DNA from: Litoribacter populi
Lineage (GTDB): Bacteria > Bacteroidota > Bacteroidia > Cytophagales > Cyclobacteriaceae
Direction: 5' to 3'
DNA: 64,000 nt
NCBI RefSeq assembly: GCF_007483685.1
Contig: NZ_VMKN01000001.1
Span: forward strand, 1,125,825 to 1,189,824
Of the stretch, positions 1 to 64,000 are shown one piece after another. A program made the translations under genes and the position numbers. The notes below the pieces were generated by a model. The model was not told the DNA's origin and made no database searches. It worked only from the letters and a program-made list of their open reading frames with translations. Position 1 is the stretch's first letter, and each line of letters begins with the position of its first letter.

Positions 1-459
1 GCGCTTGAAGGCAGTAATGTGGTGATAAATACAGCTGGTGGCGTCAAGGAACCTGACCAATATGCAAAATTTCAACGTATAGGAACCTTATTGACGGGAA
101 AAATGAATGAGTTAGGGATTAAAAGGTTAATTAATATTTCCGGTGCAGTCATGACGCTTCCTGAAGAAAACCTAGATTTGAAAAGGAAGATTATGAAGGT
201 GTTTGTAGGTTTTCTTTTTAAAGAAATGAAACAGTCCCAAGAGGCAATCCTGCCGATTATTCTTTCCAATAAAAATATCGACTGGACAATAGTGCGAGCT
301 GCCATGATTTCCAAAAAAGAGGGTGTTGGGAATGTTTTGGCAGATGATAAACAAATGCCTGGAATGGCTATTAAGCTTGATGATTTGGGTAAGTTTCTGG
401 TGGAGCAAATTATTTCTAAGCAATGGGTAAATAAGGCGCCATTTGTTGCTTCTAGATAA
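1..459 (+). CDS. NAD(P)H-binding SDR-like protein, 3' part only
   Basis: The reading frame is open from the first base, so the true start lies outside the window and only the last 152 codons are present. The stretch INISGAVM followed later by DWTIVRAAMI resembles the middle and C-terminal part of atypical short-chain dehydrogenases of the NAD(P)H-binding (NmrA/SDR_a5) type, in which a Rossmann strand is followed by an epimerase-like C-terminal half. The glycine-rich cofactor loop would be upstream and cannot be seen. The substrate is unknown. The gene ends at a hairpin shared with the convergent frr gene. Confidence 0.6.
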   Translation, partial: ALEGSNVVINTAGGVKEPDQYAKFQRIGTLLTGKMNELGIKRLINISGAVMTLPEENLDLKRKIMKVFVGFLFKEMKQSQEAILPIILSNKNIDWTIVRAAMISKKEGVGNVLADDKQMPGMAIKLDDLGKFLVEQIISKQWVNKAPFVASR

Positions 460-463
460 AAAA

Positions 464-485
464 AAATCCCTCGCTAGAGGGATTT
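464..485. terminator. bidirectional intrinsic terminator between SDR-like gene and frr
   Basis: A perfect 9-bp stem (AAATCCCTC / GAGGGATTT) with a four-base loop is flanked by a run of A on the left, which reads as a long U tract on the minus strand. It therefore best terminates the frr transcript, and can also serve the plus-strand gene. Confidence 0.8.
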
Positions 486-487
486 CA

Positions 488-1048
488 TTATACTTTCATA
501 ATCTCGGCTTCTTTCTTATCAAAAAGCTCGTCGATTTTTGAAGAATATTTATCAGTTAGTTTCTGGACAGTGTCCTCCGCTCTTTTAACTTCATCTTCGG
601 AAGCGCCATCTTTTTGAAGCTTTCTTAAGGAATCATTGGTGTCTTTTCTTACGGTTCTGATGGAGATTTTACCGTTTTCACACTCTTGTTTCACTTGTTT
701 AACCAAGCCTTTTCTTCTTTCCTCCGTAAGTGGTGGGATGGTCAGGATGATGATTTCACCGTTGTTCTGAGGGGCAAGACCTAAATCAGAATTGACGATG
801 GCTTTTTCAATTTCGCTGATCAGGTTTCTTTCCCAAGGTTTGATAGTAAGGGTTCTGGCATCAGGAGTGGTCACAGAGGCCACCTGCTGCAATGGGGTAG
901 GGGCGCCGTAATAGCTGACCATGATCCCGTCAAGCAAATTGGGCATGGCCTTACCAGCTCTTGTTTTTACCAACTCAGCAGCCGTGTGGTCAACGGCCTT
1001 CTGCATGAGCTCTTTCGCATTGTCAAGTTCTAATTGAATCTCTTCCAT
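488..1048 (-). CDS. frr: ribosome recycling factor
   Basis: This 186-residue protein has the normal length and composition of ribosome recycling factor, which with EF-G splits the post-termination ribosome in the cytoplasm. Family signatures are the motif RKDTNDSLRKLQK near residue 133, in the hinge and long helical-bundle region, and the helical C-terminus rich in Lys and Glu. It lies 15 bases downstream of pyrH on the same strand, the widespread pyrH-frr order, so the two are probably co-transcribed. The ATG start is well placed and no longer candidate exists. Confidence 0.97.
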   Translation of the reverse strand: MEEIQLELDNAKELMQKAVDHTAAELVKTRAGKAMPNLLDGIMVSYYGAPTPLQQVASVTTPDARTLTIKPWERNLISEIEKAIVNSDLGLAPQNNGEIIILTIPPLTEERRKGLVKQVKQECENGKISIRTVRKDTNDSLRKLQKDGASEDEVKRAEDTVQKLTDKYSSKIDELFDKKEAEIMKV

Positions 1049-1063
1049 GATATAGTTAAAAGC

Positions 1064-1774
1064 TTATTTTGTCATAATTAAAGTACCAACGTCTTCACCC
1101 TTGATCAGGTTTTCAAGGTTTCCATCCTTATTCATGTCAAAGACGATGATAGGGAGGTTATTTTCCTGGCAAAGAGTAAAAGCAGTCATATCCATCACGT
1201 TCAGGTTTTTTTCATAGACCTCCTGAAAAGAAATAGTATCGTAACGAGTTGCACTACTGTCTTTTTCTGGATCTGCTGTATAGACTCCGTCTACACGGGT
1301 ACCTTTCAATACTACTTCTGCCTCTATCTCGATGGCTCTCAAACTTGCCGTGGAGTCAGTAGTAAAATATGGGTTGCCTATTCCGGCTCCAAAGATTACC
1401 ACTCTACCTTTTTCTAAGTGGCGGATAGCTCTACGGCGAATAAACGGCTCACATACACTTTCGATCTTGATGCCAGACATGAGACGGGTGTACATGCCGT
1501 TTTGCTCCAACGCGCTCTGCAAAGCCATGGCGTTGATCAATGTGGCCAGCATGCCCATGTAGTCACCCTGAACGCGGTCAATGCCGATTTTCTCGGACTG
1601 CACGCCTCTGAAAATATTGCCTCCTCCGATTACAAGTGCTACTTCTACGCCCATATCCACCACTTTTCGGATTTCCATGGCATATTGCTCTAGTCTTTTG
1701 GGGTCTATGCCGTAGTTTTTGTCGCCCATGAGGGCTTCGCCGCTAAGCTTAAGGAGGATTCTTTTGTACTTCAT
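1064..1774 (-). CDS. pyrH: uridylate kinase (UMP kinase)
   Basis: The product phosphorylates UMP to UDP with ATP in pyrimidine nucleotide synthesis. It belongs to the amino-acid-kinase fold: [10 protein letters not shown] near the N-terminus is the phosphate-binding loop, GGGNIFRG binds UMP and phosphate, and DGVYTADP is the conserved ATP-site segment. The frame continues upstream to an ATG at 1828, but the family begins at [15 protein letters not shown], so the ATG at 1774 is chosen, giving 236 residues. A -7 promoter box at 1842-1849 would leave a leader of about 60 bases. frr follows 15 bases downstream. Confidence 0.96.
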
Positions 1775-1841
1775 GCTCTGATGGCCTTTAAGAGAAAGGT
1801 ATTTAATGTTGAAATGATTTTTATCCAATATTTAAACTCGA

Positions 1842-1872
1842 CAAATATAATTTGTTAAGCTTATAAAACTAA
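1842..1872 (-). promoter_or_regulatory. predicted promoter of pyrH-frr
   Basis: On the minus strand a perfect TATATTTG -7 box (1842-1849) lies 19 bases from TTAG, a poor version of the Bacteroidota -33 element TTTG. The -7 match is good and the -33 is weak. Confidence 0.45.
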
Positions 1873-1881
1873 ATCAATTCC

Positions 1882-2376
1882 TTAAAATTGAATTAAAACC
1901 TGGTTTTTTTCCACGCTTGCTCCTTTGCTGACCTTGATCTCCTTGACCACTCCGTCACCGGGGGATTTGATGATGTTTTCCATCTTCATGGCTTCCAGTA
2001 CCAGCACGTGGTCGCCCTTTTGGACTTCGTCGCCGACTTTGACCTTGATGTCAAAAATTAAACCAGGCATAGGCGCTTTGATGTCCTTGGCCTTTGAACC
2101 GGCCGTGTTGTTCATGCCGAGTTTTTCCAAAAGCAGGTCGTATCTGTCCTTGATGGAAAGGGTAACTGTTTTGTTATTTAGTTTGACTTTTAAAGTTTTC
2201 TCTTCGGCGTTGTGCTCGATGAGTTCCAGATTGTAAGACTGGTGTTTGGCCAGAATGTGGTAGCGGCGGTCCTCAAGTTTGGTGATGTCCCATTCGATCA
2301 GGCTCTTATTGACCTGAAAGCCGTCTTTCTCCTTGTTGACCTCAAATTTGTCTTTATTGATAGTTACTGAATACAT
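1882..2376 (-). CDS. biotin carboxyl carrier (biotinyl-lipoyl domain) protein
   Basis: The C-terminal 70 residues form a biotinyl domain with the signature EAMKM; Lys131 is the expected biotin attachment site. The N-terminal part, rich in charged beta strands, resembles the linker region of the carrier subunit of acyl-CoA (propionyl/methylmalonyl-type) carboxylases in Bacteroidota. Its job is to carry carboxybiotin between a biotin carboxylase and a carboxyltransferase. A beta subunit that could be its partner lies far away at 44852, not in the same operon. The frame opens at 2424, but the start at 2376 (MYSVTINKDKFEV) fits the family and follows a promoter-like sequence by about 15 bases. 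Confidence 0.85.
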   Translation of the reverse strand: MYSVTINKDKFEVNKEKDGFQVNKSLIEWDITKLEDRRYHILAKHQSYNLELIEHNAEEKTLKVKLNNKTVTLSIKDRYDLLLEKLGMNNTAGSKAKDIKAPMPGLIFDIKVKVGDEVQKGDHVLVLEAMKMENIIKSPGDGVVKEIKVSKGASVEKNQVLIQF

Positions 2377-2394
2377 GATAGCTAATTTGGTGGC

Positions 2395-2425
2395 TAAAGA
2401 TAGTAAATGTGGGGGAAAGGACAAG
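2395..2425 (-). promoter_or_regulatory. predicted promoter of the biotin carrier gene
   Basis: Minus-strand CTTG, then 19 bases, then TATCTTTA, close to TTTG-N19-TAnnTTTG. It places the transcript start a few bases after 2395 and supports the ATG at 2376 over the longer frame. Confidence 0.5.
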
Positions 2426-2431
2426 AAAAGG

Positions 2432-2682
2432 TTGTACTCGGTACTAAGTACAATTTATTGAGCGAATCGCGGTGGAGGAAAAGGGTCACAAGTATGAGGT
2501 GCCATTTAATAGGTATCCAAAGTACGAAGTGGTTAAGAGGTTTACGTCCCGGTAGCGCATAGCTTCGCTTTATGCGCTACCGGGGACTGTTTAGGGGTTT
2601 AAGGGGGATGTGTCGTGGGTTTAGAGGGATGTAAAGCCAAGGCAAAATCTTGAAATACTTAGTACATAGTACCTAGTACAAT
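2432..2682. repeat. gene-free stretch bounded by GTAC-rich inverted repeats
   Basis: The 395-base gap between the biotin carrier and the small membrane protein holds no convincing gene. It is framed by related GTAC-rich segments at 2432-2454 and 2655-2682 that are approximately inverted copies of each other (TTGTACTCGGTACTAAGTA on the left; ATTGTACTAGGTACTATGTA when the right copy is read on the minus strand). Inside is a perfect 14-bp hairpin at 2548-2584. The arrangement resembles a small non-autonomous element or intergenic repeat; copies elsewhere in the genome cannot be tested here. Confidence 0.45.
2548..2584. repeat. perfect 14-bp inverted repeat
   Basis: CCCGGTAGCGCATA at 2548-2561 is followed after nine bases by its exact reverse complement at 2571-2584. 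It is much more GC-rich than its surroundings and has no U tract on either side, so it does not look like a terminator. It lies midway between the GTAC-rich flanks. Confidence 0.8.
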
Positions 2683-2707
2683 TAATAACGGCGGAAGGGG
2701 GGATAAT

Positions 2708-2740
2708 AAAAAAAAAACGACAACTACATGTTGCCGTCTT
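2708..2740 (-). terminator. intrinsic terminator of the small membrane protein gene
   Basis: On the minus strand a nine-pair stem (GACGGCAAC / GTTGTCGTT, with two G-U pairs) is followed directly by a long T run. It lies 30 bases beyond the stop codon at 2772. Confidence 0.6.
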
Positions 2741-2771
2741 TTGAACAAAAAATCATATTGGAGGTAAATTC

Positions 2772-2981
2772 TTAAGTCAGCTTTTTGCTACCGGCGCCCA
2801 TCATGATGCCTCCAATGACCATAAGGACTACGCTGACGATCACGGGTGTCCAGTTGGCCGTGCTAACGGCGATATCCATGCCCAGAAAAGTGAAGCTTTC
2901 CGAGTCCTGTATGGCCTGGATACCAAAGATCAAGGTGCCAACAACACCCAGAATTAGTAAAATCATTCCAGCTATTTTCAT
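2772..2981 (-). CDS. small two-helix membrane protein, function unknown
   Basis: The 69-residue product has two hydrophobic helices, residues 4-23 (MKIAGMILLILGVVGTLIFG region) and about 45-63 (PVIVSVVLMVIGGIMMGAG), joined by a short polar segment, and ends in a lysine-containing tail. It is most likely an inner membrane protein. Similar small proteins are common in Bacteroidota, but I cannot assign a role. The codon pattern, the ATG start and the downstream terminator support it as a real gene. It is divergent from the M1 peptidase gene. Confidence 0.7.
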   Translation of the reverse strand: MKIAGMILLILGVVGTLIFGIQAIQDSESFTFLGMDIAVSTANWTPVIVSVVLMVIGGIMMGAGSKKLT

Positions 2982-3150
2982 AAAATGTAGTGTGTTTGGT
3001 TAAAATATTATTATATCAAAAAGAGTGCGCAAAATTTTTATCCGCTTCATAGGCCGTGGGAAGTCCATAATTTGCCAGCCAAAAATTGAAACCTTTCCCC
3101 AAAAAATATCTTAACTTAGGACGTTATAATTTTCAAACCAATCGGATTGT

Positions 3151-5730
3151 ATGAAATTAAAAAGTACCAGTGTGCTGATATTGGCCCTCTTACTGGGCTG
3201 TAAAACCCAAACCGAAGTAACCCAAGCACCACAGGAAAAAGAAGATGTCCCTGCTGAAGTGGAAGAAAGGTTTGAGGCCACCCAGGAGCAGAAAGGACAA
3301 TTAAGACAAAAGGAATACGAAATCCGTGAATACCGAGCTACTCGGGAGCGTCATTTTGATCTTTTACACACCTCCCTTGATCTTTCCTTTGATTTTGGAA
3401 AGAAGCATGTGCTGGGAAAGGCTAGGCTCAGGCTGAAGCCATTTTTTTATGATCAGAAAGAGCTGGAGCTTGATGCTAAGGATTTTGAAGTTTGGGATGT
3501 GACCAAATTGGGGGAGGATGAGAATGTTCCTTTGGCTTTCAAGTATGATGGGAAAAAACTTTTGATATACCTTCCTGGTAAGGTGTCTTCTTCCGACACT
3601 TTGGAGCTTGATATCAGATACACTGCCATGCCGTATGAGGGTGGAAGTGGCGGAAGCGCAGCCATCACCGATGATAAGGGTATGTATTTCATCAATCCTA
3701 CGGGGGAAGAGGAAGGCAAACCCATACAAATATGGACGCAAGGGGAGACCGAACACAATTCCAAATGGTTTCCCACCATCGATGCCCCAAATGAGCGGGC
3801 AACACATGATTTTAAACTGACAGTACCTGAAGAATATCAGACTTTCAGTAATGGTGAACTCTTGAGTAAACAAGATAATGGTGACGGAACCCGTACCGAT
3901 CACTGGGAAATGAATAGGCCGCATGCACCATACTTAGCCGCAGTAGTTGTTGGGGATTTTGAAGTGGTGGAGGACCAATGGGAGGATGTGCCTTTGCGGT
4001 ACATCGTGGAGAAGGGTTATAAAGATGGCGCGGCGAAAGTATTTGAAAATACCCCAGAGATGATTGGGTTTTTCTCGGAACTGCTTGGAGTAAGGTTCCC
4101 TTGGCAGAAGTATGACCAAGTGGTGGTGAGGGATTTTGTCTCCGGAGCTATGGAGAACACAACCCTTTCCATTTTTATGGAAGCCTTGAATTTGGATGAG
4201 AGGGAGGCAATAGATAGTGAATGGGATGGCATCATAGCGCATGAGCTTTTTCATCAGTGGTTTGGGGACTACGTGACCACGGAGTCTTGGTCTAACTTGC
4301 CATTGAATGAGGCATTTGCAAATTACTCAGAATACTTGTGGGAGGAATACAAACATGGTAAGGATGCTGCTGACCTTTCTCATGTAGGAGAAATGGAGCA
4401 GTATTTTTCTGAGGCAGAAGGTAAGCAGGTAGACCTGATTAGATTTTACTATGATAATGATGAGGATATGTTTGATAGTCACTCCTACGCAAAGGGGGGA
4501 AGAATCCTGCATATGTTACGAAAATACCTAGGAGATGAAGCCTTCTTTGCTTCTCTCAACCACTATCTGGAAAAGCACACCTTGAGCAGCGTAGAGGTTC
4601 ATGATTTAAGACTTGCCTTTGAGAAAGTGAGCGGGAAGGATCTAAACTGGTTTTTCAACCAGTGGTTTTTAGATTCAGGGCATCCGGAACTGGATGTGAA
4701 AATTGATGAAAGTGTGCCTGGGAATATCTTGCTCACCGTAAGGCAGCAGCAGCCATTGGGACAAACCCCGCTATATAAAATCCCATTTAAGGTTCAGTAT
4801 TATTTGGATGGGGTGAAGTATGAGCGGGAATTTGTGTTGGAAGAAGGGGAGCAGTTTTTTGCTTTGGAAAATGGTAACATTGTTGACTTGGTGGTTTTTG
4901 ATGAAGGCATGGAGCTGTTGGCTAAAAAACAAACTTATAGAGGCTTTGATCGATTGGTGGCCCAGTTTGAAAATTCCCAGGAAGGGATTGCTCGATATGA
5001 GGCCCTAGATAGTTTGACAAGCCATTATACGCGGCAAGAGCTCGGTGGAATTTACCGCTCAGGGATGGAAGATGAATTTGGGTCTTTAAGAGAGTTGGCG
5101 CTAGATAGGTTGAGTTCCAGTGAGGTGAATTTTCAGTTTGTAGAAGACTTGGTTTACCGTCTGGCACAGGAAGATGAAAAAAACAGTGTGAGAGCAGCTG
5201 CTATTGAAGTGCTGGCGCAAAACAATCCGGATAAGTATCAGGAGTTTTTTAAAGGTCAACTGGAAGAGCCTTCGCTCTATGTGGCCGGAGCTGCTTTGGC
5301 TGCATACCTTGGACATGAGGGTAATGAGGACCGGCAGGAAATAGCTGAGAAATATAAAGATCAGCGGAACATCCGGGTTGTGGTGGCATTAGCCAATTAT
5401 TTCTCTGAGCAGGCGGATAGTAAATATTCGGAATGGTTTCACGACAAGCTTGACAAGCTTGGTGGAGAATCCTTGTTTTATTTCTTGGGTTATTATGGGG
5501 ATTTCTTTGCCAGGTTAGAAGAGGAGGAAAGGAAGGTTGCCATCGATAAGCTGTATGATATAGCGGCCGAGAATCCTGCTAATTATATTAGATTGGGTGC
5601 GTTTCAAAGCTTGTTCGGTTTTTACGACGAAGATGGTGTAAGGGAAAAATTGCAGCGACTCAATGAGGAGGAGACTGACAGCATGGTGAAGCAGTATCAG
5701 GGGTTTTACCTGCAAAATTACGGGGAGTAG
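3151..5730 (+). CDS. M1-family aminopeptidase, secreted lipoprotein
   Basis: This 859-residue protein is a zinc aminopeptidase of family M1. The exopeptidase motif GAMEN is at 332-336, HELFH at 364-368, and the third zinc ligand is E387 (HExxH-x18-E). A short hydrophobic leader ends in LLLGC, with Cys17 as the lipidation site, so it is probably anchored in an outer or periplasmic membrane leaflet. Residues after about 600 are helical and HEAT-like, as in other large M1 enzymes. It probably trims peptides for nutrition or turnover; the substrate range is unknown. It stands alone between a divergent small gene and the tRNA operon. Confidence 0.93.
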   Translation: MKLKSTSVLILALLLGCKTQTEVTQAPQEKEDVPAEVEERFEATQEQKGQLRQKEYEIREYRATRERHFDLLHTSLDLSFDFGKKHVLGKARLRLKPFFYDQKELELDAKDFEVWDVTKLGEDENVPLAFKYDGKKLLIYLPGKVSSSDTLELDIRYTAMPYEGGSGGSAAITDDKGMYFINPTGEEEGKPIQIWTQGETEHNSKWFPTIDAPNERATHDFKLTVPEEYQTFSNGELLSKQDNGDGTRTDHWEMNRPHAPYLAAVVVGDFEVVEDQWEDVPLRYIVEKGYKDGAAKVFENTPEMIGFFSELLGVRFPWQKYDQVVVRDFVSGAMENTTLSIFMEALNLDEREAIDSEWDGIIAHELFHQWFGDYVTTESWSNLPLNEAFANYSEYLWEEYKHGKDAADLSHVGEMEQYFSEAEGKQVDLIRFYYDNDEDMFDSHSYAKGGRILHMLRKYLGDEAFFASLNHYLEKHTLSSVEVHDLRLAFEKVSGKDLNWFFNQWFLDSGHPELDVKIDESVPGNILLTVRQQQPLGQTPLYKIPFKVQYYLDGVKYEREFVLEEGEQFFALENGNIVDLVVFDEGMELLAKKQTYRGFDRLVAQFENSQEGIARYEALDSLTSHYTRQELGGIYRSGMEDEFGSLRELALDRLSSSEVNFQFVEDLVYRLAQEDEKNSVRAAAIEVLAQNNPDKYQEFFKGQLEEPSLYVAGAALAAYLGHEGNEDRQEIAEKYKDQRNIRVVVALANYFSEQADSKYSEWFHDKLDKLGGESLFYFLGYYGDFFARLEEEERKVAIDKLYDIAAENPANYIRLGAFQSLFGFYDEDGVREKLQRLNEEETDSMVKQYQGFYLQNYGE

Positions 5731-5824
5731 ATCATTATAGGAATATATCGATAAAATTAATTGGTTGATGTCGAAACGCTTAAGCGTAAAGTGTAAAAAA
5801 ATATGAGATTTTTTCGGACAATAT

Positions 5825-5855
5825 TTTGATAGTTACACAAAAGCCTATAATTTTG
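5825..5855 (+). promoter_or_regulatory. predicted promoter of the tRNA-Tyr-Gly-Thr-tuf operon
   Basis: TTTG (5825-5828), 19 bases, then TAATTTTG (5848-5855) is a full match to the Bacteroidota consensus. Transcription would start near 5860, about 55 bases before tRNA-Tyr. A 12-base palindrome, ACGCTTAAGCGT (5776-5787), lies about 40 bases upstream of the -33 box. Confidence 0.75.
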
Positions 5856-5915
5856 CCATCCGTTAAGACATACAAAAACAAACAAAGGTTTTGAATATGG
5901 CTTAGCGGATCAGTT

Positions 5916-5998
5916 GGGGGAATACCAAAGCGGCCAACTGGGACGGACTGTAAATCCGTTGACTTATGTCTTCACAGGTTCGAATCCTGTTTCCCCCA
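5916..5998 (+). tRNA. tRNA-Tyr (anticodon GTA)
   Basis: The acceptor stem GGGGGAA / TTCCCCC closes perfectly. The anticodon loop CTGTAAA (5948-5954) is held by a five-pair stem, and a long variable arm typical of class II tRNA-Tyr brings the length to 83 bases. The T-loop GGTTCGAATCC is intact. CCA is not encoded. Confidence 0.97.
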
Positions 5999-6047
5999 CA
6001 ATTAATCCGCAAAACTTTTGTAGTTTTGCACAGTGTAAGAAAAACAA

Positions 6048-6120
6048 GCGGGAGTAGCTCAGTTGGTAGAGCGGCAGCCTTCCAAGCTGCAGGTCGCGGG
6101 TTCGAGCCTCGTCTCCCGCT
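6048..6120 (+). tRNA. tRNA-Gly (anticodon TCC)
   Basis: The acceptor stem GCGGGAG / CTCCCGC is perfect and the anticodon TCC sits at 6081-6083 in loop CTTCCAA. D- and T-arms are normal. CCA is not encoded. Confidence 0.97.
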
Positions 6121-6154
6121 CTATGCTTGTTTATAGGCATACAAACTGTTATCA

Positions 6155-6226
6155 GCCGACGTAGCTCAGGGGTAGAGTGCTTCCTTGGTAAGGAAGAGGT
6201 CACGGGTTCAAATCCCGTCGTTGGCT
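6155..6226 (+). tRNA. tRNA-Thr (anticodon GGT)
   Basis: The acceptor stem GCCGACG / CGTTGGC has one G-U pair. The anticodon GGT is at 6187-6189 in loop TTGGTAA with a GC-containing stem. CCA is not encoded. tuf starts 60 bases downstream, the same tRNA-Thr/tuf linkage known from tufB of Escherichia coli. Confidence 0.97.
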
Positions 6227-6286
6227 CAGAGACATTTGGAAAAAATAACTAATTCATATCTTTAACTAAACAGAGGATTTTCACGC

Positions 6287-7474
6287 ATGGCAAAAGCAAC
6301 CTTTGACCGTTCCAAACCGCACGTTAATATCGGTACTATTGGTCACGTAGATCATGGTAAGACTACCTTGACAGCTGCCATTACGACCGTATTGGCTAAC
6401 AAGGGTCTTTCTGAATTAAGAGATTTCTCTTCTATCGACAACGCTCCAGAAGAAAAAGAAAGAGGTATCACTATCAATACTTCACACGTAGAATACCAGA
6501 CAGAGAAGCGTCACTATGCGCACGTTGACTGTCCAGGTCACGCGGATTATGTGAAGAACATGGTAACTGGTGCTGCTCAGATGGACGGTGCAATTCTTGT
6601 AGTTGCTGCCACTGACGGACCAATGCCTCAAACTAGAGAGCACATCCTTCTTGCTCGTCAGGTAGGTGTACCGGCTCTAGTAGTTTTCTTGAACAAAGTT
6701 GACTTAGTAGATGATCCAGAATTGTTGGAGCTAGTAGAAATGGAAGTTAGAGAACTTCTTTCTTTCTATGACTTCGACGGAGACAACATTCCTGTGATTT
6801 CAGGTTCTGCACTTGGTGGCCTTAATGGCGACGAGAAGTGGGTAGACCAAATCATGGAATTGATGAACGCTGTAGATGATCACATTCCTCTTCCTGAGCG
6901 TCTTATCGATAAAGACTTCTTGATGCCTGTAGAAGACGTATTCTCGATCACAGGTCGTGGTACTGTAGCTACTGGTAGAATCGAAAGAGGTGTAATCAAC
7001 TCTGGTGATCCAGTAGATATCATCGGTATGGGTGCTGAAGGTCTTAAGTCTACCGTAACTGGTGTTGAGATGTTCCGTAAGATCCTAGACAGAGGTGAAG
7101 CTGGTGACAACGTAGGTCTACTTCTTAGAGGTATTGAGAAATCTCAAATCAAGAGAGGTATGATTATCTGTAAGCCAGGTTCTGTGAAGCCACACGCTCA
7201 CTTCAAGGCTGAAGTTTACGTACTTTCAAAAGAAGAAGGTGGACGTCACACTCCATTCTTTAACAAATACCGTCCTCAGTTCTACTTGAGAACTACAGAC
7301 GTAACTGGAGAGATCAAACTTCCTGAGAACGTTGAAATGGTAATGCCAGGTGATAACGTTACTATCGAAGTTAACCTTTTGAGCCCAGTTGCTCTTGAGA
7401 AAGGCCTTAGATTCGCTATCCGTGAGGGTGGTAGAACAGTAGGTGCTGGACAGGTTACTGAAATCCTAGACTAA
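6287..7474 (+). CDS. tuf: translation elongation factor Tu
   Basis: EF-Tu delivers aminoacyl-tRNA to the ribosomal A site in a GTP-dependent manner. The 395-residue protein carries the G1 loop GHVDHGKT at 19-26, the switch II motif DCPGH and the guanine-specificity motif NKVD, followed by beta-barrel domains 2 and 3. Codon use is strongly biased, as expected for one of the most abundant proteins. It follows three tRNA genes with no promoter visible in the 60-base gap, so it is probably expressed with them, and it ends at a strong hairpin terminator. Confidence 0.99.
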
Positions 7475-7498
7475 TCATTATTGATTAAGATAAAATTC

Positions 7499-7537
7499 AA
7501 ATGCGATTCTGAAATTTTTCGGAATCGCATTTGTTTC
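7499..7537 (+). terminator. intrinsic terminator after tuf
   Basis: A perfect 11-bp stem AAATGCGATTC / GAATCGCATTT, extended inwards by further pairs, is followed by TGTTTCTTT. The 3' arm overlaps the -33 box of the next promoter. Confidence 0.8.
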
Positions 7538-7561
7538 TTTAAGGAATATTATCTAGTTTTG
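7530..7561 (+). promoter_or_regulatory. predicted promoter of tRNA-Trp-secE-nusG-rplKAJL
   Basis: TTTG (7530-7533), a 20-base spacer and TAGTTTTG (7554-7561) match the Bacteroidota consensus. The promoter begins inside the terminator stem of tuf. Confidence 0.65.
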
Positions 7562-7590
7562 CGTTCCGTTTGGAGTAGCAATTCAAATAC

Positions 7591-7664
7591 ACGGGCATAG
7601 TTCAATGGTAGAATAGCGGTCTCCAAAACCGTTGATGGGAGTTCGAATCTCTCTGCCCGTGCCA
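7591..7664 (+). tRNA. tRNA-Trp (anticodon CCA), 3' CCA encoded
   Basis: The acceptor stem ACGGGCA / TGCCCGT is perfect, and the anticodon CCA is at 7623-7625 in loop CTCCAAA. The discriminator G7661 is followed by an encoded CCA (7662-7664), unlike the other three tRNA genes here. secE begins 15 bases later. Confidence 0.97.
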
Positions 7665-7679
7665 CTAAATCATTAAATC

Positions 7680-7868
7680 ATGAATGTTAAGAATTTTGTA
7701 GTTGAGTCAATAGACGAGATGAAGAACAAGGTTACTTGGCCTACATACTCTTCATTGCAGAATAGTGCTGTATTGGTTCTTGTAGCGTCTTTGATTTTTG
7801 CACTGGTAATCGGTGTGATTGATCTGAGCTTCGAGAATCTCATGACATGGTTTTACGATTTATTTTAA
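7680..7868 (+). CDS. secE: preprotein translocase subunit SecE
   Basis: This is the single-helix short form of SecE (62 residues), which clamps SecY in the plasma membrane translocon. The amphipathic segment ESIDEMKNKVTWPTYSSLQ with the conserved WPT motif precedes one transmembrane helix at about 29-49. It sits between tRNA-Trp and nusG, the standard secE-nusG order, 19 bases before nusG. Confidence 0.97.
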   Translation: MNVKNFVVESIDEMKNKVTWPTYSSLQNSAVLVLVASLIFALVIGVIDLSFENLMTWFYDLF

Positions 7869-7887
7869 TTGAGAATAAAAGTTACGG

Positions 7888-8445
7888 ATGGCTGAACATA
7901 AATGGTACGTACTTAGAGTGGTAGCAGGGCAAGAGAAGAAAGCTAAAACATATTTAGACAACGAGATTGCCAGGCAGAAACTTGAGGAATTTATTCCTGA
8001 GGTTTTGATACCTTCTGAGAAAGTTTACGAAATGCGCAATGGTAAGAAGCGAGTAAGGGAGAGGAATTATTTCCCGGGTTACGTTTTGGTCCATGCGGAT
8101 ATTACCAATGGTGAAGCTAATCACGTAATTACAAGTATTCCGGGAGTTATCGGTTTCTTAGGGTCAAACGCAGGGGGAGCTTCCAAAACCCCTGAACCAT
8201 TACGCCAGACAGAAATCAACAGGATCTTAGGTCGTGTTGAGGACGTGGATGAGTTTGCCGAGAAATTGGATACCCCATATATAGTTGGAGAGACCATAAA
8301 AGTAATGGATGGTCCTTTCAGTGGGTTCCAGGGTACAATAGAAGAGGTGTTTGAAGACAAGAAGAAATTGAATGTTATGGTCAAGATCTTCGGTCGGAAC
8401 ACACCTGTCGAATTAAACTTTATGCAAGTAGAAAAACTAGACTAG
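7888..8445 (+). CDS. nusG: transcription termination/antitermination factor NusG
   Basis: NusG binds RNA polymerase and links it to Rho or the ribosome. The 185-residue protein opens with the NGN domain (KWYVLRVVAGQEKKAKTYL, then FPGYVLV) and ends with a KOW domain (VMDGPFSGFQGTIEEV). It lies between secE and rplK, only three bases before rplK, so it is co-transcribed with the ribosomal genes. Confidence 0.98.
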   Translation: MAEHKWYVLRVVAGQEKKAKTYLDNEIARQKLEEFIPEVLIPSEKVYEMRNGKKRVRERNYFPGYVLVHADITNGEANHVITSIPGVIGFLGSNAGGASKTPEPLRQTEINRILGRVEDVDEFAEKLDTPYIVGETIKVMDGPFSGFQGTIEEVFEDKKKLNVMVKIFGRNTPVELNFMQVEKLD

Positions 8446-8448
8446 GAA

Positions 8449-8892
8449 ATGGCTAAGGAAATTACTGGTTATCTGAAATTACAGGTTAAAGGTGGCCAGG
8501 CAAATCCATCTCCTCCGGTTGGTCCGGCCCTTGGTTCCAAGGGTTTGAACATCATGGAGTTCTGTAAGCAGTTCAATGCTAGAACTCAGGAAAAAATGGG
8601 TCAAGTTGTTCCGGTTCTTATCACGATTTATTCGGATAAGTCTTTTGACTTTGTCGTAAAAACTCCTCCAGCAGCTAACCTGCTGATCGAGGCGGCTAAG
8701 ATCAAGAGTGGTTCATCAGAGCCAAACAGGAAGAAAGTGGGCTCAGTTACCTGGGATCAAGTTAAGGAAATTGCCGAGGTGAAAATGCCTGACTTGAATG
8801 CTTTCAAAGTAGAATCTGCCATGAAAATGATCGCAGGTACTGCCAGAAGTATGGGAATCACAGTTTCAGGGAAAGCTCCTTGGGAGGAATAA
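8449..8892 (+). CDS. rplK: 50S ribosomal protein L11
   Basis: L11 forms the base of the ribosomal stalk at the GTPase-associated centre. The 147-residue sequence has the proline-rich switch ([15 protein letters not shown]) and the C-terminal rRNA-binding domain with [10 protein letters not shown]. It starts three bases after nusG and ends ten bases before rplA. Confidence 0.98.
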
Positions 8893-8902
8893 ATTTTAAA
8901 AA

Positions 8903-9601
8903 ATGGCTAAGTTAACAAAAAAGCAAAAAGAAGCTCTTTCTAAATACGACCCAAGCCAACAGTACTCCCTGGCTGACGCTTCTTCAATTGTGAAGGACAT
9001 CACTACTACCAAGTTTGATGCTTCAGTAGATCTTGACATCCGTTTGGGTGTTGATCCACGTAAAGCAGATCAGATGGTAAGAGGAGTAGTGGCGTTACCT
9101 CACGGTACAGGCAAGGACGTTAAAGTTCTTGTGCTTTGTACTCCTGAAAAGGAAGAGGAAGCTAAAGAAGCTGGAGCGGACTATGTTGGACTGGATGACT
9201 ATATTGCTAAAATCGAAGGCGGATGGACTGACGTAGATGTCATCATCACTATGCCTAACGTAATGGCGAAAGTAGGTAGGTTAGGTAGAGTCTTAGGACC
9301 AAGAGGTTTGATGCCTAACCCTAAATCAGGTACTGTGACTCTCAATGTAGGGCAAGCAGTAAAAGAAGTTAAGGCCGGTAAGATCGACTTTAAAGTAGAC
9401 AAATTTGGTATCATTCACGCAAGCGTGGGTAAGGTATCCTTCGGACCTGAGCAAATTCAGGACAACGTAAGGGAACTTATTGCTACCATTTCTAAGTTAA
9501 AGCCTGCGTCTTCTAAAGGTACATATTTCAAGAGTATACATTTGTCTAGCACAATGTCTCCTGGTATTGATATAGATAAAGGGAGTATTCAAGGTATATA
9601 A
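8903..9601 (+). CDS. rplA: 50S ribosomal protein L1
   Basis: L1 binds 23S rRNA at the mobile L1 stalk near the E site and in many bacteria represses its own operon. The 232-residue protein shows the L1 signature around [18 protein letters not shown]. rplJ starts only two bases after its stop, so no separate rplJ leader exists between them. Confidence 0.98.
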
Positions 9602-9603
9602 TT

Positions 9604-10143
9604 ATGACTAGAGAGGAAAAACAAGTAGTAATCGAAAGTCTTACCGAGAAATTAAAAGAAACTCCGCATTTCTATATTACAGATGCATCAGGTTTCAGTG
9701 TAGCTCAGGTAAATGCTTTCAGAAGAATGTGTTTTGAAAAAGGAGTAGAATACAGGGTTTATAAAAATACGCTTATCAATAAGGCGTTGGAAAACCTTGA
9801 CACTGACTACACCGATTTCTCGGCACAAACGCTTAAAGGTTTTTCAGGAATCATGTTCTCTACTGAGACTTCAAATCTTCCTGCAAGAATCATTAAGGAT
9901 TTCAGAAAGAAATTAGGTAAGAAAGAAACAAGACCTGTATTCAAAGGTGCTTCCATTGACAGCGATGTTTTCATAGGTGAACAAAACCTTGAAATGTTGT
10001 CAACCCTTAAATCTAAGGAGGAGCTACTTGGAGAAGTTATTGGCTTGCTTCAATCACCTGCCAAAAACGTTATCTCTGCGCTTAAGAGCGGTCAGGATAA
10101 ACTTGCAGGACTTGTTAAAACTCTTTCTGAAAGAGAATCTTAA
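9604..10143 (+). CDS. rplJ: 50S ribosomal protein L10
   Basis: L10 anchors L7/L12 dimers in the ribosomal stalk. The 179-residue sequence has the N-terminal rRNA-binding domain (FYITDASGFSVAQVNAFRR, then YRVYKNTL) and a C-terminal helix that would bind L7/L12. It is two bases after rplA and 51 bases before rplL. Confidence 0.98.
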   Translation: MTREEKQVVIESLTEKLKETPHFYITDASGFSVAQVNAFRRMCFEKGVEYRVYKNTLINKALENLDTDYTDFSAQTLKGFSGIMFSTETSNLPARIIKDFRKKLGKKETRPVFKGASIDSDVFIGEQNLEMLSTLKSKEELLGEVIGLLQSPAKNVISALKSGQDKLAGLVKTLSERES

Positions 10144-10194
10144 AATATCATCAAATCAATTAGTTTAAAAACAATCAATTAAAATAATAATACA

Positions 10195-10572
10195 ATGGCA
10201 GATCTTAAAGCATTCGCTGAGCAGTTAGTTAACTTGACTGTTAAAGAAGTAAGTGAATTAGCCACTATTTTGAAGGACGAGTATGGTATCGAACCTGCTG
10301 CTGCTGCTCCAATGATGGTAGCTGGTGGTGGAGCTGGTGAAGGTGCTGGAGAAGAAGAAAAAACTTCTTTTGACGTAGTCTTGAAAGCTGCTGGTGGACA
10401 AAAACTTGCTGTAGTTAAGCTTGTTAAAGAATTGACTGGTCTTGGTCTTAAAGAGGCTAAAGAAGTAGTTGATAGCGCACCTAAAGCTGTTAAAGAAGGT
10501 GTTACTAAAGACGAAGCTGAGGCGCTTAAAAAGCAACTAGAAGAAGCTGGAGCTGAAGTTGAGCTTAAATAA
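10195..10572 (+). CDS. rplL: 50S ribosomal protein L7/L12
   Basis: L7/L12 is the multicopy stalk protein that recruits translation GTPases. The 125-residue protein has a dimerising N-terminal domain, an Ala/Gly/Glu-rich hinge (about 36-54) and the conserved C-terminal domain with [21 protein letters not shown] strong hairpin follows before rpoB. Confidence 0.98.
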
Positions 10573-10613
10573 TCTTATTGACCTTTCACCCAAGAGGTAA
10601 AGGTTAAAAAGTT

Positions 10614-10640
10614 AGACCTGACTGTATAGTCAGGTCTTTT
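10614..10640 (+). terminator. hairpin terminator or attenuator between rplL and rpoB
   Basis: A perfect 10-bp stem AGACCTGACT / AGTCAGGTCT with loop GTAT is followed by TTTTCCTG. It lies 41 bases after rplL and about 90 before rpoB. Partial read-through here would set the ratio of ribosomal protein to RNA polymerase transcripts. Confidence 0.75.
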
Positions 10641-10728
10641 CCTGTTTGTGCGCAGTTTGAAAATTGCACTATTCTAAGCGATAATTGTCGCATTTGGTTA
10701 TAAATTATCACTATAAACATATACTGCC

Positions 10729-13700
10729 TTGGCTATCCAGAACCAACCCGAAAGGAAAAGTTTCTCATCTATTAAGGTAGTCAAAGACTATCCGGATTTC
10801 CTAGATATCCAGCTTCAATCTTTCAAAGATTTCTTTCAGCTAGATACTCCAGCTGAAAAAAGAAGACAGGACGGTCTTTTCAAGGTGTTTTCTGAGAATT
10901 TCCCTATTAGTGATTCTAGAGAAAATTTCACCCTTGAATTTATTGACTATGCGGTAGATCCTCCAAAATACAACGTCTCCGAAAGTATTGATAGAGGGCT
11001 TACATATTCTGTTCCGTTGAAAGCAAAACTTCGTCTATTGTGCTCTGATGAGGACAACGAGGATTTTGAAACAATCGAACAAGAAGTGTTCTTAGGAAAC
11101 CTTCCTTACATGACCGAAAAAGGCTCCTTTGTTATTAACGGTGCCGAGCGTGTAATTGTATCCCAATTGCATAGGTCTCCAGGCGTATTCTTCGCTCAAA
11201 GTAAACATACCAACGGTACCAAACTATATTCAGCCAGAATCATACCATTCAAAGGGTCTTGGATTGAATTTGCTACCGACATCAATAATGTGATGTATGC
11301 TTACATTGACCGTAAGAAGAAATTCCCGGTTACGACATTGTTGAGAGCAATCGGATACGGCTCTGATAAGCAAATCTTGGACTTGTTCGGTCTTTCTGAA
11401 GAAGTGCCTTCTACTAAAGCGGCCTTGAAAAAGGTAAGCGGTAGAAAGTTGGCTGCCCGTGTATTGAGAACCTGGGTGGAAGATTTTGTGGATGAGGATA
11501 CTGGTGAGGTAGTTTCAATCGACAGAAATGAGGTATTGTTAGAGAGAGATTCCATCCTTACTGACGAGGATATAGAATTGATCTTGGAATCTGGCGCGAA
11601 GAGCATCATCCTTCATAGAGAAGATGTGAACGTGGCTGATTATTCCATCATCTACAATACCCTGCAGAAAGATAACTCCAACTCTGAAAAAGAAGCGGTA
11701 GAAGTTATCTATAGACAACTAAGAAATACTGAAGCACCTGATGAGGCTACTGCCCGTGAGGTTATTCATGGTCTTTTCTTCTCTGACAAGCGTTATGACT
11801 TGGGAGAAGTGGGACGATATAGAATCAACAAGAAACTTGGACTGGACATCGCTTCAGACAAGATTGTGTTGACCACCGAAGATATCATCAACATTGTGAA
11901 ATATCTAATCGGTCTAATCAACTCTAAAGCTGTAGTCGATGATATTGATCACTTGAGTAACAGGAGAGTTAGAACCGTAGGTGAACAATTGTATAGCCAG
12001 TTCGGTGTAGGTCTTGCCAGAATGGCTAGAACTATCCGTGAAAGAATGAACGTAAGAGATAACGAAGATTTCAAGCCGGTTGATTTGATCAACGCTAGAA
12101 CGCTATCTTCAGTTATTAATTCATTCTTTGGGACCAACCAGCTTTCTCAGTTTATGGATCAGACCAACCCGCTAGCGGAGTTGACCCATAAGAGAAGGTT
12201 GTCTGCATTGGGTCCAGGTGGTCTTTCAAGGGAAAGAGCCGGTTTTGAGGTTCGTGATGTTCACTACACTCACTACGGTCGTCTTTGTACTATTGAAACA
12301 CCTGAAGGTCCAAACATTGGTTTGATTTCCTCACTATGTGTTCATGCTAAAGTGAACTCCATGGGCTTCCTTGAGACTCCTTATAGAAAGGTGAAGGAAG
12401 GGAAGGTTTCCATGAATGCAGAAGATATTGTATTCTTGACTGCTGAAGAAGAAGATGACAACAACATTGCACAAGCGAACGCTCCACTTGATGATTCTGG
12501 AAACTTTATCAACGAGAGAGTAAAAGCTAGATTTGAAGGTGACTTCCCAGTGTTGGAGCCAAATGAAATCAGCTACATGGACGTTGCACCAAACCAGATT
12601 GTATCAGTGGCTGCATCCTTGATTCCATTCTTGGAGCATGATGATGCCAACCGTGCCTTGATGGGATCAAACATGCAACGTCAAGCAGTACCATTGTTGA
12701 AAGCTGAATCGCCTATCGTAGGTACCGGCCTTGAAGCAAAAGCTGCTGTTGACTCTAGATCTTTGGTCATTGCAGAGGCTGACGGTGTGGTTGACTATGT
12801 TGATGCAAGACAAATCATCATTAAATATGAATTAACTGAAGATGAGCTTATGGTCAACTTCAGTGACGAATATAAAACATACGACCTGATCAAGTTCAGA
12901 AGAACCAACCAGGACACGACAATCAATTTGACTCCTTTGGTTCTGAAAGGCCAAAAGGTAGTGAAAGGTCAAGTGTTGGTGGAAGGTTATTCAACCAATC
13001 AAGGAGAACTTGCTTTGGGTAAAAACCTACAAGTGGCTTACATGCCATGGCAAGGTTACAACTTTGAGGATGCCATTGTAATTTCCGAAAGAGTTGTAAG
13101 AGAAGATATCTTTACTTCCATTCACGTCGAAGAATTCCAGTTAGAAGTTAGAGACACGAAGAGGGGTGAAGAGGAATTGACTTCTGAGATTCCAAACGTA
13201 TCAGAAGAGGCGGTTAAAAACCTTGATGAAAACGGGATTATCAGAATCGGTGCTGAGCTAAAAGAAGGGGATATCATCATTGGTAAGATCACTCCTAAAG
13301 GTGAAACTGATCCGACTCCTGAAGAGAAGCTTCTTAGAGCGATCTTTGGGGATAAAGCTGGTGATGTTAAAGATGCTTCATTGAAAGCCTCTCCATCATT
13401 GAATGGTGTGGTAATCGATACCAAATTGTTCAGCAGACCTAAGAAAGATAAAGACTTAAGAGCCAAATCTAAAGCTGAAGTTGAAAAGCTTAAAAACCAA
13501 TATTCTAAAGATCTTCTTGGAGTAAGAGCCAAGATGATCAATAAATTGGTTACGCTTCTTGAAGGAAAGACTTCTCAGGGAGTTAAGCATAAGTTTGGTG
13601 ATGAGATTATCAGTAAAGGGGTTAAGTTCAACCATAAGAACATTGATCAAAACTTATTCCCTGCTAAGAATCCTTACAGGGATGAGTCTAACTACAATGT

Positions 13701-14604
13701 TCCTGAGGAAGCTAACTTGATTTCTGATATCATTCTTGATGATTGGACTGATGATGCGCACACCAATTCGTTGATTCAGCAGTTGGTGAAAAACTACACC
13801 AACACAAGAAATGAAATCTCCGGTATTTTCAAGCGTGACAAGTTCACTCATGAGGTAGGGGATGAGCTTCCAGCAGGAATCGTTCAATTGGCCAAGGTAT
13901 ATGTTGCCAAGAAAAGAAAACTAAAAGTAGGTGATAAGATGGCCGGCCGTCACGGTAACAAAGGTATCGTGGCTAAAATCGTAAGAGATGAGGACATGCC
14001 ATTCTTGGAAGACGGTACTCCGATGGATATCGTATTGAACCCACTAGGTGTTCCATCTAGGATGAACATAGGTCAGATCTTCGAAACAGTATTGGCATGG
14101 GCTGGTAAGAAGCTTAATAAGAAGTATGCGACTCCAATCTTTGATGGGGCTACCATGGAGGAAGTGGCTACTGAACTAGATGCGGCAGGTTTGCCATCCT
14201 TCGGTAGAACATACCTATATGATGGTTTATCAGGTAAGAAGTTTGATCAGCCAGTAACTGTAGGGGTCGCCTATATGTTGAAATTAGGTCACTTGGTGGA
14301 TGATAAGATGCACGCCAGATCTATTGGGCCATACTCATTGATTACTCAGCAGCCATTGGGTGGTAAAGCCCAGTTTGGTGGCCAGAGATTCGGGGAGATG
14401 GAAGTGTGGGCATTGGAAGCCTTTGGTGCTTCTCATGTACTTCAAGAAATTCTGACCGTGAAATCCGATGATGTAATCGGTAGGGCCAAGGCTTACGAAG
14501 CAATTGTTAAAGGGGAAAACCTTCCGAAACCAAATATTCCGGAATCCTTCAACGTATTGGTTCACGAGCTTAGAGGTCTTGCTCTAGAAATCACCTTGGA
14601 TTAA
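10729..14604 (+). CDS. rpoB: DNA-directed RNA polymerase subunit beta
   Basis: This is the 1291-residue beta subunit, carrying part of the catalytic cleft and the rifampicin pocket. The N-terminus matches the family from [20 protein letters not shown]. The fork region includes [20 protein letters not shown] and the rifampicin-region arginines ([12 protein letters not shown]). The C-terminal clamp ends with [14 protein letters not shown]. The start codon is TTG: there is no ATG or GTG between the upstream in-frame stop at 10714-10716 and the conserved domain. The 156-base gap before it holds a terminator; I found no clear consensus promoter there. Confidence 0.97.
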
Positions 14605-14651
14605 TTTGAAAAAACGGGCCGCGAGGCCCTTAACATACTCACAAATAAATT

Positions 14652-17600
14652 ATGGCTTTCAGAAAAAATAAAAAACTAAACAACGACTTTTCCAGAGTCA
14701 CTATTAGTTTAGCTTCTCCAGAATCCATTTTGGATAGCTCGCATGGTGAAGTGACCCAGCCGGAAACGATCAACTATAGAACCTATAAGCCTGAAATGGG
14801 CGGGTTGTTCTGTGAGCGTATTTTCGGTCCTGTGAAAGACTGGGAATGTCATTGTGGTAAATATAAGCGCATAAGATATAAAGGTATCATCTGTGACCGT
14901 TGTGGTGTGGAAGTTACTGAGAAGAAGGTAAGAAGGGAAAGAATGGGCCACATAGAGTTGGTGGTTCCAGTTGCACATATTTGGTACTTCAAATCCCTGC
15001 CTAACAAAATAGGTTACCTTCTTGGTCTTCCAACCAAGAAATTGGACCAGATTGTTTATTATGAAAGATATGCCGTAATCCAGCCAGGTGTGAAAGCCGA
15101 AGACGGATTGCAGTATTTAGACTTTTTGACTGAGGACGAATACTTGGATATCATGGACAAGTTGCCGAAAGAAAATCAGCAACTCGATGATCATGATCCA
15201 AATAAATTCATCGCCAGAATGGGTGCTGAAGCTATCGAAATGTTATTGGCAAGACTTGATCTTGATGATCTTTCCTATAGCTTGAGACACCAGGCGGCTA
15301 CCGATACCTCTCAGCAAAGAAAAGCGGAAGCTTTGAAAAGGCTGAAAGTAGTGGAAGCGTTCAGAGATGCCAGAACCAGAATCGAAAACCGTCCTGAGTG
15401 GATGGTGGTGAGAATGGTGCCGGTAATCCCACCAGAATTGAGGCCTTTGGTTCCTTTGGACGGTGGTAGATTTGCCACATCTGATTTGAATGATCTTTAC
15501 AGAAGGGTGATCATCAGAAATAACCGTCTTAAAAGACTAATCGATATCAAAGCTCCTGAGGTGATTTTGAGAAACGAAAAAAGAATGCTTCAGGAAGCTG
15601 TGGATTCACTTTTCGATAACTCAAGAAAAGTCAATGCAGTGAGATCTGATGGAAACAGAGCGTTGAAGTCCCTTTCCGACATGTTGAAAGGTAAGCAAGG
15701 ACGTTTCCGTCAAAACCTGTTGGGTAAGCGGGTCGACTACTCCGGTCGTTCGGTTATCGTAGTAGGTCCTGAATTGAAGCTTCATGAGTGCGGTCTGCCT
15801 AAGAACATGGCAGCAGAGCTTTTCAAGCCGTTTATCATCAGAAAACTGATCGAAAGAGGTATTGTAAAGACTGTAAAATCCGCTAAGAAGATTGTAGACA
15901 GAAAAGATCCTGTAGTATGGGATATTCTTGAAAACGTATTGAAAGGACACCCTGTACTGCTAAACCGTGCTCCTACACTTCACAGATTGGGTATCCAGGC
16001 CTTCCAGCCTAAACTTATCGAAGGTAAGGCGATCCAGCTTCACCCATTGGTATGTACAGCATTCAACGCCGATTTTGACGGTGACCAGATGGCTGTTCAC
16101 GTCCCACTAGGGCATGAAGCTATTTTGGAAGCATCTACTTTGATGTTGGCTTCCCATAATATCCTTAACCCGGCTAACGGTGCTCCTATTACTGTACCTT
16201 CTCAAGATATGGTTTTGGGTCTGTATTATGTAACCAAAGGTAAGCGCTCTACGGAAGAGGAAGTTGTTGCCGGTGAAGGGATGACCTTCTACGGTGAGGA
16301 GGATGTGATCATTGCCTTGAATGAGGGCAAAATTTCTCAGCATGCTTTCATCAAATGTAAGGTAAGCACCAGAAACGAAGCCGGTGAACTTGAAAATAAG
16401 ATCATTGAAACTGTTGCGGGTAGGTTGATTTTCAACCAATTTGTGCCTGAGCAGGTAGGTTTTGTTAATGAACTATTGACTAAGAAAAAACTTCAACAGA
16501 TTATCGGTGAAGTTGTGAAGATTTGTGGTATTGCACGAAGTGCCCAATTCCTTGATGATATCAAGCACCTAGGTTTCCAAATGGCTTATCAAGGTGGTCT
16601 ATCAATGGGTCTTAACGATGTTATTATCCCAGATGAAAAAGAACCGTTGATTACGAAAGCCAAAGAGGAAGTTGACCAAGTATGGAACAACTACTTGATG
16701 GGTCTTATTACCGATAATGAAAGATATAACCAGGTAATTGATATCTGGACGAGAACCAACTCCCATTTGACTAACATCTTGATGAAGCAAATGGAAGAGG
16801 ATAAGCAAGGATTCAACGCTATTTACATGATGATGCACTCTGGAGCCAGAGGTTCTAGAGAGCAGATTAGACAGTTGGGTGGTATGAGGGGGCTGATGGC
16901 TAAGCCGCAGAAAAACCTTCAAGGGTCAGTAGGTGAAATCATCGAAAACCCGATTCTTTCCAACTTTAAGGAAGGTCTAGATGTATTGGAGTACTTTATC
17001 TCTACTCACGGTGCCCGTAAGGGTCTTGCCGATACAGCCTTGAAAACTGCTGATGCGGGTTACTTGACCCGTCGTCTTGTGGATGTGGCTCAGGACATGA
17101 TCGTATCCGAAGAGGATTGCGGTACCTTGAGAGGTCTAGTGGTTGAAGCCTTGAAAGACAATGACGAGATCGTTGAACCATTATCTGAAAGAATTGTAGG
17201 TAGAGTATCTGTACACGATGTGTATGATCCACTATCAGATGAGTTGGTATTGACTGGTGGTGAGGAAATCTCTGATGAACTTGCTAAAAGAGTTGACGAA
17301 TCAGCTATCGAAGAGGTGGAGATCAGGTCTGTATTGACTTGTGAGACTAGAAGAGGTGTATGTACCAAGTGTTATGGTAGAAACTTGACTTCTGGCAATA
17401 TTGTACAAACAGGTGAGTCTGTTGGTGTAATTGCTGCCCAGTCGATCGGTGAACCAGGTACACAGCTTACTTTGAGAACCTTCCACGTGGGTGGTACTGC
17501 TTCCAACATCTCTGTTGAGGCAAGCATCCCTGCTAAGTTTGATGGTATCATCGAATTTGAGGAAGAGTTGAGATGGATCAATACTACCAACAAAGACGGT

Positions 17601-18962
17601 GAATCTGTTAATATTGTAATGGGTAGATCCGGTGAGGTTAAGATCAATGATGTCAAGACTGGCAAAACATTGGTGACTAACCACGTACCTTATGGTGCTC
17701 TCTTGAACGTAGTAGAGGGGCAGAAGATCTCTAAAGGAGATTCTCTATGTACTTGGGATCCATACAATGCCGTGATACTTTCTGAGTTTGACGGTGAGGT
17801 TGCCTTTGACGCCATCATTGAGGGGGTAACTTATAAGGAAGTTTCCGATGAGCAGACTGGTTATAGAGAAAAAGTAATTATAGAAACAAAGGATAAGACG
17901 AAGAACCCAGCTGTAGTGGTAAACTATGGTGATGAGACGAAGTCTTACAATATTCCAGTGGGCGCTCACTTATCTGTAGAAGAAGGTGAAAAAGTGAAGG
18001 CTGGTCAAATCCTTGTGAAGATTCCTAGGTCTGTTGGTAAAACAAGAGATATCACCGGTGGTCTTCCAAGAGTTACTGAATTGTTTGAGGCAAGAAACCC
18101 ATCCAACCCGGCTGTAGTTTCTGAAATCGACGGTGTGGTAACTTATGGTGGGATCAAGCGTGGTAATAGAGAAATCTTCATTGAGTCCAAAGATGGCGTT
18201 AAGAAGAGATACATGGTGTCTCTATCCAAGCACATCCTTGTTCAGGAGAATGACTTTATCAGAGCTGGTGAGCCGTTGTCAGATGGTGCCATCACTCCAA
18301 ATGATATCCTTTCTATCAAAGGGCCTACTGCAGTACAGGAGTACCTTGTGAATGAAATCCAGGAGGTATACCGTCTTCAGGGTGTGAAAATCAACGATAA
18401 GCACATTGAGGTGATTGTTAGCCAGATGATGCAGAAAGTTGAAATTCTTGATGCTGGAGATACTGGTTTCCTACAAGGTCAGATTGTGGACAAGTGGGCT
18501 TTCAGAGAAGAAAATGATAACATCTTGGATAAGAAGGTGGTAATGGAAGCTGGTGATAGCAGTAGCTTGAAGCCTGGTATGATTATCACTACAAGAAGGC
18601 TTAGAGATGAGAATTCAAGCTTGAAGAGAAAAGACTTGAAACTTGTACAGGTAAGAGATGCTGAAACAGCAGTTTCTAAGCCTACTCTACAAGGTATCAC
18701 TGCCTCTTCTTTGGGTACGGAAAGCTTTATTTCTGCAGCATCCTTCCAGGAAACTACCAAGGTATTGAGTGAAGCGGCCATACGAGGCAAGCGTGACGAG
18801 CTTTTGGGCTTGAAAGAAAACGTGATCGTGGGTCACTTGATCCCAGCAGGTACCGGCCAGCGAAGATTCAAAGATGTAATTGTAGGTTCTCAAGAGGATT
18901 ACGAAAGACTTTCTACTGAAAAGGAGAAGTCTACCAGAAAATCCAAAGAGACTATAAAGTAA
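14652..18962 (+). CDS. rpoC: DNA-directed RNA polymerase subunit beta'
   Basis: The 1436-residue beta' subunit holds the active-site magnesium in NADFDGDQM, residues 472-480 (Asp474, Asp476, Asp478). The N-terminal zinc ribbon starts with C-H-C-G at about residue 66, and the second zinc site ([13 protein letters not shown]) lies near residue 898. The bridge and trigger regions are intact and there is no split. The C-terminus ends in a short Lys/Ser-rich tail. rpoC follows rpoB by 47 bases and ends before a strong terminator. Confidence 0.98.
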
Positions 18963-18979
18963 TAGCAATCTAAAACTTA

Positions 18980-19008
18980 AAAGGCCTGTCTCACAACAGG
19001 CCTTTTTT
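18980..19008 (+). terminator. intrinsic terminator after rpoC
   Basis: AAGGCCTGT and ACAGGCCTT form a perfect 9-bp stem with a six-base loop, followed by a T run, 18 bases past the rpoC stop. Confidence 0.85.
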
Positions 19009-19020
19009 AATTATGTAAAT

Positions 19021-19344
19021 ATGGATTCAGACGAAAAATTGCCCCAAGATCAGCAGATCAACGTAGAACTTCCGGAAGAAGTGGCGGAAGGAATATATGC
19101 TAATTTGGCCATGATTGCTCACTCCAATTCGGAGTTTGTAGTTGATTTCATCAGGTTGATGCCGGGGGTTCCAAAAGCTAAGGTCAAATCCAGGATCATC
19201 ATGACTCCTGACCATGCCAAGAGGCTTTTGACTGCTTTGCGGGAAAATATTGAAAAATACGAAGCCTCTTTTGGCAAGATAGATTCCGGAAATGAAGCTC
19301 CTTCCTTTCCGATGAATTTTGGCGGCACCGCAGGGGAGGCCTAA
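19021..19344 (+). CDS. DUF3467 family protein
   Basis: This 107-residue protein is of the DUF3467 type, a family of unknown function often found directly after rpoC in Bacteroidota. The recognisable core is GIYANLAMIAHSNSEFVVDF followed by MPGVPKAKVKSRIIMTPDHA. It has no signal peptide or membrane segment and is probably cytoplasmic. It starts 13 bases after the terminator T run, so its expression depends on read-through or on a promoter within rpoC that I cannot identify. The conserved position hints at a link with transcription, but that is inference. Confidence 0.85.
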   Translation: MDSDEKLPQDQQINVELPEEVAEGIYANLAMIAHSNSEFVVDFIRLMPGVPKAKVKSRIIMTPDHAKRLLTALRENIEKYEASFGKIDSGNEAPSFPMNFGGTAGEA

Positions 19345-19404
19345 TACAATTAGTAAGGATGAGGGGAGTAGTTAGTTAAGACAAATAAAATATAACTCTT
19401 TAAT

Positions 19405-19435
19405 TTTGTTAGTTTTAACGATTTGATTACCTTTG
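19405..19435 (+). promoter_or_regulatory. predicted promoter of the str operon
   Basis: TTTG (19405-19408), exactly 19 bases, then TACCTTTG (19428-19435). It is a full consensus match and would give a leader of about 48 bases before rpsL. Confidence 0.8.
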
Positions 19436-19487
19436 CAGTCCAAAAATCAGTTTAAAAAAGTAAGGAAAAACTAAATTTAATCAGTTA

Positions 19488-19871
19488 ATGCCTACTATAC
19501 AGCAGTTAGTAAGAAAAGGTAGAAATACCCTTGAGACCAAATCCAAGTCGAGAGCTTTGGATGCGTGCCCTCAGCGTAGGGGTGTGTGTACAAGAGTGTA
19601 CACTACTACTCCAAAGAAACCAAACTCAGCGATGAGAAAGGTGGCTAGGGTTAGGTTGACGAATGGAAAAGAAGTTAACGCTTATATTCCAGGTGAAGGT
19701 CACAATTTGCAAGAGCACTCTATCGTGTTGATCAGAGGTGGTCGTGTGAAGGATCTTCCAGGTGTGCGTTATCACATCATTCGAGGTGCATTGGATACTT
19801 CAGGAGTTAAAGACCGTAAGCAAGGTCGCTCTAAGTACGGTGCTAAGCGTCCTAAGGCCGCTAAAAAATAA
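19488..19871 (+). CDS. rpsL: 30S ribosomal protein S12
   Basis: S12 sits at the decoding centre. The 127-residue sequence contains [17 protein letters not shown] with the usual lysine at the streptomycin-related position, and the second conserved loop [10 protein letters not shown]. It is the first gene of the str operon, behind a consensus promoter and 24 bases before rpsG. Confidence 0.98.
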
Positions 19872-19895
19872 TTCATATTTTAACATTACGTAATA

Positions 19896-20363
19896 ATGAG
19901 AAAAGCGAAACCAAAAAAGAGATATATTCTTCCTGATCCGAAGTTTAATGATACTTTGGTGACAAAATTTGTGAACTGCCTTATGGTAGACGGGAAGAAG
20001 AGTATTGCTTACAAAATCTTCTACGACGCAGTAGCGAAAGTAGAAGACAAAACAGGTGAGAACGGTCTTGAGCTTTGGAAGAAAGCGCTTAACAATATAA
20101 CTCCAGCTGTAGAGGTGAAGAGTCGTAGAGTTGGGGGAGCTACTTTCCAGGTGCCCATGGAAGTGAGACCTGAAAGGAAGACTTCACTAGGAATCAAGTG
20201 GATGATCACTTATTCCAGAAAAAGAGGTGAGAAGACAATGATGGATAGGCTTGCCGGTGAGATCATGGCTGCTTCCAAAGGCGAAGGCGCTGCTGTGAAG
20301 AAGAAAGATGACACGCATAGAATGGCAGAAGCCAACAAAGCATTCTCACACTTTAGATTCTAA
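19896..20363 (+). CDS. rpsG: 30S ribosomal protein S7
   Basis: S7 nucleates assembly of the 30S head. The 155-residue protein has the family block [19 protein letters not shown]-type sequence near residues 65-80 and the basic helix [19 protein letters not shown]. fusA begins eight bases after its stop. Confidence 0.98.
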
Positions 20364-20371
20364 TATACAAA

Positions 20372-22489
20372 ATGGCTAGAGACTTAAAATACACTAGAAA
20401 CATTGGTATTGCTGCGCACATTGATGCCGGTAAAACTACTACGACAGAGCGTATCCTTTTCTACACAGGTGTGAGTCATAAACTTGGTGAGGTGCACGAT
20501 GGTGCGGCTACCATGGACTGGATGGCACAGGAGCAAGAAAGAGGAATTACAATTACTTCAGCTGCGACTACTGTTTTTTGGGATTATAGAGATAAAAAAT
20601 ACCAGATCAACGTAATCGATACTCCAGGTCACGTAGATTTTACCGTAGAGGTAAATAGATCATTGAGAGTTCTTGATGGGTTGGTTTTTCTTTTCAGTGC
20701 AGTGGACGGCGTAGAGCCACAGTCTGAGACTAACTGGCGTTTGGCTGATAACTATAAAGTTGCCCGTATCGGTTTCGTTAACAAAATGGACCGTGCAGGT
20801 GCAAACTTCCTTGAAGTTTGTAAGCAAGTAAAAGAAATGTTAGGTAGCTATGCAGTTCCTTTGCAGCTTCCTATCGGTTCTGAAGACAAATTTAGAGGTG
20901 TTGTTGATTTGATCAATAACAGAGCTATCATTTGGAATGAAGAGGACTTTGGGATGACTTTCGAGCAAGTTCCTATTCCAGAGGATATGAAGGAAGAAGT
21001 TGCCCAGTGGAGAGAGCATCTATTAGAGGCGGTAGCCGATTATGATGAGTCTTTAATGGAGAAATTCTTCGAAGATCCAAATTCAATTACAGAAGAAGAA
21101 ATCCTTGCTGCCCTTAGAGCGGCTACTATTGACATGAAAATTGTGCCAATGGTATGTGGATCTTCTTTCAAAAATAAAGGTGTTCAGACGATGCTTGACT
21201 TGGTGATGGAATTGTTACCATCTCCAATGGAAAAGACTGATCTTTATGCCACTGAACTAGATTCAGAAGAGAAAGTATTGATAAAGCCGGATGTAAATGA
21301 GCCTTTCACTGGCTTGGCGTTCAAGATTGCAACCGATCCATTCGTAGGTCGTCTTTGCTTTGTAAGAGCGTATTCAGGTAAATTAGATTCCGGTTCGTAT
21401 ATATACAATACACGGTCAGGAAATAAGGAGCGTATCTCTAGAGTGTTCCAAATGCACGCTAATAAGCAGAATCAAATCGACAGATTGGAAGCTGGTGATA
21501 TTGGTGCTGTAGTAGGTTTCAAAGATATCAAAACGGGTGATACCCTTTGCGACGAAAAGCGTAAAGTGGTAATGGAATCCATGATTTTCCCTGAGCCGGT
21601 AATCGGATACGCTATCGAGCCTAAAACTCAGGCTGATGTGGACAAGCTAGGTATGGCTATCGCCAAGCTAGTAGAAGAAGATCCTACTCTACAGGTTAAC
21701 ACTGATCACGAAACTGGTCAGACTATCCTTCGAGGTATGGGTGAGCTTCACCTTGATATCATCATTGACCGTTTGAAGAGAGAATTTAAGGTTGAGATCA
21801 ACCAAGGTGCTCCTCAAGTGGCATACAAAGAAGCTTTGTATGGTAATGTTGAACACAAAGAGGTTTATAAAAAGCAATCAGGTGGTAAAGGTAAATTTGC
21901 CGATATCGTATTTGAACTTGGACCTAAAGATCCAGATCCTGAAACAGGAGAAATCAAGCCAGGACTTGACTTTGTGAATGGTATCGTAGGTGGTGTGATT
22001 CCTAAAGAATTCATTCCTGCTATCCAGAAAGGTTTTGCTGAATCAATGAAAAACGGTCCTTTGGCAGGTTACCCTGTTGAAAGTATGAAAGTAAGACTGT
22101 TCCATGGATCTTTCCACGATGTCGATTCAGATGCTCTTTCTTTTGAACTAGCTGCAAGAATCGGTTTCAAAGAAGCTGCCAAGAAAGCCAAGCCACAACT
22201 TTTGGAACCAATCATGGCTGTAGACGTAGTGTCTCCTGACGAATATACAGGCCCTATCACAGGTGACTTGAACAGAAGAAGAGGTTTGATGAAAGGTATG
22301 GATACCAAAGGTACTTCCTCTGTAATCAAAGCTTCTGTGCCTTTGTCAGAATTGTTCGGTTACATCACTGACCTTAGAACAATTACTTCAGGTAGAGCAA
22401 CTGCTTCTTTGACCTTCTCTCATTATGAGCCGGTTCCAAATAACATTGCAGAAGCAGTTATTGCTAAAGTAAAAGGAGAGAAAGCCTAA
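20372..22489 (+). CDS. fusA: translation elongation factor G
   Basis: EF-G is the translocase GTPase of 705 residues. The G1 loop [10 protein letters not shown] is at about 15-24, followed by the switch sequence with [11 protein letters not shown], the DTPGH motif and NKMD. Domains II to V are all present, ending with the C-terminal [10 protein letters not shown]. It lies in the str operon 12 bases ahead of rpsJ. Confidence 0.98.
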
Positions 22490-22501
22490 ACTAATTAGAA
22501 C

Positions 22502-22807
22502 ATGAATCAGAAAATAAGAATAAAACTTAAGTCTTACGATCACAGCCTGGTGGACAAGTCATCAGAGAAGATCGTGAAAGCTGTAAAATCTACAGGAGCA
22601 GTAGTGGTAGGTCCAATTCCATTGCCTACTAAGAAAGAAAAATTCACTGTTCTTAAGTCTCCACACGTTAACAAGAAAGCGCGTGAGCAGTTTCAGCTTT
22701 GCACCTACAAGAGATTGGTGGATATCTATTCCAACAGCTCAAAAACTGTAGATGCCTTGATGAAAATCGAATTGCCAAGTGGAGTGGATGTAGAGATCAA
22801 AGTTTGA
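22502..22807 (+). CDS. rpsJ: 30S ribosomal protein S10
   Basis: S10 (101 residues) is recognisable by [17 protein letters not shown] and the loop [30 protein letters not shown] region. It also acts as NusE in antitermination complexes. Here it closes the str operon and is separated from rplC by a terminator and a new promoter. Confidence 0.98.
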
Positions 22808-22831
22808 TCCTCCTGATACGAAATGAACTTT

Positions 22832-22864
22832 AAAACCTATCCGCCTCGGCGGGTGGGTTTTTTC
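22832..22864 (+). terminator. intrinsic terminator after rpsJ
   Basis: AAACCTATCCGCC pairs with GGCGGGTGGGTTT (13 pairs, two G-U) around a two-base gap, and is followed by TTTC. It closes the str operon. Confidence 0.8.
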
Positions 22865-22970
22865 TTTTATTTTGAGCAGCCTGAAATAATTACTTCTACC
22901 CCAAACGAATAGGCTCAAGTTTATATATACGGGAATATTGCGTAAATGTTTGAAAATATTTGAGTTGTAA

Positions 22971-23001
22971 TTTGCTGGCTGGTTTTAAATTACTAACTTT
23001 G
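22971..23001 (+). promoter_or_regulatory. predicted promoter of the S10-spc-alpha cluster (rplC onward)
   Basis: TTTG (22971-22974), 19 bases and TAACTTTG (22994-23001) form a full consensus match. The predicted transcript starts near 23005 and has a leader of almost 60 bases. Confidence 0.8.
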
Positions 23002-23005
23002 CAGT

Positions 23006-23036
23006 CCCTTAGGGCACAAGTGTGTGGATACTTGTG
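23006..23036 (+). promoter_or_regulatory. paired hairpins in the rplC leader
   Basis: Right at the predicted transcript start lies CCCTTAGGG (23006-23014). A second hairpin follows, CACAAGT (23015-23021) with ACTTGTG (23030-23036), seven pairs with an eight-base loop. It could be an RNA element acting on the ribosomal operon; no function is shown. Confidence 0.4.
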
Positions 23037-23061
23037 GAAATATTATATTATATAACAGAAG

Positions 23062-23694
23062 ATGTCTGGAATAATAGGTAAAAAAGTAGGAATGACTAGC
23101 ATTTTTAGTGCCGATGGGCGTAACGTCGCATGCACGCTAATAGAAGCTGGTCCTTGCGTAGTGACGCAAGTAAAAAATGTTGAAACAGACGGGTACAACG
23201 CTGTTCAGTTGGCATTCGGTGAGCGTAAGGAGAAAAACACTCCTAAGCCACTAGTGGGGCACTTTAAAAAGGCCGGCACTACGCCAAAGCAGAAAGTTGT
23301 TGAATTCAGAGATTTCAGGGTAGAGTTTGAAGGTCAAGTTGATCTTGGAAAAACTGTAAAAACAGAACAAGTATTCATCGAGGGTGACTTCGTGGATGCT
23401 ATCGGTACTTCAAAAGGTAAAGGTTTCCAAGGTGTTGTAAAACGTCATGGTTTTGCCGGTGTTGGTGGGCAGACTCACGGTCAGCACAACAGAGCAAGAC
23501 ACCCTGGTTCAATTGGTGCATGTTCATGGCCTTCGAGAGTATTCAAGGGTATGAGAATGGCCGGTAGAACAGGTGGAGACAGAGTGAAGGTAGTAAACCT
23601 TAAAGTACTTAAAATCTATCCTGAAAAGAACTTGATCCTGGTAAGCGGCTCTGTCCCTGGTCCAAAAAATTCTTTCGTTATTCTAGAGAAGTAA
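23062..23694 (+). CDS. rplC: 50S ribosomal protein L3
   Basis: L3 binds near the peptidyl transferase centre and starts 50S assembly. The 210-residue protein starts [14 protein letters not shown] and carries the extended loop [20 protein letters not shown] that reaches into the rRNA. It opens the cluster behind its own promoter; rplD starts four bases after it. Confidence 0.98.
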
Positions 23695-23698
23695 GAAA

Positions 23699-24328
23699 AT
23701 GGAATTAGTAGTATTAAAACATAACGGTGAAGACACAGGTAGAAAGGTAAGCCTTTCGGATGATATTTTTGGCATCAAGCCAAACGATCATGCGATCTAC
23801 TTGGATGTTAAGCAGTATTTGGCTAACCAAAGACAGGGAACGCACAAATCCAAAGAAAGAGCTGAGATAGCCGGATCAACAAGAAAGATCAAAAAGCAAA
23901 AAGGTACAGGTGGCGCCAGAGCAGGATCCATCAAATCGCCTGTGTTTAGAGGAGGTGGTAGAATCTTCGGTCCAAGACCAAGAAACTACTCTTTCAAATT
24001 GAATAAAAAATTGAAGCAGTTAGCTAGAAAGTCTGCGCTTTCTTACAAAGCTCAGGAGAACAATCTTTCTGTTTTGGAGAACTTGTCATTTGACGCTCCA
24101 AAGACAAAGAGCTTTATCTCTTTACTCTCTAGCCTATCTTTGACAGATAAGAAATCACTTGTAGTCCTTCCTGAAGGCAACAAGAATGTATACTTATCAA
24201 GCAGAAACCTGCCTAAGACAAAGGTGATCACAGTAGATGACGTAAATACTTACGAGCTGCTACACGCTGACGTTGTTGTTTTCTGTGAAGACGCTGTAAG
24301 TAAGTTAGAAAACATTTTATCGAAGTAA
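23699..24328 (+). CDS. rplD: 50S ribosomal protein L4
   Basis: L4 lines the exit tunnel with its long basic loop, seen here as [20 protein letters not shown], followed by [13 protein letters not shown]. Length is 209 residues. In some bacteria L4 represses the S10 operon; a leader hairpin is present upstream of rplC, but such control is not shown here. Confidence 0.98.
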
Positions 24329-24332
24329 TACA

Positions 24333-24620
24333 ATGGATATACTAAAGAAGCCTTTGATTACGGAAAAGATTTCTGCTATGAATGAACGTGGTGTATACGG
24401 GTTCATCGTGGAGAAAACTGCTAAGAAGCCAGAAATCAAAAAAGCCGTAGAGAAAATGTTTGGTGTAAAGGTAGTCGATGTAAGGACTATGCGATATGCT
24501 GCGAAGCATAAGACAAGATACACCAAGTCGAAGATCGTATCCGGTTACACCAATGCCTTCAAGAAGGCGATTGTACAAGTAGCCGAAGGAGAAGTAATTG
24601 ATTTTTACGGAGAAGTTTAA
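24333..24620 (+). CDS. rplW: 50S ribosomal protein L23
   Basis: L23 lies at the tunnel exit and docks the signal recognition particle and trigger factor. The 95-residue sequence has ILKKPLITEKISAM at the start and VVDVRTMRYAAKHK in the tunnel loop region. It is four bases after rplD and 12 before rplB. Confidence 0.98.
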   Translation: MDILKKPLITEKISAMNERGVYGFIVEKTAKKPEIKKAVEKMFGVKVVDVRTMRYAAKHKTRYTKSKIVSGYTNAFKKAIVQVAEGEVIDFYGEV

Positions 24621-24632
24621 TTGAATTAAATC

Positions 24633-25457
24633 ATGGCAGTTAAAAAATTAAGACCTGTAACTCCTGGAACCAGATTCAGAGTAGCTCCAGCGTTTGACGA
24701 GATTACCAAGTCGACGCCAGAGAAATCTCTATTGGCTCCGTTGAAAAAATCAGGTGGTAGAAATAATGTAGGTAAGATGACAGCCCGCTATATGGGTGGT
24801 GGTCACAAGAGAAGACTTAGAGTCGTAGATTTTAAGCGTACCAAATTCGGTATACCGGCAGTAGTAAAAGCTATTGAGTATGATCCAAACAGGACAGCTC
24901 GTTTGGCTTTGCTATACTACGTAGACGGTGCTAAGGCTTACATTATTGCTCCGGAAGGTTTGCAAGTTGGACAAACAGTGATTTCCGGAGAGAGTGTTGC
25001 CCCAGAAGTAGGAAACACCATGCAACTGACAAATATTCCATTGGGTACCATAGTTCACAACATTGAGCTTAAGCCTGGTAAAGGTGGAGCGATGGCTAGA
25101 TCAGCTGGTAGCTATGCTCAGATTGTAGCCCGTGAGGGTAAATATGTGACTATCAAATTGCCATCTGGCGAAATGAGATTGGTACTAGGTGTATGCTTGG
25201 CAACAGTAGGTACTGTTTCAAATTCTGACCACATGAACGTAGTGTTAGGAAAAGCTGGTAGAAACCGCTGGTTGGGAAGACGTCCTAGAACAAGAGGTGT
25301 AGCGATGAACCCTGTGGATCACCCAATGGGTGGTGGTGAAGGTCGTTCATCAGGTGGACACCCACGTTCAAGAACTGGTTTGCTTGCTAAAGGTAAAAAG
25401 ACCAGGTCTCCTAAAAAGTATTCAAATAAGTTTATTATCAGTAAAAGATCTAAATAA
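24633..25457 (+). CDS. rplB: 50S ribosomal protein L2
   Basis: L2 is needed for subunit association and the peptidyl transferase centre. The 274-residue sequence has [20 protein letters not shown] in the N-terminal part and [20 protein letters not shown] around the conserved C-terminal histidine. rpsS starts two bases after it. Confidence 0.98.
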
Positions 25458-25459
25458 CT

Positions 25460-25738
25460 ATGGCACGTTCATTAAAAAAAGGTCCTTATATCGAGCATCA
25501 CCTCCTCAAGAAGGTAGACGTGATGAACGAGTCTGGAAAGAAGTCTGTAATCAAGACCTGGTCCAGAAGATCGATGATCTCTCCGGATTTTGTAGGCCAT
25601 ACCTTTGCTGTGCATAACGGTAATAAATTCATTCCAGTATTTGTAACCGACAACATGGTAGGTCACAAGCTTGGTGAATTTGCCCCTACAAGAAACTTTA
25701 GAGGTCACATTGCCAAAAAAGATAAAGGAAAGAGATAA
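25460..25738 (+). CDS. rpsS: 30S ribosomal protein S19
   Basis: S19 (92 residues) binds 16S rRNA in the head next to S13. It starts [18 protein letters not shown] and contains the core [19 protein letters not shown]. It sits between rplB and rplV with two-base gaps on both sides. Confidence 0.98.
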
Positions 25739-25740
25739 TC

Positions 25741-26130
25741 ATGGAAGCAGTAGCAAGATTAAATAATGTTCCTACCTCACCTAGAAAAATGCGTCTAGTA
25801 GCTGACCTAGTTAGAGGCAAGAGAGTGGGACAGGCACTAAGCATATTGAAGTTTACACCTAACCATGGTGCTATTCGATTAGAGAAACTTCTACTTTCTG
25901 CTATAGCCAACTGGCAAGCCAAAAACCCTGATACCAAATTGGAAGATGCAGATCTAGTGATCAAGACTATCATGGTAGACAGCGGTCGTATGTTGAAGCG
26001 ACTAAGACCTGCTCCTCAGGGAAGGGCCCACAGGATTCGTAAAAGATCAAACCATGTAACCTTGGTAGTTGATGCGATCAACACTGTGGAGACCGCTGGT
26101 GAAGTAGAAACTAAAGATAATTCTAATTAA
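25741..26130 (+). CDS. rplV: 50S ribosomal protein L22
   Basis: L22 reaches into the exit tunnel with a beta hairpin, seen as [20 protein letters not shown]. The protein has 129 residues and a short acidic tail (ETKDNSN) beyond the usual end. rpsC starts nine bases after it. Confidence 0.97.
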
Positions 26131-26139
26131 GATCAGACT

Positions 26140-26874
26140 ATGGGACAAAAAGTAAACCCGATAGGTTTTAGACTTGGTATCGTTAAAGGTTGGGATTCTA
26201 ACTGGTACGGCGGCAGAGACTTTGCCGACAAGCTATATGAAGACCAAAAAATAAGAAAATATGTATATGCCCGTATCCCTAAAGGCGGCATATCAAAGGT
26301 AATTATCGAAAGAACCCTTAAGAGAATCACCCTGACTATCCATACAGCTCGTCCAGGTGTGGTGATCGGTAAAGGAGGCGCAGAAGTCGATAAATTAAAA
26401 GAAGAGCTGAAAAAACTTACCGACAAGGATGTGCAGATCAATATTTTTGAGATCAAGCGTCCTGAACTTGATGCAAAGTTGGTAGGGGAATCTATAGCTC
26501 AACAACTTCAAGCCCGTATATCTTTCAGAAGAGCGATGAAGCAATCTATTGCCGCTACCATGAGAGTAGGAGCCGAAGGAATCAAAATCAAACTTTCTGG
26601 ACGTTTGGGCGGTGCTGAGATGGCGAGATCTGAGATGTACAAAGAAGGAAGAATTCCTTTGCATACATTGAGAGCAGATATCGATTATGCATTATCAGAA
26701 GCTGCAACTGTCTACGGAATCATCGGAATCAAAGTTTGGATCTTTAAAGGTGAGGTATACGGAAAGAGAGATCTTTCTCCAAATGCCGGAGTAGCCAATG
26801 AAGGTAAAGGCGGAAGAAGAGATGCCGGCCGTAGAAGAGAAGGCGGACCTAAGAGAAGAAAGAGAAATAACTAA
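26140..26874 (+). CDS. rpsC: 30S ribosomal protein S3
   Basis: S3 forms part of the mRNA entry tunnel. The 244-residue sequence starts [19 protein letters not shown], has the KH domain with [12 protein letters not shown], and a basic Arg/Gly-rich tail. rplP follows after 23 bases. Confidence 0.98.
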
Positions 26875-26897
26875 TTTTCACCGATAAGTGAGAAATC

Positions 26898-27317
26898 ATG
26901 TTACAGCCAAGAAGAACTAAATATAGAAAAATGCAAAAGGGCCGTGTCAAAGGCATCGCGCAAAGAGGGCATACGCTTTCTTTCGGGAACTTTGGCATCA
27001 AATCCCTAGAGCCAGGATGGATTACTTCTCGTCAGATTGAAGCGGCGCGTATCGCTATGACAAGAGCCATGAAGAGAGAAGGTCAAGTATGGATCAGAAT
27101 TTTCCCTGACAAGCCTATCACGAAGAAACCTGCAGAGGTTCGTATGGGTAAAGGTAAAGGTGCACCTGAGTATTGGGTAGCCGTTATCAAGCCAGGAACA
27201 ATTCTTTTCGAAGCAACCGGTGTAAGCTTAGAAGTAGCTCAAGAGGCGCTTCGTCTAGCACAACAGAAACTTCCAGTGAGTACAAAATTTGTAGTACGTA
27301 GAGATTACGTAGGATAA
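26898..27317 (+). CDS. rplP: 50S ribosomal protein L16
   Basis: L16 organises the A-site region of the 50S subunit. The 139-residue protein has [16 protein letters not shown] at its start and the conserved [19 protein letters not shown] segment. rpmC is nine bases away. Confidence 0.98.
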
Positions 27318-27326
27318 TTCACAACT

Positions 27327-27521
27327 ATGAAAAACTCTGAAATCCAAGCACTCTCCGAGAGTGAAATCACTGAGCGTATTGCAGCTGAGCAAGAAAATTT
27401 GACAAAATTGCGCTTCGCTCATGCCATTTCTCCAATAGAGAATCCGAATAAAATAAGAGAAACCAAGAAGTTGATAGCCAGACTAAAGACTTCTTTGAGA
27501 GCAAAACAACTAGCTAAATAA
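27327..27521 (+). CDS. rpmC: 50S ribosomal protein L29
   Basis: L29 is a small helical protein (64 residues) at the tunnel exit beside L23. The two-helix pattern ends with [15 protein letters not shown], which is diagnostic. It starts nine bases after rplP and is seven bases ahead of rpsQ. Confidence 0.97.
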
Positions 27522-27528
27522 GAAATCG

Positions 27529-27792
27529 ATGGCTACTACTGAGAGAAATCTACGTAAAGAAAGAATAGGAAAAGTAGTAAGCAACAAAATGGACAAGTCC
27601 ATAACAGTTGCCGTTGAGAGAAAGGTGAAGCACCCTATCTACGGTAAGTTTGTTGCTAAAACTACCAAATTTATGGTTCATGACGAGAACAACGAGTGTG
27701 GCTCAGGCGACCTTGTAAAAATAAGTGAAACTCGTCCGCTGAGTAAAAATAAGCGTTGGAGATTAGTAGAAATTATAGAAAAGGCTAAATAA
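27529..27792 (+). CDS. rpsQ: 30S ribosomal protein S17
   Basis: S17 is an OB-fold primary binder of 16S rRNA. The 87-residue sequence shows [20 protein letters not shown] and the C-terminal [17 protein letters not shown]. rplN begins two bases later. Confidence 0.98.
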
Positions 27793-27794
27793 TC

Positions 27795-28163
27795 ATGATA
27801 CAACAAGAATCCAGATTAGGCGTAGCGGACAATTCAGGTGCTAAAGAAGTGCTTGTAATCCGTGTACTTGGAGGCACCAAGAAAAGATATGCTAGCATTG
27901 GTGACAAGGTTGTGGTAACTGTAAAGTCTGCTCTTTCTTCCAGCAACATGAAAAAAGGTACCGTATCCAAAGCGGTGATTGTTAGAACAAAGAAAGAAAT
28001 CAGAAGAAAAGACGGTTCTTATATCCGTTTTGAGGATAACGCAGCAGTTCTTCTAAATAACAACGACGAGCCAAGAGGCACTCGTATCTTTGGCCCAGTA
28101 GCTAGAGAATTGAGAGAGAAGCAATTTATGAAGATCGTATCCTTGGCACCAGAAGTATTGTAA
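27795..28163 (+). CDS. rplN: 50S ribosomal protein L14
   Basis: L14 contacts the 30S subunit in bridge B5/B8. The 122-residue sequence starts [19 protein letters not shown] and contains [20 protein letters not shown]. rplX begins two bases later. Confidence 0.98.
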
Positions 28164-28165
28164 TC

Positions 28166-28510
28166 ATGGAAAGAAAATTTAATAAGCAACCAAAATTGCA
28201 TATCAGAACTGGCGATACCGTAAAGGTATTGGCCGGAGATGATAAAGGTAAAACTGGTAAAGTACTTTCTGTTAACCGCGAGAAGAAAAGAGCGATTGTA
28301 GAGGGATTGAATATGGTAACCAAACATATCAAACCATCAGCGACCAATCCTCAAGGCGGCATCGAAAAGAAAGAAGCCGGCATTCACATCAGTAACCTGA
28401 TGCTTGTAGATCCTAAAACTGGTGATGCCACCAGAACTGGAAGAAAAGCGGGTGAAAATGGTAAATTAGTAAGGTATTCTAAGAAAACCGGGGAGGTGAT
28501 CAATGGCTAA
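28166..28510 (+). CDS. rplX: 50S ribosomal protein L24
   Basis: L24 is an assembly initiator with a KOW motif, here [18 protein letters not shown] at about residues 17-34. Its 114-residue frame overlaps the start of rplE by eight bases, which suggests translational coupling. Confidence 0.98.
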
Positions 28511-29063
28511 TCCTAGAGTAAAAGATAAATACGTAAAGGAAATTGCTCCAGCTTTGAAGGAGAAATTCCAATATAAGTCCGCAATGCAGGTTCCTAAGTT
28601 GACCAAAATTGTGCTCAACAAAGGTATCGGTGCAGCAGTTGCCGACAAGAAATTGGTAGATCAAGGAGTTGAAGAACTTTCTTTGATCACTGGCCAGAAG
28701 GCTGTACCAACCATCGCTAAAGTTTCAATCTCCAACTTTAAGTTGAGAGAAGGCATGCCAATTGGCGCCAAAGTTACTTTGCGTGGTAATAAAATGTACG
28801 AATTCTTGGACCGTTTGATTTCTGTAGCCCTTCCAAGGGTAAGAGACTTCAAAGGGATTTCTGACAAAGGCTTCGACGGAAGAGGAAACTACACTTTGGG
28901 TGTAACTGAGCAGATTATTTTCCCTGAAATCAGCATTGAGAAAGTTAACCGCATTACTGGTATGGACATCACTTTTGTGACCACTGCTGCTACTGACGAA
29001 GAGAGCTTGGCTCTATTGAGAGCTTTCGGAATGCCTTTCGTAAACAAAAATAAAGAAGAATAA
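28503..29063 (+). CDS. rplE: 50S ribosomal protein L5
   Basis: L5 binds 5S rRNA and contacts P-site tRNA. The 186-residue protein has [16 protein letters not shown] near the N-terminus and [16 protein letters not shown] later. The ATG lies within the last codons of rplX. Confidence 0.98.
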
Positions 29064-29065
29064 TT

Positions 29066-29335
29066 ATGGCAAGAGAGTCAATAAAAGCTCGTGAGAGAAA
29101 AAGAGAACGTCTTGTAGCCAAGTTCGCCAAGAAGAGAGCAGAACTTAAAGCTGCTGGTGATTATGAAGCTTTGGATAAGCTTCCTAAGAACGCTTCTCCT
29201 GTCAGATTGCACAACAGATGTAAATTGACTGGCCGTCCTAAAGGTTACATGAGAAAATTCGGTATCAACAGAGTTACCTTTAGAGAAATGGCTTCTGCGG
29301 GTAAGATCCCTGGTGTAACTAAAGCGAGCTGGTAA
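29066..29335 (+). CDS. rpsN: 30S ribosomal protein S14, cysteine-free type
   Basis: This 89-residue S14 is of the longer zinc-independent form: the region that carries CxxC pairs in the short form has no such cysteines, only one Cys in [20 protein letters not shown]. It is two bases after rplE; an 82-base gap with its own promoter-like sequence follows. Confidence 0.97.
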
Positions 29336-29349
29336 AAATCAGACAAAAG

Positions 29350-29380
29350 TTTTTATTCTAAGAATCATTGTGTAACTTTG
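29350..29380 (+). promoter_or_regulatory. internal promoter candidate before rpsH
   Basis: TTTT, 19 bases and TAACTTTG (29373-29380). The -7 box is perfect and the -33 box lacks the final G. It lies in the largest gap (82 bases) of the cluster between rplC and rplQ. Confidence 0.55.
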
Positions 29381-29383
29381 CAC

Positions 29384-29395
29384 GCCCGTAAGGGC
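29384..29395 (+). promoter_or_regulatory. tetraloop hairpin at the predicted 5' end of the rpsH transcript
   Basis: GCCC-GTAA-GGGC begins four bases after the -7 box, and would form the very start of the RNA. It resembles the CCCTTAGGG segment in the same place before rplC. Confidence 0.4.
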
Positions 29396-29417
29396 ATGCA
29401 GTTAGACTTATATAAAT

Positions 29418-29813
29418 ATGACTGATCCAATAGCTGATTATCTAACCAGGTTGAGAAATGCCATTAAGGCTTCTCATCGAATCGTAGAGATACCTGCTTC
29501 CAACATCAAGAAGGAAATTACAAAAGTGCTTTTTGACAAAGGGTATATTCAAAACTATAAATTTGAAGAAAATGGCCCTCAGGGTTCTATCAAAATAGCT
29601 TTGAAGTATAATCCTACTACTAAGCAAAACGCAATTGTAAACCTATCGAGAGTAAGTAAGCCAGGTTTGAGAAAATATGTTAAGAATGATGAAATGCCAC
29701 GAGTAATCAACGGCTTGGGTATTGCCATCGTTTCCACCAGCAAAGGTGTAATGACCGACAAAGAAGCTCGTACAGAGGGGATAGGTGGAGAAGTACTTTG
29801 TTACGTATATTAA
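29418..29813 (+). CDS. rpsH: 30S ribosomal protein S8
   Basis: S8 is a primary binder of central-domain 16S rRNA and represses the spc operon in E. coli. The 131-residue sequence starts [15 protein letters not shown] and ends with [19 protein letters not shown]. It starts 82 bases after rpsN, behind a candidate promoter. Confidence 0.98.
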
Positions 29814-29822
29814 TAAACCGTT

Positions 29823-30380
29823 ATGTCTAGAATAGGTAAAAAACCAATAAATATACCGGCGGGTGTTACTGTAGACGTGTCAGCGCATAACGTTGTCACT
29901 GTTAAAGGTCCCAAAGGTACGCTGACTCAGGATGTGAATCCCGATATCACCATGCAGGTGGAAGACAACCAGGTTGTAGTAACTCGTCCTACTGAATCTA
30001 AGAGACACAAGTCTCTTCACGGATTGTACCGTTCATTGATCAGCAACATGGTTGTTGGTGTTACTGATGGTTACAAGAAGGAGTTAGAACTAGTAGGTGT
30101 AGGTTACAAAGCCACCAACCAAGGCCAGGTTCTTGAATTAGCCCTTGGTTACTCGCACAGTATATACTTCGCTCTTCCAGATAGCGTAGCGGTGAAAACC
30201 GAAACGCCAAAAGGTAAGAACCCAATTGTTACACTAGAGAGTATTGATAAAGAATTAATTGGACAAGTAGCCGCTAAAATCAAGTCTCTACGTAAAGTAG
30301 AACCTTACAAAGGTAAAGGTGTTCGCTTCGTAGGCGAAGTGATTAGACGTAAAGCTGGTAAAACTGCTGCTAAAAAATAA
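29823..30380 (+). CDS. rplF: 50S ribosomal protein L6
   Basis: L6 (185 residues) sits near the sarcin-ricin loop. The start SRIGKKPINIPAGVTV, the mid-block KELELVGVGYKA, and the C-terminal EPYKGKGVRFVGEVIRRKAG are family hallmarks. It is nine bases after rpsH. Confidence 0.98.
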   Translation: MSRIGKKPINIPAGVTVDVSAHNVVTVKGPKGTLTQDVNPDITMQVEDNQVVVTRPTESKRHKSLHGLYRSLISNMVVGVTDGYKKELELVGVGYKATNQGQVLELALGYSHSIYFALPDSVAVKTETPKGKNPIVTLESIDKELIGQVAAKIKSLRKVEPYKGKGVRFVGEVIRRKAGKTAAKK

Positions 30381-30387
30381 TTAAAAG

Positions 30388-30741
30388 ATGGCTTTTAATA
30401 AGAATTCAAGAAGACTTAGAATCAAGAAAAGTATTAGGAGAAAGATCTCTGGTACTGATTCAAGACCTCGTTTGTCAGTATTTAAAAGCAATACTGGTAT
30501 ATACGCGCAATTAGTAGATGATCTGAAAGGTCACACCTTAGCTCAGGCTTCTTCCAAGGAACTAGACGCTAGCAAGAAAAATGCTAATGTAGAGGTATCT
30601 AAAGAAGTGGGCAAAAAGCTTGCTGAAAGAGCAGTAGCAAATGGTATCACTGGTGTTGTTTTCGACAGAAGTGGATATTTATATCATGGTAATGTTAAAG
30701 CTCTTGCCGAAGGTGCAAGAGAAGGTGGCCTTAAATTTTAA
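30388..30741 (+). CDS. rplR: 50S ribosomal protein L18
   Basis: L18 binds 5S rRNA. The 117-residue protein has a basic N-terminus ([20 protein letters not shown]) and the C-terminal [20 protein letters not shown]. rpsE follows eight bases later. Confidence 0.98.
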
Positions 30742-30749
30742 TAGAAATT

Positions 30750-31268
30750 ATGTCCCAAGTTAAAAAGAAACCCATTAGGGCAACAGATACTGATCTTAAA
30801 GAAAAAGTTGTAGCTATCAACCGTGTTGCTAAGGTAGTAAAAGGTGGTAGAAGGTTCTCCTTCTCTGCCATTGTAGTAGTCGGTGATGGTAACGGTGTTG
30901 TTGGATATGGTCTTGGAAAGGCTAATGAGGTAACAGACGCAATTACCAAAGGTATAGAAGATGCTAAGAAGAGCCTTGTAAAGGTTCCTGTGTTGAAAGG
31001 TACCATCCCTCATGAGCAGATTGGTAAATATGGAGGAGGATTGGTTTTGATCAAGCCTGCAGCTCCAGGTACTGGTGTTATCGCCGGTGGTGCGATGCGT
31101 GCTGTGTTGGAAAGTGCTGGTGTGAAAGATGTATTGGCTAAGTCCAAAGGTTCTTCTAACCCTCACAATGTGGTGAAAGCTACTATTGATGCTCTTTCTC
31201 AACTTAGAGATGCGATCACTGTTTCCCAGCAGCGTGGAGTTAAATTATCTAAAGTATTTAACGGTTAA
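30750..31268 (+). CDS. rpsE: 30S ribosomal protein S5
   Basis: S5 controls decoding fidelity and mRNA unwinding. The 172-residue sequence carries the double-stranded RNA-binding segment with [20 protein letters not shown] and the C-terminal [20 protein letters not shown]. rpmD starts four bases after it. Confidence 0.98.
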
Positions 31269-31272
31269 GAAC

Positions 31273-31452
31273 ATGGTTAAGGTAAAAGTAACGCAAGTTA
31301 GAAGCATAATCGGTAAGCCTGTAGATCAGAAAGCGACTATCACCGCTCTAGGTCTAGGCAAGATGAACAGAACTGTAGAAGTGGAAAACACTCCTCAGAT
31401 TGCTGGAATGATAAGAAAAGTAAGTCACCTTGTAAAAGTGGAGGAAGCTTAA
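31273..31452 (+). CDS. rpmD: 50S ribosomal protein L30
   Basis: L30 is a small 5S-rRNA-region protein. The open frame extends upstream into rpsE, but the family starts at [15 protein letters not shown], so the ATG at 31273 is chosen; this gives the usual 59 residues and a four-base gap after rpsE. The core [19 protein letters not shown] is typical. Confidence 0.97.
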
Positions 31453-31454
31453 TT

Positions 31455-31901
31455 ATGAAATTACATACATTACAACCTGCCGAAGGTTCCGTAAAGTCTC
31501 GCAAGAGAATCGGCCGTGGCCAGGGTTCTGGTAGAGGTGGGACCTCAACAAGAGGTCACAAAGGTGCCAAGTCAAGGTCTGGTTATAAATCTAAATTAGG
31601 TTTTGAAGGTGGTCAAATGCCTCTTCAAAGAAGGGTTCCTAAATTTGGATTTAAAAGCCTTAACAGAATTGAGTGTAAGCCTGTCAACCTTAATACCCTT
31701 CAGGAATTAGCTGATAAGCTCAATACTCAAGAGATTACATTCGATACTTTAGTAGAAAATGGTCTTGCTGCGAAAAAAGATGTTGTAAAAGTCCTTGGAA
31801 GAGGCGAACTTACGGCGAAATTAAACGTAAGTGCTCACCATTTCTCAGCGTCCGCTGTTGAAGCTATTGAAAAAGCTGGCGGATCTGTTAACAAGATTTA
31901 A
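31455..31901 (+). CDS. rplO: 50S ribosomal protein L15
   Basis: L15 (148 residues) is a late-assembly protein with a glycine-rich basic N-terminal arm ([20 protein letters not shown]). The globular part ends in [15 protein letters not shown]. It is two bases after rpmD and two before secY. Confidence 0.98.
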
Positions 31902-31903
31902 GA

Positions 31904-33220
31904 ATGAAAAAGTTTATCTCAACAGTTAAGAACATCTTTTCTATTGAAGATTTAAGAATCCGTATTCTGAATACAGTCGGTTTTCTGATTGTATTCAGAT
32001 TAGGTTCTTTTATCGTATTGCCAGGTGTTGACCCAAGTAAGCTTACAGGATCGTCTGAAGGTATATTTGGCCTAATTGATACCTTTCTAGGTGGAGCATT
32101 TAGCAATGCCTCCATTTTCGGGTTAGGTATTATGCCATACATCTCGGCATCCATTGTATTGCAATTGTTAACTGTTGGAGTACCATATTTCCAAAAGCTT
32201 CAGAAAGAAGGGGAGTCGGGTAGGAAACGTATTAATCAAATTACTAGGGTATTGACGATCTTGATCACAGTAGCCCAGGGTATTGGTTATGTTACCGCTA
32301 CCATTCCAAATGAAGCCATTATGGTAAGTAAGCCTTTATTCATGTTCTCTTCTCTTGTGTTGTTATCAGCCGGTACCATGTTCTGTATGTGGTTAGGTGA
32401 GAAAATCACGGAGAAAGGCATAGGCAACGGTATTTCCATGTTGATTATGATCGGTATTATATCCAGGTTCCCTGGAGCAATTATCGCAGAAACTCTTTCT
32501 AGAGGTACCAGCGGTATGTTGTTATTGATCATTGAAGCTGCTGTCCTGTTCTTTGTAGTTGTTGGTGTTGTGGCGTTGACAGAAGCTACCAGAAGAATAC
32601 CTGTGCAGTATGCCAAACAAGTGGTTGGTGGTAAAGTGTACGGCGGTCAGAGACAATATATCCCTATCAAGGTGAATGCCTCTGGTGTAATGCCAATTAT
32701 CTTTGCTCAGTCTTTGATGTTCCTTCCTGCTCTTGTTGCTCAGATTTGGGCTGAAGACAGTGATATAGCTAACTATATCGGAAGTACATTCAGTGACTTT
32801 ACCTCTTGGCAGTACAACTTAGTATTTGCAATAATGATTATCCTCTTTACATTCTTCTATACTGCGATCACGGTCAATCCTGAGCAGATAGCTGAAGATA
32901 TGAAAAGAAATGGCGGTTTTGTACCGGGTATCAAACCAGGTGCGCCTACTGCAGATTTCATTGATAATATTATATCAAGAATTACATTACCGGGTTCCAT
33001 TCTATTGGCCTTGGTAGCGATCATGCCAGCATTTGCCATGATGGCTGGTGTAGGTGGTGAGTTTGCCCAGTTCTATGGTGGTACTTCTCTATTGATTATG
33101 GTAGGGGTGATCATGGATACCTTGCGTCAGATAGAAAGCTATCTTTTGATGCGACACTATGAAGGAATGATGAAGAGTGGTAACATGAAAAACAATCCTT
33201 CTAATTACGCTGTCGCATAA
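31904..33220 (+). CDS. secY: preprotein translocase subunit SecY
   Basis: SecY is the channel of the Sec translocon in the plasma membrane. The 438-residue protein shows about ten hydrophobic helices and conserved segments such as FGLGIMPYISASIVLQLL in helix 2 and ITVNPEQIAEDMKRNGGFVP in the large cytoplasmic loop. It lies between rplO and map, as in many spc operons. Confidence 0.98.
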   Translation: MKKFISTVKNIFSIEDLRIRILNTVGFLIVFRLGSFIVLPGVDPSKLTGSSEGIFGLIDTFLGGAFSNASIFGLGIMPYISASIVLQLLTVGVPYFQKLQKEGESGRKRINQITRVLTILITVAQGIGYVTATIPNEAIMVSKPLFMFSSLVLLSAGTMFCMWLGEKITEKGIGNGISMLIMIGIISRFPGAIIAETLSRGTSGMLLLIIEAAVLFFVVVGVVALTEATRRIPVQYAKQVVGGKVYGGQRQYIPIKVNASGVMPIIFAQSLMFLPALVAQIWAEDSDIANYIGSTFSDFTSWQYNLVFAIMIILFTFFYTAITVNPEQIAEDMKRNGGFVPGIKPGAPTADFIDNIISRITLPGSILLALVAIMPAFAMMAGVGGEFAQFYGGTSLLIMVGVIMDTLRQIESYLLMRHYEGMMKSGNMKNNPSNYAVA

Positions 33221-33223
33221 AAT

Positions 33224-33997
33224 ATGATACATTACAAGACTTCTGAAGAAGTCCAGTTAATAAAAGATAGTGCTGAAATTCTAGGCAGAGCTCACGGAGA
33301 AGTTGCCAAATATGTGAAAGAGGGAGTAAAGACTTCCTTCTTAGATAAAATAGCGGAGGAGTACATTCGGGATCACCAGGGTGTGCCTTCGTTTAAAGGA
33401 TATAATGGATTTCCATCCTCCTTGTGTATATCAGTCAACGAAGTTGTTGTACATGGTTTTCCAGGAGAGTATGTTTTGAAAGATGGCGATATAATCTCAA
33501 TAGATTGTGGAGTCTTTCACCAAGGTTTTCATAGCGATTGCGCTTATACTTACCCTGTCGGTGAAGTTTCCCCATCTGTAGTGTCACTTTTAAAAACGAC
33601 CAAAGAATCTTTATATCTCGGTATTGAGAAAGCTGTTTTCGGAAATCGCATCGGTGATATTGGCCACGCGATCCAGAAGTTTGTTGAATCTAAGGGCTAC
33701 ACAGTAGTCCGAGAGCTTGTTGGACATGGTTTAGGCCAAAGTCTTCACGAGTCTCCTGAAGTGCCAAACTATGGTAAAAAGGGTAGTGGACAGAAACTGA
33801 TGGATGGATTGGTAATAGCTATCGAGCCCATGGTGAACTTGGGTTCGAGGAATTTGGTTCAAGAACGGGACGGCTGGACGATCAGAACTTCTGATCGGAA
33901 GCCCTCGGCCCACTTTGAGCATACCATTGCGGTATTTGAAGACAGAACGGAGATATTGACTACACATAAGTATATAGAAGAAAATTTTAAATTCTAA
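33224..33997 (+). CDS. map: type I methionine aminopeptidase
   Basis: The enzyme removes the initiator Met from nascent proteins. The 257-residue pita-bread fold shows its metal ligands: [16 protein letters not shown] (two Asp), [10 protein letters not shown] (His), IEPMV (Glu) and EHTIAV (Glu). It starts three bases after secY and lies two bases before infA. Confidence 0.97.
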
Positions 33998-33999
33998 AA

Positions 34000-34218
34000 A
34001 TGGCGAAACAGACCTCTATAGAGCAAGATGGTACTATAATCGAAGCATTGTCCAACGCAATGTTCAAAGTAGAATTGGAAAATGGTCATCAGTTGATTGC
34101 CCACATTTCCGGTAAAATGAGAATGAACTATATCAAGATTCTTCCTGGAGACAGGGTGAAATTGGAGATGTCTCCATACGACCTTTCCAAAGGCAGAATT
34201 GTATATCGTTATAAATAA
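34000..34218 (+). CDS. infA: translation initiation factor IF-1
   Basis: IF-1 is a 72-residue OB-fold protein that binds the ribosomal A site during initiation. The sequence [20 protein letters not shown] and the end KGRIVYRYK are typical. A 59-base gap with possible RNA structure separates it from rpmJ. Confidence 0.98.
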
Positions 34219-34219
34219 A

Positions 34220-34261
34220 CTATCATGAAGGGTCTCTAAGATAGCTTCATATTAGTAGACC
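34220..34261 (+). promoter_or_regulatory. possible pseudoknot leader before rpmJ-rpsM-rpsK-rpsD
   Basis: Three pairs of complementary segments are packed into about 40 bases: CTATC/GATAG (34220-34224, 34240-34244), ATGAAG/CTTCAT (34225-34230, 34245-34250) and GGTCT/AGACC (34231-34235, 34257-34261). The last two interleave, so they could form a pseudoknot; the first excludes the second. rpsD is in the operon downstream, and S4 is a known autoregulator in other bacteria. Confidence 0.4.
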
Positions 34262-34277
34262 ATTAAATAACACAGAC

Positions 34278-34394
34278 ATGAAAGTAAAGGCATCTATTAA
34301 AAAGAGAAGTGTCGACTGTAAAGTAATCAGAAGAAAAGGGAAGCTTTACGTGATCAACAAGAAAAACCCTAAGTTTAAACAAAGACAAGGTTAA
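34278..34394 (+). CDS. rpmJ: 50S ribosomal protein L36, cysteine-poor form
   Basis: This 38-codon gene encodes L36: it starts [11 protein letters not shown] and ends [12 protein letters not shown], matching the family along its full length. The zinc-ligand positions 11, 27 and 33 are Ser, Asn and Phe; only Cys14 remains, so it should not bind zinc. It stands four bases before rpsM, after the infA gap. Confidence 0.95.
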
Positions 34395-34398
34395 TATT

Positions 34399-34776
34399 AT
34401 GGCAAGAATTGCAGGTGTTGACATTCCAGACAACAAGCGCGGCGTAATCGGCTTAACATACATCTTCGGTATAGGAAGAAGTTCAGCCGTAGCTATTTTG
34501 AAAAAAGCAGGTATATCTGAGGATAAGAAAGCAGGTGAGTGGGATGATGAGGAGTCTACCGCTATTAGAAATATTATAGCTGAAGAATTCAGAACTGAAG
34601 GTGTACTTAAGTCTGAAGTTCAGCTAAACATCAAGAGATTGATGGACATTGGTTGTTACAGAGGTCTTAGACATAGAAAAGGTCTTCCTTTGAGAGGTCA
34701 AAAGACTAAAAACAACGCTAGAACTAGAAAGGGTAAGAGAAAGACTGTTGCTAACAAGAAAAAAGCAACTAAATAA
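34399..34776 (+). CDS. rpsM: 30S ribosomal protein S13
   Basis: S13 bridges the 30S head to the 50S subunit. The 125-residue sequence opens [20 protein letters not shown] and contains [20 protein letters not shown] near the C-terminus, followed by a Lys/Arg-rich tail. rpsK is 15 bases downstream. Confidence 0.98.
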
Positions 34777-34791
34777 ATCTTGATTTAGATT

Positions 34792-35190
34792 ATGGCTCAG
34801 AAAAGAAACGATAAAGCTAAAGGTAAAAAAAGGGTTGTTAAAGTAGAAGCAGTAGGGCAAGCCCACATCAGAGCTTCATTTAACAACATCATCATCTCCA
34901 TTACCAATAACTCTGGTCAGGTGATTTCATGGGCTTCTGCCGGTAAAATGGGTTTCAGAGGTTCCAAGAAGAATACTCCTTACGCAGCACAAATGGCCGC
35001 ACAGAACTGTGGACAGGTTGCTTATGACTTAGGATTAAGAAAAATTGAGGTTTTTGTTAAAGGTCCTGGTTCAGGTAGAGAGTCTGCCATCAGAACTTTG
35101 CAAAATGTAGGTCTTGATGTAACTACGATTACAGATGTGACGCCACTTCCGCACAACGGATGTCGTCCTCCAAAACGTAGAAGAGTTTAA
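34792..35190 (+). CDS. rpsK: 30S ribosomal protein S11
   Basis: S11 (132 residues) forms part of the mRNA exit platform. The segments [20 protein letters not shown] and [16 protein letters not shown] at the C-terminus identify it. rpsD follows after 18 bases. Confidence 0.98.
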
Positions 35191-35208
35191 TATTAACGGA
35201 TAAAGAGA

Positions 35209-35814
35209 ATGGCTAGATATAGAGGTCCTAAAGCAAAAATTGCTAGAAAGTTCGGTGAACCAATCGAAGGACAAAGCAAAGCACTTCAAAAGAAAAACTA
35301 CCCTCCGGGCATGCACGGTAGAGGTAGAAGAAAAAAGCAGTCTGAATATGCAATTCAGTTGATGGAAAAGCAAAAAGCGAAGTACATCTACGGTGTGTTG
35401 GAAAGACAATTCGCCAAAATGTTTGATATCGCTTCTAGAAAGCAAGGTATCACAGGTGAAAACCTACTTCAGCTATTGGAAGGTAGATTAGACAATACCG
35501 TCTTCAGACTTGGTATTGCCCCTACTAGAAGAGCGGCCAGACAGTTGGTGTCTCACAAGCATATCTTAGTAAATGGCGAAATCGTTAATATCCCTTCTTA
35601 TACCCTTAAGCCTGGTGATGTTGTAGCGGTTAGAGAGCGTTCTAAGTCTCTTGAAGCTATTACTGAAAGTCTTGCGGGTAAAGCACAAAACCGTTATCCT
35701 TGGTTAGAGTGGGATAACAGTTCTTATTCTGGTAAGTTTGTCAGCATCCCTACAAGAGATGATATCCCTGAGAATATCAAGGAGCAGCTTATCGTTGAAC
35801 TTTACTCTAAGTAA
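35209..35814 (+). CDS. rpsD: 30S ribosomal protein S4
   Basis: S4 nucleates 16S rRNA folding and represses its operon in E. coli. The 201-residue protein starts [18 protein letters not shown] and has the S4 RNA-binding domain around [20 protein letters not shown]. It has no zinc-binding cysteines at the N-terminus. rpoA is 33 bases downstream. Confidence 0.98.
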
Positions 35815-35847
35815 TATAATAACTTCTGACTTAAAAGAACTATAGAT

Positions 35848-36837
35848 ATGTCCATACTAGCATTTCAGATGCCCGAAAAAGTGGTAATGGAAAAAGCTGA
35901 TGATTTTCACGGCCTATTTACCTTCAAACCACTTGAAAAAGGTTACGGGGTAACAATTGGTAATGCGTTGAGAAGAATTTTGCTTTCTTCCCTAGAAGGT
36001 TATGCCATCACTTCAGTGAAACTTCCTGGAGTAGTGCATGAGTTTTCTACCATTGAAGGGGTGGTCGAAGACGTTACTGATATCATTCTTAATCTTAAAC
36101 AAGTAAGACTTAAGAAGATCCATGACTCTATAGATGGTAAAATTACCATCGAGATCAAAAATCAGGATGTATTTACTGCCGGAGATATCGCTAAGTTCAC
36201 CTCTTCATTTGAGGTCTTAAATCCAGAGTTGGTTATTTGCCACTTGGATGATACGAAAAGTTTTGAAATTGAAATAACAGTTGAAAAAGGTAGAGGTTAC
36301 CTTCCAGCTGAAGAGTCCAAGCCAAAAGAGCAAGTATTTGGTGTGATTCCTATCGATGCTATCTTCACGCCTATCAAAAATGTGAAATACAGCGTAGAAA
36401 ACACAAGGGTAGAGCAGAAAACTGACTTTGAGAAATTGATTCTTGAAGTGTCGACTGACGGTTCTATTCACCCAGAGAAAGCACTTCAGGAGTCTGCAAA
36501 GATCTTGATTCAGCACTTTATGCTATTCTCTGACCAGACAATGGTACTTGAGGATGTTACCATGAACCAGGCTGAGCCTATTGATGAGGAATTCCTACAT
36601 ATGAGAAAATTGTTGAAGACTTCTCTTGGCGATTTGGACCTTTCTGTAAGAGCATTCAATTGCTTGAAAGCTGCGGATGTGAAAACTTTGGGTGACCTTG
36701 CCAAACTTGAAATCTCCGACATGATGAAGTTTAGAAATTTCGGTAAGAAATCTCTAGCTGAATTGGAGCAGTTGATCCAAGATAAAGGATTGACCTTCGG
36801 GATGGATTTGTCTAAGTATAAACTTGATGAAGAATAA
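35848..36837 (+). CDS. rpoA: DNA-directed RNA polymerase subunit alpha
   Basis: The 329-residue alpha subunit has an N-terminal assembly domain ([21 protein letters not shown]) and a C-terminal DNA-binding domain ([19 protein letters not shown], then [14 protein letters not shown]). It begins nucleation of the polymerase. It lies between rpsD and rplQ, six bases before rplQ. Confidence 0.98.
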
Positions 36838-36843
36838 TAAACG

Positions 36844-37353
36844 ATGAGACACGGTAAGAAATTTAACCACCTTGGCAGGACAGCCTCGCATCGGAAAGCA
36901 ATGCTTTCGAACATGGCTACTTCCTTAATTCTTCACAAGCGTATATCAACCACGCTTGCCAAGGCTAAAGAATTGAAGAAACATGTTGAGCCTCTAGTGA
37001 CAAGAGCTAAAGAGGACACAACTCACAATAGAAGAATCGCTTTCTCTTTCCTTCAAAGCAAAGAAGCTATCAAAGCTCTTTTCGGCGAAATTTCTGAGAA
37101 AGTAGGATCAAGACCAGGTGGGTACACTAGAATTATCAAAACTGGATTTCGTCTAGGTGATAATGCTGAAATGTGTATCATTGAATTGGTAGATTTCAAC
37201 GAATTGATGTTGAAAGAAGCTAAGCCAGCCAAGAAAACTACTAGAAGAAGTAGAAGAGGTTCTGGTGCTTCCAAGGCTGAAGATAGCAATGCTTCTACTG
37301 AAGCGAAGTCTTCTGATGCTGAAGATTCTAAAGACGAAAACAAATCTGAATAA
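36844..37353 (+). CDS. rplQ: 50S ribosomal protein L17 with extended C-terminal tail
   Basis: The first 115 residues are L17 ([20 protein letters not shown] at the start, [19 protein letters not shown] later). The remaining ~50 residues are a low-complexity tail first rich in Lys/Arg, then in Ser, Asp and Glu, which is common in Bacteroidota and probably disordered. It is the last gene of the cluster, ahead of a strong terminator. Confidence 0.97.
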
Positions 37354-37375
37354 GATATGTTGTCTTCATAATATT

Positions 37376-37410
37376 AAAAAGGGATTGGGCTTTGGTTCAG
37401 TCCCTTTTTT
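37376..37410 (+). terminator. intrinsic terminator after rplQ
   Basis: AAAAAGGGATTG pairs with CAGTCCCTTTTT (one G-U pair) around a ten-base loop; the 3' side runs into a T tract. Confidence 0.85.
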
Positions 37411-37456
37411 TATATCCTTTAAGAAATGGAGATTCCTCAGTTCTTAATATTTTCAT

Positions 37457-37464
37457 TAAATTTG
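37457..37464 (+). promoter_or_regulatory. -7 box candidate for carA
   Basis: TAAATTTG matches TAnnTTTG, 23 bases before the carA ATG. No good -33 box lies 19-20 bases upstream, so only the -7 element is supported. Confidence 0.4.
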
Positions 37465-37487
37465 ACCAACGAATCTAATTCCTAAGA

Positions 37488-38579
37488 ATGAACAGAAAAA
37501 AAGCAACTTTACTCTTAGCGGACGGAACCGTGTTTTACGGAACTCTAGTAGGCAAAGATGGCACCAATGGCGGAGAGATATGTTTCAATACTGGTATGAC
37601 CGGCTATCAAGAAATATATACAGACCCTTCTTATACGGGTCAAATAATCGTCAATACTACTCCCCATATCGGTAATTATGGCACCATTGACACTGAAGTC
37701 GAATCATCCCACCCTCTTATTGCAGGGATAGTGGTTAGTCACTTTTCTGACGTACACAGCAGGGTGGATGCAACGAAAAGCTTGCAAGCCTATTTGGAAG
37801 AGCATGGAGTGACAGGTATAGCAGACGTGGATACAAGGAAACTTGTAAGACATCTACGGTCTCAAGGAGCCATGAATGCTATTATTAGTTCTGAATATGA
37901 CAACTTGGAAGATCTCCAAGCTGAATTGGATAAAGTTCCAAGTATGAAAGGTTTGGAACTTTCTTCAAAGGTTTCCACCAAAGAAGCGTTTTTCTTTGGG
38001 GATGAAAATGCAGAAATTAAAGTTGCCTGTATTGACTATGGAATCAAGCTAAATATCTTGCGTAATCTGGCCGACCGAGGAGTGTATTGCAAAGTGTTCC
38101 CTGCTAAAACCAGTGTTGCTGAAATGGAGGAATGGGCACCCAATGCTTATTTCCTTTCCAACGGTCCAGGTGATCCGGCGGTAATGGATTATGCGGTCGA
38201 AACCACGAAAGAATTGCTGGAATTGAATAAGCCTTTATTCGGAATTTGCTTAGGTCATCAATTGCTAGCCAGAGCTTGTGGGGTGGGTACTTATAAGATG
38301 CACCATGGCCATAGGGGGTTGAATCACCCAATTAAAAATGTGAATACGGGGAAAAGTGAAATCACGTCCCAAAACCATGGCTTTAACATAACCAAGGAAG
38401 ATATCTCTAACAATCCTAATGTGGAGATTACTCACGTACACTTAAATGACGGTACCATTGCAGGTATCAAGCATACTTCCAAGCCGGCTTTCTCGGTACA
38501 GTATCACCCAGAATCTTCTCCGGGTCCACATGATTCAAGATACCTTTTTGATGACTTTTTGGCTTTAATCAATAATTAA
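37488..38579 (+). CDS. carA: carbamoyl-phosphate synthase small subunit
   Basis: CarA hydrolyses glutamine and passes ammonia to CarB for carbamoyl phosphate, used in arginine and pyrimidine synthesis. The 363-residue protein has the N-terminal CPSase small domain and a C-terminal class I glutaminase with nucleophile Cys in FGICLGHQLLARA and the His-Glu pair in QYHPESSPGPHD. carB is not adjacent. eno follows on the same strand after 24 bases and may share the transcript. Confidence 0.97.
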   Translation: MNRKKATLLLADGTVFYGTLVGKDGTNGGEICFNTGMTGYQEIYTDPSYTGQIIVNTTPHIGNYGTIDTEVESSHPLIAGIVVSHFSDVHSRVDATKSLQAYLEEHGVTGIADVDTRKLVRHLRSQGAMNAIISSEYDNLEDLQAELDKVPSMKGLELSSKVSTKEAFFFGDENAEIKVACIDYGIKLNILRNLADRGVYCKVFPAKTSVAEMEEWAPNAYFLSNGPGDPAVMDYAVETTKELLELNKPLFGICLGHQLLARACGVGTYKMHHGHRGLNHPIKNVNTGKSEITSQNHGFNITKEDISNNPNVEITHVHLNDGTIAGIKHTSKPAFSVQYHPESSPGPHDSRYLFDDFLALINN

Positions 38580-38591
38580 ATCAACCTATAA

Positions 38592-39881
<1,290 letters not shown>

Positions 39882-39888
39882 TTTCTAA

Positions 39889-39922
39889 AGAAAAGGTAAC
39901 CAGTAGGTTACCTTTTCTGTTT
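39889..39922 (+). terminator. intrinsic terminator after eno
   Basis: AGAAAAGGTAACC and GGTTACCTTTTCT form a perfect 13-bp stem with an AGTA loop, followed by GTTTTA. Confidence 0.8.
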
Positions 39923-39968
39923 TAATCCCCCTCTGGTATAGTTTGGGCAGTTTGTATTGATTTATTTT

Positions 39969-39976
39969 TATATTTG
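39969..39976 (+). promoter_or_regulatory. -7 box candidate for the DivIC-OMP-cysE-cysM group
   Basis: TATATTTG matches TAnnTTTG and lies 22 bases before the ATG. Two TTTG motifs upstream are at 14 and 23 bases, neither at the usual spacing. Confidence 0.4.
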
Positions 39977-39998
39977 CTTGAGTTAAAGATCTGCAGCA

Positions 39999-40286
39999 AT
40001 GGCCAAATACCTTAAGTACACCAAAAACTTCTATTTTATTTTTACAGTTCTATTTATTGGTTGGATGATTTTCATTGATACCAATGATATAAGGAGCCAA
40101 TTCAAATTAAGGGCTAAGCTTAGGGATTTAGAAAAACAAAAGGAGTTTTACCAAGAGAGAAAGGCTAAAATCCATGCTGAAAGGGAAGAATTGATGAGTA
40201 ATTTCGAACTTTTGGAGAAGTTTGCCCGTGAAAGATATTTAATGAAACGCAAATCCGAAGATCTTTATGTCATTGTTGAAGAGTAA
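39999..40286 (+). CDS. DivIC/FtsB-like septum formation protein
   Basis: The 95-residue protein has a short cytoplasmic start, one membrane helix (about 12-26) and a coiled-coil rich in Lys, Glu and Arg (30-75), followed by ERYLMKRKSEDLYVI, the typical end of septum formation initiators. It would act in the divisome with FtsL- and FtsQ-like partners. It overlaps the start of the next gene by 20 bases. Confidence 0.85.
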   Translation: MAKYLKYTKNFYFIFTVLFIGWMIFIDTNDIRSQFKLRAKLRDLEKQKEFYQERKAKIHAEREELMSNFELLEKFARERYLMKRKSEDLYVIVEE

Positions 40287-40815
40287 ACTTGTCTTTTTAT
40301 TCCTTTTCCTATGCTTTGCACTATCCTTTGAATCTTTTGCTCAACGGGAAATTTACCTTGATGATAAGCCTCCTTTGAAAGACAGAATGTACTATGGGGG
40401 TAATTTCAGTCTGCAGTTTGGCTCGGTGACCTTTATCGATGTGTCTCCATTGGCTGGGGTGATGATTACGGAAAGATACTCAGCAGGTGTGGGGGCCACT
40501 TATCAGTATATGAATTTCCGGTGGCTGAACACTCCAGGTTCCAGTGTTTTTGGAGGAAGGGTTTTCAATAGGTTCAATGTCCTTCCCAACTTTTTTGTCC
40601 ATGGAGAATTTGAAACTTTAAATGCTCAATATGTGGATTATCAAGATAGGCTTCAAAGGGATTGGGTTCCGGGACTTTTCGTAGGGGGCGGTTATTTTTC
40701 TCCATTTGGTCCTCGTGGGGGTATCAATATTTCCATTTTATACAATTTGATGTATGATAATTTAAGATCGCCTTATGCTGAACCTTATGTAATACGGGCA
40801 GGTTTTCTTTTTTAG
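40267..40815 (+). CDS. outer-membrane beta-barrel protein, function unknown
   Basis: A signal peptide (hydrophobic stretch 8-21, predicted cut after Ala25) precedes about 150 residues with alternating aromatic and glycine-rich strands, such as YGGNFSLQFGSV and VGATYQYMNFRW, and the chain ends in phenylalanine. These are features of small outer-membrane barrels. I cannot name the family. Its start lies 20 bases inside the previous gene, which hints at translational coupling, and cysE starts 12 bases after its stop. Confidence 0.75.
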   Translation: MSLLKSKLVFLFLFLCFALSFESFAQREIYLDDKPPLKDRMYYGGNFSLQFGSVTFIDVSPLAGVMITERYSAGVGATYQYMNFRWLNTPGSSVFGGRVFNRFNVLPNFFVHGEFETLNAQYVDYQDRLQRDWVPGLFVGGGYFSPFGPRGGINISILYNLMYDNLRSPYAEPYVIRAGFLF

Positions 40816-40827
40816 TAAACCACGGAT

Positions 40828-41661
40828 ATGAAAAACTTTATCAGCAAAATACATAGCGCCCATGTTGCCTGCCCAAAATGCCCTTCAAGAAAGACTATAC
40901 ATGATTTCTTGGAGGAAATTCTGGGCTTTCTTTTTCCCGAATATGCACCAAAGTCTTTGCTTTCCAGAGAGGAAGTAGAATTCCATTATAACAAATTGAA
41001 AATTGATCTGGATTCACTTCTTCGAATGAATCCACAGTTGCATAAACAGGATGTCGGTTATCTCACCACTTTGTTTTTTCAAAAGCTGGATGGGGTTTAT
41101 GATTTGATTTTGGATGATGTTGAAGCCATGTTTGAAGGCGATCCTGCCGCGAAGAGCAAAACTGAAATCATCAGAAGTTACCCAGGGTTTTTAGCGATTG
41201 CTGCCTACCGCATTGCACATATCTTATATCAGCAGGAGGTGATGCTCATTCCGCGGATGATGACTGAGTATGCGCACGGGAAAACAGGTATAGACATTCA
41301 CCCAGGTGCAAAGATCGGCAGACGCTTTTGTATTGATCATGGCACGGGTGTGGTGATAGGGGAGACCACCGTGATAGGTGATAATGTGAAGGTTTATCAA
41401 GGGGTAACCTTAGGTGCTTTGAGCGTAGAGAAAGTAATGGCTGATAAAAAACGTCATCCAACCATTGAAGATGCTGTGGTGATTTATGCTGGTGCTACTA
41501 TTCTGGGAGGTGAAACGGTGATAGGGGCCAATAGCATTATTGGTGGAAATGTCTGGCTTACCAAAAGTTTACCGCCAGACTCCAAGATTTATTACCAAGC
41601 AAAAATGTACCAAGAAAACACTGACAATACGGACGTCTTTATAGTAAAAAGCGGTTCTTAA
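40828..41661 (+). CDS. cysE: serine O-acetyltransferase
   Basis: CysE makes O-acetylserine from serine and acetyl-CoA, the first step of cysteine synthesis. The 277-residue protein has a long helical N-terminal domain and a left-handed beta-helix of hexapeptide repeats, seen as HPGAKIGRRFCIDHGTGVVI and onward to VTLGALS. The next gene, 11 bases on, is cysteine synthase, so the two enzymes of the pathway are paired. Confidence 0.95.
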   Translation: MKNFISKIHSAHVACPKCPSRKTIHDFLEEILGFLFPEYAPKSLLSREEVEFHYNKLKIDLDSLLRMNPQLHKQDVGYLTTLFFQKLDGVYDLILDDVEAMFEGDPAAKSKTEIIRSYPGFLAIAAYRIAHILYQQEVMLIPRMMTEYAHGKTGIDIHPGAKIGRRFCIDHGTGVVIGETTVIGDNVKVYQGVTLGALSVEKVMADKKRHPTIEDAVVIYAGATILGGETVIGANSIIGGNVWLTKSLPPDSKIYYQAKMYQENTDNTDVFIVKSGS

Positions 41662-41672
41662 ATTTTTAGCCC

Positions 41673-42551
41673 ATGCGTTTATTTGAATTAATTGGAAATA
41701 CTCCCATGGTGGAGCTTTCTGTAATACCCCAAAATCCAAATGTTAAGATTTTCGCAAAACTGGAAGGACAAAACCCAGGCGGCAGTGTAAAAGACCGAGC
41801 GGCTTATAATATGATTAAGTCGGCTTTAGAGCGAGGCGACATCAAAGCAGGCGACAAGTTGGTTGAGGCCACCTCCGGTAATACCGGAATAGCATTAGCT
41901 ATGGTTGCTAATCTTCTCGGGGTACACATGACATTGGTGATGCCTGATAACTCCACTAAGGAGAGAATCCTCTCCATGGAGGCCTATGGTGCCAAAGTTA
42001 TATTGACGCCAGCAGCCAAGACTATCGAGTACTCAAGGACGCTTGCTGAAGAGATGACAGAAAAGGAAGGGTATTTTATTTTGAATCAATTTGGCAATCC
42101 AGACAATTACAAAGCTCACTATACTGGTACAGGGCCTGAAATTTGGAAAGATACCAATGGGGAAGTTACCCATTTTGTATCCGCCATGGGCACCACAGGG
42201 ACAATTATGGGAGTATCCAGATATCTGAAAGAAAGAAACCCTAACATTCAAATTGTGGGGACCCAACCAACGGATGGGTCCAGTATTCCAGGGATAAGAA
42301 GATGGTCAAAAGAGTTTTTACCTAAAATATTCGAGCCAGAAAGAGTAGACAGGGTCATTGATGTCAGTCAGCAAGAGGCTACAGTTATGACTAGAAGAAT
42401 GGCTAAAGAAGAGGGGATTTTGGCAGGAATGAGTAGTGGTGGAGCATTGCACGCAGCCCTTAAAGTTGCATCTGAAATTGATATAGGAGTTATTGTCTGT
42501 ATTACCTGCGACAGAGGAGATCGATATCTGAGTTCTGATCTTTTTAAATAA
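41673..42551 (+). CDS. cysM: cysteine synthase (O-acetylserine sulfhydrylase)
   Basis: This PLP enzyme makes cysteine from O-acetylserine and sulfide. The 292-residue protein has the PLP lysine in NPGGSVKDRAAYNMI, the substrate loop EATSGNTGIALA and the phosphate-binding GTTGTIMG. The length and the end (ICDRGDRYLSSDLFK type) fit the CysM rather than the longer CysK group. It is transcribed after cysE and ends at a shared terminator. Confidence 0.93.
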   Translation: MRLFELIGNTPMVELSVIPQNPNVKIFAKLEGQNPGGSVKDRAAYNMIKSALERGDIKAGDKLVEATSGNTGIALAMVANLLGVHMTLVMPDNSTKERILSMEAYGAKVILTPAAKTIEYSRTLAEEMTEKEGYFILNQFGNPDNYKAHYTGTGPEIWKDTNGEVTHFVSAMGTTGTIMGVSRYLKERNPNIQIVGTQPTDGSSIPGIRRWSKEFLPKIFEPERVDRVIDVSQQEATVMTRRMAKEEGILAGMSSGGALHAALKVASEIDIGVIVCITCDRGDRYLSSDLFK

Positions 42552-42593
42552 AAAAATTAGGCTTGACACATGTAATTGTCAAGCCTAATTTTT
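42552..42593. terminator. bidirectional terminator between cysM and the Ldh-type gene
   Basis: A perfect 17-bp stem, AAAAATTAGGCTTGACA and its exact complement, with an eight-base loop. T runs on both sides suit both converging transcripts; it overlaps the last bases of the minus-strand gene. Confidence 0.88.
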
Positions 42594-43662
42594 AAAATTC
42601 TACTTCAAATTTTTCTCCTAGTGCTTTTAGATCGTCCACGACCGAAGGCAGCAATGGAATTCCTTTCTTTCTCCTCTGAGCTTCTATTTCCCTTTCTGGG
42701 TCACCCGGAATAAGAACTTTTTCATGACCCTCTGTTGTCTTGGCTGATCTGAATCGTGATATCCAGTTATCCATATGAGACTTAAATTCATCAGCTGGAC
42801 GGAATGCATCCACCCGCATAGCCCCAAAGAAGTGACCTAACCCCTCGCCAACCGGATTTGGGTCAGGTTGGAGAAATGCCACAAAGGGTGGTACCCAAGG
42901 TCCGTAATTTGCACCTGATAGTACAGCGGAGAAAATATCCACGATAGCGCCCAAAGCATATCCCTTATGCGAACCATGTTCTTTGTCGCCACCCAAAGGA
43001 AGCAACGCTCCTCCTTCCTTTACGCCATTTGGACTGGTGGTGGGCTGACCTGCTTTATCTTGAATCCAGCCTGATGGGGCTTGTTTGTTTTTACGGGTGA
43101 GGATTTCCAATTTCCCATTGGCAGCTGTTGTGGTGGCCAAATCAGCTACAAATGGCGGCTGATTACCAGCAGGTATAGCTACGGAGATAGGGTTGGTTCC
43201 CAAAAGGCGCTCGTTGGCGAAGGTCGGTGCCACCAGCGGACTGGCATTAGTCATGGAGAGGCCAATCATGTCATGCTGCAAGGCCTCCATAGCATGGACG
43301 CCAGCAATGCCGTAATGATTAGAGTTTTTCACTGATACCCATCCAGTCCCTGCGATTTTGGCTTTTTCTATGGCTATTTTCATGGCAAAAGGAGCCACTA
43401 CTAAGCCTAAACCTCCATCTCCATCAACTACAGCTGTACTTGGTGTTTCGTAAGTTACCCGGATGTTTGGAGTAGGATTGACCCTGCCGGCTTCCCACAA
43501 ACGCACGTAACCCGAAAGCCGGGCTACTCCATGGGAATCCACCCCGCGAAGGTCTGCTGATAATAAAACATCAGTTGCTGTCGTGGCTTGATCTTCAGGG
43601 CAGCCGATTTTTAAAAAAACTTCTTTGGAAAATTTACTTAATCTCTCAAGTGGATAATTCAT
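42592..43662 (-). CDS. Ldh-family (malate/L-lactate-type) NAD(P)-dependent oxidoreductase
   Basis: This 356-residue protein belongs to the Ldh_2 family (malate/L-lactate/ureidoglycolate/sulfolactate dehydrogenases), which is unrelated to classic LDH. Conserved blocks are RGVDSHGVARLSGY, with the catalytic region, then VKNSNHYGIAGVHAMEA and GSHKGYALGAIVDIFSAVLS. The substrate cannot be assigned from sequence; 2-hydroxyacids are the family norm. It is 20 bases downstream of the Ppx/GppA gene on the same strand. Confidence 0.9.
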   Translation of the reverse strand: MNYPLERLSKFSKEVFLKIGCPEDQATTATDVLLSADLRGVDSHGVARLSGYVRLWEAGRVNPTPNIRVTYETPSTAVVDGDGGLGLVVAPFAMKIAIEKAKIAGTGWVSVKNSNHYGIAGVHAMEALQHDMIGLSMTNASPLVAPTFANERLLGTNPISVAIPAGNQPPFVADLATTTAANGKLEILTRKNKQAPSGWIQDKAGQPTTSPNGVKEGGALLPLGGDKEHGSHKGYALGAIVDIFSAVLSGANYGPWVPPFVAFLQPDPNPVGEGLGHFFGAMRVDAFRPADEFKSHMDNWISRFRSAKTTEGHEKVLIPGDPEREIEAQRRKKGIPLLPSVVDDLKALGEKFEVEF

Positions 43663-43682
43663 GCTATAAAAACGGAGGAATA

Positions 43683-44630
43683 TTAACTATTTACAGGGCA
43701 CTCTCTTTTGATGAGTTGGGAAATTGCACCTTCTTTTAGAGCGTAAGTTGAGCAATATAAATGTTGAGCAGGGACAAATTTCAAAATATATGTGATAAGC
43801 AAGCTGGCCACCACAATCATATCTACTCTCATAGGAATCATGCCGGGGATGTTCAACCGTTCTTGTTTGTTTAAAGTCACGAGTTGTTCGGCAATCTTAT
43901 AAAACTCGGTGGCAGGAAGATCAAATGTCTGTTGTGATTTATGTTTCTTTTGTTTTAGGCCGGCAAAATAGATGTCGGAAAGTGTATCGAAAGTGCCGGA
44001 AGCACCAACTAAATCAGATGGCTCAAATCTATGGATGGCATGTACTAAGTCGTGAAGCTTATCTGCAAGATAGCCTTCCAGTTTATCCATTTCTTCAGGT
44101 AAGATGGGGTCATGGTAATGGAAAAGGTCTAGCATGCGTTGACCACCGATCTCAAAGCTTTGCTTCCAAAAAGACTGGACATTGTTGCCTATGATGAATT
44201 CAACACTGCCACCACCAATGTCCATCATCAAACTTGTCTTTTCAGAAAGTGATCCGGAAAACTTGATACCTTCATAGATCAATTGAGCTTCCTGATCCCC
44301 GTCGATTACGGTTACCTCAATATTAAAAAGTTTTTTTATTTTGTTGACAAAGTCAGACCCATTATCGGCATTTCTTACCGCACTTGTAGCAAAAGCAAAA
44401 GTTTCTTGAATCCCCTCACCTTTGATAAGGTTATTGAAGTGCTCCAAAGTGTGGTAGGCTCTCTTAAGTGCATCAGTAGTGATAACCTTTTTGGAAATCC
44501 CTCCCTGGCCGAGTTTAACGGCCACTTTTTCTTTGTAAATCGTGCGAAAATTATTCTCGTGCACTTCTACCAATAGCAAATGAAATGTATTGGTCCCCAT
44601 GTCAATGACTGCTGCCTTCTTAAAATTCAT
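43683..44630 (-). CDS. Ppx/GppA-family phosphatase
   Basis: The 315-residue protein has the actin-like ATPase fold of exopolyphosphatase and guanosine pentaphosphate phosphatase: DMGTNTFHLLLVE at the N-terminus, ATSAVRNADNG near 100 and the phosphate-2 loop MDIGGGSVEFIIG. It lacks the extra C-terminal HD domain of long Ppx enzymes. It therefore hydrolyses polyphosphate or pppGpp; which one cannot be told from the sequence. It heads the minus-strand pair with the Ldh-type gene. Confidence 0.9.
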   Translation of the reverse strand: MNFKKAAVIDMGTNTFHLLLVEVHENNFRTIYKEKVAVKLGQGGISKKVITTDALKRAYHTLEHFNNLIKGEGIQETFAFATSAVRNADNGSDFVNKIKKLFNIEVTVIDGDQEAQLIYEGIKFSGSLSEKTSLMMDIGGGSVEFIIGNNVQSFWKQSFEIGGQRMLDLFHYHDPILPEEMDKLEGYLADKLHDLVHAIHRFEPSDLVGASGTFDTLSDIYFAGLKQKKHKSQQTFDLPATEFYKIAEQLVTLNKQERLNIPGMIPMRVDMIVVASLLITYILKFVPAQHLYCSTYALKEGAISQLIKRECPVNS

Positions 44631-44698
44631 CTTTTGGCAAAATTTAGTTGTGCGAATATAGAAAGTTTATTTAAAAAGCATTAGTTCCTCCATTTTAT

Positions 44699-44815
44699 TT
44701 AATTAAGAAAAAATTGGGAGAAAAAAATATCCAATCCGCCCAATTCAATAATTAGGCCGACAATGAGGAAATGCAACAATAAGTTGAAGGCAAATTTTTT
44801 GGATAGGGATTGCAT
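44699..44815 (-). CDS. possible 38-residue hydrophobic peptide
   Basis: An ATG frame of 38 codons lies in the gap between ppx and the carboxylase gene. The product is basic at the start (MQSLSKKF) and then largely hydrophobic (NLLLHFLIVGLIIELGGLD), as in small single-pass membrane proteins. It would be the first gene of the ppx transcript, 68 bases ahead of it. No ribosome-binding or homology evidence is available, so it may be fortuitous. Confidence 0.3.
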   Translation of the reverse strand: MQSLSKKFAFNLLLHFLIVGLIIELGGLDIFFSQFFLN

Positions 44816-44826
44816 GGCTATATTTG
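44798..44826 (+). promoter_or_regulatory. promoter candidate for the acyl-CoA carboxylase gene
   Basis: TATATTTG (44819-44826) is a perfect -7 box, preceded by TTTG at a 17-base spacing, slightly short of the norm. Confidence 0.4.
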
Positions 44827-44851
44827 ACTAAATCTTTACAACAATAAACTC

Positions 44852-46435
44852 ATGGACAGTACAACTAAAGGCGTATATACTTTACCTGGTAACCAGGAAA
44901 AATATGATTTATTAACAAAGAAAAACCAGGAGGCGCTTCAGGGCGGGGGAGAAGCCCGTATAGCCTCTCAACATACAAAACGCAAGTTAACAGCCAGAGA
45001 AAGAATTCACCTATTAATGGATGAAGGTTCATTCCAGGAAATCGACAAGTTTGTAATGCACCGAGGGAAAGATTTCGGTATTGACAACGAACATTATCTT
45101 GGAGATGGAGTGGTCACAGGGTATGGCGATGTTAATGGCAGGCTAACCTATGTATTCTCTCAAGATTTCACCGTTTTTGGAGGCTCACTTTCTGAAACCA
45201 ACGCCGAGAAAATTTGTAAAATCATGGATATGGCCATGAAAAATGGCGCACCAGTGATCGGACTAAATGATTCAGGTGGGGCTAGAATTCAGGAGGGTGT
45301 GAACTCTTTAGGAGGTTATGCTGATATTTTTTATCGAAACACCTTAGCTTCTGGCGTGGTGCCTCAGATTTCCGGAATCATGGGTCCATGTGCTGGAGGA
45401 GCAGTTTATTCACCGGCCATCACAGATTTTATTTTGATGGTAGAAGATACCTCATACATGTTTGTGACCGGTCCCAATGTGGTAAAAACCGTAACTCAAG
45501 AAAATGTGACCGCTGAGGAACTTGGCGGTGCCAGTGCCCACTCTGTAAAAAGTGGCGTGACTCATTTCTCTTGTGCGAATGAAATGGAATGTATCAACCA
45601 CATTAAGCAAATCCTTAGTTATGTGCCTCAAAACTGTGAGGACTCTGCTCCTGTCTATCCTTATGAAATGAAGGAAGATGAAAGTAGAAAGGTGCTTGAT
45701 GAGATTATTCCAGAAAATCCCAACCATCCATATGATATGAGGGAGGTGATAGAGGGAATTGTGGATGAGAGTTCCTTCCTTGAAGTTCATAAAAATTACG
45801 CCGACAATATTGTAGTTGGTTTTGCGAGAATCGCGGGAAGAAGCATTGGTGTAGTAGGCAACCAACCCCAATCCATGGCTGGGGTACTAGATAATGATGC
45901 CTCGGTAAAAGCTGCGAGATTTGTTAGGTTCTGCGATTCATTCAACGTGCCTCTATTAGTTTTGGTAGACGTGCCTGGCTTCCTTCCGGGAACAGATCAA
46001 GAATGGAACGGGATCATTACCAACGGCGCAAAGCTATTATATGCTTTCTCGGAAGCCACAGTGCCTCGAATTACGGTTATTACCAGAAAAGCATACGGAG
46101 GGGCATATGATGTAATGAACTCCAAGCATATCGGGGCAGACCTTAATTTTGCCTGGCCAACTGCTGAAATTGCCGTTATGGGCGCCAAAGGTGCTGCTGA
46201 GATTATCTTCAAAAAGGAAATCGCTGAGGCTGATGATAAAGACGCCAAATTGCAAGAAAAAGTTGACGAGTACACAGCTAAGTTTGCCAACCCATACCGA
46301 GCCGCTCACAGAGGTTTTATCGATGAGGTAATTATGCCTTCTGAGACTAGAGAGAAATTGATTCGTGGCTTTAAAATGTTGGAGAACAAGGTTGACAAGT
46401 TGCCAAGGAAAAAACATGGCAACATTCCTTTGTAA
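44852..46435 (+). CDS. acyl-CoA carboxylase beta (carboxyltransferase) subunit
   Basis: The 527-residue protein is a biotin-dependent carboxyltransferase of the propionyl-CoA/methylmalonyl-CoA group, with two crotonase-like halves. Seen are [20 protein letters not shown] near residue 50, the acyl-CoA site [18 protein letters not shown], and in the second half [20 protein letters not shown] followed by [12 protein letters not shown]. It would take carboxybiotin from a carrier such as the one at 1882-2376. The M42 peptidase gene follows after 13 bases, probably in one transcript. Confidence 0.93.
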
Positions 46436-46448
46436 AACAAAAAACTAA

Positions 46449-47516
46449 ATGGAAGCAAATACACAATTTCTATATAAATATTTGAACAACGCCTCACCTA
46501 CGGGATTTGAAGCATCTGGTCAAGAAATTTGGCTGGATTATATCAAGCCCTATGTGGATGAGTATTTTACCGATAATTATGGAACGGCTGTGGGAGTTAT
46601 TAATCCTGATGCCAAATACAAGGTGGTGATTGAGGCCCATGCGGATGAGATTAGTTGGTTTGTAAATTATATCACGCCAGAAGGTTACATTTATGTCCGT
46701 CGCAACGGAGGTTCCGACCATATGATTGCTCCTTCCATGCGTGTCAATATCCATACTGATGAGAAGATCATTCCAGGAGTGTTTGGATGGCCTGCCATTC
46801 ATGTAAGGGACAAAAGTAAAGAAGAAGGGCCGACATTGGATAATATATTTATCGATGTTGGTGCCAGAAGCAAGGATGAGGTTGATGAGATGGGGATCCA
46901 CGTAGGTTGCGTGGTGACATTCAAGGATGAATTGACCGAGCTAAACGGTAAATTCTTTTCCGGACGCGCTTTAGATAATCGGGTGGGAGGATATATGATT
47001 GCCGAAGTTGCCCGCCAGCTTCATGAAGAGGGCGTAAAACTTCCTTTCGGACTGTATATTGTCAATGCTGTCCAAGAAGAAATCGGATTGCGTGGTGCGG
47101 AGATGATTGCTAGAAGAATCAAGCCGGATGTTGCTATCATAACCGATGTATGTCATGACACTACCGCTCCTTTGTACAATAAAGTTACCAGTGGTGATCA
47201 AACGGCTGGAAATGGGCCTGTATTGACTTATGGCGCATCAGTACATAAAAAGCTTTTAGACTTGATAATAGCTGCGGCCAAAAGCCGAAAGATTGACTTT
47301 CAACGTGCAGCGGCTTCCAGAGGAACAGGTACAGACACAGACGCCTTTGCCTACAGCAATGAAGGTGTGCCATCTGCCCTGATTTCCCTCCCTCTTAAGT
47401 ATATGCATACCACGGTGGAAACAGCCAGCAAGAAAGATATTGACGAGGTTATCGCACTGATCAAAGGCTTCTTGGAGGATTTTGATCCGGAGTTTGATTT
47501 CAGGTATATAAGTTAG
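46449..47516 (+). CDS. M42-family metallopeptidase (glutamyl aminopeptidase-like)
   Basis: This 355-residue protein has the M42 metal-ligand set: EAHADEISW, SGRALDNRVGGYM, NAVQEEIGLRGAEM with the catalytic Glu pair, and ITDVCHDTTAP, followed by the final His in LKYMHTTVE. M42 enzymes form large self-compartmentalising aminopeptidase shells in the cytoplasm; no signal peptide is present here. It follows the carboxylase gene by 13 bases. Confidence 0.92.
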   Translation: MEANTQFLYKYLNNASPTGFEASGQEIWLDYIKPYVDEYFTDNYGTAVGVINPDAKYKVVIEAHADEISWFVNYITPEGYIYVRRNGGSDHMIAPSMRVNIHTDEKIIPGVFGWPAIHVRDKSKEEGPTLDNIFIDVGARSKDEVDEMGIHVGCVVTFKDELTELNGKFFSGRALDNRVGGYMIAEVARQLHEEGVKLPFGLYIVNAVQEEIGLRGAEMIARRIKPDVAIITDVCHDTTAPLYNKVTSGDQTAGNGPVLTYGASVHKKLLDLIIAAAKSRKIDFQRAAASRGTGTDTDAFAYSNEGVPSALISLPLKYMHTTVETASKKDIDEVIALIKGFLEDFDPEFDFRYIS

Positions 47517-47558
47517 TATTATTATCCCTAATTATGCCAATTGACAAATATCCTTTGA

Positions 47559-47613
47559 TGTAAGGGAAGGATGATCGAAGACCGATGACCGAAGAAGCCT
47601 TACATTTTGCTTC
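47559..47613. repeat. inverted repeat enclosing GACCGATGACCGAAG-type short repeats
   Basis: ATGTAAGG and CCTTACAT bracket a purine-rich core with near-repeats (GATCGAAGACCGATGACCGAA). It lies in the 248-base gap after the M42 gene and has no coding potential. It resembles intergenic GACCGA-type repeat tracts; no copies can be tested here. Confidence 0.4.
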
Positions 47614-47680
47614 CAGGCATTCCTTGATTTGATAACGGCACTTTACAAGCAATTAAGTGGATATATAAAGTAAATTTATA

Positions 47681-47711
47681 AGAGGTAGCTTTTAGCTGCC
47701 TCTTTTTTTTT
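47681..47711 (+). terminator. intrinsic terminator after the M42 peptidase gene
   Basis: AGAGGTAGC / GCTGCCTCT (nine pairs, one G-U) with loop TTTTA, followed by eight T. Confidence 0.85.
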
Positions 47712-47764
47712 CTATATTGATATAGGTTTTTTATTACCATTCATTCACTTGTAACTTTTTTGAA

Positions 47765-48661
47765 ATGTATAAAATGCATGAGGAAGAGATTTTAGTCTCC
47801 GTAATAATAACTTGCTACAATCATGGCAAATTTCTAAAACAGGCTGTTGAAAGTACAATTGATCAAGGGTTAGATAAGTTGGAAATCATCGTTGTCGATG
47901 ATGGTTCCTCAGACCATACGGCTGAAGTAGCTCAACAACTGCCGGTTCGCTATGTCTACCAAGCCAACCAAGGCCTCTCTGCTGCTCGAAATACGGGTGT
48001 TAAGCAAAGTAGGGGTAAATACCTTGCTTTTTTGGATGCCGATGACTATTTCAAAAAGGGAGGTTTAAGAACTAATATGCAGATTCTCCAAAGGAAACCT
48101 TATCTGGCCTTGGTGGTAGGTTCCCACGAAAAAGTTTACGAAAAAACAGGGGAGGTTTTTATTTGTAACGAAATAGTAAAAGAAGACCATTTTTATCACA
48201 TGCTTATCGGAAATTATATAGGGATGCATGCAGCTGTTTTATATAGTCGCTGGGTCCTCAATGAATTTTTGTTTGATACTAGGTTGAAAATGTGTGAAGA
48301 TTATGATATCTATCTCAAGATTATGCGAAAATATGAGGTGGTGCATCATGAAGCAGTTGTTGCTGCATATAGAATCCATAATACCAATATGTCATCTAAT
48401 TTCTCGAAAATGCTCAAAGCTGCCTTGTATGTGTTACGGGTAAATAAAAAGTTAATTTCCTCTCCAAGGGAAAAAGATGCCTATCGAGCGGGGGGCAGGT
48501 TTTGGAAAAAGTATTATACTCAGGAAATGATCAATGAATTAAAGGGTGGGAAAATTAACCTTGATTATTATGGTTTTTGGATGTTAATCAATCAAAGTCC
48601 TAGGATTTTATCACGGTCGATTGCTGCAAAGTTAAAATCACCAACCTTGGCTGTGGAATAG
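47765..48661 (+). CDS. family 2 glycosyltransferase
   Basis: This 298-residue protein is a GT-A fold glycosyltransferase: SVIITCYNHGKFLKQAVEST at the N-terminus, the nucleotide-sugar Asp in VVDDGSSDHT and the metal-binding motif LDADDYF. No membrane segment is visible, so it probably works at the cytoplasmic face in polysaccharide or glycolipid synthesis. Acceptor and sugar are unknown. A second in-frame ATG lies three codons downstream at 47774. A poor -7 box (TAACTTTT, 47752) lies just before the start, which would favour the later ATG. Confidence 0.85.
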   Translation: MYKMHEEEILVSVIITCYNHGKFLKQAVESTIDQGLDKLEIIVVDDGSSDHTAEVAQQLPVRYVYQANQGLSAARNTGVKQSRGKYLAFLDADDYFKKGGLRTNMQILQRKPYLALVVGSHEKVYEKTGEVFICNEIVKEDHFYHMLIGNYIGMHAAVLYSRWVLNEFLFDTRLKMCEDYDIYLKIMRKYEVVHHEAVVAAYRIHNTNMSSNFSKMLKAALYVLRVNKKLISSPREKDAYRAGGRFWKKYYTQEMINELKGGKINLDYYGFWMLINQSPRILSRSIAAKLKSPTLAVE

Positions 48662-48715
48662 ATTTGCGTTGAATAATGAGTACATTGAAATTTAGAGCAC
48701 CAATAGATTAATAAA

Positions 48716-49474
48716 ATGGAAGTAATAGACCAGTTGGGAAGGAGAGTAGTTGTACCTAGCAGCCCACATAGAATAATTTCTCTCGTCCCCTCCCAAACCG
48801 AACTTTTGATAGATATGGGGTTGGAGAAAGAAATAGTGGGTGTGACCAAGTTTTGCGTGCATCCTCAAGGGTTCAAGGAATCAGTAACCATCATTGGCGG
48901 GACCAAAAACTTCCACTTTGACAAAATAAAATCTCTTAATCCAGACCTAATTATTGGGAATAAGGAGGAAAACTATGAAGAAGGGATAGATAAGCTCGCA
49001 AAAGACTTTCCCGTTTGGGTGAGTGATATATATGAACTGGAAGATGCTCTTGATATGATGAAGAAGCTAGGAGATTTGACTGACAGAAATGTAGAAGCTG
49101 AAAGGATAATTAACTTAGTGGAATACGGGTTTCGACGTGATTTTTTTTATAAAGGAACCGTAGTTTATTTGATTTGGAATGATCCTATAATGGTGGCAGG
49201 TAAGGATACCTTCATCGATTGCATGCTAGAAAAGGCCGGTTATACTAATTTAATTGAGAAAAGCAGATATCCGGAATTGAGTGTTGAGGAAATTAAAGAT
49301 TTAAACCCAGAGACCGTATTGTTGAGTTCAGAGCCTTTTCCATTTAAAGAGAAGCATTTGGAAGAATTTAAAAGAAAATTCCCTTATTCTAATGTTAAAC
49401 TGGTAGACGGAGAGATGTTTTCATGGTATGGAAGTCGGTTGATCAAAGCCCCGGAGTATTTTGAAAGATTATAG
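48716..49474 (+). CDS. helical-backbone metal receptor (BtuF/FhuD-type), no signal peptide
   Basis: The 252-residue sequence has the bilobed fold of class III binding proteins for vitamin B12 or iron chelates: DQLGRRVVVPSSPHRIISLVPSQTE at the start, LNPDLIIGNKEE, and a final MFSWYGSRLIKAPEY. Such proteins are normally periplasmic, but no signal peptide or lipobox is visible, and no ABC transporter genes are next to it. It may act in the cytoplasm, or may sense rather than transport; this is inference. It converges with the tyrA-led operon end. Confidence 0.8.
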   Translation: MEVIDQLGRRVVVPSSPHRIISLVPSQTELLIDMGLEKEIVGVTKFCVHPQGFKESVTIIGGTKNFHFDKIKSLNPDLIIGNKEENYEEGIDKLAKDFPVWVSDIYELEDALDMMKKLGDLTDRNVEAERIINLVEYGFRRDFFYKGTVVYLIWNDPIMVAGKDTFIDCMLEKAGYTNLIEKSRYPELSVEEIKDLNPETVLLSSEPFPFKEKHLEEFKRKFPYSNVKLVDGEMFSWYGSRLIKAPEYFERL

Positions 49475-49508
49475 AAAAGGGTCGAAGCTCCTGCCCTGAC
49501 CCATTTTA
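49475..49508. terminator. shared terminator between the metal-receptor gene and tyrA
   Basis: AAAAGGGTC and GACCCATTTT can pair around a 14-base loop, with T-rich flanks on both strands. The stem is short, so support is moderate. Confidence 0.5.
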
Positions 49509-49514
49509 ATAATC

Positions 49515-50360
49515 TCACTTCAAGTCCAAAATCTCCTTGAGTGGGGCTACAGCCTGTAGCTGCCGGGAAACAGCCTCAAAATCGTTCCCTTTAATATTTT
49601 CTTCCAGATTTTTGAGCTTGGCTATATAGCTCCCCAGCGCTTCCAGGACAAATTCTTTGTTTTCTTTAATAATTGGCGTCCACATTTCCGGAGAGCTTTT
49701 TGCCAGCCTTACAGTTGATGCAAAACCTGAACCTGCCATGTCAAATATATGGCGCTCGTCCTCCATTTTGTCCATCACTGTTTTGCCGAGCATGAAGGAA
49801 GAAATATGGGAGAGATGGGAAACAAAAGCCAGGTGCAGGTCATGCTCCTGTGGATCCATAAACCGGAGTTTCAGGTTCAGGGCTTCAAATAATTCATAGG
49901 CCTTGCCTTTGAGGTGCACGTCCGTTTTTTCCATTTCACAGATGATGAACACTTTTCCGTTGAGAAGATCCTCTTTGGCTGCTCTTGGCCCTGAATACTC
50001 CGTTCCCGCGATAGGGTGCCCTGCAAGAAACTGTGCCCTCTTTGGATGATCGGCCAAGCTTTGGCAGAGCCGGGCTTTGGTGGAACCCAAGTCAATTATA
50101 AGCGTTTCAGCACTTACCTTTTCCAATAATTCCTGAAGCAGCTGGGCCAGCGTATCCACAGGAGTGGCCAATAGCACTATGTCAGTCTCAACAGGTGGAG
50201 ACTCGACGGCTTCATCAATCAGTCCAAGGTATTTGGCCTCCTCCAAATGTTGATCGTTTTTGTCAAATCCGCTGATGTGGATTTCGGGAAATGCTTTCCG
50301 TATGGCCAGGGCAAATGATCCTCCGATAAGGCCAAGGCCGATGATGTGTATATGTTTCAT
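49515..50360 (-). CDS. tyrA: prephenate dehydrogenase
   Basis: TyrA oxidises prephenate to 4-hydroxyphenylpyruvate for tyrosine. The 281-residue protein opens with the NAD-binding HIIGLGLIGGSFALAIRKAF, followed by HPIAGTEYSGPRAAKEDLL around the catalytic region and the helical dimerisation domain. There is no fused chorismate mutase or ACT domain. It is the last gene of the six-gene aromatic operon, 32 bases after the aminotransferase. Confidence 0.95.
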   Translation of the reverse strand: MKHIHIIGLGLIGGSFALAIRKAFPEIHISGFDKNDQHLEEAKYLGLIDEAVESPPVETDIVLLATPVDTLAQLLQELLEKVSAETLIIDLGSTKARLCQSLADHPKRAQFLAGHPIAGTEYSGPRAAKEDLLNGKVFIICEMEKTDVHLKGKAYELFEALNLKLRFMDPQEHDLHLAFVSHLSHISSFMLGKTVMDKMEDERHIFDMAGSGFASTVRLAKSSPEMWTPIIKENKEFVLEALGSYIAKLKNLEENIKGNDFEAVSRQLQAVAPLKEILDLK

Positions 50361-50392
50361 TAGGTTTAATAGATTTCGATAGAGGAATTAAA

Positions 50393-51544
50393 TTAAGTGG
50401 TACATCTTCTGATAGCTTCCAATATTTGGTCTTCCGGTGTGCAAAGGGAAAACCTGATATATTCTTTTCCCCCGGAACCGAAAATACTGCCAGGAGCTAC
50501 AAATATTTGCTTTTCCTTCAAAAGCCAGTCCGTGAGCTCCAAGGCGTCAGTTCCCTGCGGTACTCTTGCCCATGCCCAGACAAACATGCCTGCGGTATCT
50601 TTTTCATAACTTAAGTTCAGCCTTTCAGCGAGTTTCCATACCAGTGCTCTCCTTGCCTCATATTGTTTGTTCTGCTCATCAAACCATTCCTCGCCCAAGT
50701 TCAAAGCAGCTACTGCACCTTTTTGAATTCCCAGAAACATCCCCGAATCCATATTGCTTTTGACTTGCAAAATTGCCTGCAGAAATTCTTTTTTTCCTGC
50801 CACCATTCCTACTCTCCATCCGGGAATGTTGAAGGTTTTACTCAGTGAATTGAGTTCAAGAGCTATTTCTTTGGCCCCTTCGACTGAAAGAATGCTTTTG
50901 GGCTCCGGGTTTAGGATAAAGCTGTAGGGATTGTCATGCACGATCAAGATTTCATGTTTTTGCCCAAAAGCAACCAGCTTTTCGAAAAGGTCTTCTGATG
51001 CCAAGGCTCCGGTGGGCATGTGGGGATAGTTGACCCACATGATTTTCACCTTGGACAGATCCTGCTTTCCCAAAGCATCAAAGTCCGGTTGCCAGTTGTT
51101 TTCTGCGCTTAGTTCGTAATTAAAGGGGTCAGCTTTCATCAATTTGCTGACTGAGCTATAGGTGGGATACCCGGGGTTTGGGATCAATACCTGGTCTCCC
51201 TCGTCCAAGAATGCCATGGATATGTGCAGGATGCCTTCCTTGGAACCCATTAGGGGCAAGATTTCCTCCGGGGAAAGATGGACACCAAAATGCCTTTGAT
51301 AAAATTCCGCAAAAGCAGTCCTCAGTTCAGGTGTGCCCTGATAGCGTTGGTATCCATGGGCGTTTTTCTCACCGGCGGAATCCTTCAATGCTTGGATGAT
51401 GTTGGGATGCGGGGGCAGATCAGGGCTTCCTATGCCCATTTCAATGATAGGCTGGCCTTCGGCAATCAGTTGCTTTACTTCCTTGAGCTTGGAAGAAAAG
51501 TAATATTCTTGGACATCCTGGAGCCTTTTGGAAAACCCTATCAT
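50393..51544 (-). CDS. class I/II PLP aminotransferase (aromatic pathway)
   Basis: The 383-residue protein is a fold-type I aminotransferase with the PLP lysine in LNSLSKTFNIPGWRVGMVAG and the substrate arginine in EYIRFSLCTP. Its place between pheA and tyrA suggests it transaminates phenylpyruvate/4-hydroxyphenylpyruvate or prephenate, but substrate specificity cannot be read from sequence. Its ATG overlaps the pheA stop by four bases, indicating translational coupling. Confidence 0.9.
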   Translation of the reverse strand: MIGFSKRLQDVQEYYFSSKLKEVKQLIAEGQPIIEMGIGSPDLPPHPNIIQALKDSAGEKNAHGYQRYQGTPELRTAFAEFYQRHFGVHLSPEEILPLMGSKEGILHISMAFLDEGDQVLIPNPGYPTYSSVSKLMKADPFNYELSAENNWQPDFDALGKQDLSKVKIMWVNYPHMPTGALASEDLFEKLVAFGQKHEILIVHDNPYSFILNPEPKSILSVEGAKEIALELNSLSKTFNIPGWRVGMVAGKKEFLQAILQVKSNMDSGMFLGIQKGAVAALNLGEEWFDEQNKQYEARRALVWKLAERLNLSYEKDTAGMFVWAWARVPQGTDALELTDWLLKEKQIFVAPGSIFGSGGKEYIRFSLCTPEDQILEAIRRCTT

Positions 51545-52359
51545 GGCTTTTTACTTAAATATTCCCCGAATATTTTCACCTCATTTCCGGCTGCCTGTAC
51601 TGACTCGACCGCTTCTAAATACTCAGAATAGTCTGTGATGATTGTGTCAATGAAAAAGGCATAATCCCAGGGTTTTTCCATCAAAGGGATAGACTGGATT
51701 TTGCTCAGGTCAAGGCCATGAATGGCCAAAATCTGCAGGAGCTTGGCCAAGGCTCCCTTTTCGTTTCTGATGATGATTTTCAGAGAGGCTTTGGTAGGTG
51801 GCTGATCCAACTGGGCTTTGTTTCTGCTCAGGATTATAAACCTGGTGAAATTATTGGGGACAGTTTGAATGTCGCTTGCAAGGATTTCAAGTCCATAAAT
51901 CTCTGCAGCTGTTTTACTCGCTATTGCACCATGATTTTGAAGCCGTTTTTCGGCGATTTTTTTGGCCACGCTGGCGGTGTCCTTTTCAGGAAGCAATTTG
52001 ATGTGGGGATGTTGGGCAAAGAATTTCCGGCATTGCAGCAGGGCCATTGGGTGGGACTCCACAATGCTGAGACTATCTAAATTTGAACCAGGGAGGGCCA
52101 TCAGGTTGTGGGAGATCGGTAGATAATGCTCCCCCCGGATATGGAGCCCATGCCTGTCGATCAGGTCGTAATTGGGCAAAATTGCTCCTGCAATGGAATT
52201 TTCTATTGCCATGACCCCAGAGGAAGCGACCCCGTCTTTCACTGCATGGGCAACTTCTTCAAAAGTGCCAAAACCTACAATGTCAGCCTCAGTACCAAAT
52301 TCTCTGAGCGCCACTTGGTGGTGAAAGGAGCCTGGGATTCCTTGGATTGCTGTTTTCAT
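51541..52359 (-). CDS. pheA: prephenate dehydratase
   Basis: PheA converts prephenate to phenylpyruvate. The 272-residue protein has the catalytic domain with IENSIAGAILPNYDLI, ESHPMALLQCRKFF and the TRF motif (NNFTRFIILSR), followed by a C-terminal ACT domain (SLKIIIRNEKGALAKLLQIL) that normally binds phenylalanine for feedback inhibition. Chorismate mutase is not fused here; it is fused to DAHP synthase in the same operon. It overlaps the aminotransferase gene by four bases. Confidence 0.96.
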   Translation of the reverse strand: MKTAIQGIPGSFHHQVALREFGTEADIVGFGTFEEVAHAVKDGVASSGVMAIENSIAGAILPNYDLIDRHGLHIRGEHYLPISHNLMALPGSNLDSLSIVESHPMALLQCRKFFAQHPHIKLLPEKDTASVAKKIAEKRLQNHGAIASKTAAEIYGLEILASDIQTVPNNFTRFIILSRNKAQLDQPPTKASLKIIIRNEKGALAKLLQILAIHGLDLSKIQSIPLMEKPWDYAFFIDTIITDYSEYLEAVESVQAAGNEVKIFGEYLSKKP

Positions 52360-52360
52360 T

Positions 52361-52498
52361 TTATTTCAGGGAAAGGAGCTGAGTAATATTTTCTGTAAGG
52401 ATTTTGGCCGTTTTGTCTTCTGTATGGTTCAATTCTAATTTTGGGAGAAATTCATATTGATCGTTGCTGTAATCAGTTCGACATGGTTCCAGAAACTA
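52361..52498 (-). pseudogene. relic reading frame overlapping the aroA end
   Basis: In a different frame from aroA, a 44-codon open segment without a start codon runs from within the last codons of aroA to a TAA one base before the pheA ATG. Its translation looks like a normal protein C-terminus (HTEDKTAKILTENITQLL, then SLK). It vaguely recalls the end of nucleotide kinases such as shikimate kinase, but this is a guess. It may be the tail of a deleted gene. Confidence 0.25.
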
Positions 52499-53670
52499 GG
52501 ATAGCTTTTATTCACGACATCAGGATCTTCAATGACCACATTGGTTTTGGTCACCAGGGGCATAAAAGCCATCGCCATCCGGTGATCATCATAAGTGGCA
52601 ATGGTGACTTCGTCGGGAATACTCACTGATGGGATAACCGTGAAGGCCCCGTCATTTCCTTCTTGGAGTTGGGCGTTGAATTTGGCTAATTCCGCCTGAA
52701 GGGCTGCAATCCGGTCGGTTTCTTTGATGCGCAGACTTTCCAGCCCGGTGAATTCGGTTTTCTGTCCAATAACGGCACAGGTGACGGCCACCGTTTGTGC
52801 CAGATCGGGGCAATGGGTGAAATCAAACTCCTGCAGACCCAATACCGGGATTTTGGTCAACTTTATCCCGTCTTCCTTGAATTCACTGGCCACACCGAGT
52901 TGGGCCATGATGTCCACTATTTTGGAATCTCCCTGCAAACTTTCCTTTTTTAGACCTTTCAGGAACAGTTCTCCACTTTCTGCGCAGGCCAAGAGGCTGT
53001 ACCAGTAGCTTGCACCTGACCAATCGCTTTCCACGGAATAGGTGGTAGGCCGGTAAGGCTGGGGTCCAATCGAGATCAGGTTTCCTTTCCAGGTATGGCT
53101 GATCCCGAATTGCTTCATCAGCTCAAGGGTCATCTCTATATATGTGCGGGATCCCACTTTCCCGGTCAGTTCCAGCTTCAAACCTTGGGGTAGGTGCGGG
53201 GCGATCATCAGGAGGGCAGAAATATATTGGCTGCTTACATCACCCCTGATGGTGATCAGATCTGTTTTTTGCTCTGAAAACCCATTGACTGCAAGCGGGG
53301 GATAGCCTTCAATTCCCAAATAATGGATCTCTGCCCCCAGCTGCTGCAGGGCTTCCACCAAAATTCCGATCGGGCGTTCGCACATCCTTGGGGTGCCGGT
53401 CATAACCTTTTGTTTGTTGGTAATGGCCGCATAAGCAGTAAGAAACCTCATGGTGGTGCCGGCGTCCAGCACGTCATAGATGGGGGGATCTTTTTTGAGG
53501 AGGCGGATCATCGTCTGCGTGTCCCGGGCTTCAGCCAGGTTCTCGATCTGGTTTTCACCGGAAGTGAGTGCGTCAATGATCAGTACCCGGTTGCTTTCGC
53601 TTTTGCTGGAAGGCAACGGGATAGTAGTTGATGGTATATTACTTTGTTGTGAAAGTCTAAGCTGGTTCAT
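52435..53670 (-). CDS. aroA: 3-phosphoshikimate 1-carboxyvinyltransferase (EPSP synthase)
   Basis: AroA joins shikimate 3-phosphate and phosphoenolpyruvate. The 411-residue protein shows PSSKSESNRVLIIDAL at the N-terminus, DAGTTMRFLTAY and GTPRMCERPI in the phosphate-binding region, RIKETDRI and DDHRMAMAF, and ends SYPSFWNHVELI plus about 14 extra residues. It starts within the last 14 bases of aroB. The 75 bases after it hold a possible relic frame. Confidence 0.96.
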   Translation of the reverse strand: MNQLRLSQQSNIPSTTIPLPSSKSESNRVLIIDALTSGENQIENLAEARDTQTMIRLLKKDPPIYDVLDAGTTMRFLTAYAAITNKQKVMTGTPRMCERPIGILVEALQQLGAEIHYLGIEGYPPLAVNGFSEQKTDLITIRGDVSSQYISALLMIAPHLPQGLKLELTGKVGSRTYIEMTLELMKQFGISHTWKGNLISIGPQPYRPTTYSVESDWSGASYWYSLLACAESGELFLKGLKKESLQGDSKIVDIMAQLGVASEFKEDGIKLTKIPVLGLQEFDFTHCPDLAQTVAVTCAVIGQKTEFTGLESLRIKETDRIAALQAELAKFNAQLQEGNDGAFTVIPSVSIPDEVTIATYDDHRMAMAFMPLVTKTNVVIEDPDVVNKSYPSFWNHVELITATINMNFSQN

Positions 53671-54703
53671 GCTTCAGTTCATTGTAAAATGCCAGGGCCG
53701 ATGTGATTTCTTCTCTGGTGATGGGGATATTGTACTCACACTCACCGATTCTTCTCAAAAGGGAGCAGTTTATGGTTTTGCCTTCGTTTTTCTTGTCCTG
53801 CAAACACAGGTCTGAAATGCTTTGGAAAGCTTCCGGTTTTATGGTAACCTTTCCGAAAACTGCGATAATCCTGTCGCAGATGGTGTCAAGGTCATCTTTT
53901 GGCAACCTCAGTTTCTGATGGGAAAGGTAGGCTTCGGCCACCATTCCTATAGCAATGGCTTCCCCATGTAGCAGGTGCTCAGCAGTGTCCAGATAAAAGG
54001 ATTCCACTGCATGTCCAATGGTATGGCCAAAATTCAGGATCTTCCGCAAACCCTCTTCCTTTGGGTCTTTTTCAACCACCTCTTTTTTGATGGAAACGGA
54101 TTTCTCTATAATATCCTTCCATGGCTGAGTCTCCCACTTTTCAGTTTTGAGACAATGAAAGTAATTCTCACTCTTAATCAGGCCGTGCTTGAGCACCTCA
54201 GCATATCCGCTCCTGAGCTCGCGCCGGGGGAGGGTTTGGAGGAACTCTTCAGAGATCACCACGGTAAGAGGCTCGGCGAATACACCCAGATGGTTTTTGA
54301 AGCCCATGAAATCAATTCCCAGTTTCCCTCCGACGCTGGCGTCCACTTGTGACAACAGGGTTGTGGGGATGTTGATGAAGCGCATGCCCCTTTTGAAGGT
54401 GCTGGCGCAAAAACCTCCCATGTCCCCTGTGACACCTCCGCCCAGATTTATGATGAGGGATTTCCGGTCAAAATCATTCTCAGTCATCCATGTCCAGATT
54501 TTAGTGCAGGTGTACAGGGTTTTGTTAGCCTCGCCGGCCTGAAAGGTGAAAGTCAGGTGATCCGGAAGTTTGTCGGCAAGCAAGGGATAGCAATAGTCGA
54601 AACTGTTGCTATCGGTAATGAAGCCCAACTTTGAATAAGCCTGCTTGCTTAAAAAGCCGCTGAGCCTTTCAGCTATCTTTTCTGAGAAAATGATTGATTC
54701 CAA
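53657..54703 (-). CDS. aroB: 3-dehydroquinate synthase
   Basis: AroB cyclises DAHP to 3-dehydroquinate using NAD and a divalent metal. The 348-residue protein has GGGVTGDMGGFCASTFKRGM, the metal-binding NFGHTIGHAVES and LLHGEAIAIGMVAEAYLS. It follows the DAHP synthase gene by 47 bases and overlaps aroA by 14 bases. Confidence 0.96.
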   Translation of the reverse strand: MESIIFSEKIAERLSGFLSKQAYSKLGFITDSNSFDYCYPLLADKLPDHLTFTFQAGEANKTLYTCTKIWTWMTENDFDRKSLIINLGGGVTGDMGGFCASTFKRGMRFINIPTTLLSQVDASVGGKLGIDFMGFKNHLGVFAEPLTVVISEEFLQTLPRRELRSGYAEVLKHGLIKSENYFHCLKTEKWETQPWKDIIEKSVSIKKEVVEKDPKEEGLRKILNFGHTIGHAVESFYLDTAEHLLHGEAIAIGMVAEAYLSHQKLRLPKDDLDTICDRIIAVFGKVTIKPEAFQSISDLCLQDKKNEGKTINCSLLRRIGECEYNIPITREEITSALAFYNELKHEPA

Positions 54704-54750
54704 GTTTTTTTAAATTTTTTTAGAGGTCCAAATTACTAATAAAATATCGC

Positions 54751-55848
54751 TTATTTCACGATTTTCACTTGCTCTCTCAACTGCTTTTCCTGCCTTTTTA
54801 CAGATTCTTCATGAATGGTGAAAAGAAGCTCTTTCATGAATTTCTCACCCAGGTTTTTTGAAACGCCTTTTTGGGTTCTAGAATCCATTACTTGCTTCCA
54901 TCTCTCGGATTGGAACACACTTAGGTGGTTTTCTCTTTTATGCGCTCCGATTTGCTCAATTACAGCGAACCTTTCAGCGAGAATGTCCAGGAGCTGATCA
55001 TCAAGGTGGTCTACTGCCGCTCTGAGGTCATGAAGTTTTTCACTTGGCTGTACTTCTTCCAAAGGGGTCTTGAAATCCAGTTGCTGCAGGATCTGCTTGA
55101 GCTGTGCCGGGGTGACCTGCTGTTTGGCGTCAGACCAGGCTTTGTCCGGGTCGTGGTGGGTTTCGATCATCAAACCGTCCAGACCGAAGTTGAGTGCGCG
55201 CTGGGATGTTTCCAGGATGCCGTCCCTTTTACCTACTATATGGCTAGGGTCATTGATGACCTGCATGCCTTTCCATTCTCTTTTCAGGTGGATAGGCATG
55301 GACCAGTTTGGTTTGTTCCTGAACCTTTTGTCGTACGCATCACTGAATCCACGGTGGATGGCGGCCAATTTGTTGATGCCCACGGCATGCAGTCTTTCCA
55401 AAGCTCCGATCCATAGCTGGAGGTCGGGGTTCATGGGGTTTTTGACCATAACGGGAATGTCCGTGCCTCTCAGCGCCTCGGCAATTTCCTGCACAGCGAA
55501 AGGATTGACAGTCGTCCTGGCGCCGATCCAGAGCACATCTACCTTGTGCTTGAGGGCCATTTCCACGTGGGCTGCATTGCCCACCTCGGTGGTGATGGGG
55601 ACATTGAGGTGGTGACGGGCGATTTCCATCCATTTGAGGCCTTCCTCACCTATGCCTTCGAAGCTTCCCGGTCTGGTGCGGGGTTTCCAGATGCCAGCTC
55701 TGAACAGGGAGGGCAATACATTTTCCTCTTTCATAGCCAGACATACTTTTTCAATCTGTCCCGGGCTTTCTGCGCTGCAGGGGCCGGCGATGATCAATTG
55801 GTTGGTGAGGTTCAAACCCCATTCGGTTGATTGTAAGTGATTTTTCAT
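54751..55848 (-). CDS. bifunctional DAHP synthase / chorismate mutase
   Basis: The N-terminal ~265 residues are a DAHP synthase of the beta (KDO8PS-like) type: IAGPCSAESPGQI, RAGIWKPRTRPGSFEG, LWIGARTTVNPFAVQEIAEA and ETHHDPDKAWSDAKQQ. It condenses PEP and erythrose 4-phosphate. Residues ~270-360 form a chorismate mutase AroQ domain (AAVDHLDDQLLDILAERFAV, then KRE). This pairs the first step of the aromatic pathway with the branch to Phe and Tyr in one chain. It is the first structural gene of the operon, behind an attenuator-like leader. Confidence 0.95.
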   Translation of the reverse strand: MKNHLQSTEWGLNLTNQLIIAGPCSAESPGQIEKVCLAMKEENVLPSLFRAGIWKPRTRPGSFEGIGEEGLKWMEIARHHLNVPITTEVGNAAHVEMALKHKVDVLWIGARTTVNPFAVQEIAEALRGTDIPVMVKNPMNPDLQLWIGALERLHAVGINKLAAIHRGFSDAYDKRFRNKPNWSMPIHLKREWKGMQVINDPSHIVGKRDGILETSQRALNFGLDGLMIETHHDPDKAWSDAKQQVTPAQLKQILQQLDFKTPLEEVQPSEKLHDLRAAVDHLDDQLLDILAERFAVIEQIGAHKRENHLSVFQSERWKQVMDSRTQKGVSKNLGEKFMKELLFTIHEESVKRQEKQLREQVKIVK

Positions 55849-55870
55849 TTTGCAATAGGTTTAAAATAGA

Positions 55871-55900
55871 AAAAGCCCGGTTCTTGCGAACCGGGCTTTT
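55871..55900 (-). terminator. intrinsic terminator in the leader of the aromatic operon (attenuator)
   Basis: On the minus strand AAAAGCCCGGTTC, loop GCAA and GAACCGGGCTTTT make a perfect 13-bp stem, followed by TCTATTTT. It lies 21 bases after the leader peptide stop and 22 bases before the first structural ATG, so full termination would silence the operon. Confidence 0.88.
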
Positions 55901-56006
55901 GGTTTGTAAATATCTTGAAGTTTATTTTTCCACTAGACAATACGCAGCTCCGATTCGACCTTGAGGGCGAAAATAAAAATAGAAGAAGCTAAAATATAGT
56001 GCTGCG
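55887..56006 (-). promoter_or_regulatory. Phe/Tyr attenuator pairing segments
   Basis: Segment 1 (CGCAGC, 56006-56001) complements GCTGCG in segment 2 (55948-55943). Segment 2 also contains CGAATCGGAGC (55957-55947), which can pair over ten positions (one A bulge, one G-U) with GCCCGGTTCG (55896-55887), the 5' arm of the terminator. The Phe/Tyr codon run lies between segments 1 and 2, so a stalled ribosome would mask 1 and favour antitermination. The mechanism is inferred from sequence. Confidence 0.7.
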
Positions 56007-56017
56007 AATAATAACAT
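55922..56017 (-). CDS. leader peptide of the aromatic operon, Phe/Tyr-rich
   Basis: A 31-codon frame from ATG to TAA lies between a consensus promoter and the terminator. Residues 8-16 read YFSFFYFYF, eight aromatic residues out of nine; in total there are six Phe and four Tyr and no Trp. This is the design of a ribosome-stalling leader for phenylalanine and tyrosine supply. The promoter's -7 box ends four bases before the ATG, so the message has almost no 5' leader. The remainder of the peptide (RPQGRIGAAYCLVEK) is not aromatic and covers segment 2 of the attenuator. The peptide probably has no role beyond translation itself. Confidence 0.75.
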   Translation of the reverse strand: MLLFAALYFSFFYFYFRPQGRIGAAYCLVEK

Positions 56018-56021
56018 GTTT

Positions 56022-56052
56022 CAAATGTAACGGATGTATTATTTAAAACAAA
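56022..56052 (-). promoter_or_regulatory. predicted promoter of the aromatic operon
   Basis: Minus-strand TTTG (56052-56049), 19 bases, then TACATTTG (56029-56022) match the consensus completely. Transcription should start at or within a few bases of the leader peptide ATG at 56017. Confidence 0.8.
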
Positions 56053-56177
56053 ATAATAATATGACTCCCTTTTTGTAGATTCTTTAATGATCGGAAGTAT
56101 GATTTGATTTTATAGTCATGGCTGTAGGAATATTCGGGAGATATGCGCTATAGGGGAGAGTAACCACTAAAAAATTT

Positions 56178-56210
56178 TGCAAAAAAAAAGCCCGGAATAC
56201 GCCGGGCTTT
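56178..56210 (-). terminator. intrinsic terminator after alanine dehydrogenase
   Basis: On the minus strand AAAGCCCGG and CCGGGCTTT pair around a six-base loop, followed by a long T run. It lies six bases beyond the stop codon. Confidence 0.85.
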
Positions 56211-56215
56211 AAATA

Positions 56216-57349
56216 TTATGAGTTAACTAACTCTTCTTCAAGGTATTTGTCAACTGGTACATATGGCATGTCGAATGCTTCAGCAACAGCTTTGTAAACG
56301 ATGTCGCCTTTGATTACATTCAGTCCTAGTACTAATTCAGGGTTTTCCAAGGCTGCTTTTTTCCATCCTTTGTCAGCCAATTGAATAGCATAAGGAAGGG
56401 TTGCATTTGTCAAGGCAATCGTAGAAGTATAAGGTACTGCTCCTGGCATGTTAGCTACACAATAGTGAACCACATCGTCAATTATATAAGTTGGATCCTG
56501 GTGAGTGGTAGGCTTGCAGGTTTCAATACATCCGCCTTGGTCAACGGCTACGTCAACAAGTACGGTGCCTGGCTGCATTTCTTTCAGCATTTCTCTAGTG
56601 ATCAAGTTAGGAGCTTTTGCACCTGGAATCAATACCGCACCGATGATTAGATCATGATCCTTGATCATTTTTCGGATATTGAATTCATTAGACATCATAG
56701 TCTTCACATTCTTTGGCATCACATCAGACAAATATCTCATTCTCTGAAGGGAAACATCCATAATGGTAACATCGGCACCAAGGCCTGCTGCCATCCATGC
56801 TGCTTGAGTTCCAACGATACCACCCCCGAGGATAAGCACTTTCGCAGGCAATGTGCCTGGTACTCCACCCAAAAGTATACCTTTTCCGCCAAGTGGCTTC
56901 TCCAGATAGTTGGCGCCTTTTTGTACGGACATTCTCCCGGCAACCTCTGACATAGGTACTAGCAAAGGAAGGCTTCTGTCAGTTTTCTCTACTGTCTCAT
57001 AGGCCAAGCAAATTGATTTACTTTCCACCATAGCTTTAGTAAGCGGCTCATGTGAAGCAAAGTGGAAATAGGTGAACACCAACTGATCTTCTTTGATCAA
57101 TTTATATTCCGGCTCTATAGGTTCTTTGACTTTCATGATCATTTCTGCAATGGCATAAGTCTCTTCTATAGTAGGAAGGATTTTAGCTCCAGCTTCCTCG
57201 TACATGGAGTCAAGAAAACCGCTGCCTTCTCCGGCGGTATGCTGAACATACACAGTGTGACCTCTTTTAACGAGTTCTTTAGCACCCGCTGGGTTTAATG
57301 CCACGCGGTTCTCGTTGTTTTTGATTTCCTTTGGAACACCTATTATCAT
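56216..57349 (-). CDS. ald: alanine dehydrogenase
   Basis: The enzyme interconverts alanine and pyruvate with NAD and ammonia. The 377-residue protein starts MIIGVPKEIKNNENRVALNP, typical of Ald and transhydrogenase N-domains. The catalytic His-bearing region VFTYFHFASHEPL, the NAD loop VLILGGGIVGTQAAWMAAGL and the end VVHYCVANMPGAVPYTSTIA are all present. It is a single gene with its own terminator. Confidence 0.96.
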   Translation of the reverse strand: MIIGVPKEIKNNENRVALNPAGAKELVKRGHTVYVQHTAGEGSGFLDSMYEEAGAKILPTIEETYAIAEMIMKVKEPIEPEYKLIKEDQLVFTYFHFASHEPLTKAMVESKSICLAYETVEKTDRSLPLLVPMSEVAGRMSVQKGANYLEKPLGGKGILLGGVPGTLPAKVLILGGGIVGTQAAWMAAGLGADVTIMDVSLQRMRYLSDVMPKNVKTMMSNEFNIRKMIKDHDLIIGAVLIPGAKAPNLITREMLKEMQPGTVLVDVAVDQGGCIETCKPTTHQDPTYIIDDVVHYCVANMPGAVPYTSTIALTNATLPYAIQLADKGWKKAALENPELVLGLNVIKGDIVYKAVAEAFDMPYVPVDKYLEEELVNS

Positions 57350-57381
57350 GATATTCTAGTATTTGGGTTGTGATTCGTGCG

Positions 57382-57389
57382 CAAATATA
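57382..57389 (-). promoter_or_regulatory. -7 box candidate for ald
   Basis: Minus-strand TATATTTG, 33 bases upstream of the ald ATG. No TTTG is found at the expected distance. Confidence 0.4.
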
Positions 57390-57795
57390 GCATGCAAAGC
57401 ATTAAGAAATAGAAAACCCATTCATATATTTTGATGTTATTATTTAAATATGGTTAAATTAAAATATTGTTATTTAAAGAGAATCTATACATTATTTTGT
57501 TTTGTTTTACCTAGTATTTGAATTGAATATTCTGAGCCTAATTGATTCCCAGTTTTTACCTTATTGATTCTGTTTATGGGGAAAAGTGGTAAATGATTGA
57601 TTAGTACTGTTTTTTAGATGAAATCAGAATTTTATTCATGATTTAGGCTTCGTTTTGCCTGTCTATCAGAATAAGTTTTGGGGGAGGATTTAAAATTGTT
57701 GTTGGATTTTTTTGCAGGCCTAACAAATTATTGTATTTTTGAAATACTTGCAGAGAATGCCTGCCAAACCCAAAATAGCTTTAAAGAATAATTTT
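57390..57795. other. AT-rich intergenic region, no gene seen
   Basis: This divergent gap between ald and the E1 gene is strongly AT-rich and full of stop codons in all frames. Apart from the ald -7 box at its left edge and the consensus promoter at 57711-57741, I see no gene, RNA or long repeat in it. Confidence 0.7.
57711..57741 (+). promoter_or_regulatory. predicted promoter of the E1 alpha-beta gene
   Basis: TTTG (57711-57714), 19 bases, TATTTTTG (57734-57741): a full consensus match. The -7 box covers the TTG that opens the reading frame at 57739, ruling that codon out as start. Confidence 0.75.
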
Positions 57796-60210
57796 ATGGA
57801 AGAAGTTGCTGTGAATAAAAAAAATAAGTCATTGAGCTTGTCGAAAGATGAAATTCTTAATGATTACAAGCTTGCCCAACAAAGTCGTCAAGCCTCCCTA
57901 ATGGGACGGAAAGAGGTTTTTATGGGAAAAGCCAAATTCGGGATTTTTGGAGATGGGAAAGAATTGGCCCAAATAGCTATGGCCAAGTACTTTAAAAACG
58001 GTGATTTTCGCGCTGGTTATTATAGGGATCAGACTTTTATGTTTGCCATTGGCGAGCTTACTATCCAAGAATACTTTGCCCAACTTTATGCCCATACTGA
58101 TGTGGAAGCAGAGCCTGCTTCTGGTGGTAGATTGATGAATGGCCACTTTGGCACCAGGGCTTTGAAGCAAAACGGTGAATGGAAAGATCTTACTGAAATG
58201 AAGAACTCAGCGTCTGATATTTCTCCTACCGCTTCCCAAATGCCCAAGCTTTTAGGCCTAGCCTATGCTTCTAAACTTTACAGACAAAACAATACACTTT
58301 TAAAAGACCTTTCAGATTTCAGTATTGAAGGCAATGAGGTAGCTTGGGGAACTATCGGTAACGCTTCCACCTCGGAAGGGATGTTTTACGAAACTATCAA
58401 TGCTGGTGGAGTATTGCAGGTTCCTATGGTCGTGTCTGTATGGGATGATGAGTACGGTATTTCAGTACCAAAAGAATATCACACTACCAAAGGAAGTATA
58501 TCTGAGGTCTTGAAAGGTTTTCAAAGAACCGAAGATCAAAAAGGTTATGAGATATTGGTGGTAAAAGGTTGGGATTATGAAGCTTTGATGAGAACTTATC
58601 AAAAAGCTGCTAAAATTGCTCGAGAAGAACATGTGCCTGTTATGGTCCATGTGATCGAACTTACCCAGCCTCAAGGGCACTCCACGTCCGGTTCTCATGA
58701 GAGATATAAGTCTAAAGCCAGACTTGAGTGGGAAGCTGAATATGATTGTGTCCGTCAATTCCAAGAATATATCTTAGAACAAGGTATTGCAAGTGAAGAA
58801 GAGCTTGCTCAAATAGACGCTGAAGCAAAGACATTTGCCAAGGAGCAAAGAGTGGCAGCATGGGAGGCTTTTGCAGGAGAAATTAAATCTGAACTGCAAG
58901 ATGCGGTAACTTTGATCCAAGAGGCTGCGCCAAACAGTAGGCAGAATGATAAGGTGGTTTCATTGGCATCCGAACTTTCCAAAACGATGAACCCAATTCG
59001 TAAGGATGTGATCAGTGCGGTAAGAAAAGCCTTATTATTGATGAGATTTGACGGTGCCGAGGTTAAGCAAAATCTGAAGCTGTGGTATGAACAGCAAAAA
59101 AAACTAAACCAGGACAGGTATAACAGCCACCTTTATAGTCAATCTGATTTCCGTGTCGGTAATGTTGAAGAGGTGCCCGCTCAGTATGGTGAGGACGCAC
59201 AGATGGTGGATGGCCGTGAAATACTTCAGGCTTGTTTTGATAATTTGTTGAGTACAGATCCGCGGGTTTTTGCCTTTGGGGAAGATGTCGGAAAGATCGG
59301 TGATGTGAACCAGGCCTTTGCTGGGCTTCAAGATAAGCATGGAGAACTACGGGTGACTGATACCGGTATTCGTGAGTGTACCATCATCGGGCAAGGTATA
59401 GGTGCCTCTATGAGAGGTCTAAGACCGATCGCCGAAATTCAATATTTGGATTATTTATTATATGCCATCCAGATTCTTTCTGATGATGTAGCATGTTTAC
59501 AATATAGAACTAAAGGCGGTCAGAAAGCTCCTCTGATTGTTAGAACAAGAGGACATAGACTTGAAGGTGTATGGCATTCTGGCTCACCAATAGGAATGAT
59601 CCTTCATAGCTTGAGAGGTATGTTGGTATGCGTGCCAAGAGACATGACTCAAGCTGCCGGTATGTATAATACCTTGGTGAAGGCTGACGAGCCGGCCCTT
59701 GTTATCGAGTGTCTGAACGGTTACAGGCTAAAAGAAAAAATGCCTGCCAATATCGGTGAATATACCGTGCCTATGGGCAAGCCAGAAATACTACGTGAAG
59801 GTACTGACCTGACGATTGTGACTTATGGTTCTATGTGTAGAATCATTTTGGATGCAGCCATAGTGTTGGAAGAAATGGGGATCTCAATTGAGGTAATTGA
59901 TGTGCAAACTTTATTGCCATTTGATACCCATCATGTGATTTCTGATTCCATCAAAAAGACAAATAGAGTGATCTTTGCCGATGAGGATGTACCTGGTGGA
60001 GCATCTGCCTACATGATGCAACAAGTGATTGAGGAACAACAGGCATATTACCATTTAGATTCCGAGCCAGTAACTATAGCAGCAAAAGCTCATAGACCAG
60101 CATATTCATCTGACGGAGATTATTTCTCCAAACCAAGTGTGGACGATGTAGTCGAAAAAGTCTATGAAATGATGCATGAAGTGGATCCAAAAAGTTTCCC
60201 TGAGCTTTAA
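57796..60210 (+). CDS. 2-oxoacid dehydrogenase E1, fused alpha and beta subunits
   Basis: This long protein (804 residues from this start) joins the alpha and beta parts of a thiamine-diphosphate E1. The alpha half has the TPP motif GNASTSEGMFYETINAGG at about 188 and QGHSTSGSHERYKS; the beta half, from about residue 460, has FAFGEDVGKIGDVNQAFAGL, then RTRGHRLEG and DEDVPGGASAYMM. Such fusions in Bacteroidota are annotated as branched-chain 2-oxoisovalerate or pyruvate dehydrogenase; the substrate is not certain. The frame opens at a TTG inside the promoter, so ATG 57796 is chosen; ATG 57757 is the alternative. E2 and E3 are not nearby. Confidence 0.9.
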   Translation: MEEVAVNKKNKSLSLSKDEILNDYKLAQQSRQASLMGRKEVFMGKAKFGIFGDGKELAQIAMAKYFKNGDFRAGYYRDQTFMFAIGELTIQEYFAQLYAHTDVEAEPASGGRLMNGHFGTRALKQNGEWKDLTEMKNSASDISPTASQMPKLLGLAYASKLYRQNNTLLKDLSDFSIEGNEVAWGTIGNASTSEGMFYETINAGGVLQVPMVVSVWDDEYGISVPKEYHTTKGSISEVLKGFQRTEDQKGYEILVVKGWDYEALMRTYQKAAKIAREEHVPVMVHVIELTQPQGHSTSGSHERYKSKARLEWEAEYDCVRQFQEYILEQGIASEEELAQIDAEAKTFAKEQRVAAWEAFAGEIKSELQDAVTLIQEAAPNSRQNDKVVSLASELSKTMNPIRKDVISAVRKALLLMRFDGAEVKQNLKLWYEQQKKLNQDRYNSHLYSQSDFRVGNVEEVPAQYGEDAQMVDGREILQACFDNLLSTDPRVFAFGEDVGKIGDVNQAFAGLQDKHGELRVTDTGIRECTIIGQGIGASMRGLRPIAEIQYLDYLLYAIQILSDDVACLQYRTKGGQKAPLIVRTRGHRLEGVWHSGSPIGMILHSLRGMLVCVPRDMTQAAGMYNTLVKADEPALVIECLNGYRLKEKMPANIGEYTVPMGKPEILREGTDLTIVTYGSMCRIILDAAIVLEEMGISIEVIDVQTLLPFDTHHVISDSIKKTNRVIFADEDVPGGASAYMMQQVIEEQQAYYHLDSEPVTIAAKAHRPAYSSDGDYFSKPSVDDVVEKVYEMMHEVDPKSFPEL

Positions 60211-60231
60211 ATTGGCGATTATAAAGACAAG

Positions 60232-60269
60232 AAAAAGCCCTCCGAAGTAAGTTCTTCGGAGGGCTTTTT
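60232..60269. terminator. bidirectional terminator between E1 gene and lipoprotein gene
   Basis: AAAAAGCCCTCCGAAG and its exact complement make a 16-bp stem with a six-base loop, with T runs on both strands for the two converging genes. Confidence 0.9.
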
Positions 60270-60299
60270 CATTATTTATCAACTTTTCCTTATTTCAAT

Positions 60300-60980
60300 T
60301 TATTGCCTCCTCGTTACCTGATTCAGCGTGAAATCCGGCGTAGAAATAGTGTTACTACGGTTAAGTTGGCGGTCTTGGATCTGTACATCCAGTCTAATGG
60401 TATCGTTCCTGAAAATGGCTTGCCAACCTGAAGAAAGCATGGCGTATGCTATATTGCCCTCAATAGCTCTGTCCCGCTCATCAGTGAGGATGCGCGGAAA
60501 ACGGCCATTGAAAGTGGTATAATATGGCGGTCCTTCCCAAACAAACTCCTGATAATCTCCGCCGCGTTTGATGAAAAAGCGAACGAAAATATTGTTGTGG
60601 TTGGGGTTAGGTGTAACCCAAAGGGTGTCTCTCACCGTGACGTTGTCCAGAACTGGATCAAGAATTCTCCAGTCCCTTGGGTTGTAGTTAGGTGCATCTG
60701 CTGGTCTATTGGAATATGAAATACGGGTACCGGTCTCACTCAAAACATAATCAAATGGTTGAAAAGGTGGGTCTAAATCTCTTGGACCCAAACCCAAGTC
60801 CCCTTCGGCATCCCTGAAATCCACACTGACGATCAAGGAGTCAGGCGCCCCTTGAATATCAACAAACTCCACTCTGCTGAACGAAATTTCTGGGGCAGAC
60901 GGGAAGTTTTCGGGCGGAGACACACAGCCTATCACAGCTGGGGCTAAAAATAATATACCTAGATAGTTTTTCACCTTCAT
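60300..60980 (-). CDS. lipoprotein, function unknown
   Basis: The 226-residue product has a lipoprotein signal (basic start, hydrophobic core, VIGC with Cys19). The mature part is rich in beta strands and contains FRDAEGDLGLG, a calcium-site-like pattern common in Bacteroidota surface lipoproteins of immunoglobulin-like fold. I cannot name the family or its ligand. It is a single gene convergent with E1 and divergent from the acyl-protein synthetase gene. Confidence 0.75.
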   Translation of the reverse strand: MKVKNYLGILFLAPAVIGCVSPPENFPSAPEISFSRVEFVDIQGAPDSLIVSVDFRDAEGDLGLGPRDLDPPFQPFDYVLSETGTRISYSNRPADAPNYNPRDWRILDPVLDNVTVRDTLWVTPNPNHNNIFVRFFIKRGGDYQEFVWEGPPYYTTFNGRFPRILTDERDRAIEGNIAYAMLSSGWQAIFRNDTIRLDVQIQDRQLNRSNTISTPDFTLNQVTRRQ

Positions 60981-60990
60981 CTTGTAAGCC

Positions 60991-61021
60991 TAAATTTACG
61001 GATAATATTGGTTTTTATAAA
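60991..61021 (-). promoter_or_regulatory. promoter candidate for the lipoprotein gene
   Basis: Minus-strand TTTA, 19 bases, TAAATTTA: the consensus with A replacing the last G in both boxes, 11 bases before the ATG. Confidence 0.4.
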
Positions 61022-61056
61022 GTTGGTAAAAAAATGCCATTCACAAATATAGAACG

Positions 61057-62052
61057 ATGAATTATTTCAAAAGTTTTTCAGCCGATTTAGATCAAGTCAA
61101 TGAAGTTAATTTTGAAAAAGTGGCCCTTGCATTGTTTAAGTTTCAGGCATTACACAATCCTATTTATAATTCCTATTTGAAATACCGAAAGGTGAAAGTG
61201 GGCCATGTTAATTCTCTTGAGAAAATTCCCTTTCTTCCTATTTCATTTTTCAAAACCCAGAAAGTAGTAACTGGCCCGCAGGAGGATTTCACTTCGTTTT
61301 ATTCCAGTAGCGGAACAACGGGAAACATTACTAGTAGACATTTCATTTGGTCAGAGGAAGCTTACCTTGAAAATGCAAAACGGATTTTTGAAATGGAATA
61401 CGGTCCGTTAACCGATTTTCATATATTAGCTCTTTTGCCGGCATATTTGGAGCGAGAAGGTAGTTCTTTGGTCACCATGGCTGATCACTTTATTAAAAAA
61501 TCAGGTTCCCCTCACTCTGGATTTTATTTAAATAACCAGACAGAATTGATGGGCAAATTGGATGAACTCAGAGGTTCTTCCACAAAAGTACTTCTGTTGG
61601 GAGTCACCTTTGCTCTACTTGATTTTGCTGAAGAGATGAACGCGTTCAATAAAATGAACAACCTTATCATAATGGAAACTGGAGGTATGAAAGGGAGACG
61701 GCGGGAAATGATTCGTGAAGAAGTCCATGAGATTCTTACAAGATATTTCAAAGTAAATAAGATCCACTCCGAATACGGGATGACCGAGCTCATGTCTCAG
61801 GCGTATTCCAAAGGTGTTGGGAAGTATGTCCTTCCCAACACTATGAAGGTTTTATTAAGGGATGTTAATGATCCGCTGTCTTTCTCTAGCAAAAGGCAAG
61901 GGGGAATCAATGTGATTGACCTGGCCAATTTTCACAGTTGTGCATTCATCGAAACCCAAGATGTTGGACGTTATGATGACCGAGGGATGTTAGAAATATT
62001 GGGTCGATTTGATAATTCTGACATCAGAGGATGTAACCTGATGGTCGTCTGA
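61057..62052 (+). CDS. LuxE/PaaK-like acyl-protein synthetase
   Basis: The 331-residue protein resembles LuxE-type acyl-protein synthetases and coenzyme F390/phenylacetate ligases, which activate an acid as acyl-adenylate. The phosphate-binding loop SSSGTTGN is at about 83-90; later come METGGMKGRRREMIREEVHE and IHSEYGMTELMSQAYSKG, the adenylation-site motif. The acid substrate and the acceptor are unknown; no lux reductase is nearby. Its stop codon is directly followed by that of the convergent Dabb-family gene. Confidence 0.8.
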   Translation: MNYFKSFSADLDQVNEVNFEKVALALFKFQALHNPIYNSYLKYRKVKVGHVNSLEKIPFLPISFFKTQKVVTGPQEDFTSFYSSSGTTGNITSRHFIWSEEAYLENAKRIFEMEYGPLTDFHILALLPAYLEREGSSLVTMADHFIKKSGSPHSGFYLNNQTELMGKLDELRGSSTKVLLLGVTFALLDFAEEMNAFNKMNNLIIMETGGMKGRRREMIREEVHEILTRYFKVNKIHSEYGMTELMSQAYSKGVGKYVLPNTMKVLLRDVNDPLSFSSKRQGGINVIDLANFHSCAFIETQDVGRYDDRGMLEILGRFDNSDIRGCNLMVV

Positions 62053-62445
62053 TTATTCTAACACAAAATCATAAACTTTTACTTCTCGCCATTTAGAAGC
62101 ATGTTTTTCAATAAACTCTAAATGGATGGGATCAATTTGATATTCGTTCTGAGACTCTATAGAATCAAAAACCATATTTAAGGCTACATCATAACTGCTG
62201 TCGATCACATCTCGAGCTTTGGTAGGTGCTGGGGTACCCAATCTAAATTCCTGAATTGATTTTACCGAGCCTAATTTTCTTGCGGCTTCTTTAAACTCTG
62301 CCACCTCTACACCTTCATTTAACCAGAAAAATACCTGGTGGATCATATAAGGTTTTACTAATTTATTGGCCTGAGCCGTAAAGGGTAAAACCCCAAATGG
62401 ATAGGCTAATGCTAAGCGGCTAAGAAATTTTCTCCTTGACTTCAT
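62053..62445 (-). CDS. Dabb-family (stress-responsive alpha/beta barrel) protein with Tat-like signal
   Basis: The 130-residue protein begins MKSRRKFLSRLALAYPFG, a twin-arginine motif (SRRKFL) followed by a hydrophobic stretch ending near TAQA. The mature part (MIHQVFFWLNEGVEVAEFKE, then FRLGTPAPTKARDVI and DVALNMVFDS) matches the Dabb ferredoxin-like barrel. These small proteins are poorly characterised; export in folded form is suggested by the signal. It ends with no gap against the LuxE-like gene. Confidence 0.75.
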   Translation of the reverse strand: MKSRRKFLSRLALAYPFGVLPFTAQANKLVKPYMIHQVFFWLNEGVEVAEFKEAARKLGSVKSIQEFRLGTPAPTKARDVIDSSYDVALNMVFDSIESQNEYQIDPIHLEFIEKHASKWREVKVYDFVLE

Positions 62446-62513
62446 TTGGCTGTTGTAGACTGATTTTAAATTATTACAAAATATAAAATATAATCATGAG
62501 TTCTGCCTGCTAA

Positions 62514-63554
62514 ATGGCATTGTTTTTATCTATGCTATTAAAAATTACTTCTTGGATGAGAATAGTTACCTATATTCTAATTTTTGTTGCAATAGTCACA
62601 ACGGCACTGCCTTTAATTCAGACAACATACTGGTGGGTGAGGATTTTTGACTACCCGAGGGTACAAATCACTGTCATTGCAATAATTGCCCAAATTCTAA
62701 CATTTATTTATTTTCGACATAACAGTATCAAATATCTGAGCATATCTACTTTTTTGTTAACAGCTATTGCTTATCAGGGCAGGTTAATGGTCAAATATAC
62801 CCCGCTTTACCCGGTTCAAGCTCCTGGAGCGTTTGAGCCGATAGAAGAAAATACCTTCAGTATTCTCATGTATAATGTAAGAATGACCAATGACAAGTAT
62901 ACTGCGTTTCTTGATTTGATCGAAGATAGGGGGCCTGACATAATATTGCTCACCGAAACCGATCAGGCGTGGGTCGAAGGAGTTGAGAAGTTGGATGCCG
63001 AGTACCCTCATTACCTCAAATACCCTTTGGATAATACCTATGGTATGATTCTTTATTCCCGGTTGGAGCTTGAGGATACAGAGATTAATTTTCTGGTCAA
63101 GGACAGCATTCCCTCTATTTTTGCAAAAGTGAAGCTTTCATCTGATGTATTGGTAAATCTACATTGCTTACATCCTGAACCCCCGAAACCTGGAACTCCC
63201 ACCTATGAGCGTGATTCTGAAATTCTGATAATTTCTGATAGAGTGGTGAACGATGAAAGACCTACTGTAATTGCTGGGGATTTAAATGATGTAGCTTGGT
63301 CTAGGACATCCGAACTATTTCAAAAAAGGACGTATATGCTTGATCCCAGAGAGGGTAGGGGACTCTTTAATACCTATAATGTATTTGTTCCACTCTTTAG
63401 ATATCCCTTAGATCATTTTTTCTATTCTAAGCATTTTAATCTTGTTGATTTTGAAAGGTTGCCTGATATTGGTTCGGATCATTTTCCTATTATGATGACG
63501 GTGGAATATGTGGACTTAAAAGAAAGGGAAGAAAATTCTAAGAATCTTAAGTGA
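62514..63554 (+). CDS. membrane-anchored endonuclease/exonuclease/phosphatase-family protein
   Basis: Three N-terminal hydrophobic segments (about 16-36, 50-65, 75-90) lead into a C-terminal EEP domain. Catalytic residues are visible in order: Asn in LMYNVRM, Glu in LTETDQAW, His in NLHCLHPEPP, Asp and Asn in AGDLNDVAW, and the Asp-His pair in GSDHFPI. Substrates in this superfamily include nucleic acids, phospholipids and sugar phosphates, so no specific activity is assigned. The paralog downstream aligns from Met15, so translation may begin there (62556). It has a tandem copy at 63648. Confidence 0.8.
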   Translation: MALFLSMLLKITSWMRIVTYILIFVAIVTTALPLIQTTYWWVRIFDYPRVQITVIAIIAQILTFIYFRHNSIKYLSISTFLLTAIAYQGRLMVKYTPLYPVQAPGAFEPIEENTFSILMYNVRMTNDKYTAFLDLIEDRGPDIILLTETDQAWVEGVEKLDAEYPHYLKYPLDNTYGMILYSRLELEDTEINFLVKDSIPSIFAKVKLSSDVLVNLHCLHPEPPKPGTPTYERDSEILIISDRVVNDERPTVIAGDLNDVAWSRTSELFQKRTYMLDPREGRGLFNTYNVFVPLFRYPLDHFFYSKHFNLVDFERLPDIGSDHFPIMMTVEYVDLKEREENSKNLK

Positions 63555-63647
63555 GAAACTATTTGTATTACAAGTGGTTAATTTTACAGGTTATTTTATA
63601 TATAATTCAGAAACTGGTGATTTCAATCAGTTTAAAAATTAAATTGA

Positions 63648-64000
63648 ATGTGTTACATAGTAGTGTTTTTAGTATTAGTATCGGTGGTCGCTACGGTGCT
63701 TCCTATAATTCCCTCATACAAATGGTGGATCAGGATTTTTGATTTTCCCAGGACCCAGGTTACCATTATTGCTGTAGTTTCCTTACTTTTAGCACTTATT
63801 TTTTGCAATGAGAATCCCATTTTGATGTATGTTCTGATTGCATTTAGCATTGGAGTAATATGTTATCAGTCAATTAAAATGATACGTTACACTCCTTTTT
63901 ATCCGATCAGATCTCCCCGATCCAACCTTCCAAATCCGGCCAATTCCATTAGTATATTTTTGGCAAATGTGAAAATGGATAATGATAATTATCAAGAGTT
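63648..64000 (+). CDS. second membrane-anchored EEP-family protein, 5' part only
   Basis: From ATG 63648 to the window edge there are 117 codons of a paralog of the preceding gene. WWIRIFDFPRTQVTIIA matches WWVRIFDYPRVQITVIA, and YTPFYPIRSP matches YTPLYPVQAP. The visible part contains the membrane segments and the first EEP strand (NSISIFLANVKMDNDNYQE), in which the catalytic Asn is retained (LANVKM). The catalytic domain continues outside the window. The codon just before the ATG is a stop, which fixes this start. Confidence 0.75.
   Translation, partial: MCYIVVFLVLVSVVATVLPIIPSYKWWIRIFDFPRTQVTIIAVVSLLLALIFCNENPILMYVLIAFSIGVICYQSIKMIRYTPFYPIRSPRSNLPNPANSISIFLANVKMDNDNYQE

Follow-up and report, generated by a model that had tools for sequence, protein, structure and literature searches.

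A putative Phe/Tyr-sensing leader peptide attenuator before the aromatic amino acid operon of Litoribacter populi and related Cyclobacteriaceae

The aromatic amino acid operon and its leader region

The window (the whole 64,000-nucleotide stretch of the Litoribacter populi genome analysed here) carries on its minus strand an aromatic amino acid operon that begins with a DAHP synthase-chorismate mutase gene and extends to tyrA (Table 1). The product of the first gene exceeded the cut-offs for both of its domains and fell below that of the NCBIfam model for the fusion (174 vs 279). The preliminary description held that the operon makes exactly the precursors of Phe and Tyr, and genes specific to these amino acids are indeed present; "exactly" was too narrow, since aroB and aroA of the common pathway are also carried. 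A second DAHP synthase-chorismate mutase gene (L002) lies about 68 kb away in the same genome and is 45% identical, and in three loci of relatives (L035, L036, and L038) a second gene of this kind was observed approximately 0.4-0.8 kb upstream of the leader-bearing one.

Upstream of the operon there is a short leader frame of 31 codons with a run of codons for the end products of the pathway, in which eight of codons 8-16 encode Phe or Tyr, three of them Tyr, as had been described. An intrinsic terminator of 13 pairs follows, ending 22 bases before the first gene, and a terminator between leader frame and first gene is also present in relatives. The proposed alternative pairings were located where the preliminary description placed them: segment 1 (CGCAGC) pairs with GCTGCG in the protector helix (1:2), and CGAATCGGAGC (55957-55947) within segment 2 pairs with segment 3, GCCCGGTTCG, in the antiterminator (2:3). 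Folding of the leader RNA, which had been suggested as a check, gave z = -3.58, and none of 200 shuffled sequences was equally stable. The alanine dehydrogenase gene upstream has its own terminator-like site at 56210-56187, and for this reason the leader probably marks the start of a separate transcript.

The "consensus promoter" claimed in front of the leader exists in the Bacteroidota sense only, as a scan for sigma-70 elements (TTGACA/TATAAT) returned no site at that position. The pattern TTTG-N19-TAnnTTTG has five matches in the window against 0.38 expected.

Table 1. Features of the leader region and the downstream operon (window coordinates).
Feature	Position	Strand	Basis or remark
Promoter, Bacteroidota sigma-A type, TTTG-N19-TACATTTG	56022..56052	-	Pattern scan and relatives; ends 4 nt 5' of leader ATG
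Leader peptide ORF, 31 codons, predicted leaderless (+1 = A of ATG)	55922..56017	-	Reads MLLFAALYFSFFYFYFRPQGRIGAAYCLVEK
Segment 1, CGCAGC, codons 4-6	56001..56006	-	Pairs with GCTGCG, 55943-55948
Stall codons 8-16 (Y F S F F Y F Y F)	55970..55996	-	ORF reading and alignment of relatives
Segment 2, CGAATCGGAGCTGCG, common to protector (1:2) and antiterminator (2:3)	55943..55957	-	Starts 12 nt past codon 16
Segment 3, GCCCGGTTCG, 5' arm of terminator	55887..55896	-	Pairs with CGAATCGGAGC
Intrinsic terminator (3:4), 13 pairs, then U-rich tail	55871..55900	-	Terminator scan and folding
DAHP synthase-chorismate mutase, first operon gene	54751..55848	-	PF00793 and PF01817 over cut-off
aroB, 3-dehydroquinate synthase	53657..54703	-	TIGR01357 over cut-off
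aroA, EPSP synthase	52435..53670	-	TIGR01356 over cut-off
pheA, prephenate dehydratase	51541..52359	-	PF00800 over cut-off
Aminotransferase class I/II	50393..51544	-	PF00155 over cut-off
tyrA, prephenate dehydrogenase	49515..50360	-	NF006307 over cut-off

Conservation of the leader in Cyclobacteriaceae

Among the 31 DAHP synthase loci read, the leader was found in 11 (L001, L005-L014), and no Phe/Tyr leader was seen before the paralogue of this genome (L002) or at the more distant L015-L033. It also stands directly before the DAHP synthase gene in nine of the best 80 named loci listed (L034-L041 and L045). A covariance model (R1) built from 15 leaders matched 199 of the 390 genomes of the family, and 43 of 84 genera, at E <= 0.01, with at least 123 matches of E < 1e-14 among the matches listed; when 90 matches, all with E < 2e-7, were fetched, 89 contained a Phe/Tyr leader. 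Altogether, an ATG-started leader rich in Phe, Tyr, or Trp occurs in 106 of 110 loci, several of which are one genome fetched twice, and L225, L230, and L235 carry GTG-started leaders at the same 4-nt distance from the promoter box. Locus L215 (G061:C21) scored 99.4 bits with model R1, yet no Phe/Tyr-rich frame was found there, and its leader has possibly decayed or shifted frame.

The 31-codon leaders, 70 in number and 60 of them distinct, were compared codon by codon. Across the 60 distinct sequences the first-position columns of codons 8-16 show zero variation; codon 10 is Ser or Thr, with one Ile, while changes in the other codons of the run are synonymous or exchange Phe, Tyr, and Trp among themselves, apart from one Ser. 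Because the leaders were gathered by their Phe/Tyr/Trp-rich frames, the conservation of aromatic residues is partly built in, which does not apply to third-position changes; the telling point is that the leader variation falls in synonymous third positions. The frame and its aromatic codons are thus both kept at the amino acid level in these relatives, in agreement with what the preliminary description would predict.

The position of the promoter is nearly invariant. In 94 of 106 Cyclobacteriaceae leaders (74 distinct upstream sequences) the 3' end of the box TAnnTTT(G/A) lies exactly 4 nt upstream of the leader ATG, a gap that occurs at just 12 of 10,109 other ATGs in the same loci. In these 94 leaders the base at -1 is C in 89, and a C preceding A resembles a pyrimidine-purine initiator; the TTTG element is kept at N19 in 73 and at N18-20 in 86. 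The 12 remaining leaders have gaps of 5 nt (n = 4), of 3, 6, 7, 8, and 29 nt (n = 1 each), or no box (n = 3); the 7-nt gap belongs to L214, whose start was assigned too early, and the 29-nt gap to L045. Leaderless starts as a genome-wide habit were considered and rejected, as the full promoter-gap-ATG pattern has three genomic sites vs four in a reversed control. The available part of a study on Flavobacterium psychrophilum maps the same box to positions -12 to -5 (PMC9723704), which, together with the 4-nt gap, would place +1 on the A of the leader ATG. By this analogy, the leader mRNA of Cyclobacteriaceae appears to start at the A of the AUG and would encode a leaderless leader peptide. Such a start at the start codon of the peptide is unusual, and the same source reports leaderless mRNAs at 5.5% in F. 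psychrophilum (PMC9723704).

Whether the pairings are kept through sequence change was assessed by comparing duplex energies for segments that occur together in one leader with those for segments exchanged between 13 sequence clusters; the swap draws share sequences and all counts are given without correction for kinship. For 1:2 the cognate mean was -11.16 vs -7.80 kcal/mol after swapping, with 0 of 2000 swaps as favourable, and for 2:3 it was -12.66 vs -10.45 kcal/mol, with 2 of 2000 swaps as favourable. Therefore, on average both stems keep pairing as sequences change, as the suggested search for covarying stems should reveal, and the antiterminator, which is exclusive with the terminator, is among the conserved elements. 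Individual clusters differ: in clusters F, G, and L the cognate 1:2 does not outdo swapped pairs, and in C, I, and K it does so weakly, while 2:3 shows no clear gain in H2 and K, little or none in J, and hardly any in F. Counting exact 5-mers in the 31-codon leaders (3 of 60 have other 5-mers and were excluded), ACAGC is present in 16 of 22 leaders with GCTGT vs 3 of 35 with GCTGC (Fisher p 8e-7, uncorrected for kinship). The exact partner is missing from some leaders (GCAGC from 10 of the 35 with GCTGC, ACAGC from 6 of the 22 with GCTGT), GCAGC alone does not discriminate (25/35 vs 15/22), and in many leaders GCAG and ACAG occur together. A need for 1:2 restricted to leaders whose stop codon is far past segment 2 found weak support (Spearman -0.37) and was dropped as an explanation, because the effect of distance cannot be separated from that of clade and 1:2 is also seen in family leaders where the distance is short.

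Related leaders in Bacteroidota and at other operons

A further 72 named loci (L042-L113), nearly all labelled Bacteroidota, were scanned outside long frames for a short Phe/Tyr-rich frame followed by a terminator. This returned 48 matches in 47 loci; every one shares the strand of the DAHP synthase gene, and the opposite strand has none. Of 190 residue pairs Phe plus Tyr gave the most matches, and no pair exceeded five matches on the opposite strand; the runner-up pairs all include Phe and would largely reflect the same leaders. The gene that follows is pheA in 45 loci, an aminotransferase gene in L075, and the DAHP synthase gene in L045. By reading, only L087 and L111 have pheA with room upstream and lack a match, while in the remaining 23 loci pheA was cut off or undetected. 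Three metagenome bins labelled Halobacteriovorax, Legionellaceae, and Rhodobacteraceae (L100, L101, and L107) carry the same type of DAHP synthase gene, L101 and L107 together with pheA and a Phe/Tyr leader; these bins are probably mislabelled.

In 46 pheA-type leaders from 33 clusters the antiterminator is again specific to its own partner (cognate -12.77 vs swapped -8.40, 0 of 1000 swaps as favourable), and 1:2 is not (94 of 1000 swaps as favourable). The exact TAnnTTTG box occurs within 60 nt in 11 of these leaders, separated from the start codon by 12-45 nt and in no case by 4 nt, and was not found within that distance in the other 35.

Leader peptides were also found, by reading, before other amino acid operons of relatives, mostly of the same family: His runs before hisG in 14 of 18 loci and Trp runs before trpE in 16 of 19 full-length trpE loci. 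This genome has MNNPKQHIYTCTFSVASASVHHFHHSS before hisG and MFLNQTQYWWHHHLLSKEGDRHAIPNSI before trpE, and at both kinds of leader the promoter gaps vary. These His and Trp leaders suggest that control by leader peptides is a habit in these bacteria, as it seems from the loci read. No convincing Leu leader was found before leuA in 22 loci, Leu-rich frames being present in L171 and L172. Many of the hisG leaders in L118, L120, L121, L126, L127, L128, L130, L133, and L134 end in HHSS or similar; in several of the hisG leaders a GAGGA just past the stop codon could, by eye, pair with the Ser codon sequence TCCTC, and the leaders with HHSS ends are not followed by a clear T-tract terminator and perhaps represent a different kind of attenuator. 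In addition, a SAM-II riboswitch over the Rfam cut-off was observed at L053:809-869 (minus strand), approximately 2 kb from the aromatic operon.

Proposed mechanism, alternative readings and known systems

Judging from its sequence features, the leader region is very probably a ribosome-mediated transcription attenuator that senses charged tRNA-Phe and tRNA-Tyr. The elements and how far they are conserved are shown by the analysis; the order of events that follows, and the response to Phe and Tyr, are inferred. Transcription would begin at the leader AUG or one base to either side and a ribosome would load on the emerging 5' end of the leaderless RNA. If Phe or Tyr is short, the ribosome would stall in codons 8-16, leaving segment 2 free to pair with segment 3, so that the terminator is blocked and the operon transcribed. 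If both amino acids are plentiful, the ribosome would advance onto segment 2 and mask it as segment 3 emerges, and once the ribosome is done, segment 1 could capture segment 2; through masking or 1:2 capture, 3:4 would form and transcription would stop before the DAHP synthase gene.

Masking by the ribosome was modelled on RNA made up to segment 3, with an assumed footprint from 14 nt upstream to 16 nt downstream of the first P-site base, in 51 of the 60 distinct 31-codon leaders (nine with a weakly called terminator were excluded). For every A-site position from codon 1 to codon 16, 2:3 is free in 51/51 leaders, and the claim that stall codons placed between segments 1 and 2 would free segment 2 is borne out in the model for stalls at codons 8-16. 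The antiterminator remains free in 49 leaders at codon 17, in 20 at codon 18, and in at most one at codons 19-28, in line with onward translation masking it. The model thereby suggests that the Phe/Tyr run ends where a stall still frees the antiterminator. For three groups of leaders the distance from the last Phe/Tyr codon to segment 2 has the same median, 13 nt: the RIG-type, mostly 31 codons long (n = 58), further leaders from the family set (n = 25), and the pheA-type (n = 46). This value may be one too many since the arms were cut near mid-stem (12 nt by sequence in this genome); 12-13 nt is about a ribosome's reach. At codons 29-32 segment 2 becomes accessible once more (40, 47, 50, and 48 of 51 leaders, the last at the stop codon), and at equilibrium without a ribosome 2:3 on average beats 1:2 (10.48 vs 1.22 pairs, 51 leaders), which together imply that the termination branch rests on timing. 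Under plenty, the model would make termination depend on this timing and on 1:2 forming before segment 3 emerges. In the leader of this genome 1:2 wins when no ribosome is present and when one has reached the stop codon, and does not at codon 31.

Another reading concerns the role of 1:2. An attenuator with only two states, in which masking of segment 2 by the ribosome is all that counts and 1:2 is a by-product, would agree with the equilibrium average in 31-codon leaders, with the clusters F, G, and L that have no specific 1:2, and with the pheA-type leaders, where only 2:3 is specific. We nevertheless regard it as unlikely, considering that 1:2 is cognate-specific over all family clusters and covaries in the 31-codon leaders, and that the renewed exposure of segment 2 at their stop codon calls for a protector. 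It is also doubtful that Phe alone is sensed in practice and the Tyr codons are passive: the Phe-Tyr-Phe leader aroR of Corynebacterium glutamicum is reported, in the available part of the source, to respond to Phe and not to Tyr (PMC11802643), whereas here both residues are widely mixed across leaders, the run of this genome includes several Tyr codons, and a stall at any codon of the run leaves 2:3 free. That the frame yields a small protein with a function of its own, followed by an ordinary terminator hairpin, is very improbable; the C-terminal part around RIGAAYCLVK is kept in 31-codon leaders, but this part holds the pairing segments, and leaders of other types mostly have another C-terminus while pairing is kept on average. 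A riboswitch or other element read by a ligand or protein is scarcely credible even with a 14-nt stretch (TCGAATCGGAGCTG) invariant in 15 aligned leaders and a hit to the Bacteroides sRNA family BTnc231 on the leader strand (25.7 bits, E 0.066, far below the cut-off of 80.4), because other clusters swap that stretch for other sequences, its two pairing duties explain it, and neither the window site nor the leaders in 11 related loci reached the gathering threshold of any Rfam family (Trp_leader 23.3 vs cut-off 41 on the opposite strand, Thr_leader 20.4 vs 55 on the leader strand).

It is conceivable, with chances somewhat short of even, that one Phe/Tyr attenuator exists throughout Bacteroidota and that Cyclobacteriaceae rebuilt it by moving it from pheA to the DAHP synthase gene, locking the start codon on the transcription start and adding a protector helix that reaches the 5' end and may also shut off initiation, the direction of change being a guess. 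Under such a history the present position of the stop codon, past segment 2, would be the reason for the added helix, and the locked start codon would let ribosome and polymerase begin from the same base.

Some attenuators were reportedly predicted in Bacteroidetes/Chlorobi in the comparative study of Vitreschak et al. in 2004. The main text of PMC2965389 has no mention of Bacteroid-, Flavobacter-, Cytophaga, Phe, or pheA. In the available text on Flavobacteriaceae, structured 5' elements kept in other genera and without Rfam matches are reported before pheA and hisG, and "strong clues" for leader peptide attenuation before amino acid operons are noted in F. psychrophilum (PMC9723704). The preliminary description knew of no mixed Phe/Tyr leader in Cytophagales, a novelty that has to be narrowed, as leaders of the same kind stand before pheA in many Bacteroidota and a mixed leader before a DAHP synthase gene is known from C. 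glutamicum aroR; the Cyclobacteriaceae form, its covariation, the fixed promoter-ATG spacing, and the connection with pheA leaders elsewhere in the phylum did not turn up in the literature, mainly open-access, that was searched.

An attenuator of this type needs a ribosome close behind the polymerase, and Bacteroidota are described as lacking Shine-Dalgarno sequences (PMC9723704, available part). Conservation across the phylum would for that reason be strong indirect evidence of transcription-translation coupling without Shine-Dalgarno sequences. Moreover, the nearly invariant 4-nt gap between promoter and ATG offers a natural test of leaderless initiation as a means of keeping ribosome and polymerase in step.

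The kind of attenuator itself is already known from E. coli pheL, C. glutamicum aroR, and the leaderless ilvBNC leader. The phe leader of E. coli, a gammaproteobacterium, has a Shine-Dalgarno site and Phe codons only. As is proposed for the leader described here, expression depends on charged tRNA: the leader peptide before pheA ties expression to charged tRNA-Phe, and a pheST attenuator is described along with it (PMC11802643, available part). In the accessible portions of two sources, aroR lies before aroF, a DAHP synthase gene, and is described as a Phe/Tyr leader peptide with ribosome stalling (PMC4046766, PMC11802643); it differs in belonging to Actinobacteria and having Phe-Tyr-Phe only, and the likeness drawn here is one of description. 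The pheA element of Flavobacteriaceae shares phylum and gene with the related leaders found here, although the available text describes it without sequence, codons, or alternative pairing (PMC9723704), and those pheA leaders, unlike the Cyclobacteriaceae ones, have no exact box at the 4-nt gap. For the trpL attenuator of Sinorhizobium meliloti, the 5' end of the RNA is reported to coincide with the ATG of the leader ORF, as predicted here, in an alphaproteobacterium and for the sensing of Trp (PMC7298713, available part). Finally, the three-hairpin ilvBNC attenuator of C. glutamicum, which serves a branched-chain amino acid operon in another phylum, has a leaderless leader whose first hairpin is described, in the part of the source available, as an anti-antiterminator that also blocks initiation (PMC11857589), as the 1:2 helix might do in Cyclobacteriaceae.
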